Positions 1-64,000 of a DNA stretch of 64,000 nt are shown in pieces. Made by a program: the position numbers and the translations under genes. Below the pieces are notes generated by a model. It saw only the letters and a list, made by a program, of their open reading frames with translations. It was not told the origin of the DNA and did no database searches. Numbering within the stretch: position 1 is the first letter of the stretch; each line of letters opens with the position of its first letter. Origin of the DNA: Lunularia cruciata (lineage: Eukaryota; Streptophyta; Marchantiopsida; Lunulariales; Lunulariaceae); contig OX419760.1 of the NCBI GenBank assembly GCA_948567375.1, forward strand, positions 17,422,001 through 17,486,000, in the 5' to 3' direction.

Positions 1-560
1 CTCTCTGCAAACCATACTTTTGCAATCCTCTCTTCACCGTCTGAGCCACTCTCTCTGCTAAGCCATCTGCCTCAAGGTGATCTCGGGATGTAGTATGATG
101 ATCAATCAAAGCCTTGTCACACAAGACCTGAAACTCTCCCAAGAACTTTGTACCCTGATCAGTCAAAACCTCAGTTGGTGCACCAAAATGACTAAGAACT
201 CGATCCAGGAACGAGTAAGTTGTCCCTTCACTAGACTTGTCAGGAAGTACCACCAACTCAATCCACTTGAAGAAGTGCTCCACCATCACCAAAACATACC
301 GTTGATGTCTCATAGTCAATGGTAAAGGTCCAACAAAGTCCAAACTCCAACAGTAACCCAATCCCATGATAGGTAATTGGGTGTAACTGTGGCATAAGAG
401 CATTGAATAATGCTCTAACTCGGTCACAAACCACACATCTGGCAACAAATTGCTATAGCTTGGTCTGCATATTGCGCCACCAATATTGACTCTAGAGTAA
501 GCTATATGTACGCTTTACTTCAAAATGTCCTAGCTCCTCATGAGCATGACGGACCAACTA
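1..560 (-). pseudogene. Integrase of the Ty3/gypsy element (partial)
   Basis: The minus-strand translation contains an N-terminal zinc-binding HHCC region. A His-x4-His segment lies near 520-545, and a Cys-x2-Cys (CVVCD) near 430-450. The catalytic core follows: first Asp in LDFVGPL (near 340), second Asp in TDQGTKF (about 150-170) and the catalytic Glu within the ADGLAERV segment (about 50-75). This is the D,D-35-E integrase that inserts element cDNA into chromosomes. The C-terminal domain lies beyond the window, so a chromodomain cannot be judged. A stop (TAG) lies in the zinc-binding part and the frame is otherwise patchy. Confidence 0.85.
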
Positions 561-949
561 TGGTCTCTATGTTAGAAGTGGTAGTACTTGCACTCTACTA
601 TCCTCCCATACATGCAAAAGGTGTCTGCCCTCCAATCTAAACCATCTGGCTTGTTGAAGAATAAGGTCTCTCTCCTTGGGCCCAATTGTGCCACCCACAA
701 CACCAGTGCAAAGATAGTCCATCATTAAGACATCATCATGAATGTCTCGCTGAACCGTACCAATATCTTCACTCTATGGATCTGTGACCTCAATAACTCC
801 TCTTGTATGCGTTGAGAGAGATACCACCAAAGCCTCTAAAAATATACACAGAATGGCCGATGCAAGCCAACATGGCACCATCTCCTCATCTGTCTCACCA
901 TGCCAATTGCTCCGGTCTGATCCTGTAGGCTGGGACATGGGTTTCTACT

Positions 950-2403
950 CAACCCATCTGCATCACGGTTCACCACTCCAAGTCTGTGAACAACCATGAA
1001 ATCATACTCCTATAAAATTAGAGCCCATCGTGCAAGCTTCCCTGAAAGCTTGTCGGACTTCATCAACCACTTCAGTGGCTGATGATTAGTGATGAGAGTG
1101 AAGGGTTACCAAATAAGTAACATCAGAAATGTGCTACTGCCCAAACTGCTGCCAAGCACTCTCTCTCATTTGAACTATACTTTGCCTCCGCTGAATTATT
1201 GGAGCGACTAGCATAGGCCACCACAAACTCCTTCCTCTCATCATCATGTTGGGTGAGCACCGCTCCAAGCCCCAACATACTCCAATCAATATGAACCTAA
1301 AATGGTCGTCCTCTGATTGGTCTCCTCAAAATAGGAGCACATGTCAACATCTCCTTGAGCTCTACAAAAGCTCTCTCCTGCTCATCTCCCCAACACCACT
1401 CTTGTGTAAGCTTGGTTAGCTTCATCAAGGCCTTGGCAATGGCACTAAATCCTCTAACATAGCGGTGATAGAAGTTTGCCAACCCAAGGAATGCTCACAC
1501 TCTGCTCACATCCGTAGGCCAAGGAATACATGCAATAGCCTCCACCTTGGTCTGTTGAACACCAAGTCCTCTAGGGTAGATAGTGTGACCCAAATACTCA
1601 ACCTACTCATGGAAGAACCTACACTTCCCATGATGTAATTTGAGTCCATGAGATCTCAACCTCTCAAACACCTCCAACAACTGTCTCTCATGCTCCTCCA
1701 TAGTAGCACTATAGACCAAAATGTCATCAATATAACACTGAGCAAAATCTACTCTAGCTAGGATCCTATCCATGACCCTCTAGAACTCAGCAAGCAAGTT
1801 CTTTAACCCAAATAGTAAGAACCTCCACTGATATAACACATCCTTACCGTGAGGATCAATAGCCCAGAATGTTGTCTTGGACTTATCCTCCTCCCTGATT
1901 GGCAATTGATGATATCCTACTCGAAGATCCAAAGTATTGAAGACCTTTGCATGCCCAATCGCATCAAAAATCACCTCTGCTATAGGCATGGCATACCAAT
2001 CAGCCATGCTCTGTTGGTTGATAGGACAGTAATCTCCACACATCCGCCTATCTGTGTAGTTGCCATGCATATCCTTCTTGGCTGGCATCACTATCGTTGA
2101 TGCATACTCTCCACGTGAAATCTCCACCAAACCAACCTCAAAAAGGTCACTACTCCGGCTTTGAATCAATGTCCTCTCCATCTCACTATATCAATAAGGA
2201 CGTCGGAAAACTGGTGTATTGCTAGTCAGCTCAATCTGTATACCAAGTCCCTTCAAAGCACCCAAATCCTTCATATTGAAGACAAAACAACTCGTGTGCC
2301 TCCTCAAGAACCTCCAAACCCTTTGTCTTTCCTCTCTAGTAAGCTTGGGTCCAAGATCTGGCTCCCAAGTATCCTTTGTAATTGTAGCAGGAGTGGAAGA
2401 CAT
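950..2403 (-). pseudogene. Reverse transcriptase-RNase H of the Ty3/gypsy element
   Basis: The leading segment (2191-2403, minus) is the connector typical of gypsy RT N-termini. The next open stretch (1780-2181) carries the palm motifs, including the CGDY-type segment and FNTLDLRVGYHQ, where LDL contains the first catalytic Asp. The catalytic YIDDILVYS box follows near 1700-1745. The thumb and tether reads WPTDVSRV and ANFYHRYVRGFS (about 1420-1510). RNase H follows, with a [18 protein letters not shown] start near 1260-1300 and the HRLGVVNRDADGLSR end near 930-990. Stops and frame changes separate the pieces. In an intact copy this enzyme would make cDNA from the element RNA in cytoplasmic particles. 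Confidence 0.9.
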
Positions 2404-2609
2404 ATTGACTGGCTGCTACACTGGGCCCTTAGGAGCAATAGTGTCATGCTCCCGACCACTAGAGGTCCCAACCTCTGTGTGAAAAAATCCCTCCACTCTA
2501 GCTATAAGCTCCACACGTCCTCTAGCTACATCCCATGTGGACCAAGGGTGTAATCCAAGTAGCACACACTCACCTGGATGGACTCCAAGTAGACCACTCT
2601 CCTTAGTAG

Positions 2610-3700
2610 CTATTGGATGTGTCCCAAGAATACCATGTCCACTCGGTCCATCACCCCAACATGTGCCTGAATCATCTCGATAGGCACAAGGCTCACAAGT
2701 GTCCGAGTGGTGATGCCTATCAAGTGCATGCTACGCTGCTCTGCTAGGCCAATGCTCACAATCCAGGTCAAACAATTTAGGTCCATAGCCTGACCTAACA
2801 CTTGACGCTTGGATGCCTCTGACACTGCTGGAACAGCGGTAATACCGGTGCAAAAACCCATCGCTTGCTCTCTCTCATCAACGTTGGGCTCCACTAACTG
2901 CTGTAACTGTGAGTCCTAAACAAGTCTAGGTCCTCCCTCTTGAAAAGCATGAGAGCTTGGGAAACTCATGAGTGTGGGAAATGCGGCTCTAGGCTGTCCA
3001 ACTAGGTTCACCACTGCCATAGGTGACCTATCAACCACTACCACTATCTGAGACTGACATCCAACATCCAAGATGTCATCCACAAGGATATGGTCAACTC
3101 GCTGAATCCAATCATAAGCGTGTTATAGAACCTCTCTGGGTAAGAGGTTTGTCCGCCAAAGACAAAGATGATGAGCTTGTGATCCCACTTTGGCTGCATC
3201 TAACAATACATCAGGTCCTATCCAAGAATGGACCTGATGTGTACTTGCCACCACTTTGGTGCAAGAATTACCCATCAAAGGCACGTTCTCCAAAAGGTAA
3301 GCTAGAGAAACATATTGATGAACCTGGAGATGTCGTAGTATCCGTAGCGTCTCCCAAAACACACCAGAACAAGGATCCTAAAGACCCAAACCATGGCTTG
3401 CAAGTGTATGTCCTTGACATGGCCATCTAGAAATCACCAAGTGAATAGGCCCATGTCTCTCTAGGTCATGCGCCCCCAATAAGGAAGTAGGACCTTTTGG
3501 TAACCTTTGACTGTTGATATTGGTAACAACTCTGGATACCGATAGGCCAAGTGTGCCACATGATGTAGAGAGACTCGCCTAGTAGTCTCATCTCTCTCTA
3601 CATACAAGTACCTCTGTACTCGGATACCCGCCTGTAACACCGCAGCTAGTCCGGTGTTGATCCCACCAAACAACTCCAATAGGTAGATCCCCTCTACTGG
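2610..3700 (-). pseudogene. Cytosine-5 DNA methyltransferase domain (DNMT3-like) inside the retrotransposon pol
   Basis: All key C5-methyltransferase motifs appear on the minus strand in canonical order. Motif I, LLELFGGINTG (3650-3682), is the S-adenosylmethionine loop. An acidic YVERDE motif II follows (about 3587-3604). Motif IV is ISRWPCQGHT with the catalytic Cys (PCQ at 3414-3422). Motif VI is YLLENVP (ENV at 3282-3290). A motif VIII-like DAAKVGSQAHHLCLW lies at about 3155-3200. Motif IX/X segments are EREQAMGFCTG and RQVLGQAMD (about 2780-2880). The order I to X and the ENV and D-A-x-x-V spacing recall DNMT3, not the rearranged DRM enzymes. The domain would transfer methyl groups to cytosine C5. 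Frame changes occur near 3470 and stops near 3378 and 3123. The motif VIII arginines appear lost (His and Cys instead), so the copy is probably inactive. Confidence 0.87.
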
Positions 3701-4123
3701 ATACCACCAAGTAATGAGTGTGGTATCCAAAGGTGTCAAATCAATTGCATCTAGAGGCTCATCCTCACACTCATCTCTTGATGGTACAAAGGTTCCACTC
3801 CAAGCCTGCTGCACCAACTGATCTGCATGCTGCTGCAATGCCTCCTCTGAACTCCACAATGGAACATCCAAGGTGGATGGAACAATCCTACTCGTACTCC
3901 AAAGCCGAGTGATCTCCTCTGGTACTGGAGTATCCTCTGCATGGGCGTTCCTCTCCAACAAGTCACTAGGCCAAGTAATTGCACCACTAAAAGCTAAAAT
4001 TGATGTTGCCCTGGTCCCTGACTGTAGTGAGCCAAGACTGCCACTACTGAAGCATACTGGTAGGTGACATACCCGTCCCTCACCAAACTGCCAATGAGGT
4101 CTATAAGAGGTTGTCTCTCCCAA
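3700..4123 (-). other. Linker between retropepsin and methyltransferase, unassigned
   Basis: About 140 residues are open in one minus-strand frame directly before methyltransferase motif I. The first 20-25 residues (RPHWQFGEGRV and following) look like the tail of the retropepsin region. The rest is acidic and Glu/Asp-rich (for example EDTPVPEE, SSEEALQQHADQL, RDECEDEPLDAIDL) and has no motif I recognise. It could be a flexible spacer, a processing region or a degenerate targeting domain attached to the methylase. The frame is continuous with motif I, which argues for one polyprotein. Confidence 0.5.
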
Positions 4124-4775
4124 TAGTCAATGCTAAAACCCATGGGGTATAACATTGCTCCCCAACTAGCACATCATATGACTCAGCTATCGTCGTAATA
4201 GCTTGAGCTCTCACCACCGAGCTATCAGTCGGATGACCAGGCTGAACTTGGACAAGAAGCTCCCCACGTGTGATGTACTATGTCAAACCACCACCTAGAG
4301 ATTTTTGGATTTGAAATTGACACCTCTCTACATTGGTCTTCCGTAACTCCAGACCAACAACTACAGCCTTCCCTAACATAAGGGGTTACGCACCAGAGTC
4401 TAACAAGACTCTCTGTGATGTATAGACCTTCCTTGAAGGTCGCACCAAATGAAAAATCCCCCTCTGGATATCCAATAAGATAACACCAGGTGTGAACCGT
4501 GCTCTCTCAAAGGCCGGTCTAGCTGGCAACTCCTCCATTCTAGCCGCTGCTGCCTGCCATAAACCACTGGTCGTTGAACAAATCCCATGCTCCTCAACCA
4601 AGTCAGCTCTACTATCAACCACCTCTGCCCTAGTAGTAGGAACCGCATCATCCCTACTCTCACAAAGTGTGGCAGCCAACCGGAACATTGGGGTTGGGTC
4701 AACTCCCAATGTAAACATGTCACTGGCCAAAAACAAAGGACGCTGCATATTCAGTTGAGCCGCCCCCAACATCAT
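4124..4775 (-). pseudogene. Retropepsin (aspartic protease) region of the Ty3/gypsy element
   Basis: The active-site motif LLDSGA lies at 4389-4406 on the minus strand and is followed at once by a stop (4386-4388, TAA where CAA would fit). Beyond it the same frame reads PLMLGKAVVVGLEL, the usual flap-side continuation of plant gypsy proteases whose motif begins DSGAQP. A DVLVGEQCYTPWVL segment follows, which looks like the closing part of the fold. Upstream (4406-4775) is an open linker to gag. In an intact element this enzyme would cut the Gag-Pol polyprotein into working proteins. Confidence 0.75.
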
Positions 4776-4805
4776 GCTAGACTTAGTTTGTGTAGTAGTA
4801 GGTGA

Positions 4806-6475
4806 CTAACTAGCATGTACTCCATCACCACCTACCACACCTGCACTTGGACGTCTAGGAACCATGGATGTTGTCTGTAATGCCTCAGATAGCATGAAAG
4901 ATTGGGGAAGTCTGACCTGTCTCTCAACCTCTCCTCTTTGTGGGTCCAACTCCACTGATGGTCCTCTAGGCTTTGGAGCACATACTGCACTCCTAGTCAC
5001 TGCTACATATGCATCCACCTGTGCTACTCTGCACATGAAGTCCAAATCATCTCTATCACCAGCATATGAGGTGGAAGCCTCAGCACCCTAATCTGATCTC
5101 CTCTAAGCAATAGCCATACTAGCCAATCTCTGCTCCAACTGCTCAATCCGTGTAGCCATAGTTGTGTTAGAAGTAAGGGCAGGTACTGCACTCCTACTAG
5201 GTGTAGATCCTCTACCACCACTTCTACCACCTCATCCTCCATGAATTGGATCACCTCTACTACCTGCCATAGGAGCCCTACCACTACGTAACTCCGGGTG
5301 TAGGTCAAAACACCGGTCACTAGTGTGACCAAATCTGTGGCAATGCTCACACTGCCTCTGTGTTGGCTATGATGCACCAGAGGTATCAGGTCCGCTGCCC
5401 TGAGTACACTCTCTCCTATGGTGAGGTCCACCACAAGTCCAACAAGCAACACTACCACTCATTGGCTGTTGCTGACCTGCAAATGAAGGTAAGGGTCTAA
5501 CTCCACTAGGCCCTCCACTCGCTTCATAGGATCTGGGCTGTCCACCTTGTCCTCAAAAACCAACTGGGCATGGTGCACTCTACTGCACTCTAGAAGAAGT
5601 CACAGCTGTGGATGAGGTCTCCCTACCAAATCCAGATGTCACCACTCTCTCCTCCACCATGTTAAGCTCAATACGCTCAGCCAAACCAAAGACCACTGCC
5701 AAAGTAGGTGAAGTAGCCTGTAACAACGTAGCATCATGAACTCTATGTTGCAACTCCCTGTCCAGTATCCCATACCAAAAGTGGACTGCTTGGGCCTCAA
5801 TAACTCCTTGAGTGAAACTGATCAGCCGCCTCATGCGAGTATGCCTCACGTAGGCTCTCTCCATCCTTCCGCTGGAACTCCTGCAAGCTCCTTAGCTTGC
5901 CAGTCCATACTCCTTGGTAGTTTTGCCTCAAACACAAGAAGAACTCCACCATGGGGTTAAACCCCGGTACCACACCACCTCCTGCAGCGGTACCTCCACT
6001 CGTGGTAACACTATCTCCAACTAGTGCACCTCCACTAGCTCCACCAACACTACTCAAGCTAGAACTCGTAGGTACAACCGATCTACTCTTGGCCACCAAG
6101 CCTGAAGTGATAGAGACATAGTTTGGAGACCAATATTGTCTCCATAACTCAATCTCTTCCAAATGGGCTCTCTTGAACTCATGGTAGTCGTCCATTGGCG
6201 GACCCTCCAAGTGCTGAAATAACCCCTTCCATGCCATGAAAGGTGTGAACAAAGTCGGGTTCCGCATCTACTGCAGATTACACCAACTATCAAACTCTTG
6301 GATGAAGTCATCCAACTCAATGGTACCCACTGTACCAGAGTAACGTCTAGGGCCTTTGGAGGCCCCATAAATCTCATCCATGTCCCACAACAACGGGTGC
6401 GGACACAACAAGTGCACTCTCAACTAGATCAGCTCTTGTGTCAAACTTCAACTCAAAGTCAATCTCCTTCCTCAT
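4806..6475 (-). pseudogene. Gag of the Ty3/gypsy element with two CCHC zinc knuckles
   Basis: A capsid-like region (about 5700-6380) includes the motif RKDGESLREAYTRMRRLI across a frame change near 5830, as in the Retrotrans_gag family. Two zinc knuckles follow in one frame: CWTCGGPHHRREC (5406-5444) and CEHCHRFGHTSDRC (5310-5351). They are separated by a single in-frame TAG (5367-5369). Another TAG (6268-6270) splits the N-terminal part. A likely original start is the ATG at 6473-6475, 16 bases after the primer binding site. Gag would form the virus-like particle and bind element RNA. Confidence 0.82.
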
Positions 6476-6490
6476 TGGGACCTAAGATAC

Positions 6491-6502
6491 ATGCTGATAC
6501 CA
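6491..6502 (-). promoter_or_regulatory. Primer binding site (tRNA-iMet type)
   Basis: On the minus strand the site reads TGGTATCAGCAT. The first nine bases match the plant initiator-Met tRNA primer-site consensus (TGGTATCAGAGC); the last three differ. It sits 16 bases before the likely gag ATG, the expected place just inside the 5' LTR. No clear CA end is visible directly next to it, so the LTR junction is uncertain. Confidence 0.6.
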
Positions 6503-6640
6503 AGCGCAACTCCAAGTAAACCCACTGTGTACTGCATGGCTAACTCCTCTGGAATCCCCAAAGAACTCTGTCGTGACTAAGTAACCGCAACAGCAAACCA
6601 GAACCACCAATTGCAACCACAAGTCGCAATTGCAAGTACC

Positions 6641-6780
6641 CCACCAAGTGCCAACACCACCAAGTGCCAACACTAACCAAGCACCACCAAGTGCCAACAC
6701 CAACCGAGCACCACCAAGTGCCAACACCAATCGAGCACCACCAAGTGCCAATACCAATTGAGCACCACCAAGTGCCAAAA
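6641..6780 (-). repeat. 27-bp tandem repeat in the probable 5' LTR or leader
   Basis: The segment CCACCAAGTG recurs at 6684, 6711, 6738 and 6765 with an exact 27-bp period, and two shorter-spaced copies start at about 6641 and 6656. Units differ by a few substitutions. On the minus strand the repeat is open and translates as nine-residue units (LVLALGGAR), but nothing suggests it is really protein-coding. Its position just 5' of the primer site puts it in the R/U5 part of the LTR of the gypsy element, if the LTR is where I place it. Confidence 0.85.
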
Positions 6781-6802
6781 CTAGCATAACATTATCCACC
6801 AA

Positions 6803-7950
6803 TATAACTGTAACTAAGACAACTATACTAGGGGCAAGGGCAACCTATAACCTACCATCACAACACGCATTCTCACGGTTTGTAGATCATCGCTTCCTAC
6901 CTCACCGGAGAGAAACAAAGATAGTTTGACTGGTCATCACTCCAGCCTCACTATCGAGAGCACACCAGAGCACCAACACTCAAAATTCAGGGCACCTCAC
7001 ACAAACACAGTGCACAAACAGGAAGCAAAGAATGGAGGGGGTCCAATCACACAAATGCTAAACAACAACCTTCTATCTTATAAATCAACACAAGACCGAC
7101 TCTGCCACCATTTGGCATTTGACCAAATTGGAGTACATATCTATTTCCTGAGCTGCAAGGATCACCGAGGATCAGTTTCAAGTTCTTTCCGCCAAAATCT
7201 GACGTAACTCCTTCACAAAATCTGATGTAAAATCTGACGTAAATCCCTAAAAATGGTTGACCACTAAATCTTTAGTTAACTCTTCACTCGAGCCAAATTG
7301 GAAAATTTGGTTTCGTACAATCTTCAATTCGTGAGAATCTCTCCCAACTCCACCTTCAATTTCAGTTTCTCAGCTCAACTCATAACAAATTGGTCCTAAG
7401 CTCAAAATCACAACTACCGCTTGAAAATTGCTTCTCCTCTGGCTCCAAATTTTGCCAGCGATTCTGCACACACACTCTCTTAGGGAAATCTGAACTACTC
7501 GATCGAGACACCACGATCCATTGAGCTTGGAGATACCACCAACACTCGTAGTTCTTGCATCCAATTTCCCCCTGACTCACTTCTCTGATGTAATCAGATT
7601 GTTTACCACTCGAATCAATCAAACTCAATCAATACTTGATGTGATCCTCAACAACTTGCAAACAATAGGGCACTGATTACAGTCAAGCCACACCCACTCT
7701 AGCATAGAGACTCCAAGTGATGCTCGCCGGCTTTCTGTCCACTCTAGCCAAGAACTCGAAGGCTCAACATCGGAGAAGTGAGCTCTATGGAGCTACACTC
7801 CCAGGGTATACCCTTGATTTTGACCTAGGTCTCCTCCCAACAGTCCCGCTGACGGCGGTGTGGATGGTGCGGACGGTGCAAGTGACGGTGGGTCCCACCA
7901 TGAAGTCAGTACCCTAAACCTGAAATCTGACTGTTGGAAAGTAGTCTATG
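6803..7950 (-). other. Probable remainder of the 5' LTR of the gypsy element
   Basis: No protein gene is supported here. The stretch is base-rich and less AT-biased than the DNA to its right, which becomes AT-rich after about 7.95 kb. It lies directly upstream, in element orientation, of the primer site, so most of it is probably LTR. The outer boundary cannot be proven without the second LTR, which is outside the window. Confidence 0.4.
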
Positions 7951-10900
7951 AGTAATGGCCAAAATGCCTCTAACTACTATCACTAGAACTCCAGTGTCCG
8001 AGCATCTAGATGTGAAACTACAAATGGCGTGACACCCGTGAGTAGAACATGTAAGCACAATTCACAAGCTTGCCTTCATACATCTTGTGAAAGAAGATGG
8101 CTTGGGTACTCATTAAGTAAGTTTTCTATTTGTGATGGAATAATTTCATAACCACTTCTACAATTGCTCATTGAGTTAGATCCTTATAGTTGAGAACTTG
8201 CCAACCATTGTTGCAATTATAAGGTTCACTAAAGGTGTCCTTGATCTTTTTGATCAACTCCCAATCATAGAACTTAGTATCAATTATTATTGCTCCTATG
8301 CATTTGGATCAAGGACATTCCTCCTATTCTCCTTTGTTGAGCCCATGGGGTTCCCTCTCATGTCCTCACTACTCTTCTCCATTTGGCTCATTGTCTCATG
8401 GATGATCTCAAAATTGGTTGCATCCCAATCCTAGTAAGAATCCCATATGCTTGCTTTGAATTAAATATCTCCTATAATACACTACCCAAGTATTTGTTGT
8501 TGGGAATCAAAGGATGGCTTTGGTGGCCTTCTTCATGGGTTAATAAATAAACACCATTCTCTAAAACGACTAAGAAACAAAAAGCAAAGGTTGGGCTTTG
8601 AAGATTAGAAAACTATAACAATAAAGGATCAAATTCAAGATTGACTATACTTAATTGATCACTTGCAATGCAAAAAGTGGAAATGGTCATTCCATACTTT
8701 GTTTTATAGGCAAAGTCTTTTGTCACTCATATATAAAGTTGTTGAAGTCATTTTATAGAAATTTGTTGGGTCATCCTTCTTCCTTGTCACATTCAATGCC
8801 AAGTATTGCTCATATATGCAAACCATCACTCTCCTCCAATGGTCTTGGTTCAGATGCGGCCATTGGCTGAATGCCAATGAACCTCTTCAAAATGCAAATC
8901 ACCCTTTTTGATTTAGAATAATCATCCTTGATTTTTTGGTGGCACATTCAAATTGGTGCTTGCCATGAGTTGGGTCTAAAAAGAAGTACAAAGGGGCTAA
9001 CTCATTTGGCTGAGTTTCAGTTGTTGGGTGAAGTGCTACTAAGCTAAATGTCACCCTGTACAAAAACCTTTGGGCTAAAGTCCTTCTCCCACGAGCCATT
9101 CATCATTGAGCACCCTTTGGTCCCAAGTTTGTTTCCTATTCTTTTTCTTTTAGGTTTTTTGCCAACCTACACTCTATCATTCAGGTTGTTGGCTCAAGAA
9201 TCACAACTCTAAAGAATTCATTATTTACAATTTTCTAGCCAAAATGGTAGAATAGACTAGTCTTCCTCATAAACAAAATTGAAATTAATAGATAAATAAA
9301 GATTAACATAAAATGGCAAGCTTCATACTCTCATTACCCATTTACCTATACTTGGGGATCAAAGGATCACCTCAAGGATTTTCCACATTTCCTTTTTTGC
9401 TCAATCTATCTTTCTACCAAGGGTGCTACAAATACAAAGAACTATTGACAACAAGGGGTTAAAAGTGCTTGAATGTTCTTTAGAATGGTATTGGAAAAAA
9501 TTTCAAATGTGAAATTGATTGGATTGCACTTATTTTTATAGTCAGGGTTCTTTGAAAATTGTACTCAATGGATAAGCAATCATTGTCTTAATCTAAGAAC
9601 TCTATGATGTTCACCAACCATCCTTGGCATTGGTTCTTTATCTGGTGGCAATGACATTCAAATTGATATACATACTTTGGTTCCAAGGCCCCATGACTAT
9701 ATGATAGGGTTAGACATTTTGACATAATAAGCCTCATTTGAAGCTCCAAAATTTACGTCTAGTGTGGACTGATTGGAGTTTTAGGAGACCGGTTGTAAGC
9801 CTCTAGGCTAGAGCAAAGATTGTTCATACTAGTATTCTTTGTACTTGACTCATCTTTGGACCTGACTTTCTTTGTTCCCATTTCTTTCAGCTGAATATTT
9901 TTTTGGTAATGTCTTCTTTGTATCCAAACAAGTGCATATATCATATCCTAGGAGTACCCATATAAGAGGTTTCTTCCCATGATAATGAAATAATTTGCTC
10001 TATCTTCATCAATCTATCAACATCAAACAAAACAAAATTGCAATAAAACAAGAAAAAATTGCAAATTTCACAAAACAGTGGGTACCACAGCTAAAAAAAT
10101 GCTTATAAACTCTATGAGTAAATCTATAAAATGCTTCATTTTGGTAGAAACACAATCTCAAGAAAGTGATTATTTTGAAGAGAACTGAAAATTGAAAATG
10201 GTGAAAATTGAAAATGGTTGAAATTTTGAAATTGAACTTAATTTATGCTTATTTGAGGAAGATGATGACCACTTTAAGAAAGACCATACAATTCTCAACA
10301 TTTTTCAATTCTCAAAATGGGAGATTTAAGGGTGCACTCAAGTTCAAAGGAGAATACTATTAAAAGAGATATTTTTACAATTGAAGAAATGCAAAGTATA
10401 GATAACAAGGAGCAACTAATAAACTTCTTTGGTCTAAAGGAGCCAAGCATAAGAAGAATAAATTAAATTTTTACTAAAGTACCAAACTATGCCAACTTTC
10501 TTAAATTGACAAGAGAGAAATCAAAGATATGGGATTATCTATTGTAGTTTTGATCAAAAGAATCATGGAGTCAATTGAATCTTGAGATTTAGACAAGGAA
10601 AAGGATTCAATGGTGTTTTTTGGGAATTGAGGATTGAGTATGTTATTCTCAAAAATCAAACCTGTGATTTAGTACAATTACCAAAATTAAAAAAGTCTTT
10701 TAGCTCCAACAAATCTATAAGCTAAAATTCAAATATGATTGAAGCTTAAACAAGCTAATGGTGCAAGGATATTCTCTAATAAAAGGTGAAGATTTGGTGA
10801 GATATTTAATCTTTACTTGTGTGGCTAAATTGAACGTAATACCTAGTAATATTTCTTTAGCTACACAAATTAGTTAGAAAATATATCAAATAGATGTAAA

Positions 10901-12671
10901 TATACTTTCTTAATGTGGTACTTAAGAGGAGATATATGTTTGAAAACCCTTAGATTTCATCCAACTACAAAATTAGGAGTAAGTGTGAAAATTGTAAATA
11001 TCACTCTATTGCTTAAAGCAAGCATCAAGTACTTAGAACAAAAGGATGAATATTTTTATCATGAAAGAAATTTACAAATTTTATTTACAAATTCAGATCT
11101 AAATTTACATGTTAGTAAGTTCAAAAGCAAGGATACTAGTCCTTTTAATATTTCATATGATAGCAAAAAGAAGAACTTATGGAAGAGGTTATTAATGTTT
11201 TGAACTTGGAACTTGAGATGAAATGCTTATGGAGAGAAGCACTTTTATCTTAGTACTAGTATATGGAAGAAAAATTAAGTAACTATGCTTACTCATGCCA
11301 AAAAGGTATGGTATATTACTGAAATGTTTAATATGAAAGAGTGTAATCTCTTTACAACTCTTGAGAATTATGGAAGAGATCCAAATGTTGATTAACACAA
11401 AGAGAAGATAGATGCTACTTGATGTAGGAAGCTATAAGGGAGTGTTTTATTCCTTATTTCTACTAAAGACTTGATATTTCTGACTTAGTAACTAAGATCA
11501 ACAATTTTATGCAAGAATTTAAGAAATCTTACTAGATAGGTGCTAAGAGAATTACAACACCTCAAAAGGAATAATGGATTTTGTGATAGAAAAGTAGATT
11601 TTCAAAGCATATGAAGTAATCAATTTTGGCTAGTAAACCAACCCAAATTTAGTTAGAGATATAGAAATTAGAAGATATATATTAGGTTATATGTTCCACT
11701 TGAGAGTGGTTATATCTCATGGTCTTGGTACACCATGAGATATAATTGCACTACTTTTACACTCTACTTTAAGACCTTGGATGTAAGAATCCAAACTAGC
11801 AAATGCAAGATTTAGAGTTTATGAGTGGTCTTCATTCCCTTGGATTTCCCACCAGAGTTCCCATTTCTAATAGTAGGTTTCAAGATTAGGTTCTCCTTTA
11901 AGAGGATATGATTTTTGTACCTGATTCATCTCAAACACTTTGGTCCAAAATATAGCACACATTCATTTACTCATCCCTTGTTTAGTAAACACATAGGTAG
12001 CTTACTCCATTGTAACAAGAAGGTATGTCCTTAAAGCTTGTTATCTAGCATGTACTTATCTACACATAAATTTACTCCTAACAAATCTATTTACATTTGA
12101 GAGTACCATATGTCAAACTTTCTACACTTTGTTAAAGTCATGTATGCTACCACAACTATTATATGAGTGGTGTAGGCTATAGATAGTTGTTCTTATTTTC
12201 ATGGGAGGAAAGCACTCTATTGGGCCACTAATGATATTGAGGGACAAAAAGTGGGAGTAAATTGGTTTCACATCATATGAGTTTATTGCACCAACCATTT
12301 GTTTAGGAGCATAGGCAAGTTTACTAGTAAAAGATAAGTTCATCTATCATGATTGCACACTCTTTTATCACCTATTATGATATTAGATTTAAGTATTTAT
12401 TATTTCCAATCATATCTTTGTTTGGTTATAATCTATAACAAGGTATCACTTGCATAACACTCCCTATTTCCATAGATCTCTTATCCCTACACTCTAGGTA
12501 GATTAAGATGGATCTTAATGAAAGTATCTCATTTTCTTATGAGCATATTTACTTATGTACTTTACTTGATCATGTTAGGATTCTCTCTTATGGAATGAAA
12601 GGCTCTAAAACTTGGCTCCATACTTCCCTCTTGATGGAGTACTTCCACTACACATCTAAGGAGTTTAATAT
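7951..12671. other. AT-rich tract with decayed repeat debris, no gene seen
   Basis: Only short open stretches occur and none has a recognisable domain. Between 8.2 and 9.9 kb the minus strand gives discontinuous peptide-like stretches that might be a worn retroelement. From about 9.9 kb the tract is poly-A/T-rich and shows no coding signal. Confidence 0.5.
11711..11744. repeat. 12-bp perfect inverted repeat (hairpin)
   Basis: TATATCTCATGG (11711-11722) and its exact reverse complement CCATGAGATATA (11733-11744) flank a 10-base loop. The stem lies in AT-rich repeat debris. No gene end is next to it, so a terminator role is not suggested. It may be a structural relic of a transposon. Confidence 0.7.
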
Positions 12672-13090
12672 TGTAAAAGACCAAGGAGAGAATTAGGAGA
12701 ATGGAAGATTGGAGTGAAATATCACATTGGGACTCTTGAATGAGTGAAACTCCAAATGCCTAGAATGAGCTTCGGCTTTCATATTTATAGGGAGTATACA
12801 AGGCTATTGAGAAGCTTCCTGAAAGCTACCTTCTTAGAGTGCAAACCAAGCTAATCAAGAAGCTTCTTGATAAGCTTCCTTCTAGAAGCTACCTTCTTGG
12901 CATGCAAGCTAAGCTATCCAAGAAACTTCCTTCTAGAAGTCCACACTTTGGCATACACATTACTCCATACTTGAAAGGTACCAAGTAGCTTCTTAGATGC
13001 TTCTAGAATATTCTTATAATTCTTGGTTAATTTGGCCTATTTGTTACTTGTAGTCTCAACTAAGTCATCTGTAAACTCTATATTGTTATG
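12672..13090 (-). mobile_element. LTR relic, same family as the solo LTR at 63.4-63.9 kb, inverted
   Basis: The reverse complement matches the LTR at 63423-63928 along most of its length. Shared landmarks include AAGAATTATAA, ATTCTAGAAGCATCTAAGAA, the TATAAATA box (12782-12789 here), GGCATTTGGAGTTTC, AAGAGTCCCAATGTGAT and a TTTTACA 3' end (12672-12678). It is shorter than its partner (about 419 against 506 bp), mainly because it has fewer U3 repeat units. Its 5' terminal TG is mutated. I see no clear target duplication, so it is an old solo LTR or a fragment. Confidence 0.82.
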
Positions 13091-16000
13091 TACTATAATA
13101 CTCTGATTATGATTAGGTTTATTGCATCTAGCATTTTTAGTGCTATTAGACTAGTACACTTGTGGACCTCTATATGACATACATATCATATAAAATTTAC
13201 ATTTTACTTTAAGATGGAGAGCACCTTAGAGTTTATGATGTCATCCAAGACACAGTAGCATAGATCCTACAATCTACACAATCCTAAGTAGGTCCCAAGT
13301 ACAAATTTAGTAATGGATAGATCCGGCTAGACCACCTCCTCAATGTGTGAGATTAGATGTAATGTATTTCACACTACATTGTGTGGTAGTTGCAAACCTC
13401 CTTGCAAGTTATACACATAAGTAGGCATTTAGGAATAACAATAGTGATCATTACAACTTGGAGGACGGAGAACCATTATGCATCATGACTATAATTTGAT
13501 ACCTTTTTATCCTTGGATATAGAGATTTTTTGTCCATCTTCACCACCATCTGATGGCACAATGTTCCTTGAAGAGGAGAGGAGGTAGGGGTGTCTCTTGA
13601 GCCATGCTTATTTCATACAAATAGTCTTTGTTATTTATACCAATTTCAAGAATTGGATCTTCATAACAAGTGGTTGCAATAAGAACTTCCATTCTGTCTA
13701 GGATCCTCTTTGCTCATCTACAAAACATATTATTGGAATACCTACATTACATAGTTCAATGATAGGTTATTTTAAAAAAACATCATTTATCTTGCTTTGA
13801 GGCCATTGTTTTTGCTCTTCTTCCTCTTGCACATTTGAATGGACTTCTTTTTTTCCTTTAAGTGTGCCACTTGGCTCATTTTCTCTTGACCAAGAAGCTA
13901 TGGTAGCTTTGTCATCTACAATGCCTAAATACAAAGATCTAATTTATGCTACTTTATGAAGCAATTTGGTTATATATTATTCTAGCAAATTTAGGATAAG
14001 ACCAAGATACCCCAAAAAAGTATTCATTTATAGTTTTAGTTCTACTGCTTTGAGTAAGAATTTAGTATTTTATGCAAGGATCCAACATGCAAAAAATTGG
14101 GGAAAAATACAAAGTGGAGAGGTATTCTTATGTTGATATTTATCAAAGAGCAGCATGATGAAACTTTAACCATAAGGCTTTCTAGTAACAAGTAAGTTTG
14201 GTGAGATTCAAGATTATGTTCAGGATTAAGGAAAATAGTTAAGTATATTAAATATCAAGGAAGAGAGTTATTACTGAGATAATGCTTCTTACACAATAAT
14301 TCATCAATCAAGCAATTGGAAGAAATTCTAGATCATCATGTTTATTTTCTTGCCATTTAGTGAGTCTTTTTATTATCAAATTCTTTTTGACATTTCGAAG
14401 ATGAAAGTTAGTCCAATTTGATGGATATTTTATACCATAATCCCGAAATACCCCCTACAAGCATAAATGTGAAACTTATTCCAAATGACACCTTTGCTTA
14501 TTTTTACTCTTATATTCAAACCAAATAATAATTAATATTCATCAATATCCTCAATCACCAAGATTTAGTAGTTAAATTTTTTTGAGGTAGATGAATATAC
14601 AATATAGGAATAGGAAGGTATTGATAGTTTTCAATATAGAATTGAAAGTTATGTATTCTCACAAATTTTTAATTGAAAATTTGTTAAATAATTATAGGTT
14701 TTATTTTACTCTTACAAACATATAATAACTCATGAAATGTTGATACAAGGATTAGGATTTTCTTAAAATTTCATAAACAAGGAAATAAAATCTTATTTAC
14801 CTAAAATTCCTTCATTATCTCTATTATCTTACTGTCTCATACATTAAATTTGTGAAGATAATCATATTACTAATGGTTACTTCTTATCTTAGGCTTCAAG
14901 TGAACAAACTGATTATAATTATGTATTTATTTGTTACTTAAGTTTTCTTCTCATAATTAAGAAAATTTAACTCATTACTCTTTGATATTATAGACAACTT
15001 GAGTTTTTAAAAAGAATTTTAGATTAAATGTTTTGCCAAATTTACCTTAGATTTGACTAAGTGTCATCAAATCAAGATTCAGTGTAGATTAACTTCATAT
15101 TGAAGAGATGTATTAAGTTTTACACTATTCTTAAGATGTATTTATTCCTTTTGGTTGCCATAAGAGTCTAGACTTCTAACTAGACATAGTTTCTAAACTT
15201 GCAGATTAATTATCTTTATCAAAATTTATTATTTGAATATGAGTCAATAGCTCCACTAATGATCTATATTTTGTCCGAACAAGGTTAGCTGCAATTTAAG
15301 ACCCTTAACAAGGCGAACTATCTATTATCTTCTTGTGTGAAAGTGCCTAAGCTCAAATAAGCTCAAATATTCAAGTCATCTAGAAAATAACATTAAAATT
15401 ATTAAAATCTTTTTAATTTAATATTCTTTAAATGGGTTCTACATTTCAATCATTTGGCGATTGATTATTTTCTACTAGAGAGTTGACTATCCTCTTAGTA
15501 AAAAGGAGCTCTAACTTTTTAGACCACAGTCAAAAAGTCTTACTAATCTCCCTCATACCAGAAGTTATAATTAACTCTAATACTTGGTATAAATATCTAA
15601 TAGTGAGCTTGCGATATGCAAGTGGTTATTTGTCAGCCTCTAATACATGTTATCGTCATAAATTTGTAAGGTTCCGTGGATTCAGTTGTGACTTCTCATT
15701 ACACAAAAGGGACAAAATATTATCGAAAATACTATGTTGATTTTGATTATACCTTTTGCAAGTTACGTATTCTAAAGACGATTAATGATCAATACCAAAT
15801 TTTCTATCTATATAGCAATAGAAGGTGACTTTATGGATTTAGCGACAACTGCTCGAGTGAAAGAAACGTTCTTCGAGTACGAAAAGTGCTTGTTAGTTGT
15901 TTACTTTCTTGCATAAAACATGTTTACCGTCAATATCTTAAAGGATTAGCATTTAAACCCCGATGTTAATATCTTGACATCTAAACGTATGAAGTCCGCT

Positions 16001-16640
16001 GAGTACCCTTTCCTTCATTCATTTGTATTCATTCATCTTAAGAGAGACAAACTATTATTCAAATTCTTTGCGAAATGCAAAATTAAGAAATCACTACATT
16101 ATCTTATTTTTTATTTCTTTTAATTTTGCTACATTCTAGTGCTTTGATCAGACACTATTGTTTCATAGTTAAGATTATATATATATATAGTATTTTTTAT
16201 TTTTTTGTATTTATATTTATATTACAAATTATATATATATATATAATTTTTGATATATTTTATATTAAAATTTTCATATTATATTAACATTATAATTCAA
16301 ATACATATTATTTATCAAATATATGTATTTTATAAATTCAAGATAACCCGTTCTGAGAACGAATTCTATTCTTATTTACCAAAAAAAATAATATATATAT
16401 ATAAAAACGCACATACGAAATACAAATAAGGAATGAAAGAAGGAAAGGAGAAACCAGAAAATAACTTACAAAACAAGATCATAGAAATGAATATCGACTC
16501 ACTTGTCACTTGACTCACTAAATCTGCTTCATGGCTAAGACCTGTTGCAGCCGGTTCTGGTCACTCATGTCTCCGTTGCCAACCAGGGACGGGATCGGTT
16601 CCCGGTCTGTGTCACCGGCAACCAGGCGGCTGCAGTGACG
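13091..16640. other. AT-rich intergenic tract, no gene seen
   Basis: The stretch holds scattered short frames and AT dinucleotide runs (around 16.17-16.25 kb and 16.39 kb). Nothing in either strand resembles a conserved protein or structural RNA. Composition shifts sharply to GC-richer sequence at about 16.55 kb, just before the ribosomal protein gene. Confidence 0.55.
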
Positions 16641-16697
16641 TCGATGTGAACGGGCCCTCTGCCCGTCCATCTGTTCCGGGGACCGAGTAGACCCAAA

Positions 16698-16705
16698 TTA
16701 GGGTT
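16698..16705 (+). promoter_or_regulatory. Telo-box upstream of the RPS25 gene
   Basis: TTAGGGTT is the reverse complement of AACCCTAA, the telo-box common in promoters of plant ribosomal-protein and translation genes. It lies about 120 bases before the ATG, just ahead of a pyrimidine-rich stretch (CCTTTCTCTCCC near 16736) that could be the mRNA start. Confidence 0.55.
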
Positions 16706-16822
16706 ATGTAAAGGAAGCGTCTCTACTAGTGAAATCCTTTCTCTCCCATCTCGTGGAGCTCCCTTCCGATTGTGCGAAACCCCTTGTGCCGCCGCCGCTG
16801 TCCCAATTTGAGATCACCAGCC

Positions 16823-17608
16823 ATGGTAAATTGAAATGCTGTTTGAGGATGCAAGATAACAATTGTTCAGACGTCTCATCCCTTTTCGCTGAATTCCTAA
16901 TTTGTCACCGTCGTGATGTTTGATGGGCGTTGCGTTCGTGATTAGGTCTTGTTGCTCTGAGTTCTTGGTGGTCGAATGTCTAATCGTGCGTTTCTGATCA
17001 GGCTCCCAAGAAGGAGAGCAAACCTGCTCAGTCTGCCAAGCCTGCCAAGAGTACCGGAGGTGGTAAGCAGAAGAAGAAGGTAAGCCATCAGTGTGAATTT
17101 GCTCGAATTGCTGAGGTCATTGCTTTCACAACCTTTCTTGCCGCTGGGCATTCGAGATGAGTTAGTGGGCAGTTGAGTTCACACTTGAAAGTAACACGCT
17201 TTGGACCCCGCAATCTATCTCAGAAATGGAGCAAGGGTAAACAAAAGGAGAAGGTGAACAACATGGTTCTCTTCGATCAGGGCACCTACGACAAGTTGCT
17301 CGTCGAGGTCCCGAAGTACAAGCTCATCACCCCGTCCGTGCTGTCCGATAGACTTAGGGTAAGTGGACTACTCTCCTCTACATTTGATGATCGCAATCTC
17401 TTAACAAGTAAAGCACTCATGATGCGTCCATGAAATTATTCTCGAACGCACGGTCAGATTCCTCGAGCTTACTGCGCGGTTGGGCTTTCGGCAGATCACC
17501 GGGTCTCTTGCCCGTAGGGCTATCAAGGAGTTGATGGCGAAGGGAACCATCAGACTGGTTGCTGCACACGCCAACCAACAGATCTACACCCGCGCCACCA
17601 ACACATAG
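16823..17608 (+). CDS. RPS25: Cytosolic 40S ribosomal protein S25 (eS25), four exons
   Basis: Exons 16823-16825, 17002-17079, 17224-17358 and 17495-17608 join to about 109 codons, the usual S25 length. Exon 1 is only the ATG; the other introns are also phase 0. All have GT-AG ends (GTAAAT, GTAAGC, GTAAGT; acceptors ATCAG, CTCAG, GGCAG). The protein starts MAPKKE, has a Lys-rich tail region ([19 protein letters not shown]), then the conserved winged-helix core with [40 protein letters not shown] and the C-terminal [11 protein letters not shown]25 is a small-subunit head protein, involved in initiation on some internal ribosome entry sites in eukaryotes. A telo-box upstream fits growth-linked control. 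The gene appears intact. Confidence 0.96.
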
Positions 17609-19226
17609 TTTGAAGTTGTAGTGGATCTTCTCGGCGCTAGGTTACCCAATCTGTTCCATATCCTTCATTGAAGGTGAATTTTATTATAATGTCACAATCG
17701 AGTGCTTCTCACAATTAGTGAGGTTTTGAACGCCCGGAAATTAACGTTAACATACAATCTGGTACTAGGCTCCGTCGCTTTTACAATGTTCATATCTGGA
17801 CTCTCACGTGTTGGAAGTTAGTTTGTCCTTCCCCGCCAGCACATTTTCATCACAGGACGCCGCGTTTCTAGTGCTCATGTTCAGTTTTCTTGCTACAACC
17901 ACTCTTTGAAGTCACTTAGTAGATGGAGCTTCGGATTCCACATCTGTGCTTTCGAGAATACCAAATGAGTAATTGACAGGAATTGTTCAGGAGACGTTGC
18001 CTTCGTGATGCATACCATCCACTTTGGAAGGTTCTATCGCTGTCGACGAAGCTTATGTAGAATTCAATGAAACCATGGCTTTTCAGCGGAATATCAAGTT
18101 AAAAGATAAGGATCTCTGCCATGGCACTCGTAAGTTTGCTACGTTTGATAGGTGTCTTGGGGCTAAGTTGGAGTGAGGATGCGACCTCCCAAGCATGAAA
18201 GAACAGCAATTGGCAGTCCAATAATGACAGTTTGGTAATTACACTGCGTTTTGGGTACTTGGAAGTTGAATTCAATACGATCCTGCGGGGGGCAAGAAGA
18301 ACGTCGATGCCTCACACATGTTATGAAGTAGAGAGCCGGCTGTGCTTGCTGTGCCTAATCGGATTTACTTGCGTAGAGTAAGTTTCAGAGGGAAAACGTG
18401 TATTTGTAATTGCGCTGTCTGGACTATGTGGGGCTGATATGTAGTGCTACAGAAGCAGATTTCTCGGGCAATGCTTTAATGGGTATAAACTTTCACCGAA
18501 TGGCTAGCGCAGAACGAATGTCACACCCTAATGAAATATCGACTGGCTGGGTTAAAGGCAACTTGACATGTGCTACCCCTAGACCCAAATTCTCGGAGTT
18601 GAGATCCGACTGAAGGTCACGGCCAGCGTAGTTGGCTCTGCGTTATACCGGAACGAGATTCCATAAGAAGATACTAACGACGTGTATGTAAGATCCCTCA
18701 TCTGTGTTTCATTATCTTTGCGCGTAAGGCGTCTTCAGTACAATTTGAGACAGTTCAGGATTAAGTGTGTACGACGAGATCAGAGGCTAGTGCTCAAATT
18801 GGTTCCGAGGATATAGGAGAATCAGAAGTTTGTGCTGAAAATTAGGTGTAGAGAGTGAATGTGAACTTGGCCTGTAAATGAGGTAACGGGTTTAGCACGA
18901 AGTACAAGGGTAGAAGTACAAGAAGAGGAAATACGAGGTACAACATTTGACCATAAATTAAGAGCGCCAAATTACCTCACACGGGAGAACACGTCGGTAA
19001 GTGACTCCTGATCGTCCGAAGGGCATGATAGAACATTCCTTATGTTGATACACTTGGTATTCTCTCATCCCAAAGGGATTTCTAAGCCAAGGAATGTGAG
19101 CGTGAGAGCGAAGGGACTTGGCCTCAACATCGAGGGCTGTGATTACTGCGAACAAGTGCAGAACTCGAGAACAACTTGGAGTCTCCAATCCATTATCTGA
19201 CTTTCAAGGAAAGAATTTTCATATAC
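17609..19226. other. RPS25 3' region and intergenic DNA
   Basis: The first 200-300 bases after the S25 stop are probably its 3' UTR. The rest has ordinary base composition but only short frames without recognisable motifs. No RNA gene is evident. Confidence 0.5.
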
Positions 19227-19376
19227 TATGTAGATGAGACTTGTCAAAACAAATTTATATTTGGTTCGAACTGATAAAGTGATAATATAGGACGTCATGG
19301 GTATGTAGATGTCACGTGTCAAAACACATATATATTTGGTTCGAGCTGATAAAATGATAATATAGGATGTCATGGG
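19227..19376. repeat. Two-copy 75-bp tandem duplication
   Basis: Units 19227-19301 and 19302-19376 share TATGTAGATG at the start, TTTGGTTCGA in the middle and GATAATATAGGA near the end, with about a dozen substitutions. The period is exactly 75 bp. It immediately precedes a second, younger duplication. Confidence 0.85.
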
Positions 19377-19388
19377 TACTGAGGTCTT

Positions 19389-19560
19389 GGTTCTAAACCC
19401 AAAACGAAATATAATTTTGGAGAGAATGATTATCTGTGATTATCTATAGATAGTAACAAATCATAAGGTCTCCAGGTTCTAAACCCAAAACGAAATATAA
19501 TTTTGGAGAGAATGATTATCTGTGATTATCTATAGATAGTAACAAATCATAAGGTATCCA
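19389..19560. repeat. Two-copy 86-bp near-perfect tandem duplication
   Basis: The unit starting GGTTCTAAACCCAAAACGAA at 19389 recurs at 19475. It is essentially identical to the end, where the two copies differ only near CATAAGGTCTCCA versus CATAAGGTATCCA. The near-identity implies a recent event compared with the 75-bp repeat next to it. Confidence 0.92.
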
Positions 19561-19660
19561 GGTGTAGGGGTATACGATGAGATTGCCTTTTTGTTCTTTT
19601 AACCGTGAAATTAGATGAAATGATGGATAGACATGATGATCGACACATTTGTCGACAAAG

Positions 19661-19764
19661 GTATGATAATTTTTATGTTAGACACCTTCGTTAACGAATG
19701 CGTGACAATTTATTATGTTAAACACATTCTTTAATGGATGCGTGATAATTTATTATATTAGATG
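19661..19764. repeat. 40-bp tandem repeat, about 2.5 units
   Basis: Units start near 19661, 19700 and 19740. Each contains a TGATAATTT/TGACAATTT core followed by TTATGTTA and a TTCG/TTCT stretch. It lies inside the left direct repeat of the reverse-transcriptase element and explains why that copy is longer than the right one. Confidence 0.7.
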
Positions 19765-20091
19765 TAAGAGAATATCACTCTCATTTTTATATTTTGTAAT
19801 ATATTTTATATAATATATATCCATTACTCTATATAGGGTAATGGTTGATACATCATAGAACAACTGCATTAGATGATGCTTTTTCTTCTTCGATTGTTCC
19901 ATTTGTTTGTAGTTCACAGGACTTGCTATGCTTCTTCTCCTTCGATTGTTACAATTGTTTGTAGATCACACTTCTTGCATAGTGCTGATATCTTAGTCTC
20001 AGCAGTTTCTCACATAGACTCTATTGGTGCTTAACCCCATTTTACCTTTTTCATCTCTCTCTTGTCTTGCTTGATGGTGCATTTCCATCCT

Positions 20092-20133
20092 TTTTTTTTT
20101 TTTTTTTTTTTTTTCTTCTTCTTCTTTCTGCGG
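20092..20133. repeat. Poly-T run followed by CTT repeats
   Basis: A run of more than 20 T residues leads into several CTT units. It sits just downstream of the left direct repeat, before the RT frame. On the minus strand it would read as a purine/poly-A tract and could be the tail of a retroposon inserted in the opposite direction, or a simple microsatellite. Confidence 0.6.
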
Positions 20134-20357
20134 TCGTCCTTTCACTTTCGTGGATGGAAAAATTACAACAAAAAGCCAATTAGACTTTGGATCACATAAA
20201 ACTGCAAACAAGCGATCACATAGACAGCAATGACACTCAGGATTGTGCACGCTTCTTCTATCTCTTTGTTAATCATTCCAAATATACTGATCGAGTCGTG
20301 AGAATGGTTAGCTTCTCAGGCGGCTTGCATCTTGGGGTTATTTGAGACTAGTTTTCC

Positions 20358-22870
20358 ATGTCCACCTCTATTCCATGCACACTCCATGATGAGGCTAGAA
20401 AGACTTTTTGCCTACCATTTGATCATTTTGCATGTGATCCCTTGGATGATTTAGCATGGTTCTTACTCCTCTTACTCCCTCGATGGTGTCTTTGTTATGC
20501 TAGAGGGGGGCGTGCGGGGCATAGAGGGGTGATTGCTAGATTTCGTCAATTCCGAGCGGGGGATTGGGCGGCCCTTCAAGAGGAGTATGTTAGGGCTACA
20601 CGATTTAGGAGACAGGCATCGCCATAGGATACTATAGAGTCCACTTGATTATGACGGTGTAGGACATTGGGTCAGGCGGGAGAGTTTAGTAGAGCAACAC
20701 GAGCACTACACCCTTTGTCCATGGCAAGTCTTATTGATGACTATCTCTTCTCTACGTTCACTACATCCTATAGCAGTAGAGGACTACCACTAGAGGTCTT
20801 AGATTATCAGCATGAGTAACCTTTATGTCTTTATAGGTCACTATTTGCACAAGCATTGTGCACTGCCCCTCGCCTTTCCTCAGGAGGCTTGTCATGGATG
20901 GTTTATGAGCACCTTAGAGATTGCTTCCAAGCAGATGATCCTTCTAGTGGTTTTACCGAGTTGTTTCAGGTGGCTGCAACAATAGTGAGAGTAGACATTC
21001 CTATGTTTGTTAGTCGAGTGTTAGGTGCTAGTCGACTTCTCGCAATGGAGAAGGACATGGGAGGCATTAGACCAATTGCTATTGGAGAGATCTTTTTGCG
21101 TTTGGTCAGTCATACCATTGTCCTTCAGCATCGTTCTCACTTTCAACATCACCTTAGTCCACATCAGTTTGGAATAGCTACACTTGGAGGATGTGAGGCT
21201 ATATCTCAAGGCATTAGAGCACTCCTAGATATCCATTCGGAGTGGGTTGCCCTACAAGTGGATGTTAAGAATGCTATTAATAGCACCTCACGGGCATCCA
21301 TCTTTAGAGAGCTTAGGGAGGCTGTTGGATCCTTGGCAAGTCTCATTCTTTTTGTGTGGTCTTTTTATGGCTCTCCTGCTTCTTTTTACTACCAATATGG
21401 TGGTTCACAAGAGGGAGTCACCATCTTGGAGTCAATTGTTGGTACACGTAAGGGAGATCTTTTGAAGGGGACCTTTATTTGCCATGGCTCACTTTAGAGC
21501 GCTCCTATCTACTACTTTGGCCATGCTAGGTTGTGTATTTCTCTCCTTGGGAGGTGATACACACATCGTAGGCCCTGTAGATCAGATTGGGCAAGCCTTT
21601 GACTACTTGACTATCGAGCTACATCTAGTAGGCTTGAGAGTCAAGGTGTCAAAGTGTAGTGCATGGTCCCCTTTAGGTATCCCTCTCCACCTTGAGCTTC
21701 CAGACGGGTGTATCACATTCACATATGGACTTTGTATTCTTGGGGTGCCAGTAGGATTGGAGGATTTTGTCACACGCTTCTTAGACGTTGCCCTTGTAGA
21801 GGATGTTCTCCATGTGGATGACCTTCCATTATTAAGAGATCCGCAGGTGGCATTTGGTATACTCTTTTCCAATATTGCTCATTGACCATCCTACCTCATC
21901 CGTACAATTCCCTCCTCACCATCCTTCCTATCACGTCTGAGAGCATTTGATAGGAGGATTATGGGAGTGTTTGGTGATATAACTGGACCAGGGATTTTTG
22001 AGTGTGTGATAGTGGATTTGGCACGTAGATAGACTGCTCTGCCAATCTCATGTGGTGGGGTTGGCTTGCTTTATATGGAGGAGATGACACCTATAACATT
22101 TTTGGGTAGTTGGACTCTCTTGGCACCCTTACTTTTCTCTCGTTTTGTGATTGCTGATAGGCCGGTTTTGGAGATTTATGTGACAGAAGTGGAACAAAGA
22201 TCTTTTTCTCTCTAGGTGTTATTGCGACAGACTAGAGATAGTCTATCCCCACAAGCACGAGAGTATTTTCCACCTTTTGCTTCATTATTGTTAGATTGGA
22301 CTAGAGGTTTACAATCTTCCTTGATAGAGCGACAATGTGAGCATACGCTACATTCTCTCGTAATCGACTCGTCCATTCCTCAAACTACTAGAATACATCT
22401 TCACTTTTGCTCCGACAAGGGTGCAGGCTCTTGGATCCTAGCTCGACCGTGCATTAGAGCATTCCTACTCCCACCAACTATTTTTTCTATAACGATGAGG
22501 TTTTGTCTAGGTTTGGTCCACCCATCTGTATCTTCATTAATTGAAGATGCAGATATAATGATATCACTTGTGAATGTGATTCTACACTAGATGCAACAAG
22601 GGTCCACATGACACGATGTCCTTTTGGAGAACAGAAGATATCTACCCATGATACCATTAGGGATATAGTGTTTGCTATGGCACGAGCAAATGGATACTTG
22701 GTTTGGAGAGAACGTTCGGATGCTTTGCAAACATGTCAATGCAGACTTATACTTGGTCCGAGATGATCAAAAGACAATAGCGAATGTCATGGTTATGAAC
22801 CCTATGCGGGATACAATTTCGAGAGGAATACTACCCATCCCTTGGATGTGCGGCAAATACAATAGCAAAT
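20358..22870 (+). pseudogene. Non-LTR-like reverse transcriptase, broken reading frame
   Basis: Pieces in successive frames form one protein. The N-terminal region has RFRQFRAGDWAALQEE (about 20.54-20.58 kb). RT motifs include MGGIRPIAIGEIFLRLVS, HQFGIATLGGCEAI, and LQVDVKNAINS, which contains the first catalytic Asp. After a frame change at about 21.47 kb, the catalytic box appears as LGGDTHIVGP, where a Y-A/x-D-D motif is expected, so an Asp seems lost. GLRVKVSKCSAW follows. A C-terminal Cys/His segment (CECDSTLD and HMTRCPFGEQ, about 22.57-22.64 kb) is typical of such proteins. Several stops interrupt it. The RT block order excludes Ty3 and Ty1; the exact clade is unclear. Confidence 0.75.
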
Positions 22871-23760
22871 TGTAAAATCTCCAAGTATAAGGGCAGGCAA
22901 CGAGTGTATCTCTTTGTTCCTCTAACCTTGGAATGGAGCAATGGACACTACATTTGATACATTTGTCTAGGAATGCACGAGAACTTATCATGTTAGGCGT
23001 CAAGGATACCATTCTCACTCTCATATTTTAGAAGTGTGTCCATTGCTCCGCAGAGGAGAGTGCCTGATGCAATCCATAGGAGAGAAATCACATTAAGCGA
23101 TGTTTCTTCATATGCTCTAATTGTGTGTAGACAATACTACTTGCATAACTCGAATATCTTAGCTGCAGTAGGGCAGATTCTTCATAGACTCTGTCGGGGC
23201 TTAGCCCCTCGTTACCCTTTTTGTCTCTCCCTTGTCCCTTGTCCTCTCCGGATGCCTTTTCTCTTCATAAAACTGCAAATCACCAAATTCGATGTCGATC
23301 GTGGGGCTCGGAGCTTAAACATCAGGAGAGCTTCAACGAGGGCTTCACCACATTGCAGTCAGTGCCAAGGCTAGCTTGAGTAGCGGATGAGAAACTAAAA
23401 CAACTTTTATAATAACTTCCACCGCACGGGAGCCATCTTCTACTGTATGAAGTCGTGCTATCATGGTCCCATAGATTTAGAGAGCAAGAGTTGAGCGTAC
23501 TCGAGTTGCGTGCTCTCCAGTTCATCTACAGAAACATGAAGTGCAAGCGGACCCTGGAGCAGGCAAAAGCCTTTACATCTTCCAAAGAATGGTCAACAAT
23601 ACCCCAAATGATCGACCGGAGGTATTTTATGCAGTGACTATTATGGGGGATAAAGAAACAGCGTGTAAGGTACTGTCTCAGTTCAATTGCGAGTTGACAG
23701 TGAAAGCAAGAGGCGTCTGGATTGATCAATCATCACCGGGTTTCAAGCAAATCTCAAGAC

Positions 23761-23876
23761 AAAGAAGCGTGCAGACTAAACTCGAGGTTCAAACTCACTA
23801 CTTTGTAATGGCTTTACCAAAGAAGCGTGCAGACTAAACTCGAGGTTCAAACTCACTACTTTGTAATGGCTTTACA
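23761..23876. repeat. Perfect 58-bp tandem duplication
   Basis: AAAGAAGCGTGCAGACTAAA starts at 23761 and again at 23819, and the copies stay identical through GTAATGGCTTTAC. The lack of substitutions indicates a very recent duplication. No gene is affected. Confidence 0.93.
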
Positions 23877-24077
23877 CCGAGATGATAGGTAATTCCACAG
23901 CTTGCATCCGTGGTCTATGCGCAAGGATACTGATACATAGTGGACAAGTGGACGTACATAAAGATCCTATCATGGAAAATTGCTCCACACACATACTCCT
24001 ATTGTTAGAAATCGAATATTTATAAAGCTTGAGTTGCTTGAAATCCTAGCCTGAAATCCAATGCATCGTTAACTGGA

Positions 24078-24407
24078 TTAAGACCTTGAAAGAACAGTAA
24101 CCGCGGAAGACCCGTGAACTTTGCTGGATTCGTATATCTGTAAAGGGCTACAACTGTGTAATACTGTGATGAAAACAGTGAGGCCATCAGGCTGGGGTGA
24201 CATTTGTATTACCTCATAGACGGCCCATCGCATTTCTTCAATAGCCCTGACCATCTGCATCACGGTCGATATTAGAAAATCACTCAAATGTTCAAAATTA
24301 AGCAGCAGACTCCCGGTGGAAGAGTGATCCTTGATCAGTTGAGAAATTGCCATGTTTAGCTTCCGCTGAAGGTGTTTCGTCATAGGAATCAAGCATAGAT
24401 CAAGCAT
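24078..24407 (-). CDS. Possible unrecognised protein upstream of an F-box gene
   Basis: From the ATG at 24405-24407 the minus strand is open for about 109 codons to a TAA at 24078-24080. The peptide is rich in Met and Leu and looks amphipathic (for example SDFLISTVMQMVRAIEEMRW), with no family I can name. It runs head-to-head with the F-box gene starting at 24453, only about 45 bases away. It may be an exon of a longer gene, a relic, or chance. Confidence is low. Confidence 0.22.
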   Translation of the reverse strand: MLDLCLIPMTKHLQRKLNMAISQLIKDHSSTGSLLLNFEHLSDFLISTVMQMVRAIEEMRWAVYEVIQMSPQPDGLTVFITVLHSCSPLQIYESSKVHGSSAVTVLSRS

Positions 24408-24452
24408 CTGGTTCAAGAGATTAATTTCATGCAGGCCGGTGACCAAATGCCA

Positions 24453-25655
24453 ATGGACCGCTCGCGATTGAGCCCTAGCAATGACGAGGGGCTTATGATA
24501 GGAGATAGGTACCTTCCCAAGGAGGTAATATGCAGAATTCTTGCTCGAATCCCTGTGCGCAGTTTTATTCAGCTGAGATCAGTTTGTAAGAAATGGTACT
24601 CGATTGTGGAGGATCCGGAGTTTCAAGCAATTTGGAGGATATTCAGAGCTCCGACGAAAGTCCCTTTCTTGCTATGGCATCACCCTGGCGATGGCGAGCA
24701 CATCCTCGCTCTCGACCTCGGTCGAGAGTGGCGACCTTTCCCTACTTCGATTTTCCTTCCAATTGTGCCCGATGTGAAGAGTGTATCATTGACAGTGCTC
24801 TCAAGTGCAAGGGGTCTGTTTCTGATTAGGCAGAGGAGAAATGATCCAAAGAAGTCCGATGAAACCTTCTTCACTATCAATCCCCTAACGAGATCGCAGA
24901 GACAAATTCCTCTGATGATAGACGATCGAAATTATTCCGTTCGTCAGATGATTATGATCGATGAAGTAGAGAATAGGTACCTTATCATTGCGGAGGATTT
25001 GAATCTCGTTAGCGCCGGGCATACGTCGAAGCTGCAGATCTACGATTCCACCAAGAATTCTTGGCAGATGGTTGGCGAACTCCCGTACTGCTTGAGATTC
25101 AAAAGTGCTGCATTCGTCAATGGTTCCCTTTACTGCTTGGCAACCTTCACAACTGCTCACATCTTCCGGTTTGACGGTATACAAGTTTGGCATGAAGTGA
25201 AAGCAAAGGTGCCGTTGTGCACAGGGAGTCAACTTCTTCGATGCACACCGACTGTATTTCAGCACAGAGGACGCCTCATGTTGGTGGGAACAGGGGATAC
25301 AAGTAGGCACAGATGGCAGCGAGATGTTGGAGTTCGAGAGTGGCACGAGGTTTGGGAATTGGATGAGGTTAGATTGGCCTGGGTGCAGGTGCAAGGATTT
25401 TCGAGTCCCTGGGTCCTTAATTCTAAGGACATGAGACACTATTTTCTCACCAACGGTGATTACTTGTTTCTGACTAGCGTGTATTCTTTGGACGAAAAGT
25501 TGGAGTTGGAAAGAACCATTTGTAATTTAAATACAGGTTCGACGTGGAGAGAGGTGTTACCAGTTCCAAAGAACTCAGAACAGAGTTCTCCGGTTTCAGT
25601 TAATATCCTCAGTAGTTTCTGTATCTACGAGCCTAGGATTGAAATAGAAGCTTAG
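24453..25655 (+). CDS. F-box/kelch-like protein 1, intronless
   Basis: The 400-residue product has an N-terminal F-box (about residues 20-58: LPKEVICRILARIPVRSF, then LRSVCKKWYSIVEDPEF). That motif binds SKP1 and would dock the protein into an SCF ubiquitin ligase. The rest (about 70-390) is a kelch/F-box-associated-like beta-propeller region with repeated units such as LQIYDSTKNSWQMVGELP and RGRLMLVGTGD. It should select the protein to be ubiquitinated. I chose the ATG at 24453 because the paralogues here start in the same way (MDRx.. or MDTS.. before SDEGL). An in-frame ATG at 24429 would add eight residues. The C-terminus ends in FCIYEPRIE, matching the FCFYEPRV tail of the two sister genes. 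The substrate is unknown. Confidence 0.9.
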   Translation: MDRSRLSPSNDEGLMIGDRYLPKEVICRILARIPVRSFIQLRSVCKKWYSIVEDPEFQAIWRIFRAPTKVPFLLWHHPGDGEHILALDLGREWRPFPTSIFLPIVPDVKSVSLTVLSSARGLFLIRQRRNDPKKSDETFFTINPLTRSQRQIPLMIDDRNYSVRQMIMIDEVENRYLIIAEDLNLVSAGHTSKLQIYDSTKNSWQMVGELPYCLRFKSAAFVNGSLYCLATFTTAHIFRFDGIQVWHEVKAKVPLCTGSQLLRCTPTVFQHRGRLMLVGTGDTSRHRWQRDVGVREWHEVWELDEVRLAWVQVQGFSSPWVLNSKDMRHYFLTNGDYLFLTSVYSLDEKLELERTICNLNTGSTWREVLPVPKNSEQSSPVSVNILSSFCIYEPRIEIEA

Positions 25656-28600
25656 GTGCGTGTCTTCTGAAGGAGAGCGACATTTCTTGAGGTTTGGTTT
25701 TACGGACGAGCCTCGGAGGAGATGCAGTGGCAACCACTGTATCTTCGTTAATAGGACATCACACGTGTATCTGTATCATTATCTGTGACAGCAACATAGC
25801 TTGGAGGCTGAACTTATTTGCGAGGCTAAAATAGGTGCAAGGAGCCACTCTCAGACTCCCTTCCCTTCTGTATCCCTATACTCTACATAGTTGCTTTCAC
25901 ATTCTATTTGTTTCTGTTTGTACAATCAAAGGGCCCTCTCTAGTATGTCAATTAGTTGAAAACGTCACACACGACGAAAGTTAAAGTCCCCGTACGTTCC
26001 ACTGAGGTCTTGTCACGCTTTAGGTCTATAGTGCCATTCCATTTAAAAGTTCTCCTGCTCGGAATAGACTCGTGCGTGTCACTAAATTGCTCCACGGAGT
26101 TGTTCTACTCGCATTAAACAACCGCATGTGCTTTCTTAGGGTGTAGAAGTGAACTTATGTGATACGGAACTTGCTTTCAAGGCCAACATACCACATTCGC
26201 TATCTCGCGAGAAGCATTCTCTCACCTGTCGTGTACACAACGGAGAGCAACGTCGTGTCAAGTTCCCCCCCTACAGCGCACACCCCGTAATCATCTACAG
26301 TATTGTCTGCACTATCGCCATTTTGAGCACGCAATCGACGAATAGATCGAACTCCTGTGCACGGGACCCTAAATTCCCTGTCAATGAGCTGATATTGACT
26401 TCACAAGAAAGTTTGGCCTCACTCTACACATTTTGCCTGGACGCCCTCCAAAATGAGTCAGTAGTCTACAGGACACACTTTTCATTTGATTCTTGGTATT
26501 GGTAGCACTGGTACTCATTATGAATTGCTGTACATCTATCACCGGTCTCCGTTGACAGCTCATGTCCTCTTCTGGGAAAAATTCTCTCGACTACGGTTTT
26601 CGATGCCGAAATTAGATCTCAATCTCATGACTAAGACATGCAGGTGGCATTAGCTTCTGACACCTGGGAAGCCGTAGCCATTAGCGGGCCTCTTGAAAGT
26701 ATGAACCGGAGATGCATGTACCGCTCATGACGGACACGTGTCACTGAAACATATCTTGGGTGGTCTGCTGGAGGACCCTGATTGGGACTTGTAGAAACCA
26801 GTTAGAGCAACAGCGTTCACATCTTGCTTTCTGCCAGTCGGTCCAACTAGTAGACTTCAAGTCAAAGCTCTGAAACAACACTCAGATGTACTAGGACGTG
26901 GCGTTTTCTCAGGTAAATTGGATTCATCCAACACCAAGAAAGAGAAAAATGTTCGAATCCCTGTAGAAACACAATGACTGCTTTGTAGTCTGCTAGACAG
27001 AGGGTCTCCTTACAGACAAGCTGTACAGGATTGTCGTAAATTGTGGTATTAGCGAGCTATTCGTTCCTCGTTTTATCTTGTGTCACATTATGGTAGAGCA
27101 TACAGTGGAAAAGGAAACCGTACATGTCATCTCCACTCCATTATTTCTGATCTATTTCCAAAGGACGACTATTGTTTAGTGGGGCATGATAGAGTATACA
27201 GTGGAAAAGGATATTGTAGTTCGTGTCATCTCTTCACTCCATATTTTCCATCTACTTCGAGTAATACCAACGACAAGAACTTGTAAAGTGGCGGGCGGGC
27301 TGCGAGCAGATTCTCATGGACACTCGCAGGGGGTGGATACAACTTCTCATCGTTTTTATTCAGTACATACCCTGATTTAGACAAGATAATCGATCTATAT
27401 GTGACCATGTTCTTCTTCTTTCACCCCAATGTCCTGATACACGAGCCACTACAGGGTGGTCGGCAACTTCTTATCGCCCTTATCGTTCCTGCCAGCCTGG
27501 ATCTTATCATCGACCGCCTCCTTATGACTCCAAATGATCTCGTCCCTTGTTGACGATTCATTTTAATCTACTGCGGTAGAGTGATTACTTTACGACAGAT
27601 GGATACTTTTGACCGTAAGCAAATCTCCACAATGAAAGCAACAACCTATCAGCGTACAATCAGAGAAACTGAAACATAAGGACAAAGCGTACAATAGAGA
27701 CACTGAAACATGCGAACAAAGTGTGTTTAAACCTATATTCTTGCTATATAAGTCAGAACTTATCTCGTCATATCCATGTAATCATAGTAAACACACGGCA
27801 CCTGAGAGGTAATCAAAGCAAACACCTTTCTCAGCTGATAAGACAAGGCATTAAACTTTACGACTGGCACTCTCGGAAAGAGTCTAGTGAGGGATACCAA
27901 GTTCCCCGGAATCGAAAAGAAAGAAGAAGACAGATATTTGAAATACTGGGACATCGCAAAACGCCATGCTCAAGAAGGACAAGACAAGCCAAGATCAGAA
28001 ATGAAAACCGTCTCCAATCCCTGGACTTCAAGGTGCGAAAGAGATTTAACAAAACACAAATTCAGAAAAAAATGTTCAGACATTACAGAAAACTCTACAG
28101 TTTATTCTTGTTAGGAAAGTTGTTTGTCATACTGAAAGCTGACGCACCAACTGTCACAATATCAAACGGTGAATCCAACTTCATGAATCAGATTTTAAAA
28201 GATAATTGTGATGACTTTGAGTCTCATCTGATCATCCGGTCCTGATGAATGACATCTACGTCATTCTTAGTTCCCTGGCACTTGAAAATTCATGACACCT
28301 AGGTACCAAGGTCAACCAACATCAACTCTGCTAACGAGGCTCCGAAGCTCAAGACCAGAAAGGCAAAAGGGAAAAGAGATTCAGGTATATGTACAAGCTA
28401 GACTATCCAAAGGAAAGCTTAAGGCGTAGTGGAGACTGACACAGCAGCAAGAAGTTTCACCAAGTTCCAGAAGCTGCCGCAGGATAGCGCCCTACTTGGA
28501 GATGACTAAGGTGTTGCAGTCGCAACAACCAGTTTTGGAGAGGGGACTGATTTCTCCTCCTAAGCTAGGTCCGAAGAAGTCTTGCGACTTTCTTCGGTCA

Positions 28601-28844
28601 CTTACTCTAAATGTCCCTGCATGTTGATCAATCATTTAATGTAGAACTGATGGGAGAATACTCAAAATGGATTGTCGACAGCCACAGAAAATCATCATCA
28701 CTGCCAGTAATGATGATCATCGGTAAGATAACAATGGTTCACGTCTCGGCTTTAGCCGTTGCAATTGATCAAGGGCAGTATTACACTGATTCTTCAAGTT
28801 TGTGGTTCATACCTCCGAAAGGGTGATGTGTACTGTCCCAAGAA
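25656..28844. other. Intergenic DNA between convergent F-box genes 1 and 2
   Basis: Both flanking F-box genes end into this stretch, so its edges hold their 3' UTRs. The longest frame (27721-28245, plus) starts at GTG, is Lys/Arg-rich and shows no domain. I see no supported gene. A 96-bp diverged duplication lies at 27.1-27.26 kb. Confidence 0.5.
27086..27256. repeat. Diverged tandem repeat, 96-bp period
   Basis: TAGAGCATACAGTGGAAAAG (from 27094) is echoed by TAGAGTATACAGTGGAAAAG (from 27190). Both are followed by a GTCATCTC..CACTCCAT block and an ATCTATTT/ATCTACTT end. The copies are clearly homologous but carry many substitutions. Confidence 0.8.
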
Positions 28845-30038
28845 TCAAGCAATTGCACCTACTCTAGGCTCGTAGAAACAGAAGTTGTCCTGTATGAACG
28901 CAGTGCGTTGCCTGTCGGTCAGTCGGGGTGTTTTGTATGGGATGATCTGCCACTCGCCCGTTGTAAGGTTGCAAATAATTGCCTTGTTCCTCTCTTCCCG
29001 AGCGGGGTGCATGCAGATGAAATGTTCGCAAGCCATAAACTCGTTTGTCCCGATGGAATCATCATACAGCTTGGCAGGCATTTTCTGGACCTCCACCCAC
29101 TCCATCTTCTCATCGTCCAGTTGCCAAACACACACGGCTTTGTTAGTGACAGGAACATTTTCGCCGACCAACATGAGGCGGCCCTTGTAGTCGAATAGAC
29201 GAGGTATCCAACGGCGATGTGGTGGGCCTATACACACTGGTAGCTCGGTCTGTAGCTCGGCCCACGCATTCACCCCATCGAACTTGAACACTTGGACACT
29301 TTTCACGTCCGACCCTTCTTTGCTGCTCGTTGCCAAGCAGAGAAGAGATCCCTTCATCGACACCGCATGTTTGAAGCTCAGACCAGGCCTCAGGTCCCCA
29401 GCCAGCTGCCAGGCATTCGTGCTGGAGTCATAAATTTGTAGTTTGGGAGCTGTTGGTGTAGTATCTTCACCCCTACCGCGCTTCTTGGATTGCAACTCCT
29501 CTGCAATCACGAAGTACTTCCCTTCCACCACAGCATCCATGACAATTTGACGAACATTAAATTTCAGATTATTATGATCAATCATAGGAGGTATTTGTCT
29601 CTGCAGATTAGTGAGGGGATTCAACGTCAAATAGTAACTTTCCCCTGTGTCATTCTTTTCGCTTGCTAGCAGCAGGCCTCTGGTACTTGAGAGCACTGTC
29701 AACCTAGTCCATGTGCCTTCCAACAAAGGGAAGCGACGCCATTTGCGCGCAAGTAGGTCGAAGGCTAAAAGTGGTTTGGCCGCATCAGTAGCAGATTCCC
29801 ATACCAAGAAGGGAACTTGGTCCGAAACCCGGAGAGTCGAGGTCTGAAACTCAATCGAAGAGCATATCGCTTTGAAGTCAATGTCCTCCATGATGGAATA
29901 CCACCGTTTGCATACACACCTGAGACGAAGAAAACTACGCGCCGGTAATCTCCCCAGAATTCTGCACATCACCTCCTTGGACAGGTACCTGCCTCCCATC
30001 ATTAGACCCTCATCACTGCTCACGCCGAAACGATCCAT
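28845..30038 (-). CDS. F-box/kelch-like protein 2, intronless
   Basis: The 397-residue protein starts at the ATG complementary to 30036-30038. Its F-box is at about residues 17-56 (YLSKEVMCRILGRLPARSF, then LRCVCKRWYSIMEDIDF). A kelch/FBA-like region follows, with APKLQIYDSSTNAWQLAGDL, YKGRLMLVGEN and FMACEHFICMHPAREERN. The tail is FCFYEPRVGAIA. A basic insert (SKKRGRGEDTTPT, near residue 190) is absent from protein 1. The expected role is substrate choice in an SCF ubiquitin ligase in cytosol or nucleus. It is closer to protein 3 than to protein 1: both have VPVCIGP, the QWIPRLF/RWIPRLF block and the NKAIICNL/NRAIIGYL block. No introns or breaks are seen. Confidence 0.92.
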   Translation of the reverse strand: MDRFGVSSDEGLMMGGRYLSKEVMCRILGRLPARSFLRLRCVCKRWYSIMEDIDFKAICSSIEFQTSTLRVSDQVPFLVWESATDAAKPLLAFDLLARKWRRFPLLEGTWTRLTVLSSTRGLLLASEKNDTGESYYLTLNPLTNLQRQIPPMIDHNNLKFNVRQIVMDAVVEGKYFVIAEELQSKKRGRGEDTTPTAPKLQIYDSSTNAWQLAGDLRPGLSFKHAVSMKGSLLCLATSSKEGSDVKSVQVFKFDGVNAWAELQTELPVCIGPPHRRWIPRLFDYKGRLMLVGENVPVTNKAVCVWQLDDEKMEWVEVQKMPAKLYDDSIGTNEFMACEHFICMHPAREERNKAIICNLTTGEWQIIPYKTPRLTDRQRTAFIQDNFCFYEPRVGAIA

Positions 30039-33000
30039 TCAGTGTCTTCACTTGTTTGAACTGCTTCGATTGATCGATTTTCCCACGATTGATTCTAGGA
30101 ATTGATCTGATCAACTCTACAACAAGCTAGCCTATCACTCCAAACTCAAAACCATCACCTACGAGCAAGCGCAGCATGTCGAGCTTGCCCGCTAAAGAGA
30201 AATACTACCTTTCCCGCAGTCCCGATTTTAGCCTGTGTTTCTTCCACCATATTCTTCTTCCAGCCTTCCTCCTTCCTTCACCTCGCGATCTGTCATGACG
30301 GTGCTCTGTACCGAGCCAAAGACAAGCAAACCCTTTTGCTTGCCATTTCGTGTTCAACAACTGTGGCGGAAGTCACCCTTTGTGTCCTTCAAAGTTCACA
30401 CCCTTCCCCTCTGTTTCCGGATTCAACTCCTCCTCCCTCTCCCATCTCGTCATAGATCTGACCATCTCGGCCGTCTCACCTGAGAATCCGCCATGCAATT
30501 TCTCCCTTGCTGCGCTTGCCCGTGCTCCTCGACTCCGACTAAGGCGCTACAATTCTTCACACTCTCATTCTTTGGTCTTTCCCATATCGCCCTCGCTCTT
30601 CCTCTGGCGTTCGATCTGATCCTGACGACGATGTAGCTACACCACACCCATGCAAGTGCTCTTCTTCGTGCCCTCTGTCGGCCCAGCCTGGCAAAATTTA
30701 CTTCATCGTCTTCTTCCGCTACGAGCGCTTCTCTCTCAACTCATCTCATCTCATCTCATCTCATGGATGCGTGCACAAGCTTGTCTCCTCGATCTCCCCC
30801 TCCGGAGCAAGGCATTGGTGGCGGGGACAGGGTTCCGGGGATTCCAACACAAGGTGGTCACAAACTTCCTTCGACGACCTGACTCCTTCTTATCAATTGC
30901 ATACACTCCGCTGCACAAGCTTGTCTCCTGGATCTCAGTTGAATAGAACAACAAGCCAAGGCCATTAAGGTCAGGGTTACGGGGATTCTAACATGAGGTA
31001 GTCACGGCCACAAGTTTGCTGCTGCAGCTCCCCGGAAAGCTGTCGAAGAGGACTAACGCACCACAAATTGCAAGACGTGCACCACTCCACCAGTCCCTTC
31101 CTTCTCATTTATGAAACAGAGTCAAATAACTCCTCGAAACCTCGTTTCGTTCCCATGCATCGTCGCTAACTTAGCTATCACTAAATCCCGCTTGCACCTG
31201 TAACCACGGCCGAGAAAGTGTCCCTGTCGGATGGTGGTAAAACCTCTCCATACCCAGAATGTTTACTGCCGGTGAATGAACAAGGATCCTGAAGTTTGGC
31301 TGAAAATTCATTCGTTCACTTGTTTGAATTGGAGGTAAGGACGGCAAATCTCGTCTTTTCCAGCGTCTAAGGCCTGAATTAACCACAACTAAACGTGCTG
31401 GAGGCAGTAACCCTGTGCCCCTCACTCCTGTAAGTCAGAGCTAACAATGGGGATACTGCTCTTTTCCATCTTCCAAGGCCGGAATTGACCACGACTAAAC
31501 GTGTTGGCGGAGATAAAATGGATCTGATCAGCTAAGTCACAAGCAGGGTGAAAACTTGAACCGCTGTGACTTTTGGAAGGGACTTTGGCGAAGCTGGGTG
31601 ACAGCAGTCCCTAATGGACTGTCAAGGGCAGGGCCAAAAGGAGAAAAAGAGTACACTATAATTATGGCTGAAAAGTCGGTTACGCCATAACTTTTAAGCC
31701 TTGTTTGTTTGGGGATAAGGGCCTAGTCCAAAAGTGCTCTAAGCAAAAAGTACCGACTGGACACCTGGAAGCTCGCATATAGACCATGTGGCACTTCGGA
31801 GGTAAAGTGCTAAGATTTTGATGAAAGGGTGTCAAAGTCCCCTCCCCGATGATACCTTGACGGTTGGAGTCAGGCTTAGATCCCGTGGACCCCCATGTGC
31901 TCCAAAATGGAGTAACTAAGGAATCTCTCTCTGTGTCTATGTTTCCAAGCTACATTATCTCTTTGGGGTATAGGTAGTGTTGAAATTCTCACTGAAATTC
32001 GACCTTTTTTCAACTGATCCAGATACCTGGAGATAGAAGTTGCTTCATTCTGCCATGTCTGAAGTGGTTTCCTTCACCTAACCAGTGCTTGAGTTTGCTA
32101 GCTTGAGTTTGCCCTCGAGTGAGTGACTGCTCTATTGCTCCAACACAAACGTCGGGTAGTTGAGCAGCGTACTGCTGTTGTAGTTGTCGCTCACATTACT
32201 TGATTTTGGCAGCAGGTCTCTAAGTCCACACACTGGGAGGAAGCAAGCCGGTCGGAGTCCACCATCACCCTTCAGATTGGTTCTATCCCTTCTACAACTA
32301 TTAGACAATTGGTCTTTGAGTTCTTATTGGCATAGGCAGATAGTGGGATCATGAGCTCCTTGTCTACGTTTGGAGCGTGTCAACCACACCGCAAAGTGGA
32401 TAGCGGCCCCGGTGGTCTTAAACCGACCAGGAAACTTCCTTAATCTGGCATAACCAATAAGATCTGGCATCTTCTTGCATGTCTCTGAAGTAGAAGAGCT
32501 CAACGATTCAGGTGTTTCTTGCGAAATGATTTGCCACGCTCTTGCACTTGTCCATGTAGCCATGAACACATTCAACAGTCATGATCTGTTGATTCTCTAA
32601 TTCGTCGGTTGCATTTTTTATACGTTCGGGGGTGATGGTCCTTCCCTTTTAGATCTCAACTGTAGGTCCCCATCCAACTGCCCTCAGCTCTGGCGCTCTG
32701 CTAGACCAAACCACAAACCAAACTTTAACCAAAAGGTTAAAGTAACACAAACCAACTTTAACCTTTTGATAAACTACTCAAATTGTAAATTGAGATTTGT
32801 TATCGTCTGATATCACTTATTGTTGTAGGGAAGAGTCCCCTGCACATGCAGTGCTCTGAGTTGCATCGGCAGTCCTGCATCCTCAAGTAATGAAGGTGTT
32901 CCAAAAGATCTCACCATCTAAGACTGACGTAAAGTAATCGAATTTAAAGAGGATGAAAAAAAGTCTGTCCACGTACTCATGTGTGTGAGAGAGCTTTGAA

Positions 33001-34531
33001 GTTGTTATTGGCTCATAAGGGTTTTCCATTGCATAATAAAGAAATTGTCACGGAGGTGAAGTGATCTCCGACAATTTGAGAACTTGGGAACGAGTATTTA
33101 ATACAGGGAAACAACAACTTACGGAAATGGACTGAAATTGTGTAATTTTTCTGGATCACCTTCTGACTCAGATTTAAATTTAAGAGAATGACACGTAAGT
33201 CGTTTTACGGAGTCCATAAGTGCTGAGTGAAATCTCCTTTCGTACCCAACTGAGGAAGGGGTGCGTGTCACACTTCTGTACTCAAAACTTTCAGCTGTGA
33301 GTGCAGGGCGATTGTGAAGATTCCACTATCGTTTTCCGTGTGAGAGCTAAGGCGAACTGTTTCTGACTTGTATCCACCGGGTCCTAGAAGTGAAGCAAAG
33401 AGATGCATTTGATTGAGATTCTCTAGATTAAGCTTAGGAACATCAACCCTGAAAAGGTCTATCCACCACTCACACAACAAGGCCCACAATCTGGTCCATT
33501 TACCTCGACATACAAAGCAGGTCTTGTGGTACCAAGATAGTGTGGGCAAATATGGTGAAACGTGACTACTAGTCATATGCTGAATACTTGGCGTATAGTG
33601 AATGTCGATATGAAATACAGTTCGTACTGTTTCTTGAGTTATGTGTGCATATTTGAGCATTTCTCGCACGAAGATTGAGGACCAGGGAACTGAGTCAAAC
33701 TCACCCCTAAGGTGAAGCCATGGTTTGAGCTGCGAATGTTCAGAGAACCCCACATAGTATGGAACGTCAAAGCAGCCAAAGCCGTGTCTCTCTCTCCGGC
33801 TGTATTCGACCGCGCACGCCCTCAAGTTCTTCAGCCCCTCGGTCTTTTACACGAGTCTCAGTGCCCAGCACCGGTGACGTGCTCCCGCAGGTGCGATTCC
33901 CACGAGTAAAATTGATATGAGCTGTGTAGGTCAGGGGCTGCTGTCACTTCTGCAGCTCAAACCTTTATCGTGTCCAGCGGGGCAGCGAAAGGCACCTTGA
34001 CACGTTTCCTTGAAACTTGTGGCCGCCACATGGACGAAGCCAGATCCAGATGTCAAGCCCTTGTGCGCTTTCTTCTTGCCCTTGCCTCTTTTCCCGCATA
34101 CAAGGTACGGCTAGGTCCAAAGGCCAAATTAGGCCAAAACTCTATTTTTATGCCGTCTAATTTAGCCGAGATATTAGAAAATTCTATCCAGTCTAACTTA
34201 GCTGCGCCATTTGACGCTGCTATATACAGGCTTAAACTTCACATCAGAAATTTCCAACACGGGAGAATCTTCGAATAGGAGTCGGTGTGCAGCAAATGCT
34301 TGTTGCGAGTACACCAGGATAGGCCGCCTGAGGCGAGTCTCCAAGAAATTTCGTTCGCCTGCCATGCGTTGGACTCGTGCTCTGGTAGGAATCGCAGCGG
34401 AGACGGCACTGAGGTAGAGAATTTGAAAGATTAAGAGGAACATATGTAGAGAACAGTGATGATTCAAGAGAAAATGAAGTAAACTGCCGCAGGTTGGGAG
34501 TAAACATTGCCAACACTTGCTGCATTCTGAA
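30039..34531. other. Intergenic DNA between divergent F-box genes 2 and 3
   Basis: Both promoters must lie here because the genes point away from each other. The stretch contains many short frames. The longest (33268-33825, minus) opens at TTG and has no recognisable motif. A pyrimidine-rich region at 30.2-30.7 kb may be part of the F-box 2 leader or promoter. No RNA gene is evident. Confidence 0.5.
30740..30764. repeat. (CTCAT)5 microsatellite
   Basis: Five uninterrupted CTCAT units lie about 700 bases upstream of F-box gene 2, in sequence rich in C and T. Confidence 0.9.
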
Positions 34532-35686
34532 ATGGACACATCCGGCCCTAGCAGTAGTAGCAGTAGTGATGAAGGGCTTTTGATGGGAGGAAGGTATCTT
34601 TCGAAAGAAGTGATGTGCAAAATTCTTGGGAGATTGCCTGTGCGCAGTTTACTTACACTGAGGGCTGTCTGTAGGCGCTGGAATTCGATTTTGGATGACG
34701 TTGAATTTCAGAGTATTTCAGAGCAAATTCAAACTCCGACAGTGAGGCGAGCGCAGGGTGCGCCATTTTTATTGTGGGACACGGACTCCTCGAAACCACT
34801 CTTGTCACTCGTTTTGACGTCCCGCAAGTGGCGGCCTTTTCATCTGTTCCAGTCGTGTTCTATCACCGTGATTTCCAGTGCAAGAGGGTTGTTTTTTACA
34901 CAGAAATTTTCAGTTGTAGGAAAAAGCATGTCCGTGTTGAATCCTTTGACCAAGGCGGAGAGACAGTTACCAGACATAGATTGGTCCAATTTCGATGCCC
35001 GTCAGATGGTAGTCGATGATATGGGCTTAGGACAGTACTTCATCATTGCTGAGGAGCTTCAAAAGAGAAATGTAACTGGGGAGCTTTTGCCACATACTCC
35101 TAGATTACAGATTTACGACTCTTTGAAAAGGAATTGGCAGTTGTGTGAGGGTTTTCCAGAAGGCGTCCGTTTCAGAAACGCTGTTGCGCTAAATGGACAT
35201 CTCTTGTGCTTGACACACAGCCGGATAGGATCCAGAAACGTTGGTTTATACAAGTACAACGGGAGAGGATTGATGGAGGTGTATGGACTTGACGTGCCCG
35301 TTTGTATAGGGCCGACATTTCGTCAGTGGATACCTCGTCTGTTCGGGAGTCGGGGCCGTCTGATGTTGATAGGCGAGACAGATACTTGCGGTAGAGGAGT
35401 GTTCGTTTGGAAATTGATCCCTTCCAGCTACAAATGGGAGCTCGTCCAGAAAATGCCCAATGATCTTTTCGAGGATTCCGTAGGGTCTTATGAATTCCTG
35501 GCCTGTGATGACTACATCTGTGTTCATCCTTGTCGGGGTGAGAAGAATAGGGCAATTATAGGTTATCTCGCTACTGGATTGTGGCATGTCGTTCCAGCGA
35601 TTGCACCTGCACTGTCCAGCACACGTTCCTCATTCATTTATGACAGTTTCTGCTTCTTTGAACCAAGGGTCGGTGCGAGGGTTTAA
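34532..35686 (+). CDS. F-box/kelch-like protein 3, intronless
   Basis: The 384-residue protein starts at the ATG at 34532; a slightly longer frame would need a TTG start and has no paralogue support. A serine run (PSSSSSSDEG, residues 5-14, encoded by AGT/AGC repeats) precedes the F-box (about residues 20-60: YLSKEVMCKILGRLPVRSL, then LRAVCRRWNSILDDVEF). The kelch/FBA-like half contains PRLQIYDSLKRNWQLCEGF, SRGRLMLIGETD and EFLACDDYICVHPCRGE, and ends FCFFEPRVGARV. It would act as a substrate receptor for SCF ubiquitin ligase. It lacks the basic insert of protein 2. It is an apparent sister of protein 2, arranged divergently. The frame is intact. Confidence 0.92.
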   Translation: MDTSGPSSSSSSDEGLLMGGRYLSKEVMCKILGRLPVRSLLTLRAVCRRWNSILDDVEFQSISEQIQTPTVRRAQGAPFLLWDTDSSKPLLSLVLTSRKWRPFHLFQSCSITVISSARGLFFTQKFSVVGKSMSVLNPLTKAERQLPDIDWSNFDARQMVVDDMGLGQYFIIAEELQKRNVTGELLPHTPRLQIYDSLKRNWQLCEGFPEGVRFRNAVALNGHLLCLTHSRIGSRNVGLYKYNGRGLMEVYGLDVPVCIGPTFRQWIPRLFGSRGRLMLIGETDTCGRGVFVWKLIPSSYKWELVQKMPNDLFEDSVGSYEFLACDDYICVHPCRGEKNRAIIGYLATGLWHVVPAIAPALSSTRSSFIYDSFCFFEPRVGARV

Positions 35687-38475
35687 GTACCGGAAAATTT
35701 AGCCAAAGGAAGGATGCAAAGATCGTCTAGTCCTTCGGTTATATAGTTTTGTCCGGAGATTCCCTGGATCGTACAGCAGAGGAAAACGCATCTTGAACAC
35801 AAATTTACTCGGTATAGTTGTTAATTCAATACCTCGTCCTTGCCAACCTTGGTGCCGAACTGGTCTTTCCCTTCCAACGATGCTTGTTTCTGCCTGTGTT
35901 GGTTTAGGGTCTTAAATCGCTCGGAACCTCATTATTTGTTTTCGAGCTCCGAAACATAGGTCTAACGACATATTACTTGGGTTGACTCCAGGATAGATTG
36001 CACCTCGGTCGTAGGTTCCATTACGAGCGGAGAAAGATGTGGAGCCTTTAAGCGATCGTCATTTTGTAATTTCCTCGTGTAGACGACGATCGAGAAAGTT
36101 GCTGTGTATCGGGCATGTAGGTACCACTCAGCCTCAGCAAGGAGGCGGACTCGAGTGCCATCGAGTGCCAATTGACTAGCGCGGGAGAAACACTACTAGG
36201 ATCTTTTTAGATTAATTTTCAAATATTTCAATTGGGTATGGAACCCTCGACTAGAAAGCCTTTCGTTAAATTCTGGTGGGTATACATAGGTCTGAAATCT
36301 TCGGCTACTTCTACCTACATCCAGAGGAAAGTAAAATTTGAATCGAATTCGTTCTGAAATCGCATAGAAGTATCTGTCAGAAGTCGAAAACGTTCCAAGA
36401 TGAATGTGATCGCATCGATCATTCACACCCATGGTTTGTTTGATCCAGTCTCACTCAAAAGGAGAAAAATATCTCATGCAGAAACCGTCGGAATATATAC
36501 GGATTCTATAGAGTAACCATTTTCATGGCCAAGAAGCTCTGTATCTTGAGGTGAGGAGGAACGGAACGTCGACTGTAAACGAGGAGCGACAGTGTAGGAA
36601 TGGATCAAGTCCCGGCGATGAAATCTCGTCCTCTTACAGTTGAGACCTCACTGTATGTCGTGGCATAGCTATGACGTTGTGTGCTATTATCACTTGAAGG
36701 GAAACACCGAATGTGCTGCACACATGTCAGGTATGAGGCTGCTTTGCGCCACGTGTAGTTTACTGAATGAGAGCATGCCACCTCATGTATAAACAGTTAT
36801 GATGAACAAACTGAGAAACCGGAGTTTGGGTTAAAATGAGGACCAACCTGTTCCCTATGGTACCATGCCGCAGATAGTGTATGTCGCGATAAGATGCAGT
36901 AGCGTGTTGCCAAGGAGGTGAAGAAGGGAGATAGTTCGGCATCGACGGTTACAGTTAGAACAAGGAAGAAGTAGCAATCTGTCATAAGCGCTCAACGTAA
37001 AGTCGACCAATCTAGCTCCGTAAGTGGGAACCATGTGGCAGCATCTCCCTCTTTGCAGCTCAACGCAGTAAAGACCGTCAAAATTGTCGCCTATGGCTAC
37101 ACGACCTACCTATCATTGGCTTTCCAGGACAGATGTCGGGCTCGAATTCGCTTGGCAGCATGTGTTGACTTGGAGCTACGAGTTACTCCCAGCCCTGTCG
37201 ACGTCAGCTTTCAGAAGCTTGTTGGTGAATAAAAGCTCACAAAAGCTTGGGTTTGGCTTGTAAGTGCCGTGATCAGCTAGCTTCCCAGGCTCATCTTCTA
37301 GCCCAACCAAGCATCCATGTCCTCACTAGATGATGAATAGGATAAGCCTCATCGCGGAATTTCTCAATAGTTTTGAGACACCCCAATGCAATGCTCAACA
37401 CCAACGCGATGAAAGTGACCGCTTGTTATGTAAGGTTACCTTAATCATACGTTTGGTTCCAAATTTAGATAGTTCTAACGTTGGGACAAATTAGTTTTGA
37501 AGGAAAGCTAGTATTATCATATGACTATTTTGAGGTTTGAAAGATGATACGCAACACGTTATTCAAAAGACATTGAATAAACGTACGTCTGCAAACATGT
37601 GCCAAACTGTATGGTCCCTTGGAACACCTTGGTTGGTTCATGTTTTGGCTAGAAGTTTTTCAGTCTATGATGATGTTCGTAGCATTTTGAACATGAGGTT
37701 GAGTAAGCACTCGGAGCATATGATATTGCAAAAGAGCAGCAATGGTAGATGAACCTTACGTATATCATATGGATGAATTCCATGTTGTTCTTGGGCCATA
37801 GCTTGTGTACAGATATTTGGATGGCTGTATGTAAATCTCGAGCATTCTGAACTAGTCAAATTAATTTAAGACCTAGGCAACATCCCAGTCAATTTGTCCT
37901 CAGGAATTGAGGGGATCAATACGCGTGCCGCTTCTCTTGATTTTTCTAGTTATTTGAAATTGTCTTGATTTGAATCTGGTTCATTACAAGCTTGATCATG
38001 TTTCCTTCTTAGAGAAAATTCCAGAAACTAAAATCGCTGAGGCAAACAGTTGGAATCGCATGTCTAAAATCTTACGCAGAGTAATTAAAGTATTCATTCA
38101 GTCGGTGAGAAGTCTGTGATTAGCATCGAAAAGAATTTATGAGATTAGTTTGATTGAGTTGGCCAGAGATCTGCTCATATTCTCTAGATCCGACAATGTA
38201 CATCACAAGATTCCGTCTATGTTGCCCGGTAGGGATTTGGAGACTCCACGCTAAAGGGTAAACTTGGCTGTAAGCATTGTTATCTTGGTCGACACTCCTA
38301 ATGAAAAATCAATCCTACAATGTAGACAGGATGTGGAATACCGGGACTGGAATGGACAGCTATTCTGGGGACTGGAAACACACCAATGTGCAACAAAGCT
38401 CAATTTCGACAATCACCAGAGATGCCCACAAGATTTTACTTCACAGTTGGGAAACCCGCAGACCCAATTGGTCGG
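35687..38475. other. Intergenic DNA, no gene seen
   Basis: The first few hundred bases are probably the 3' UTR of F-box gene 3. Beyond that only short unrelated frames occur on both strands. Confidence 0.5.
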
Positions 38476-39110
38476 TCAGCTACAGTTTTGTGGCGAGGGC
38501 AAAGTCAATCGCGGCACGGACCAGGCAATCATCAGGTCGTGAGCACTGAGGTCGGGAGTTCCAATCCGCTTAAACTGATGATGCTCAGGTAAAGTTATGC
38601 TGTCAACCCCCTCCTGGTTTTCCCTGATCCACCTATCAAATATAGTCCAAGAAGCGTATGCGACCTGTGTGTCATACAGCGAGCTAAAGAGGAAGAGAGC
38701 AACAAACGAAACCCAGTAGGGACATCTCTGATTGGAACCTGCCCCAACTAAGTATAATTGTATGGGCACCATTATAGTTCTGAGGCTGTATTCCAGCATA
38801 CATCCAACCTTCAGAAGTGTCTCGTCAAGGACCCTGAAACTCTTTTGCGAAGCACCAATCCACGCTTTTCTTCGCAGCAAGTAATACAGGTGGCTACCTA
38901 GAAGACAGCGATTGGGACTTGCCGTAGTCTATCGACGAAGTTTTCAGCTGTGCCATTGATTAGCATCATCAAGATCGTAACAGGAAGCAGAACTAATAGT
39001 TGTATCCTTGCGACCATACGGCCATGCACCTGCCACATCTTCTTCAGCTCGCCTGCAATTTCTCCTAAATTTTTATCCTTCGAGAACGGATTTATTGTTG
39101 AATCCGCCAT
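38476..39110 (-). CDS. Probable membrane-protein gene with a frame change (unrecognised family)
   Basis: An ATG in a strong context (CGCCATGGCG, 39108-39110) opens a 70-codon frame. It has a charged N-terminus (FSKDKNLGEIAGELKKMW), a hydrophobic helix (RIQLLVLLPVTILMMLI, about residues 35-51) and a TAG at 38898. Immediately after, in another frame, lies a second stretch (38476-38900) with LLRRKAWIG, a further hydrophobic segment (YWVSFVALFLFSSLYDT) and a polar end. A single-base shift near 38900-38915 would connect the two. No intron of plausible size fits between them. It is either a pseudogene, or a gene with a structure I cannot resolve. It vaguely resembles plant multi-span DUF-type proteins, but I cannot name a family. 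Confidence 0.4.
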
Positions 39111-42100
39111 GGCGTCCGGACAATGTACCCTGCTGGAAAGGCTGGTGGCCCTGAAGTATTGATATCGTTACAAATTGCTGAACGTCCATCTTCTCATGAG
39201 CAGCTGCAGGGAAGCTGTCAGATCAAATAAAACCAAAATGTACAGACAATTGTAATGTAGTATGAGATCTTGATATAGTTTGCTCATGCTCTTCATTTGT
39301 AACGTATATGGACACTTAAGAAGATCGGCAGGTTGCATGAGACACAGATGAGAAAAGAAATTCCCTAAAAACGTGCAAGGTGTCAGAGTGAAGAACCTTT
39401 CAACCTCCCAAACCCTCCAGGATAGCATCATATACACGAGAACCACAAACAAGTGCTGGTGATCTTCGAATTCCTGTACATCCATCCAGGAGCCAGTATA
39501 TAATCCACATTGATAGTAGACTTTTAAACTACCTTGCATTGACTAGAAATAGGATAGATAGACTCCGAGGACTGGAGACACATCTTCCCAACTCTCAGCT
39601 GACACAAACCACCTTACCATCTTGGTTCTCATCTAAGCTTAAATTAACTCAACATGGGGAAATGCTTTGCATTCATTGAATCTGGTGACAGTTTAAATAT
39701 AACTACTGAGAAGTCGAGTATTCTCTGAGGTAGTTATCATCTGTCACTCATGGTGTCTATCCCATGAACTCTTCCCATGAACTCTTCTGAACTTCTGAAT
39801 CTGTCTATCGGTGATCGTCTGCACAAAATCGTCTTTACACGTTTAGATGGTGTTTGTTTTTGTTAACGGTCGATTCCGTCAACAAAAATGTCAACTACAA
39901 AGATCTACCTTTAAGGTGCAATGCTTGTATAATCCGGTAGCCCTGATCCACTAGGTAGCCCAAGGCTTTTGGTTTGCTCAAATGTTTTGCCCTTTCCCAC
40001 AGTCTCCTGATCATTTCTTGGTAGTGATTGGGGACTACCATTACACCAGGAAGCAGGGATCACATCAATGTCTTTCAGGGCACGACTCGGTGCGTACAGC
40101 CGAGGTATAGCAATTCAAGTATTTAGATTTACACAATAAGGTTCTCTAACGGACCACACGTTGCTCATTGGTCGATGATTGTTGTAAAGTAAACAGATCT
40201 TCCTATGGTCAGTTGTCGCGCTTAGGTAAATGGTTTGGGAATAAACTGGATGTTACAGACTTCAAGGTCATCAAGGAGGTCGAGAAAGAGGAGGTTATTA
40301 TAAAGCTCTTGTTGGAGTAAGAATGTTTCGTAATGACAAGCACTTGTATTGACTAGACATGCTAATACCTCAAAATTAATTAGAAGGATTAGAAGTGGGA
40401 GAATCTAGTATTCCTAATTATAAAACAATCCTTCAACAACAATTCCGTTTAATGGATCATCTTAGATATATAAGATCAAAAGATCATATATAATCCCTAA
40501 TCTCTTTGTTATGTCAATAGTGTCTGGATCATCTCAGATATGTAAGATCAAAGAGATCACGTATAATATATAACCCCCGCTGTCTTTGCTAGGTCTCTCA
40601 TCTATGTTAATATCGAAGATTCATTTTTAGTCAATATTATGATGAATAGTGCTGTGGATTATTGTAATAATTATTCTAGTGCTCTAGTAATTATGAGATG
40701 AATGCTAATTTTGAAACCAAGAAAGATGGAAAATTGAAAGATCATTCAAAGTAAACTTAGGAAAAGTATATTGGAGAAGATTATATCAAAAGAGACTTGA
40801 AAAGAAACTTCAATGGTTAGTACTAAGAATGATCAGAATGCTATGTTTATTAACAACGGAGGCTTGAACAGAATGAACATTCATTAAGATTGAGCCAAGA
40901 CCTATAGAATACTCAAACATAATCCAACATTTACAATGAAAATGTATTTTTTTATACAAGTTATGTGATGAAAGTCACCAAGAGACCATTTATATGCAGC
41001 ACTTGCATGTTATTACGCATATGGTCCTTTTGAACGGAAAAAGTAAAAAATTCAGAGATACGAAATAACAAATAATTTTGTATTGTGCTTAGTTGTTTAT
41101 TTCAAATCAAAACTTTTTGATAGTTTGAGAGATAAAAGAGTGGTCGTATTTACAACTAATGCTGCAATTAATAAAAAAAATATTTATATTATCATGTCCC
41201 TATGCGCCATGTTCATTTCTATTACTCTGCACAAAATTTAGACTAACTCTTTTATTATCAACGAAGAATATCACTGATAGAACGTACTTTATTCTGAGAT
41301 TTTATGTTCATGATTTTATATAGAGAGAGAGAAGAATATTTTATTTTTTATGTTCATATTTTGCTACACAATCTTGCTTAATTTTAGACAAAGACCAACA
41401 AGCCATGAAAGATTTATATTGGAATTTTATATGATAATTAATTTTCGTACTCTCAAGTCTCAAAGAATAAATATCAATTTCAAATTATGTTCAAAACCAA
41501 AAAAAATTATGTTTAATTAAAATTTATTTAGATTATATATGAAAAATGATAGATCCATTTAATCATATATTTATCATTTCCTGGTGTTATGCTTATAATC
41601 ACAAATATGACTCTATCAAGATATGTGCATGTTCTTTACATCAATATTTGGTTAAAGGTGAATTCTATTGCAAATTCATTGGCCAAGTTGAAGCAAGTGC
41701 TAGAATATAAAGACATGTTGATAAAGAATCACTATATAAAAATATTCAAATAATTTATTATAAATCTTTGTAATAAAAAATTCCATCAATATATGATGGC
41801 TCCTCATAAACTATAAAAAATCAGGATAGTATTGAAATTAAAACAAAGTGTATATCCTATTTGGGTTGCTCAATTATTAACAATAAAAACTTTCCAAAAA
41901 ATTTCAAGATAGTAATTTAGAAATCATCACGATGAAAAATTCCATAATTAGTAGAAATCTCCTTATAAATCAGATTTAAGTGCAGCGGTAGAGTATCAAA
42001 TAAATAACCAATATAAGTATATTTGCTAGCAGATCTACTAAATTTAAAGCAGTATCAACACAAAAAAATTAATGATACGTGTATATAGGCTTTGTTGAAA

Positions 42101-43150
42101 AAAAATTGTTGTTGAATTTCTAGGAACTTTTCTCCACTCATTCTCACTGGAATAACCTAACTTTAGCTTTAGCTAGCCTTGCTTGAGATGATCTAATAGA
42201 GCTTCGGCGAGGCCAATTTAAGGTCAACTAGTTTTTAAAGAGTATTTAAGGTTCAACAAGGCTAGTTGATACCACCCATCCTAAAGTAGACAACTCTACT
42301 AACCAATGTTTAGAGGAGAATCGATTTGAACGAATGATTAGCAAGGTTACTAATTATCTTTTAAGCCATTAAGTTCTAGATCCAAATAATAAAGAGATCA
42401 AGTAGAGTTATAGTAAACATTGTTTTCTCGGTTGATCAAAAATACACCAAATGTTATACATTGAATCCAAATTTGAGAATAAAAGAGTGAAAATCCGTTT
42501 TATTATGTACAATCTAATCATTATCCCATATAGCTACTGAACAAGAAATCACTCCAAAAGAATCTCACAATAATTTGAATGCAACACTCATAAAAATCCA
42601 TAAAAGATGTAATTAACACGTTGTCCCAAATAGCTATTGAGAGTTATATCCAATAAGAATGATTGAAAAAATAAAATCAAGAATTCAACAGTTAAAACTC
42701 TGATTTTACCAGTGAATTAAGTAAAACACAAAGAATAGACAGTCAAAGAAAAATATTATATTTATTGATCATTGTAAGCACCAAGAGCATTGAAGCTAAA
42801 TATATATCTTTATACAAAGCACATGGAGCCATGTAAAACAAGTATATTCGTCCATGTAAAGCAAACTCGTATCTATTATATGGTATATGAAACAATCAAT
42901 AACTATAAAACTCAACCCTTAAGGTATGATGGGTGTTGCAAGGTTGATACCGACTAAAAACTTAAAATTAAAACTTTAATATAAGTATCATGGTAGATTA
43001 TACTGATTTAGTGATTTGTCTTAATATTAAAGCTATCAATATGATGTGCATGATTATCATAATAGACACTTGCCTTAAATCATTGCCTTAAAATTAAATC
43101 ATTATTATAACTCAAAGATTATACCATCAGTAAACTCTAACTAGTTCCAT

Positions 43151-43163
<13 letters not shown>

Positions 43164-43209
<46 letters not shown>
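43164..43209. repeat. (AT)n microsatellite
   Basis: An uninterrupted run of more than 20 AT units, preceded by ATAAATATAAAT. Confidence 0.92.
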
Positions 43210-43213
<4 letters not shown>

Positions 43214-43896
43214 CTTGCCTTAATTGGCAAACATATTAGATGGAGAAAGAAACAAACCCTTTAACCTAATAAAAGGAAACAAATAATCAAAAGCATATTC
43301 AAGTCATGCAAGAATAACTCTATGTCAAAATTTTGTGTTATTTTTGCAATAAGATTTAAGATTTAAAAGGATCCCTACAAATATTTACAAGATTGAATAC
43401 AACTTTAATATTTTACTACAGTAGATATTGGTATTGGCAAAGGTATTGGCAAAAAGAAGACTTCAATTTATGAATCGTAAGCTTATGTGACAAAAAAAAA
43501 TTACAATTTATGTATTATCAACTTATAGACATATTTTAGATAGCAACTTCCTTGAAATAAATCTTTATCTGACAAGGTTTTAGTTATTTTCTGAGTGAAG
43601 GTGATTCCTTAGGGCAACTGTATGATTCCACTTTGATAGATTTAAAGAACTGACACTAGATTTTAAAGTGTAATATCTTTAATCACCTTTAATATTTAAA
43701 GTCAATTAAGATCATATTTAAAAATTTCAAAGCTTTACTTTACACATCTACAACTAGATCATATTTTCATGGCTCAAACAAGATCCATGAGATTAAATAT
43801 CTAGTAGAGAGAACATGATGTGAACTTGGACTTTAAGATCTATGTAGAGGTATATTGTCTGTTATCTTATATGCATATGTCTTATGAATGATAAAA

Positions 43897-43951
43897 GGCG
43901 ACCGTGTAGGAAAAATGAAGGACGGGAAGACCCCATCAAGCCGTACAAGGG
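43897..43951 (-). mobile_element. Fragment of the RT-element end sequence
   Basis: GGCGACCGTGTAGG, then GGGAAGACCCCATCAAGCC and TACAAGGG, match the inverted arm at 49758-49842. That arm carries GGTGACCGAGTAGG, AACCCCATCAAGCC and CACAAGGG. The fragment is too short to show flanking duplications. Confidence 0.7.
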
Positions 43952-44706
43952 TTTGTCTTATGAATTGGGATTTAAAACACTAATTGTTACATTTGATGTC
44001 ATGATACCCTATTGCAGCTATTTTAAAATAGTATTCAGGTTACAAACCAAGCACAGACTTTACTAGGAGGATTCAAAGATGGTTTAATATGCGTATTGTA
44101 CTTATGTGGATTTTAGATGTCAAGATACCTCTCTATATTAAGTGGAATTGTCATTTTATAACACCAAGGATCACCTTGTTTATCTCCTCATTGAAAGTTG
44201 AGTTTTAGAGATGAAAGGTACCAAATTTTAGCAGAAACCGGACATTGAAAATTCACCAGTGAAGTAATATGCATAAAGAAATCATCATTGAAGTATATAC
44301 TTAACGAATCAGCCATCACCTTCAATTCACTTAATATCAATAACCTATGGATAATAAAAAAAATTGGTATTCAAATGTGAGATTTAGGATTTAGTGGATG
44401 GGATTGAGAAATGATTATAGATCAAATTCGAAGTGACCTTATCTCGATCTGATGTAGATAACTCTCATTATTACATTACGTAACTATAAAAAATATTAAA
44501 TTTTATCTTCAATGGAACAAATTGACTTACCACATATTATCTGCACTATTCATCACAAAGAGGACTAAAAGGTCTTCCCTTTGAAAATAGAGGCGAAGTA
44601 GAAGACAGAACCTGCCGAAATAGAAGGTCGGTAATGCGTACATATTTTGTCGACAATATAAAATTATTCAGCTTGTGAAACTGAAAAATTAGAGTTGCTA
44701 TTGTAG

Positions 44707-44943
44707 TTAAGAAACCCGGGTGATCTTCAAGGACATACAATCTTGTAAATAAACTCCGTCATTATTTGGAAGCCTTCCAGAACCACGACTGTGGAAAGTG
44801 GGTGGATGGACGGTATACATGGGTAACATGTTATGAACTCTAAGCTTAGAGTTTGCAGGCCAGAGCTTGTAAGGCTCACCATCTAATGATGAAAGTGATG
44901 TCAGCGCTTGCGGTGTTGCAGATCTACCAAGTCCCCGATGCAT
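44707..44943 (-). other. Possible exon, unrecognised
   Basis: The minus strand is open for 78 codons from an ATG at 44941-44943. It is preceded 10 bases earlier by a good acceptor (TTTGCAG). The peptide (for example SSLDGEPYKLW and HNMLPMYTVHPPTF) has a natural-looking composition but no family I can name. It lies about 900 bases from the end of the P450 pseudogene on the same strand. It may be the last exon of an unrecognised gene, or chance. Confidence 0.22.
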
Positions 44944-45829
44944 CGATTGAATACTGCAAATATGGTGACAAATAAAGTGAGATGAAGAACCAAGTATGGG
45001 TATTGGTTTACAACACTCCGAGTACAGGAGCTGGGATTTTCAAGCGCAGGTCCTTGAGTAGAAGGTCCCAGGTTTGGCTCGCCAGTACAAAACGGCGACA
45101 ATCCTTTCCTGTGTCCTAATTTGATCCGTTGATTCATTAATGGGTCGTGTGGACCTTACAATCACTTGGAGTGAACCAAATGCCAGGTTTTCCCGTCTTC
45201 TGGCAACGCTTTTCTTTATCTTCGTGCCTGCTATGACAGACTGTCAACGAGACTTTGAGCTGTCCTTTTCAGTGCTAGAGTATTATGTGTGTTTTTATTC
45301 TCACAATTCTGCTGTGTATGTACGTGCCCTCTTACAATTTGGCTTGAAAGAAAGGAACTTTTGTGCCGACGGGATTTCTTATGAGTCTTTCTGTATGGGC
45401 CTGCTGTATGCTCGTGTAAGTCATACTAAACATCGCATGCAGCTTCAGTACAGTAGCAGATTACTCCCTTGCACCAGGACAATCGTGGGTTCAAAACAGC
45501 CTGAGTGTAAAGTGTACTCCAGGATACATGCAATAAAGATTCAACGCTGTGTCATTTCTTGCCAGCAAGTGGTTTATCAAAGTGAGAAAACAGAAAAGAA
45601 CTTGGCTGTGTGTTGCCGAAGAGGTTAAATTACAAAAACATAACACAAACGTGCATAAACGTGGGCCAGTCTCTCGTCACCGCAGATTTCATTCCTGTCT
45701 GATATCACTACAAAAATATTCTACGTACCAAGGAAGGATATGAAATATACTGGTCGATATGAAACCAAGGATGGCTTTTACTCTGTTTCTATACGTTATA
45801 GAGCTGAAGAAGGCTGTTAAAACCTGGAT

Positions 45830-48258
45830 CTATATGGACATACCTGCATCTCTGTACACATCAGACGGTAAGCGTGGCTTCACGTGAAGTTTCAGAGGGT
45901 TACGTTTGGGCATTATCGCCCCAGCCACCTCCTCCATATCCACATCAAAAGGTTGCATCCCCTCAGGAAGGGAGAATGTTAAAGTATGCAGCGTTTGAGC
46001 TGCTGTCATTGCGACCATGATGACGGCCAAGTTCATGCCTGCACAACTTCTTCGACCGGAGCCGAAAGGAATCAAATCGAAGTCTTGCCCTTTGATATCG
46101 ACAGAGGTGTTGATAAATCTGTGTGGATCAAAATCTAGTGGATTTTCCCAGGCGTTAGAGTCTCTGCCTATAGCATAAGCATTGTAGGACACTCTAGTTT
46201 TCTCAGGAATATCATAATCAGCTAGTTTGGTGGCTTGCAAAGATTCATGCGGGATGAGCAACGGTGCTACTGGATGTAATCGGTAGGTTTCCTTCAGCAC
46301 TGCTTCAAGATACTTTAGGTTAACGAGATCCGATTCTTGTACCAGTCTTTCTCTCCCTACCACAAGGTCCAGTTCTTCTTGGACCTTCTGGCAGACTTCT
46401 GGATGACGCATCACCTCAGCCAACGCCCAGATTACAGTGCTCATACTTGTGTCCGTCCCAGCTACAAGCAAATCCTGCGGATTCACATCATCAAGGACAA
46501 GTTATGTGCTACTCGAGTTATCAGCTAGTTTCAAGTAGGTGCAGTCAAATCAATAAGACCAGTAAGGTTCGATGGGAAGCGATGATCCAATGCACGTTTA
46601 AACATTAGAAAGTTCTAGTGCTACTCATATTGTCAACCAGGGAATATTTCCAGAAAGAGCTTTAATCTTCGGGATGGCAATCTCAGGAACCGGAGCCCAG
46701 AGTGGCGATTGCAGGTCCAGGAAAGATTCTCTGCTCGCGAGTAACCATGGTTTAACTACGCCTGCCTTCGATTATGTCCATCTTCGGAACTGGTTCCACA
46801 GTCCTGAAGTATGGCATTAATCTGTTTTCAACACCCTATTTAAACTGGACAGAGCAAGCTGGTTCAATCTTGTCAAGAATCAATGATCAGAGACTTGAAA
46901 TGACATATGCTCAGAAATTGAGTGGGCATACCAGCATAAGACCTTTGATATTTTCGTCTGTGATGCTGTAGGTTTCCTTTTCTCTTTGCAAAGCGAGCAG
47001 CAAATCCACGAAGTCCATACTTGCTGTAGTCTCGAGTTTGGAAACCTTCCGACGGTGTTCCTCCAGGAGTCTGTTCAGGAACAAATCGTATCCGGCAAAA
47101 AGGGTTTTCCTTTTCGCCTTGCTTCCATCTCAGTCCCAGATGCGAAATCAAGGAATAAAATCTCCTTGGACGACTTCTCCGACCATGGAGGCTATCTCTC
47201 TGGTGAACTCCATGAAGTTCTTTGCTTCTATTGTAGCCTCCGTATTCGCGTTTTTCTGACCGTAGAAACTTTGCTTCAGAAGTGCTTGAGTTATGATGTT
47301 GAAGCCCAGCTCTTTCATCCTCAAATCTAGGTTGACGATTTCCCCGTCACGCCCGTCTTTCAGAATGCGTTCCATCGTGGACAGTATTTCTTTACTCCTT
47401 GTTTCCTGCCGACACATCGCCGCAAGTATGAACGAATGCACAACCAGAATCTTGCTACAGACTTGGAACGAGAGTCAAGCGAATGTTTCTACTCATTTTC
47501 GGTTTCATTAATCCCCATACTAAGGTACGCAATGTAAGCAGATAAGACACCTTCAGTATGGCTGTCCGTTCCTACTCTTCCGAATCGAACATATAATGCA
47601 GGGTCTACTCGGAATAGGGTTTTTCTGGTTTGTTCGCTCGAGTGATTCGCAGCTGGACACGCTTAGCATTTGAATTTCGCCACAATCTTAACCCGGTTGT
47701 GGAATCCATTGAAACTGTCGTTTCGTCCAATTTTACTTTGGCTACAGGGTTTTGCTCTGAAATGAACCATAATAGCAATTGAGATGTTCATACCTTCGAT
47801 TGTTCAATGCGTTCAGGGGAGAAGAGTTCTTGAGCACATATCTTACGGAGCGAGCGCCAGTTCTCGCCAAAAGCTGCATTTATCACAGCTGAGTGATTGT
47901 AAGCGAATATCGTTCTAGGCATGGTACCCTGAGTGCGCGATTCCAAATACGTGGTCTTGAGTCTCTAGAATTTCCTTTGCCATAGCTGATGAAGAAGCAA
48001 TGATGAACTGAACGGAACCCAGCTTTAAATTCATTAGCGGTCCATATTTCTTCGACAGTTCCATCAGCGAATGGTGAGGCATTTCGCCCAGAAGAGGAAG
48101 ATGTCCGAGAATGGGCCATCGTGGTGGTCCTGGAGGAAGTTGTGGTCTTTTCGCACGAATGAACTTCGTCAGGACGTACACTAAGATCAGGACTCCAGCA
48201 GTGCCGATCGCATAGTGAAGTACTGCGTAAGCCCAATCGGGGCCTTCAGGGAAACATC
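45830..48258 (-). pseudogene. Cytochrome P450 pseudogene (clan-71 type), three exons
   Basis: Exon 1 (about 48258-47794) has the membrane anchor and the proline hinge PPGPPRWPILGHL. Exon 2 is 47450-46932. Exon 3 (46474-45830) has the I-helix AGTDTS, the K-helix KETYRLHP (ExxR) and the heme loop FGSGRRSCAG with its cysteine ligand. Introns end GT-AG. Total length, near 530 codons, is normal for an ER-bound plant monooxygenase. Defects: two TGA codons (47148-47150 and 47130-47132) where Trp would fit, a one-base insertion near 47940-47944 after QDHVF, and no usable in-frame ATG. The nearest ATG (48256-48258) is out of frame by one base. Exon 3 is uninterrupted, so loss may be recent. The former substrate cannot be told. 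Confidence 0.85.
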
Positions 48259-49419
48259 AGCTATTGGTTTCATCATCGCAGTTACGACTTACGTTCCCAA
48301 AAGCTACCTCATGTTCCGTATGATCTAAACTGCAACTGAACACTCCACGTTCAGAAATCCTTCGTGTTTTATACACGGTCGCCCTTTCCTTCCTCGAAAT
48401 TGGATTGAGCTACTATAGAACATTGTAGAAGTTTGCTGCTACTATACCCAGCAGATTTTAACAGAAAACGGAAAATGTCAGGCTGATCATCGTCGAAGTA
48501 GCAGAGGGAATTATTTCACAGCCCATGGGCCAGGTTAGTCGTGAATTCTGTGCTTTCCTTCCTCGATGATCACCTTCCCTACTTTACAACATTCATATGT
48601 CTTCACTGTCCTGCCCACCCTATCTTTGCCAAGTGCTGATGATCCTCGAACCTGATATGGTCACATGGCCACTCTACCATTCTACCCGTGAACGCGGCAG
48701 TTAACACAAAAGTTTCTGACCTCAGGCATGGTCGATCCCTTCCGCACAGTCTACAACAAAAGTCGGGATAAGATCGAGACCGGTTCCTAAACCAATCCAC
48801 TCTTAACACCATTACCTGGTGCTTTTCTGCTGAAGGTGGTCCCATTTTGTGTCAGTCACTTTTACGTAGCTTTCAATCACTCATTCGACAATTCAATTGA
48901 CGATCGGAGACCAATCTGACAACAATATCGCAATCTCACCTTTTCTGCTTGCTCGAATGGATCACAACATCTTGGTCCCACGGAATAGATCCAAAGACGT
49001 TTGGTGAGAAAAATAAAGCTTGCATTGATTGGGTATAGTTTGCTCATGGGGTTTGTTTGTACCGTGTCAATGAACCAAAGATGCTCAAAGTTTGCACTTT
49101 GTACAAGGATTTAAAGCAATAAATTCTGACTTGACTACTTTTTGAGTGCTAATTACCGGTTCCGAGAGAACCTTCGTCCGGTCTCTCCTTAGTGTTTCAA
49201 AATGTTTCATTTGTCACCTTGATGATACACAAGGTCTTCGTAGAAACAAGACTTGATAACGATTTTATATTTGATTAAATCTAGAATCCCGATTTTGATT
49301 TAAAATATATCTTGATTTAAACAAGGAGATGTGTTTCAGAAAAGATAAAGAATTTCAAAATATATGATAGGATTTTGTCAAAATAGATTACAAAATTTTC
49401 TGAGTGTAAGTTGTTACCG
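48259..49419. other. Region upstream of the P450 pseudogene, no gene seen
   Basis: Presumably includes the former P450 promoter. A short frame (48603-48845, minus) has no recognisable motif. Confidence 0.45.
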
Positions 49420-50110
49420 CTCTAGACTCCATTGGGGCTTAGCCTCATGTTACTTTTGTTTTTTTTTCTCTCCCTTGTACTGCTTGATGGGGTCTTCCCA
49501 TTCTTCGGTTTTCCTACGTGGTCGCCTACTTCTTTACAACTATATACATATACATCCTGTGTGTGGTCCTTAGTGGAGCCGGAATGTAGTCTTTACGGTT
49601 CCGGGCGGTCGGATTTTGGTGTTGCGGCATTCAGACGGATGGTTGCACCCCTACAGACATTCGCGACGACAAAATGTTCAGCATGTGGCGGTTGGGAGTC
49701 TTCGTCAAGAAGTATGGACCCACATTCGGGTAAGAGAGTTCCGAGGTCGAGATAACAAGGGTGACCGAGTAGGGAAAACCCCATCAAGCCCCACAAGGGA
49801 GAGACGAAAATGGTAAAATGGGGCTAAGTCCAAATAGAGTCTATATGAGAAATCTCTCTTATTGTACTTTAGAGATCCGAACTATGAAATGTAAGTCGGG
49901 CAGTCTACAACCAACCAACCGGGATGTTCCGAATAAACATCAACTAATGTGATTAATCTTCTATGGATTGCCCCCGCCATTTGCACTCCGTAGAACAATG
50001 GACATGCGATAACTAAAATATATCACAAAGTATGAGAGTGAGAGGGATACCCTAATGCCTAACATGATACCGCACTCCGTGACAAATGTGTCTGGAGTGG
50101 AGAGAGACTT
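49420..50110. mobile_element. Foldback structure from ends of the RT-element family
   Basis: The left arm (49420-49526, plus sense) contains TAGACTCCATTGGGGCTTAG, TCTCTCCCTTGT and CTTGATGGGGTCTTCCC. The right arm (49758-49842) carries the same blocks in reverse complement, for example GGGAAAACCCCATCAAGCC and TGGGGCTAAGTCC. Further inverted homology to the 22.9-23.0 kb repeat follows at about 49980-50110 (GAGAGTGAGAGGG, CCTAACATGATA, GACAAATGTGTC). The arms are separated by about 230 bases that show no recognised gene. This may be a nonautonomous derivative, or two ends inserted in opposite directions. Confidence 0.72.
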
Positions 50111-53100
50111 AGACAAAGAACCAAATCTTTTGATGTGCATGTTTAGAATATTCTCTGGACTTGCCATGCTCTTTCTTTCGGTTGTATCCAGGGGACACAA
50201 GCTTCACTAGTATCACAAATAATAGAACTTAGTCACATGAAATATATCATTTTAGTGATCAAGACATACTTGTTCATACCATGTTGAAGCGGGGTTTCAA
50301 ACATTATAACTCTTTTAGTATGTAACTTTTAGCATCCTTCTTGTTTTCACAAGCGGTCGCATTTTTCCACTTTAGTATGTAAGTGTTTCTAAATATTTTT
50401 CTTTTAGTATGTTCCGGACCCCTAGGCAGAATTTTATATAACGAGCATGTCAATAAGAGGTAAGTGTATCTGATGTGAGCTTTCGATTATCATGACCTGG
50501 TAATGCTAGAAGATGTCACTTTCCTTTTCCTAATTAATTGTAATTTGGTTTTCCATTCATTCTAGAATTCAGTCCGTTGAATTAATAATAAACTTGTAAA
50601 ATAACATTATAGATAAAAGATGTCGTAAGAATGGTTTATTATACTTTATGGGAAACTTGATGGATACAGTCAATCATCTTTTGCAACCATAGGACTACGA
50701 ACTTTTATTGACTTGAAAGTGGCTCCAGGTTGGAGGATAAATCAATGAGAACTTATCTAATTTGAAAGTAAGGATGATGAACTTTATCCTCATAATAACA
50801 AACAAGTAGCTTAAATTTTTAGTTTCACATGTGTCAATCCTATATAGATGGCAGGTAGACTAGAGTCCTAATTCTCCAAGTCCTAAGAATACATGAATAA
50901 ATTTTAAAAGAAAAAATGGAAAAAAGACAAATACTCAAAAATTAATTCACAATATTTAAGACTGGATGTTCATGCAAGGGTATATTTGAATCATTGAACA
51001 AATTAATTGATTGGTGGATACAACTAAACTTCTGATATAGAAGCACCAGCAAATATAAAAAAAAAATTTAGCAAGATCAACAGTATATTACACTGGTCTT
51101 TGAGGAGAACTTTTAGCAAAACACATTCCCAGAGAAATTTTGTGATTTATTTCAATAATTATACTAATAATTTCAAATTATAATGTATGAAGGGTCTGCT
51201 AAGTGAGAATCGGAAGTGAATGTCATCATCTCCATCAATATCCTTGCTCAATCAACTTCTCATTTGTTTCTAACTATGAATAGTTAGATTTTATGATATA
51301 TTTACAAATGATGAAGGATAGGTCTACTGATAATAGTATATTTTCTTCTACTAGATGGGTTTAGCGTGGATTACGTTGAGACGTAAAACAGAAAGCTTCA
51401 CAGCCAAATTTTATATGCTCTGATCACTTGGATACATGAATATATGATTACTTTGTTTATGTAATGATGCACTAAAGCCATTGCTGTACTCATATGCAAA
51501 TCCCAATCCTCAAGTTAATATGCTCATTCATAATTAAATCATAGCAAATATTGTACATCGTGTCCTCTAATGAATTTTTTAATCACATAGTTCTTGACTT
51601 AAAGTACATAAAAATAATTTACAGGATAATTCTTGTGCGATCAAGTCTATAGATTTAATTTCCGACACTTTTCATGTGCCCTCCATACCGTTTAGCACTT
51701 TTTTCTAGAGAAACAAGAAACTCTTCCTCTTCTGGGGTGATTTTATGAAGGAATACATTCCAACCTGGGTTTCTATCCCGGGCTCTCCATTGCAGTTACA
51801 AAACTTAAAATTGCCTTTTCAAGTTATTCCATTTTTACATGAAGATATACCTGGTTTTAGTTTTACACTTGGTTTGGATCATCAAATACAAATATTTTTC
51901 ATTCTTTCCTTTCATGTACTGACCTCCGACTTTTTCTAACTTCAATTCTCAATTAAAATTTTCCAAATATTAAAGGCTTAACCATACAATTTCTAATGGT
52001 TCCAGGTTTGTAATGGTTTTCTATTGTCTGATGCGTTATATTTCAAAGATCAATCATTTCAAGACTTCACGTAAAGACACATATATTTCCAAGAAGTCTT
52101 TTGACCAACACCTAGGTTCGTTACTGCACTACCCACACAAATATTTGCCCCCATTAATTTTGATTTTAAAAGATTACTACAACTATCACCTACAACTAGA
52201 ACTATATCTACTACAACTATCACCTATTGCGGATATGCTCTTGAAATAAACTCGGAACAAAAATTTACTCTTTCAAGGGATCAGGTTTTGATGTACCATG
52301 AAGCAAAAATTACGGAAGAGGACAGACGATTCCAGAATCCTAATAATGAGAGTCTAGAGAGCTTTTCTCAACCGACTTCAGGTCTGCTCCGTCATGTTTA
52401 AGATCACACTGACTTACTCTTTCTCGATCCACCACTTATAAGCAAATAAGAAAATTTAGAACTGACCAGCAGCAAAGATGAGCCAAAAGATCAAAGGCTC
52501 TGTATCCTCTATTTCAACCAAAGAAAGTTACATAATGGAAATAATGGGAATTGTGACGATATAAAAAACAATATTGCAACTTTGGGAAAGCGTCGTAAGA
52601 TGTATTTATTTATACATGTATACTTTATCGATAATACTTCTTGATTGAGATTGCACTAATCAAGCCGCGCAATAGAACAAGAACTTTTCATTCAAGTTTG
52701 AGCTACTTAATCTAAACTGCTAGTCCATACTACATCTGTTATACATTTTGGTAAACTTTTTATTTTCATTTACTTTGAAGATCATAATTTTAAATATCAA
52801 TTGGTCCAATTATCTGCGCATATATTATTCATTTTCTATTCATACATGTAAAATTCATTTCTATATGCTTTTGTTCTATCAAAAGTATCAATAACAAAAA
52901 GTGGAGAGAATATTGACATTTATATTTCTTGTGATGAAGAGTAAACTATTGTCAACGGTATAATGTAAAGACAAGATCCATCAATGAATTTAAAAGAATC
53001 ATAAAACACGAAACAATCATACCAGACGTCGGCACAAGCCTGAGTCCACCCTTTAAGTACACCAAATTCCCGAACATCTCTTGCCGGATCGTAGTTCTCG

Positions 53101-54765
53101 AGGATGGGTCCTCCTCGATCGCTCCTCTCTAGTTACATCAAGCTAACTCACCAATCCATTATCGATGATGTTCCCTCGCGATAACGTCACGTGGTAGAGA
53201 TTGGATAGAGTTTTCTGCGGGTTCTGTAGACTTTGATCTTGTTTCTTTCGAGCTACCTGATGGGCATCGCAACAAGATTCTTCAATAAGGCTCTCTGAAA
53301 TCAGACATTGACATTAACTTGACATCTGACTGTCGTTGATGACTCGCTGTGCAACGACAACGTTTGTAAAAGCCATATCGCTGGGGTCCCAGCGACGAGA
53401 TGAATTTAGCTCGCCTAGGCGGCAATAGAGAATCATCTGTAGCTCCGATTTCTGTTTCTACTGGAAACCTAGAGTGCGAAAGATGGAGGTCACTGTAGGG
53501 AGTAATCAAGCAGGAAATAATTTGATCCATTTGCGGAAGGCAAGAACCTTAGTACTCTTTAAACATGTGAACTTATGTATCAAGCGGAGTGAGCTAGAGA
53601 GTATCAAAGAGAATTGCTGGAAATTAAGATGAGGATACTCTGAGCTCATACTCGTATTCTACACCTTAGGAATGAGATCGAGAGTCTGCGAACTGTTGCT
53701 GCTTGGGAGATGGTCCTCGTCTGCCTTCGACGCCGTTTTACTATAAATCTTCCCTTCGGTGTTTACTACGAGCATTGTTACAATCAGTTGCCCATATACC
53801 TGTAATCCAGGTTTCTTCCAAAGTCGCTATCGCCAGATATCTGTGGAACGATTTCCTACCACTGCGTTTCTAGTTGACATCTTCTACCCATGCTTGATGC
53901 GTAGCACTGCACAATTTACACCCTCTGCATGTCGTTTGTGTAGTACTACACCAAAGAGTGTAAGGCTATGGAGATTTCATCTTGTATGCGGTCCTACAGG
54001 CTGACTGCACCATGTCTCTTCAAGTAAAATTCTAGCTTGATGGCTCGACCGGATGCGTCGACCATTTTCTTCTACGGTAGACATACGCAGGTCAACATAC
54101 ATTTGAGCCACTTGCAGTCTTCCACTGTTCATGTTAGTTCGGAATATCACTCAAGGGGACTCGTGAATCTAATCGTAATGAGGTTTCCGCGGGACCAAAC
54201 CTGCTCTCCCTACCTAAGAACTCAATCGAAATCATCTCTGGACAACACGGCATCAATTGACGAGAAGTCCAGAAGATGCGAAGAAACGAGAGCCAGCCTA
54301 CGAAATTCACGCATTGCTGAAACATGGACTCCTCCACGAGAAACAACAATGTTGAGCATCCAGTTCACGTAAAATATTATACACTGGTGGAATAATCCAC
54401 ATTTACCACGAAGTATACCCTGCTGTACCTAACAAGCAATATTGTCTACCTCATTCCTTCTGTTAGCAATACGCAAAACCTGCAATTCTGGAAGATGTTC
54501 CAAAACTTCCAGCAACTCTTTAATCGACTCAAGTGGTGAAGTCCTGTACCGTACAAGACTCGGGGAGCACTGCAGAGCAATTCACGTTATCTGCAAAGAA
54601 CTGTGAGCTTAAAGGTGATGAACTTTGCGGTCTCACTGATGATGCAGCGTAGGCCCCCGAATGTTTATCTGTAACCCCGAAGAATATGATGCTTCAACAT
54701 AATATTTGCGAGGTCAAAATAGTGCCGTGTGACTCTACTGAGACCTGTATCACTGGTTCCATGTT
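50111..54765. other. AT-rich to mixed intergenic DNA, no gene supported
   Basis: 50.2-53.0 kb is AT-rich with no coding signal. From about 53.0 kb the composition is more gene-like, but frames are short and without motifs (the 82-codon minus frame at 53282-53530 cannot be supported). Confidence 0.5.
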
Positions 54766-55465
54766 CTAGACTGCTCCTTCATCTTCGGGGATACATGCCG
54801 AAGCCTTGGGGGGCTTTTTCTTTGTTTCGAAAAGTCGTAATAGGCACATCATGAACATGGATATTCTCTGCCTCATTTGAAGCTGAGACCCTTCTTTCTC
54901 GCTGCGTCCTTTGATCACCAGAAATGGAAGCATTTTCCTCAAGTAGCGGCCTTTGGTCGGACCCTGTGTACTCTCAGCAGCCGAAAATTCTGTCACCTTC
55001 TCGTCTGGCAATTCAAAACTTCCAGTTGTTATTCTAATTTCCGCGCACTGGACCTCAGACATTGTGAAAGAAACCGCGACAAATTCAAGGTTAAAAGGAA
55101 AAACATAGCACACCTGCAGATGTGGAGGCGGCGGAATCGTTTGGCTGTACTTCCAGTTGAGTCTCCATGGCTTGAGTCAACCTGAAGTACTCTTGACAGG
55201 AAAGTTCGACACACAGCCTCTCTGGAATCCCGAGTATTTCCACCTGGAATTTCGAGTCCTGATAGGAATAGTGGACAATTTGGAAATCTACGACACCCAG
55301 AGATCTCAAAGATTCGACGTCGCAGTTGCTGACAGCAGATTGTACACTTATCTCAAAGGGTCGTCGTGGAAATGGAGGCGCCTCAACCTCGCCAGATCCC
55401 GTGATGGATGACTGACAATCTTTCATCAACTGCTGGAGGCGAAACGAGTAACCGCATAGAAACAT
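54766..55465 (-). CDS. Unrecognised protein, probably two exons
   Basis: Exon 1 runs from the ATG at 55463-55465 to about 55112 (118 codons) and exon 2 from 55047 to the TAG at 54766 (93 residues). They are joined by a 64-base intron with a GTCCAG acceptor. Keeping the frame needs the donor GGT|GTGC, not the stronger neighbour one base upstream, so the junction is uncertain. The product, about 211 residues, is acidic in the first half (for example EVEAPPFPRRPFEISVQ, VDFQIVHYSYQDSKFQVEIL). In the second half it has a basic, Met-rich stretch (GRYLRKMLPFLVIKGRSEKE) and a Lys/Pro end (FETKKKPPKASACIPEDE). I recognise no domain. Strand consistency and natural composition suggest a real lineage-specific gene. 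Confidence 0.4.
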
Positions 55466-58400
55466 ACGGATCGATAGAGACGGACAATGAAGTGAGTGCC
55501 TATTATTATATTGGTTCTGGACCTCGGTTAAGCGTAACTGGTTTTGGAGTTACTAGGACTTTTCGAACTCACAGATTCAATGCACGAGCAATCCTCGCAA
55601 AACTACATTGGTAAAGAGGTGGTCCAGCTGTGCACAAATGAGTCTACGTACTAAAGAAGGAGAGGGAAAGTGAACTGGGAAGTCCACTCTCCCAAGATTG
55701 CTTCTTAGAAATTATAGTCCCTTGTTGCCAGTCAGGATACTGACACAGGCAACATGGTGGCCATTCCGAACTAGATCAGACATTTCGTCTGAGTTTCAGA
55801 TCCAGCGCGAGTGAAATCTAGTGTCTCGAGGAATCAGCTCTCCTTCGAAAGCGCATGTCGTCCAAATTAAATCAAAGCACGGAAGGACGAACTACCTTTT
55901 GTCTACGAATCCAAAATCAACCGCGAGTGCAAGTTGAGGCACTTGGCTTGCTCACCCTTGCCACCCTCGATACCATGAGCCGCCATCTCTAATGGCAAAA
56001 TAGAGCTCGGGTCCAATACGGTTTTGTTGGTGACAATAAAGACAACGAAGCCACCAGAACTCCAAACGTTAAGTTAGACATCACATTAAAAGGACATATT
56101 TTCAAAGGGACGAGTTCACGTGTTGGGTACCAGTACCGCATGGGTCACTAGCATATGTTGTTTCTGAATTATAGCTCATCTCTCCTGGACAACTTGTAAA
56201 CAAAGCCTCCCGTGATCTACATTTTCCAGGCCCCCCAAGTCCTGACCCCTGTGAATCAATGGTCTGATCAGATATCAGGCACGCACCATGGTCTACTTAA
56301 TGATATGACGAAATCATGATGCTCTGCCCTCAAGACTGCACTTCCAGCCTCGATCAGAAAGGTGTCTATTGACTCTGACTTCAACTCCAAAACTTTTGAA
56401 CAGATTTTAGAAGCCTCTCGCGCTATCTAACAAAAGCTGCTCATCAATGCAAACGCACAGTCATTGACATTTGTTGCACATGACATGTAACTTCCAATTG
56501 GCTGTTCACCTATATCAGGCTATACATAGAAGTACATTATCTCAAATGTTTTCCAGTAAAGCTTGAAGGTTCCTATTCAGTCATGAAATGATTCGACCTA
56601 CTGGGCACAGGGCCATCAACTCTGCTCATACCAAATTCAGATGCCTTGAGTCTATTTCTGGATGTTACATCTACATGAAGTACCACATACTTGCGGAGTA
56701 CAAAATGGACCCCTCAACATGATTTTCACGAGTGCTTTGAGGTAGAGATAACTTGTACAGAAGCTACACAGCACAGAGTTCGAGCATGCTCGAATTTCGA
56801 TCGGAGGAGCTATAGTAGGTATGACACCGATTGGGCCCGTTTGAGTTTGAATGAACACCACGAAGGATTGAAAACGTGGAATTGATCATGTAACAGCTGT
56901 ACTTTTTTCTTCTCACGATCTATCACTCCTCGGAGCAGTTTCTTTAATGAAGTACATTGACTGGTCTGAAATTTGTTTTGCATCTCGTCTACATAAGCCA
57001 GCCTCGGAGACTCCCGGACAATCAACAAGCTCGAGTCCCAATAGACTCAACTGTAAACACAGTTATTAACCTGATTCTCTTCTTTGACTCTTACGGGAGA
57101 TTCTTAAACCAGCGCCGCTTCTGATTGCTTCTTTCGCAGCATCATTGGTACATGCACTAACTGCTGTCAGATCCCACCATGTTCCAAAGTCAAAGACGAC
57201 CAAACCTGAGGAGGGTTTTAACAAACGAATGCGAACAAGTATGTGGGGCCGAGAACAACTTCTCTCACAGGCCTGCAGTATTAATTCAGTTGTTGACCGA
57301 AGATGTAGGCCATCTAGATTTCAATATTATTTGTTGGGTGTTTAGTGTTAGTGTTTAAATAGGTGTCCAAATCTTCAGTTCTCCCCAACTACTACGATTT
57401 CCTGATTAGATAAAATCTCCTTTCGATACAGATAAAATCTCATTTCTCGCTTCTTTTCTAGAGGAAGTTTTGTAGTTTACTAGATTTACCTTTTCTTTGC
57501 AATGTTAACAACTGCAGTGCAAACAGAGAGTTTCAAGAAGTCTGGAAATGTGTCATTTTCTTTAAGACAAGGTGCATCTTCTTTCTAGTTGTGATTTCAC
57601 GGGAAAACGTATTGCATAAAATTAGAAAAGTAAACTAAATTTGTTTATATCTCCTTTCTCCTTTCTCCTTCTTCAAGTTTTCATAAGAGGACTTAGGAAA
57701 AACGGAAAGTTTTAACATAGATACTACTAAAGGTAAGGAAATTCCACTCTACCTGGTTTGAAGAAACCTTTTTATGTGCTTCTAAAGACTGATTAAAGCC
57801 AATCATACACAAGATTATTCAAATAGAGATATGATTAAGGAATACTCTTGTTCAAGAATCTGCACTTCTTGCCACCAACATTTTCCACGAGCTTTTCCAT
57901 ATTCTGATTTATCCCCTTGTAATACTGAATTAAAAATGTATACATAAACATAGACATATTTGTTCAAACAAATAAATAACTTCAAAATATAAAGTCTAGA
58001 TAACTATGAACTCATAAAGCTACACTCTTAAGTATTATGTTATGTTTCTGTTCAGTATTCTGTTAAGTGTTATGTTAGTTTTTTAACTTTTATTTGTGTA
58101 AGGTATTTGGATGTGTTTAGGTGTATCTTTTAAGTGACTAAAATAAAAACATAAAATACAAATTTATTTATCTTTTACATCATTTTATACTAGGGAATTG
58201 TATCCTATAATATATATATAAGGCAATATGGAATAGAATGATTACATTTAAAGGATGAAAGTGGTGAAAAATGCAAGATCTTATTACAATTAAATATAAA
58301 GTTTCTAATAGTCATTTGAATTCAGTTAAATAATAGGATTGAGAAAGATAAGGTGGAACAAGCTATGGTGTACTTACATCTCGTTAACTATTATACACTG

Positions 58401-60158
58401 TATTAAAATTCAGGACAAAAGGCTTAAAATTTTTATGTATTATTTTTAGATAAATATCTGTACATTTCTTTCCTAACTAGAAAGAGGTTAGCATCTATCA
58501 TGACAAAGCTGAAAGCATGAAATAAATAGCATACTTGGATGAGAATTGTGCATTTATAAATGATATGATTGCTTTTGATAAAAAGGAACAAATTACATAC
58601 CTTTCAATGAAAATTAGAAGCAGTGAATATTGAATTTTTAAAGTTTAAGATCTCCTTTGTGACTATCTCATCAACTAACAATCTTTTGGAAATTCATTTT
58701 TATACTATCTTGGATCATAGGTGAATTTATCTACCAATCAATCAATTTTAATGTATGACCTCTATAATGAATTAAATAATGTAATTTCATATGTAAAATA
58801 TTCCTACGCTCAATAGCTATAGCAACTCTATGGTTAATCAATCAGAAATATGAAATTTGACTAGTGTCTTTTAGATTCTAAACTTATTTTATCAATTATA
58901 AATCATTTAGAATGGTACCCTTTCATAGGTTGGATAAATCGTAAAAGTTCAGGGTTATACATTGAGTTTCACAATATTGATAAATTCATGAACACTTTTA
59001 GTATTATTGAATTGCATATCATTCATTTCATATATAAATTATAATTATTATAAAATATACAAATTTGAATTTATTAAAAATAATTAAGACTAAAATTTTG
59101 ATAAAATTAATATAATAAAATACTTTTAAATTTTAAAAATAGATTTAGGATTACTTCCACTCATATGTTCTTGTATTTTTTATGAAACAATGTAACTTAC
59201 TTTTGAGTTTTAAGGGACAAACTAAAAGAGAAATGAGAAGAAAGTTAAGTACTCTAGAAGGAAATGTATAACTTTCTCCTTCATAAAATGAGAATTAGAA
59301 ATTAAAATCAAAGTATTAATTGTAAAATTATGATAATGATTAATTTATTACTTTTTTTTAATAAAAATTTTATATACCAAAATCAGATTTTTTATACTAA
59401 ATTTAGATTTTAAACGTTTATATAGTACACCTTATTAGAGGAATGTAAATAAATAGATATTTTTGTGTGTTTTAAAATGATAAATATAATTACTGATTAT
59501 TGAGTTCTTTATGATATTGAGATCGGACTTATGGAATAAGTATTATATAATAAGTATTATAACTTCTATATATGATAGAAGTTCTAAATTTGGGTTTATA
59601 ATTTTGGATTGGAAGGGCTTACTATCTCCAACTAATATTGACTATAGTCATGCTCATAGATGTTTGAATACAAGTAATGTTTCAAAAGGAAACTAAATAT
59701 AGAACTGCTAACCAAAAGTAGTCAATAACCGTTCTAATCCAAGATTATGATTATTTTTCCAAATCTAAGATTTACAGTATATTTTTTATGTATTTCTACA
59801 AACTTCAAAACTCGTAGCACTAGTAAGGTTAGCCGAGGCTTTTAGCTCCAACTATAGTTGGAATTATCTTATCAAAATTATCATCTCATCATATTAATTT
59901 TAGTAAGCATTTTCAAGCAACAAAAGATTAACAACCAAATCTTTCTTAGTGTTTTGAGGCCTACAAAAACCTTGACCATAAACTATAAGCACATATTTAT
60001 TTATTTATAAATTAAAAAAATACTTTTATGTTTTTTATTTGTTGTTGATATACTAGACAAGAATTAGTTAAAGATGTCTTTTAACCAAATAAGGCCCAAC
60101 ATCTTTTATCCATACCATGCAAGATTATTACATTCTTAGGTTTATTAGATGTATATCT

Positions 60159-60211
<53 letters not shown>

Positions 60212-61285
60212 AATATAATCTTAAAATCAACTAGAATAATTGCTCTTCAAGAACACTTGTCTTTCATACTTATGTATGTTAATGGATCTTCATTATATTA
60301 ATTTATGACTTAAATAAAGAAGCTTTGATAAATAAATAAAAACCTTCATATTTAGAAGGACCTGATCTAAAGCATAATATTATGGTATTACAAGCTGATG
60401 ATTCAGATAGATCCAAGATAAACCCAAATGAGGTTTGTAATAATGTAGTTTAAACTCTATAAGTGCTTAAAACCTTAGAAATAAAGTGATCAGAAAAAAG
60501 AATCAAATTACTAAGTATTGGTTTGATTGTACTTAGTGTGCAATGTGTGACGATAAATGAATGCTTTAATTTCATGGAGAGGAGCTTGGTTAACCATTGA
60601 AATGTGCTTTGAGCATATGGCTATATTGAGCCTCTAATGAAAGGGAGAAGGAGCAAATGGAAACATGGATCCTCAACTTCAAGCTATAAAGAGATTATGT
60701 GTCTTTAGTTGAAGAATTTAGAATGTGAAGGAGCTTAGAGCACCAATAACCAAGTAAAGAGCAAGGATGCATATCCTTTTACCTCGTGCTCCAAGGAAAA
60801 AGATAAGATTATAGTGAGGAGAGGTGGCCATCACCCCAAGCAAGAGGAGGAATAAGTAAAGAAGGGAAGAACTCTAAGAGGAACTTTGGTGTTTCACTGT
60901 ATGATAATCACCAAGCTAATTGTAAATTAGAGGAGTTATAAGTTTCTAGTGTAATACTAAATACAAGGCATAAAGAGCATAATGAGTCTTTGACCTTACA
61001 TTTACTTCTTTTGATTTTACCGTATGAAAAAACATATTTCCTTGAAGTGATTCCACTCTTAAACTACTATTGTAAGGTTATGAGCTTAGTTTAAACATGC
61101 ATCCTTGGAAATATAAGAAGAAACATTGAGTGAGAAGTAGATGTAAGATAGGGAATAAATGGATGTGGTGCAATATGGAGATTTTAGTGCTCATCTTTTT
61201 TGTAAAGAACTTATTTTTGGTTTACTTTTATGTCCTTTTCTTAAGCTTATGCTAAGCTATAGGCTTACCAAGGCTAGAAATTACT
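55466..61285. other. Intergenic DNA, AT-rich from 57.4 kb, no gene seen
   Basis: 55.5-57.3 kb has moderate composition but only short frames. From 57.4 kb the tract is AT-rich, with stops in all frames, and contains a long AT microsatellite. It is probably decayed repeat DNA. Confidence 0.55.
60163..60208. repeat. (TA)n microsatellite
   Basis: An uninterrupted run of more than 20 TA units, similar in length to the run at 43.16 kb. Confidence 0.92.
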
Positions 61286-62044
61286 TTAATATTGCTTGCC
61301 TTTGGAGTGGAAGGCAATCACACAAGTAAGAAGAATAAGCATAAAGGAGAAAGTGCATATAGAAGATATGAATCTGAAGAAGTTGAGCCAAAGGAAGGTC
61401 CATGCCGAAGGAGTATGCAAACAAATACCTTTGTTGCTACCAAAATTTTGCCCAAAACCTTTGCCTTGGAAGATATTTGGTCTCGAAGGAAGTACAATGA
61501 TTTGAATGGACCACCGCCTAGATAAATAATTACCATTGAGAACAGTTGGCATGTGCCAAAGTACTTGTGTATGGAGATTGAGATTGCTAAACCATGACTC
61601 AATCACTAAAGACAGGTAACAAATATGGTAAGGCTATAAAATCAGGGTATTGCTAGCAATCCTTCACATTTTATAAATAGAAGTTAGTTACAAGCTTGGA
61701 ATGCTCAAGAGTTTTCCCTACCTTTGGCATTGACTTTTTATAGGCCCTTGCAATAGAAACTTCCCATTGCATATGAGAGAGAGAGATAATATGGTGAGAG
61801 GAGGAAAAATAGTGAGGACACCAAGGTAGCCTAAGCAAGTGCCTAAGATAATTCTTAGACCACATGCCATAAATAAATGGGCATTGCACTATAGAGAAAA
61901 CCTAAATAATAGCAAGATATAATACTTCTTGCTATGTAATTGAGCCACTTGGTAGACGATCCAAGAAATTAGAGAGAATAGAGATCTTTGTAGTAGCCTA
62001 TTTTGTAAGAGGAAACCTATTTTCTTAAGAGCAAACCATAATAA

Positions 62045-62250
62045 ACCAATGGCATAATAAACCTTCCTTCAATAAACCAAACACTAACAAAGGGTGGAAG
62101 TAGGAAGTTACAAGAACTCCACTTGGAGAATCCTCCACCAAGAATAATGACCTTGGAGATCCAATGGCATAATAAACCATACTTCACTAAAACCAAACAC
62201 TAACAAAGTGTGGAGGTAGGAAGTTACAAGAACACCACTCAACAAAGGGC
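62045..62250 (+). repeat. Two diverged copies of an about 117-bp repeat
   Basis: CCAATGGCATAATAAACC, then AAACCAAACACTAACAAAG and AGGTAGGAAGTTACAAGAAC-like blocks, occur at about 62045-62130 and again at about 62161-62245. The second copy runs straight into the open frame described next, so the repeat may be part of that coding unit. Confidence 0.8.
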
Positions 62251-63422
62251 TATTTTCAAGAAAGTAATGAAATTATTGAAGTTGAAGAGAACTACTTATC
62301 TCAACATCAACCATGCAATTTTCTTCCGATCCATATACAAAGAGTAGCTTGTGAATTGAGCACACATGTTCTACACTTTGATCTAGAGCATGTGCGTAGA
62401 CATGAAAAAGGATGGAATAGAGATAAATTTGTCCCTATTTGTGTTACACTTTTATATGGGAATGAATCTCCTTATAAAGGAAGAAAGCAAGAAGTTCCCA
62501 AGCAACTTCCAACTGAAGAAGTACTTTGCATCACAACTAGAGCGGAGTGTGATGTACCAAAAGTACAAAGTGCTTATGAAAAATATGCACACACAAGTAA
62601 ATATGTGCATGTAGAAGAAGCAAAGAATACCTTTGGCTTCAACAAGAAGAAAAAGAAAGCAATACCTACAAGACCAAATGATAAGGAAGAACCCTCAAGT
62701 GGTTGATGTATCTTCAGAAGGCAAGGCCAAAGACACTGACAATGAAGGAGGATACGAAAGAGAGAACTTTCTCATGCTCATTAGATTGTCTTTGAAAGAC
62801 AAGGAAGATGAGCAATCTGCCCTACAAGAAGAAGAGCAGACAGCAGAGAGCAAAGAATTTGGCCAAAGAAGAGGATCAAGAAGTTCCCCACCTTGAAGAA
62901 GTACACCCCAAAGTACCTCCAATCAAGGGGTGGGTTCTTTGGGTACAAAAGGCAAGGAAGAAGGAGTACTTGAAGCCAAAGGTCCAACACTTGATGCCAA
63001 AGGACAAAACCAAGCCAAAGGTGAGATCAAGACCAAGGGAGATAAAGATAACAAGAACAAAGAGCCAAAGCAATCAAAGGATACAAAGATGATAAGGTTG
63101 AAATCAAAGGCAAAGGAGAAGAGCCTTTGGGAGTAGCACTATAGCAGAGTATGTACACCACTTCAAATTCCAAGAGAGCATGGTTCCAATACCTAAAGGA
63201 TCAAAGTTTGTGATACATTTGGTGGGGCAAAACTTGGAGTTGATGAAGAAAATTTTGCCAAATTATCAAGACTCATACCCAAACATCACCAATTAAACCT
63301 CACTTGTACGAAGATTGCACAAGAACTCCTACTTGATAGGGGAAAAGTAGACCAAGGCACAAGAGAGATAGAGAAGGCATGCAACCTATACAAGGAGGAA
63401 GCAAAGAAGTCAAATGAGCTAG
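62185..63422 (+). pseudogene. Lys/Glu-rich open-frame relic, probably of a mobile element
   Basis: A plus-strand frame is open from before 62200 through 62706. It passes through KCGGRKLQEHHSTKGY and ends in a Lys-rich block (GFNKKKKKAIPTRP). Frame changes lead into a Lys/Glu-rich stretch (62.7-63.14 kb) with repeated AKG/KGK-type units. Then come KFVIHLVGQNLELMKKILP (near 63.21 kb) and a coiled-coil-like end (REIEKACNLYKEEAKKSNEL, 63.36-63.42 kb). The solo LTR at 63423 interrupts it. After the target duplication the same reading continues (ENFEVKRQDSILLEH) to the window end. No known domain is visible. A gag-like protein of an unknown element or a degenerate host gene are both possible. Confidence 0.45.
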
Positions 63423-63556
63423 TGTAACAATATGGAGTCTACAAACAAGTTAGTCGAGACTAACAAAGTAGCAAATAGACTAAATTACCAAGAATTATAA
63501 AAATATTCTAGAAGCATCTAAGAAGCTACTTGGTACCTTCTAAATATTGGGTAATG

Positions 63557-63760
63557 TGCATGCCAAGTGGTGACTTTTAGGAAGAAGCTTCTTGGGAAGT
63601 TTCATGGCTAGCTTAAATTACACACCAAGTATGTGGTTTCTAGAAGAAAGCTTCCTAGGAAGCTTTGCAACTAGCATAGCTTGCACGCCAAGTAGACAAC
63701 TTCTAGAAGAAAACTTTTTGAGAAGCTTCTTGGTTAACTTGGCTTGCACTATGAGAAAGT
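63557..63760 (+). repeat. 62-63-bp tandem repeats in the U3 of the solo LTR
   Basis: Units start near 63557, 63619, 63681 and 63744. Each begins TGCAYGCCAAGT or similar and contains a TTCTAGAAG and an AAGCTTCTT-type palindrome, followed by a CTAGC..GCTT block. The sister LTR at 12.7 kb has about one unit fewer. Confidence 0.8.
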
Positions 63761-63811
63761 AGTTGTTTGGAGACTTTACAAGAAGCTTGTCAAAAGCCTT
63801 GTATGCTTCTC

Positions 63812-63819
63812 TATAAATA
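63812..63819 (+). promoter_or_regulatory. TATA box of the solo LTR
   Basis: TATAAATA is conserved in the sister LTR (12782-12789, minus strand) and followed in both by CAAAGCC/GAAAGCC and AAGCTCAT. It most likely marks the U3/R transition, with transcription starting about 30 bases downstream. Confidence 0.7.
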
Positions 63820-64000
63820 CCAAAGCCCAAGCTCATGCTAGGCATTTGGAGTTTCTCTCATTCAAGAGTCCCAATGTGATCTTTCATTCAATTTTCCATT
63901 CTTCTATTTCTCTCCTCTATCTTTTACAGCTAGTATAAGAGAATTTTGAGGTGAAGAGACAAGATTCTATACTTCTTGAACATACCAAGCATGAGGAAGA

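Follow-up and report, generated by a model that had tools for sequence, protein, structure and literature searches.

We analysed a window of 64,000 nucleotides from Lunularia cruciata (C10:17422001-17486000, in a genome of 565,766,749 bases), which begins within a Ty3/gypsy copy lying on the minus strand (1..8034, 5' end at 8034). The copy runs on past the window start to C10:17420476 (position 977 of L044) and is complete, with a total of 9,559 bp; CGGG stands on both sides of it as a 4-bp target duplication. Its 5' terminal repeat, A1, starts with TGTCACG (7591..8034) and is adjoined by a putative self-primer site (7577..7590), while the repeats B1, A2 and B2 are found outside the window, in L044. 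Along the same strand, a frameshift-broken gag region (5270..6676, approximate end) with two CCHC zinc knuckles (5310..5444; CWTCGGPHHRREC at 5406-5444 and CEHCHRFGHTSDRC at 5310-5351) and the protease active-site motif VLLDSGA (4389..4409) lie upstream of a full-length DNMT3-type cytosine-5 methyltransferase (2712..3739). Reverse transcriptase (RT) with RNase H (1075..2202, YIDDILVY at 1711-1734) and an integrase region in frameshifted pieces (2..929) lie downstream, and the remaining integrase and a PHD finger are located beyond the window (L044, 1807-2601). At the boundary between methylase and RT, an in-frame TAG (2416..2418) is followed by CAGCCA, giving the pattern UAG CARYYA of a putative readthrough stop. 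The window copy is dead because its methylase carries one frameshift and three in-frame stops. Between its two A repeats, 46 of 444 sites are different (K80 0.113), and in the comparison with copy L009 the longest aligned piece showed 92% identity over 6,720 bp and the 5' pieces 76-80%. The copy represents an old member of a very abundant Ty3/gypsy-type family with a DNMT3-like methyltransferase in the polyprotein.

The first-pass annotation had reported six C5-methyltransferase motifs here, on the same strand as gag and protease upstream and RT, RNase H and integrase downstream, and both the motifs and this order were recovered. On the minus strand we found motif I LLELFGGINTG (3650-3682), motif IV WPCQGHT (3405-3425), motif VI YLLENVP (3279-3299), motif VIII DAAKVGSQAHHLCLW (3156-3200), motif IX EREQAMGF (2853-2876) and motif X RQVLGQAMD (2781-2807), with one frameshift placing motif I in a different frame from the other five. 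Residues 1-346 of the L009 methylase were covered by window segments 3739-3485 and 3509-2712 with 87% and 83% identity (tblastn, 2.6e-163). The PF00145 search proposed in that annotation succeeded with the methylase domain of the open copy L009 (31.2 bits, cut-off 22) but not with the two broken window ORFs (3461-4123 and 2610-2894), each of which alone gave no Pfam match. The best profile and fold match of the element methylase was DNMT3, and a seven-row methylase alignment contained 30 invariant columns, including the PC cysteine and EN.

In a phylogenetic tree that was unrooted, had long branches and contained no DRM, CMT or DNMT1 rows, 31 retroelement methylases clustered together (100/100), separate from 12 plant host DNMT3s, which formed a group of their own (100/99). 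No protein among the matches listed in the search for methylase relatives was named DNMT3, and the named plant DNMT3 sequences were taken from a separate search. Grouping with retroelement enzymes and apart from host DNMT3s in this way agrees with the suggestion that a land plant acquired or retained a related element, and the single group points to an old capture that may have travelled with the element. The same genome also contains multi-exon host DNMT3-like genes (L001 and L004), and exons of a rearranged DRM-like and of a CMT-like methyltransferase (L002 and L003), the DRM and CMT labels being given by eye. In a quick tree without bootstrap, the L001 exons grouped with DNMT3b-like proteins of Marchantia and Riccia, falling outside them (100 for five rows). 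Host DNMT3 of mosses has been treated before (PMC6453930).

To count the family, a motif-IV 21-mer was searched with at most two mismatches, and 2,081 + 2,101 = 4,182 sites, fragments included, were found genome-wide compared with 0 for the reversed control, so the match is not due to chance. If all of these sites were full length, the family would occupy about 41 Mb, or 7% of the genome, which is an upper figure. A protein search with the methylase scored 117 places among 13,824 first-look candidates, all with at least 96% identity across 341 or more of the 346 residues. From 4,134 candidates found with RT DNA we selected the 40 copies most like L009, and methylase sequence was present at the expected place in 39 of them: 20 coincided in position with methylase sites already located, and in 19 of the remaining 20 a 201-base piece contained methylase sequence, the exception being L060, where it was absent from the piece examined. 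Relatives were found in Marchantia, Sphagnum, Closterium and Calypogeia; a scan of viral contigs gave no relative. The methylase therefore belongs to the element, since the window copy is complete with its CGGG duplication, 39 of 40 copies carry the enzyme and other species have relatives; its presence only at this locus, which would have told against the first reading, does not hold. We regard the anatomy of the element, the DNMT3 class of the enzyme and its membership in the element as practically certain. Multi-exon host DNMT3 genes do exist in this genome, and local capture of a host DNMT3, or insertion of a gypsy element into a DNMT gene at this place, is conceivable, but the separation of the host and retroelement groups in the unrooted tree, the thousands of motif sites and the relatives in other species all oppose such an event, to which we give almost no credence. 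Local host capture and a lone insertion were both rejected on the tree separation and the 39 of 40 copies.

A more distant relative, L045 (CADCWO010000201.1, 1-9285), is a 9,285-bp retroelement contig and the one locus found in a genome-contig search. It is filed under a cyanobacterial MAG, and its ends overlap by 127 bases, so that the assembly looks circular; it is most likely eukaryotic contamination of that MAG. Identity to L045 was 52% for methylase, 45% for protease, 32% for the gag core, 66% for RT and 75% for integrase, and identity to Marchantia was 72% for methylase, 72% for the gag core, 62% for protease and 79% for RT.

We then fetched 20 copies, picked for long frames, from 123 Pfam matches. 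ORF1 encodes Gag, protease and methylase (1,428 residues in L009), and a UAG divides it from the same-frame ORF2, which encodes RT, RNase H, a DDE integrase and a C-terminal PHD finger. In L009, the RT, RNase H, H2C2, rve and PHD domains of ORF2 all exceeded their Pfam cut-offs, and an extra stop lies close to the ORF2 start. Many family copies are broken. In L013 and L014 both frames are open on either side of exactly one TAG. The TAG was present in 25 of 25 stretches (L005-L028 and the window; L005 was located only by a pattern already including TAG), and CARYYA followed it in 24, the exception being L028 with CAGCTT. The exact UAG motif with its flanks occurred at 705 + 702 = 1,407 sites genome-wide, and the reversed control gave 0. 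Among 18 listed ORF1 relatives, some of them partial models or cut at contig ends, 15 predicted proteins extend 54-124 residues past the methylase, and the other three extend 0 or 24.

UAG CARYYA is the motif of TMV-type stop readthrough, and it stands between two same-frame ORFs both in this family and in L045, whose order is ORF1, TAG CAA TCA with the UAG at the same place, and a same-frame ORF2 with a PHD-like end. The UAG of the element is a putative readthrough stop in a strong context. Alternatively, RT and integrase may be produced by splicing, re-initiation or a separate message, with the UAG context an accident of descent, in keeping with the Marchantia gene models P0006 and P0008, which fuse methylase and RT and lack the stretch between them, and which are predictions only. 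This we consider unlikely: UAG with CARYYA recurs in L045, where the methylase is only 52% identical and the flanking codons are different, and the frames on either side of the UAG stay in register in the family copies and in L045.

Fourteen copies were followed to both ends, and all 14 had the repeat order A-coding-B-A-B, with A only on the 5' side, and ends of TGTC..GACA (TG..CA type). A 4-bp target duplication was clear in 12 of the 14; L021 had no clear one, and that of L019, which adjoins another copy, was left unjudged. The divergence between A1 and A2 was 0.002-0.030 in these copies, far below the 0.113 of the window copy. RT and RNase H before an integrase with H2C2 and rve (L009), TG..CA ends and a short target duplication are Ty3/gypsy characters, and two whole, like LTRs at both ends are absent. 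Membership in DIRS was rejected on the rve/DDE integrase, which is not a tyrosine recombinase, and on the 4-bp duplications, though the split A-coding-B-A-B repeats fit. Beside two copies we observed extra same-family repeat pieces, reverse or tandem (L025 204-821 and L019 10077-10186), which are nested or adjacent insertions, and another copy is adjoined by a different gypsy-like element with a 732-residue open frame (L017 7704-9899, minus strand), which supplied one row in the RT tree.

The inner B/A junction forms the palindrome GACAGCTGTC, with one base different in some copies, and a G tract lies before B1; L045 shares an identical 15-base junction, ACGACAGCTGTCACG, and a similar G tract. 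Exact pairing between the site adjoining A1 and a segment within A extends for 13-16 nt in 13 of the 14 copies and for 10 nt in L024, and in every one of these copies it was longer than in any of 200 shuffles. In the window copy the longest exact pairing of this site is 10 nt, a value without a shuffle control. The primer site of L045 pairs with its own upstream segment through different letters, and this retention of pairing despite changed letters is the best sign of probable self-priming. At the A2/B2 junction of L021 there are five extra bases of the primer site, which may resemble the junction of a two-LTR circle.

For variation inside the genome, we compared shared and singleton variants in the 20 copies picked for long open frames. 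The N/S ratio of the methylase was 0.93 for shared variants vs 1.92 for singletons (p 0.04, uncorrected, one of eight regions), RT and integrase showed no difference (p 1.0), and the eight regions together gave p 3.5e-5; shared variants also contain stops. Selection on the methylase inside the genome is accordingly only weakly shown. C/T differences between A1 and A2 were found at 43 of 1,024 CG, 30 of 1,450 CHG and 22 of 3,747 CHH sites. The observed/expected ratio of CpG was 0.45-0.51 in the 14 copies, flanks included, compared with 0.34 for the window copy and 0.65 for the remainder of the window. Both the CpG depletion and the order CG > CHG > CHH are also what methylation by the host would produce.

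From these features we infer a replication cycle. The methylase would be made at the level of Gag, and RT and integrase at a lower level by UAG readthrough; the element RNA would prime itself by pairing of the segment of A with the site adjoining A1; and a product like a two-LTR circle would open at its palindromic B/A junction, after which the integrase would insert it. The solved chains closest to the PHD finger of the element are the PHD fingers of CHD4, KMT2D and KMT2C; these are histone-tail readers, and the finger of the element may steer insertion to histone H3. Within this cycle the methylase may modify the cDNA of the element itself, either ahead of insertion or during it, which we consider its likeliest role, at about even chances; the simplest benefit would be the delivery of insertions that are already quiet and hence tolerated.

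It is also possible, if somewhat unlikely, that a real and retained methylase acts mainly on other substrates than cDNA, either host chromatin at or near the target site or the element RNA. The polyprotein system ends in a PHD finger of the histone-tail reader type, and therefore the enzyme could work on chromatin in concert with insertion; for LINE enzymes, methylation of retroelement RNA has been raised (PMC5890265). Against this, the methylase stands before the UAG and would mostly be made without the integrase-PHD part. In addition, DNMT3 relatives are DNA enzymes. A methylase that is a passenger without a present role, in a family that is young and successful for other reasons, would fit the many broken copies and the weakly shown selection within the genome, but its catalytic motifs have been kept over deep divergence, with 30 invariant columns, 52% identity to L045, 72% to Marchantia and one old group, which makes a passenger very unlikely. 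Returning to methylation of the cDNA, we tentatively propose one ancient streptophyte lineage of split-repeat Ty3/gypsy elements, in which DNMT3, encoded ahead of a TMV-type readthrough stop and made as a particle protein at the level of Gag, would pre-methylate the cDNA, integration would be PHD-steered, and self-silencing may have allowed a single family to spread to thousands of copies and contributed to the expansion of a liverwort genome.

Plants silence transposons by DNA methylation, and an element with its own de novo-type methylase at thousands of sites therefore allows a sharp test of whether a transposon gains from methylating itself or is held back by it. Tractable bryophytes such as Marchantia carry the family, and the recurring UAG context and primer pairing offer direct handles on expression and replication. 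It may also bear on the size of the Lunularia genome, which is twice that of Marchantia and has been ascribed to Ty3/Gypsy bursts, with 2,827 full-length LTR elements in Lunularia vs 222 in Marchantia polymorpha (PMC9985172); the words 'methyltransferase' and 'DNMT' do not occur in the main text of that paper.

This kind of element is already known, because DNMT-bearing retroelements have been reported: DIRS and LINE elements of Symbiodinium and a Gypsy Pol ORF of Klebsormidium carry DNMTs (PMC5890265), and streptophyte and dinoflagellate retroelements are described as carrying DNMT3 (PMC12344493). Among the literature matches listed, titles and abstract openings describe no such element in a bryophyte. 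The bryophyte range, the copy number, the position of the methylase ahead of a putative readthrough stop, the combination of a PHD finger with a methylase and the conserved replication signals were not found described in the literature searched. The closest system by description is KnitGypsy-Dnmt3 of Klebsormidium nitens, a Gypsy coding region with a DNMT3-class methylase and, according to the figure legend, a DIRS-like repeat order (PMC5890265). Its enzyme gave no methylation in yeast, which its authors judged inconclusive (PMC5890265), and no entry among the database matches listed was named as the K. nitens element. As described, it carries the DNMT in the Pol polyprotein ORF, whereas the liverwort methylase lies before the UAG in the Gag-protease ORF; it has fewer copies, compared with 4,182 motif sites here; and the PHD finger and bryophyte hosts of the liverwort element are unlike its description. 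SymbioDIRS-Dnmt3 and SymbioLINE-Dnmt of Symbiodinium are likewise retrotransposons with DNMTs, but belong to tyrosine recombinase or LINE classes and are reported as independent acquisitions (PMC5890265).

The metagenome gypsy proteins P0025, P0026, P0027 and P0034 share RT, RNase H, H2C2, rve, PHD and a methylase of the same group, but place the methylase between RNase H and integrase. P0026 and P0027 differ further in an extra C-terminal stretch. Past the PHD finger, P0026, P0027 and P0039 contain (V/L)DP(W/T)AG(R/T)G, with TSPWF in P0027, and by eye this stretch looks like a second, different methyltransferase; Pfam assigned the C-terminal stretch of P0026 and P0027 to no family. Tf1/sushi LTR elements are self-primed, with a primer site complementary to their own RNA, and the primer site of the liverwort element would likewise pair with its own RNA; it differs from them in its split A-coding-B-A-B repeats and in a pairing segment that lies inside A and is only a candidate for the RNA start. 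Chromoviruses are Ty3/gypsy elements with a chromatin-reader domain behind the integrase, and the liverwort element likewise has a chromatin reader at this position, but in it a PHD finger replaces the chromodomain and a methylase is added.
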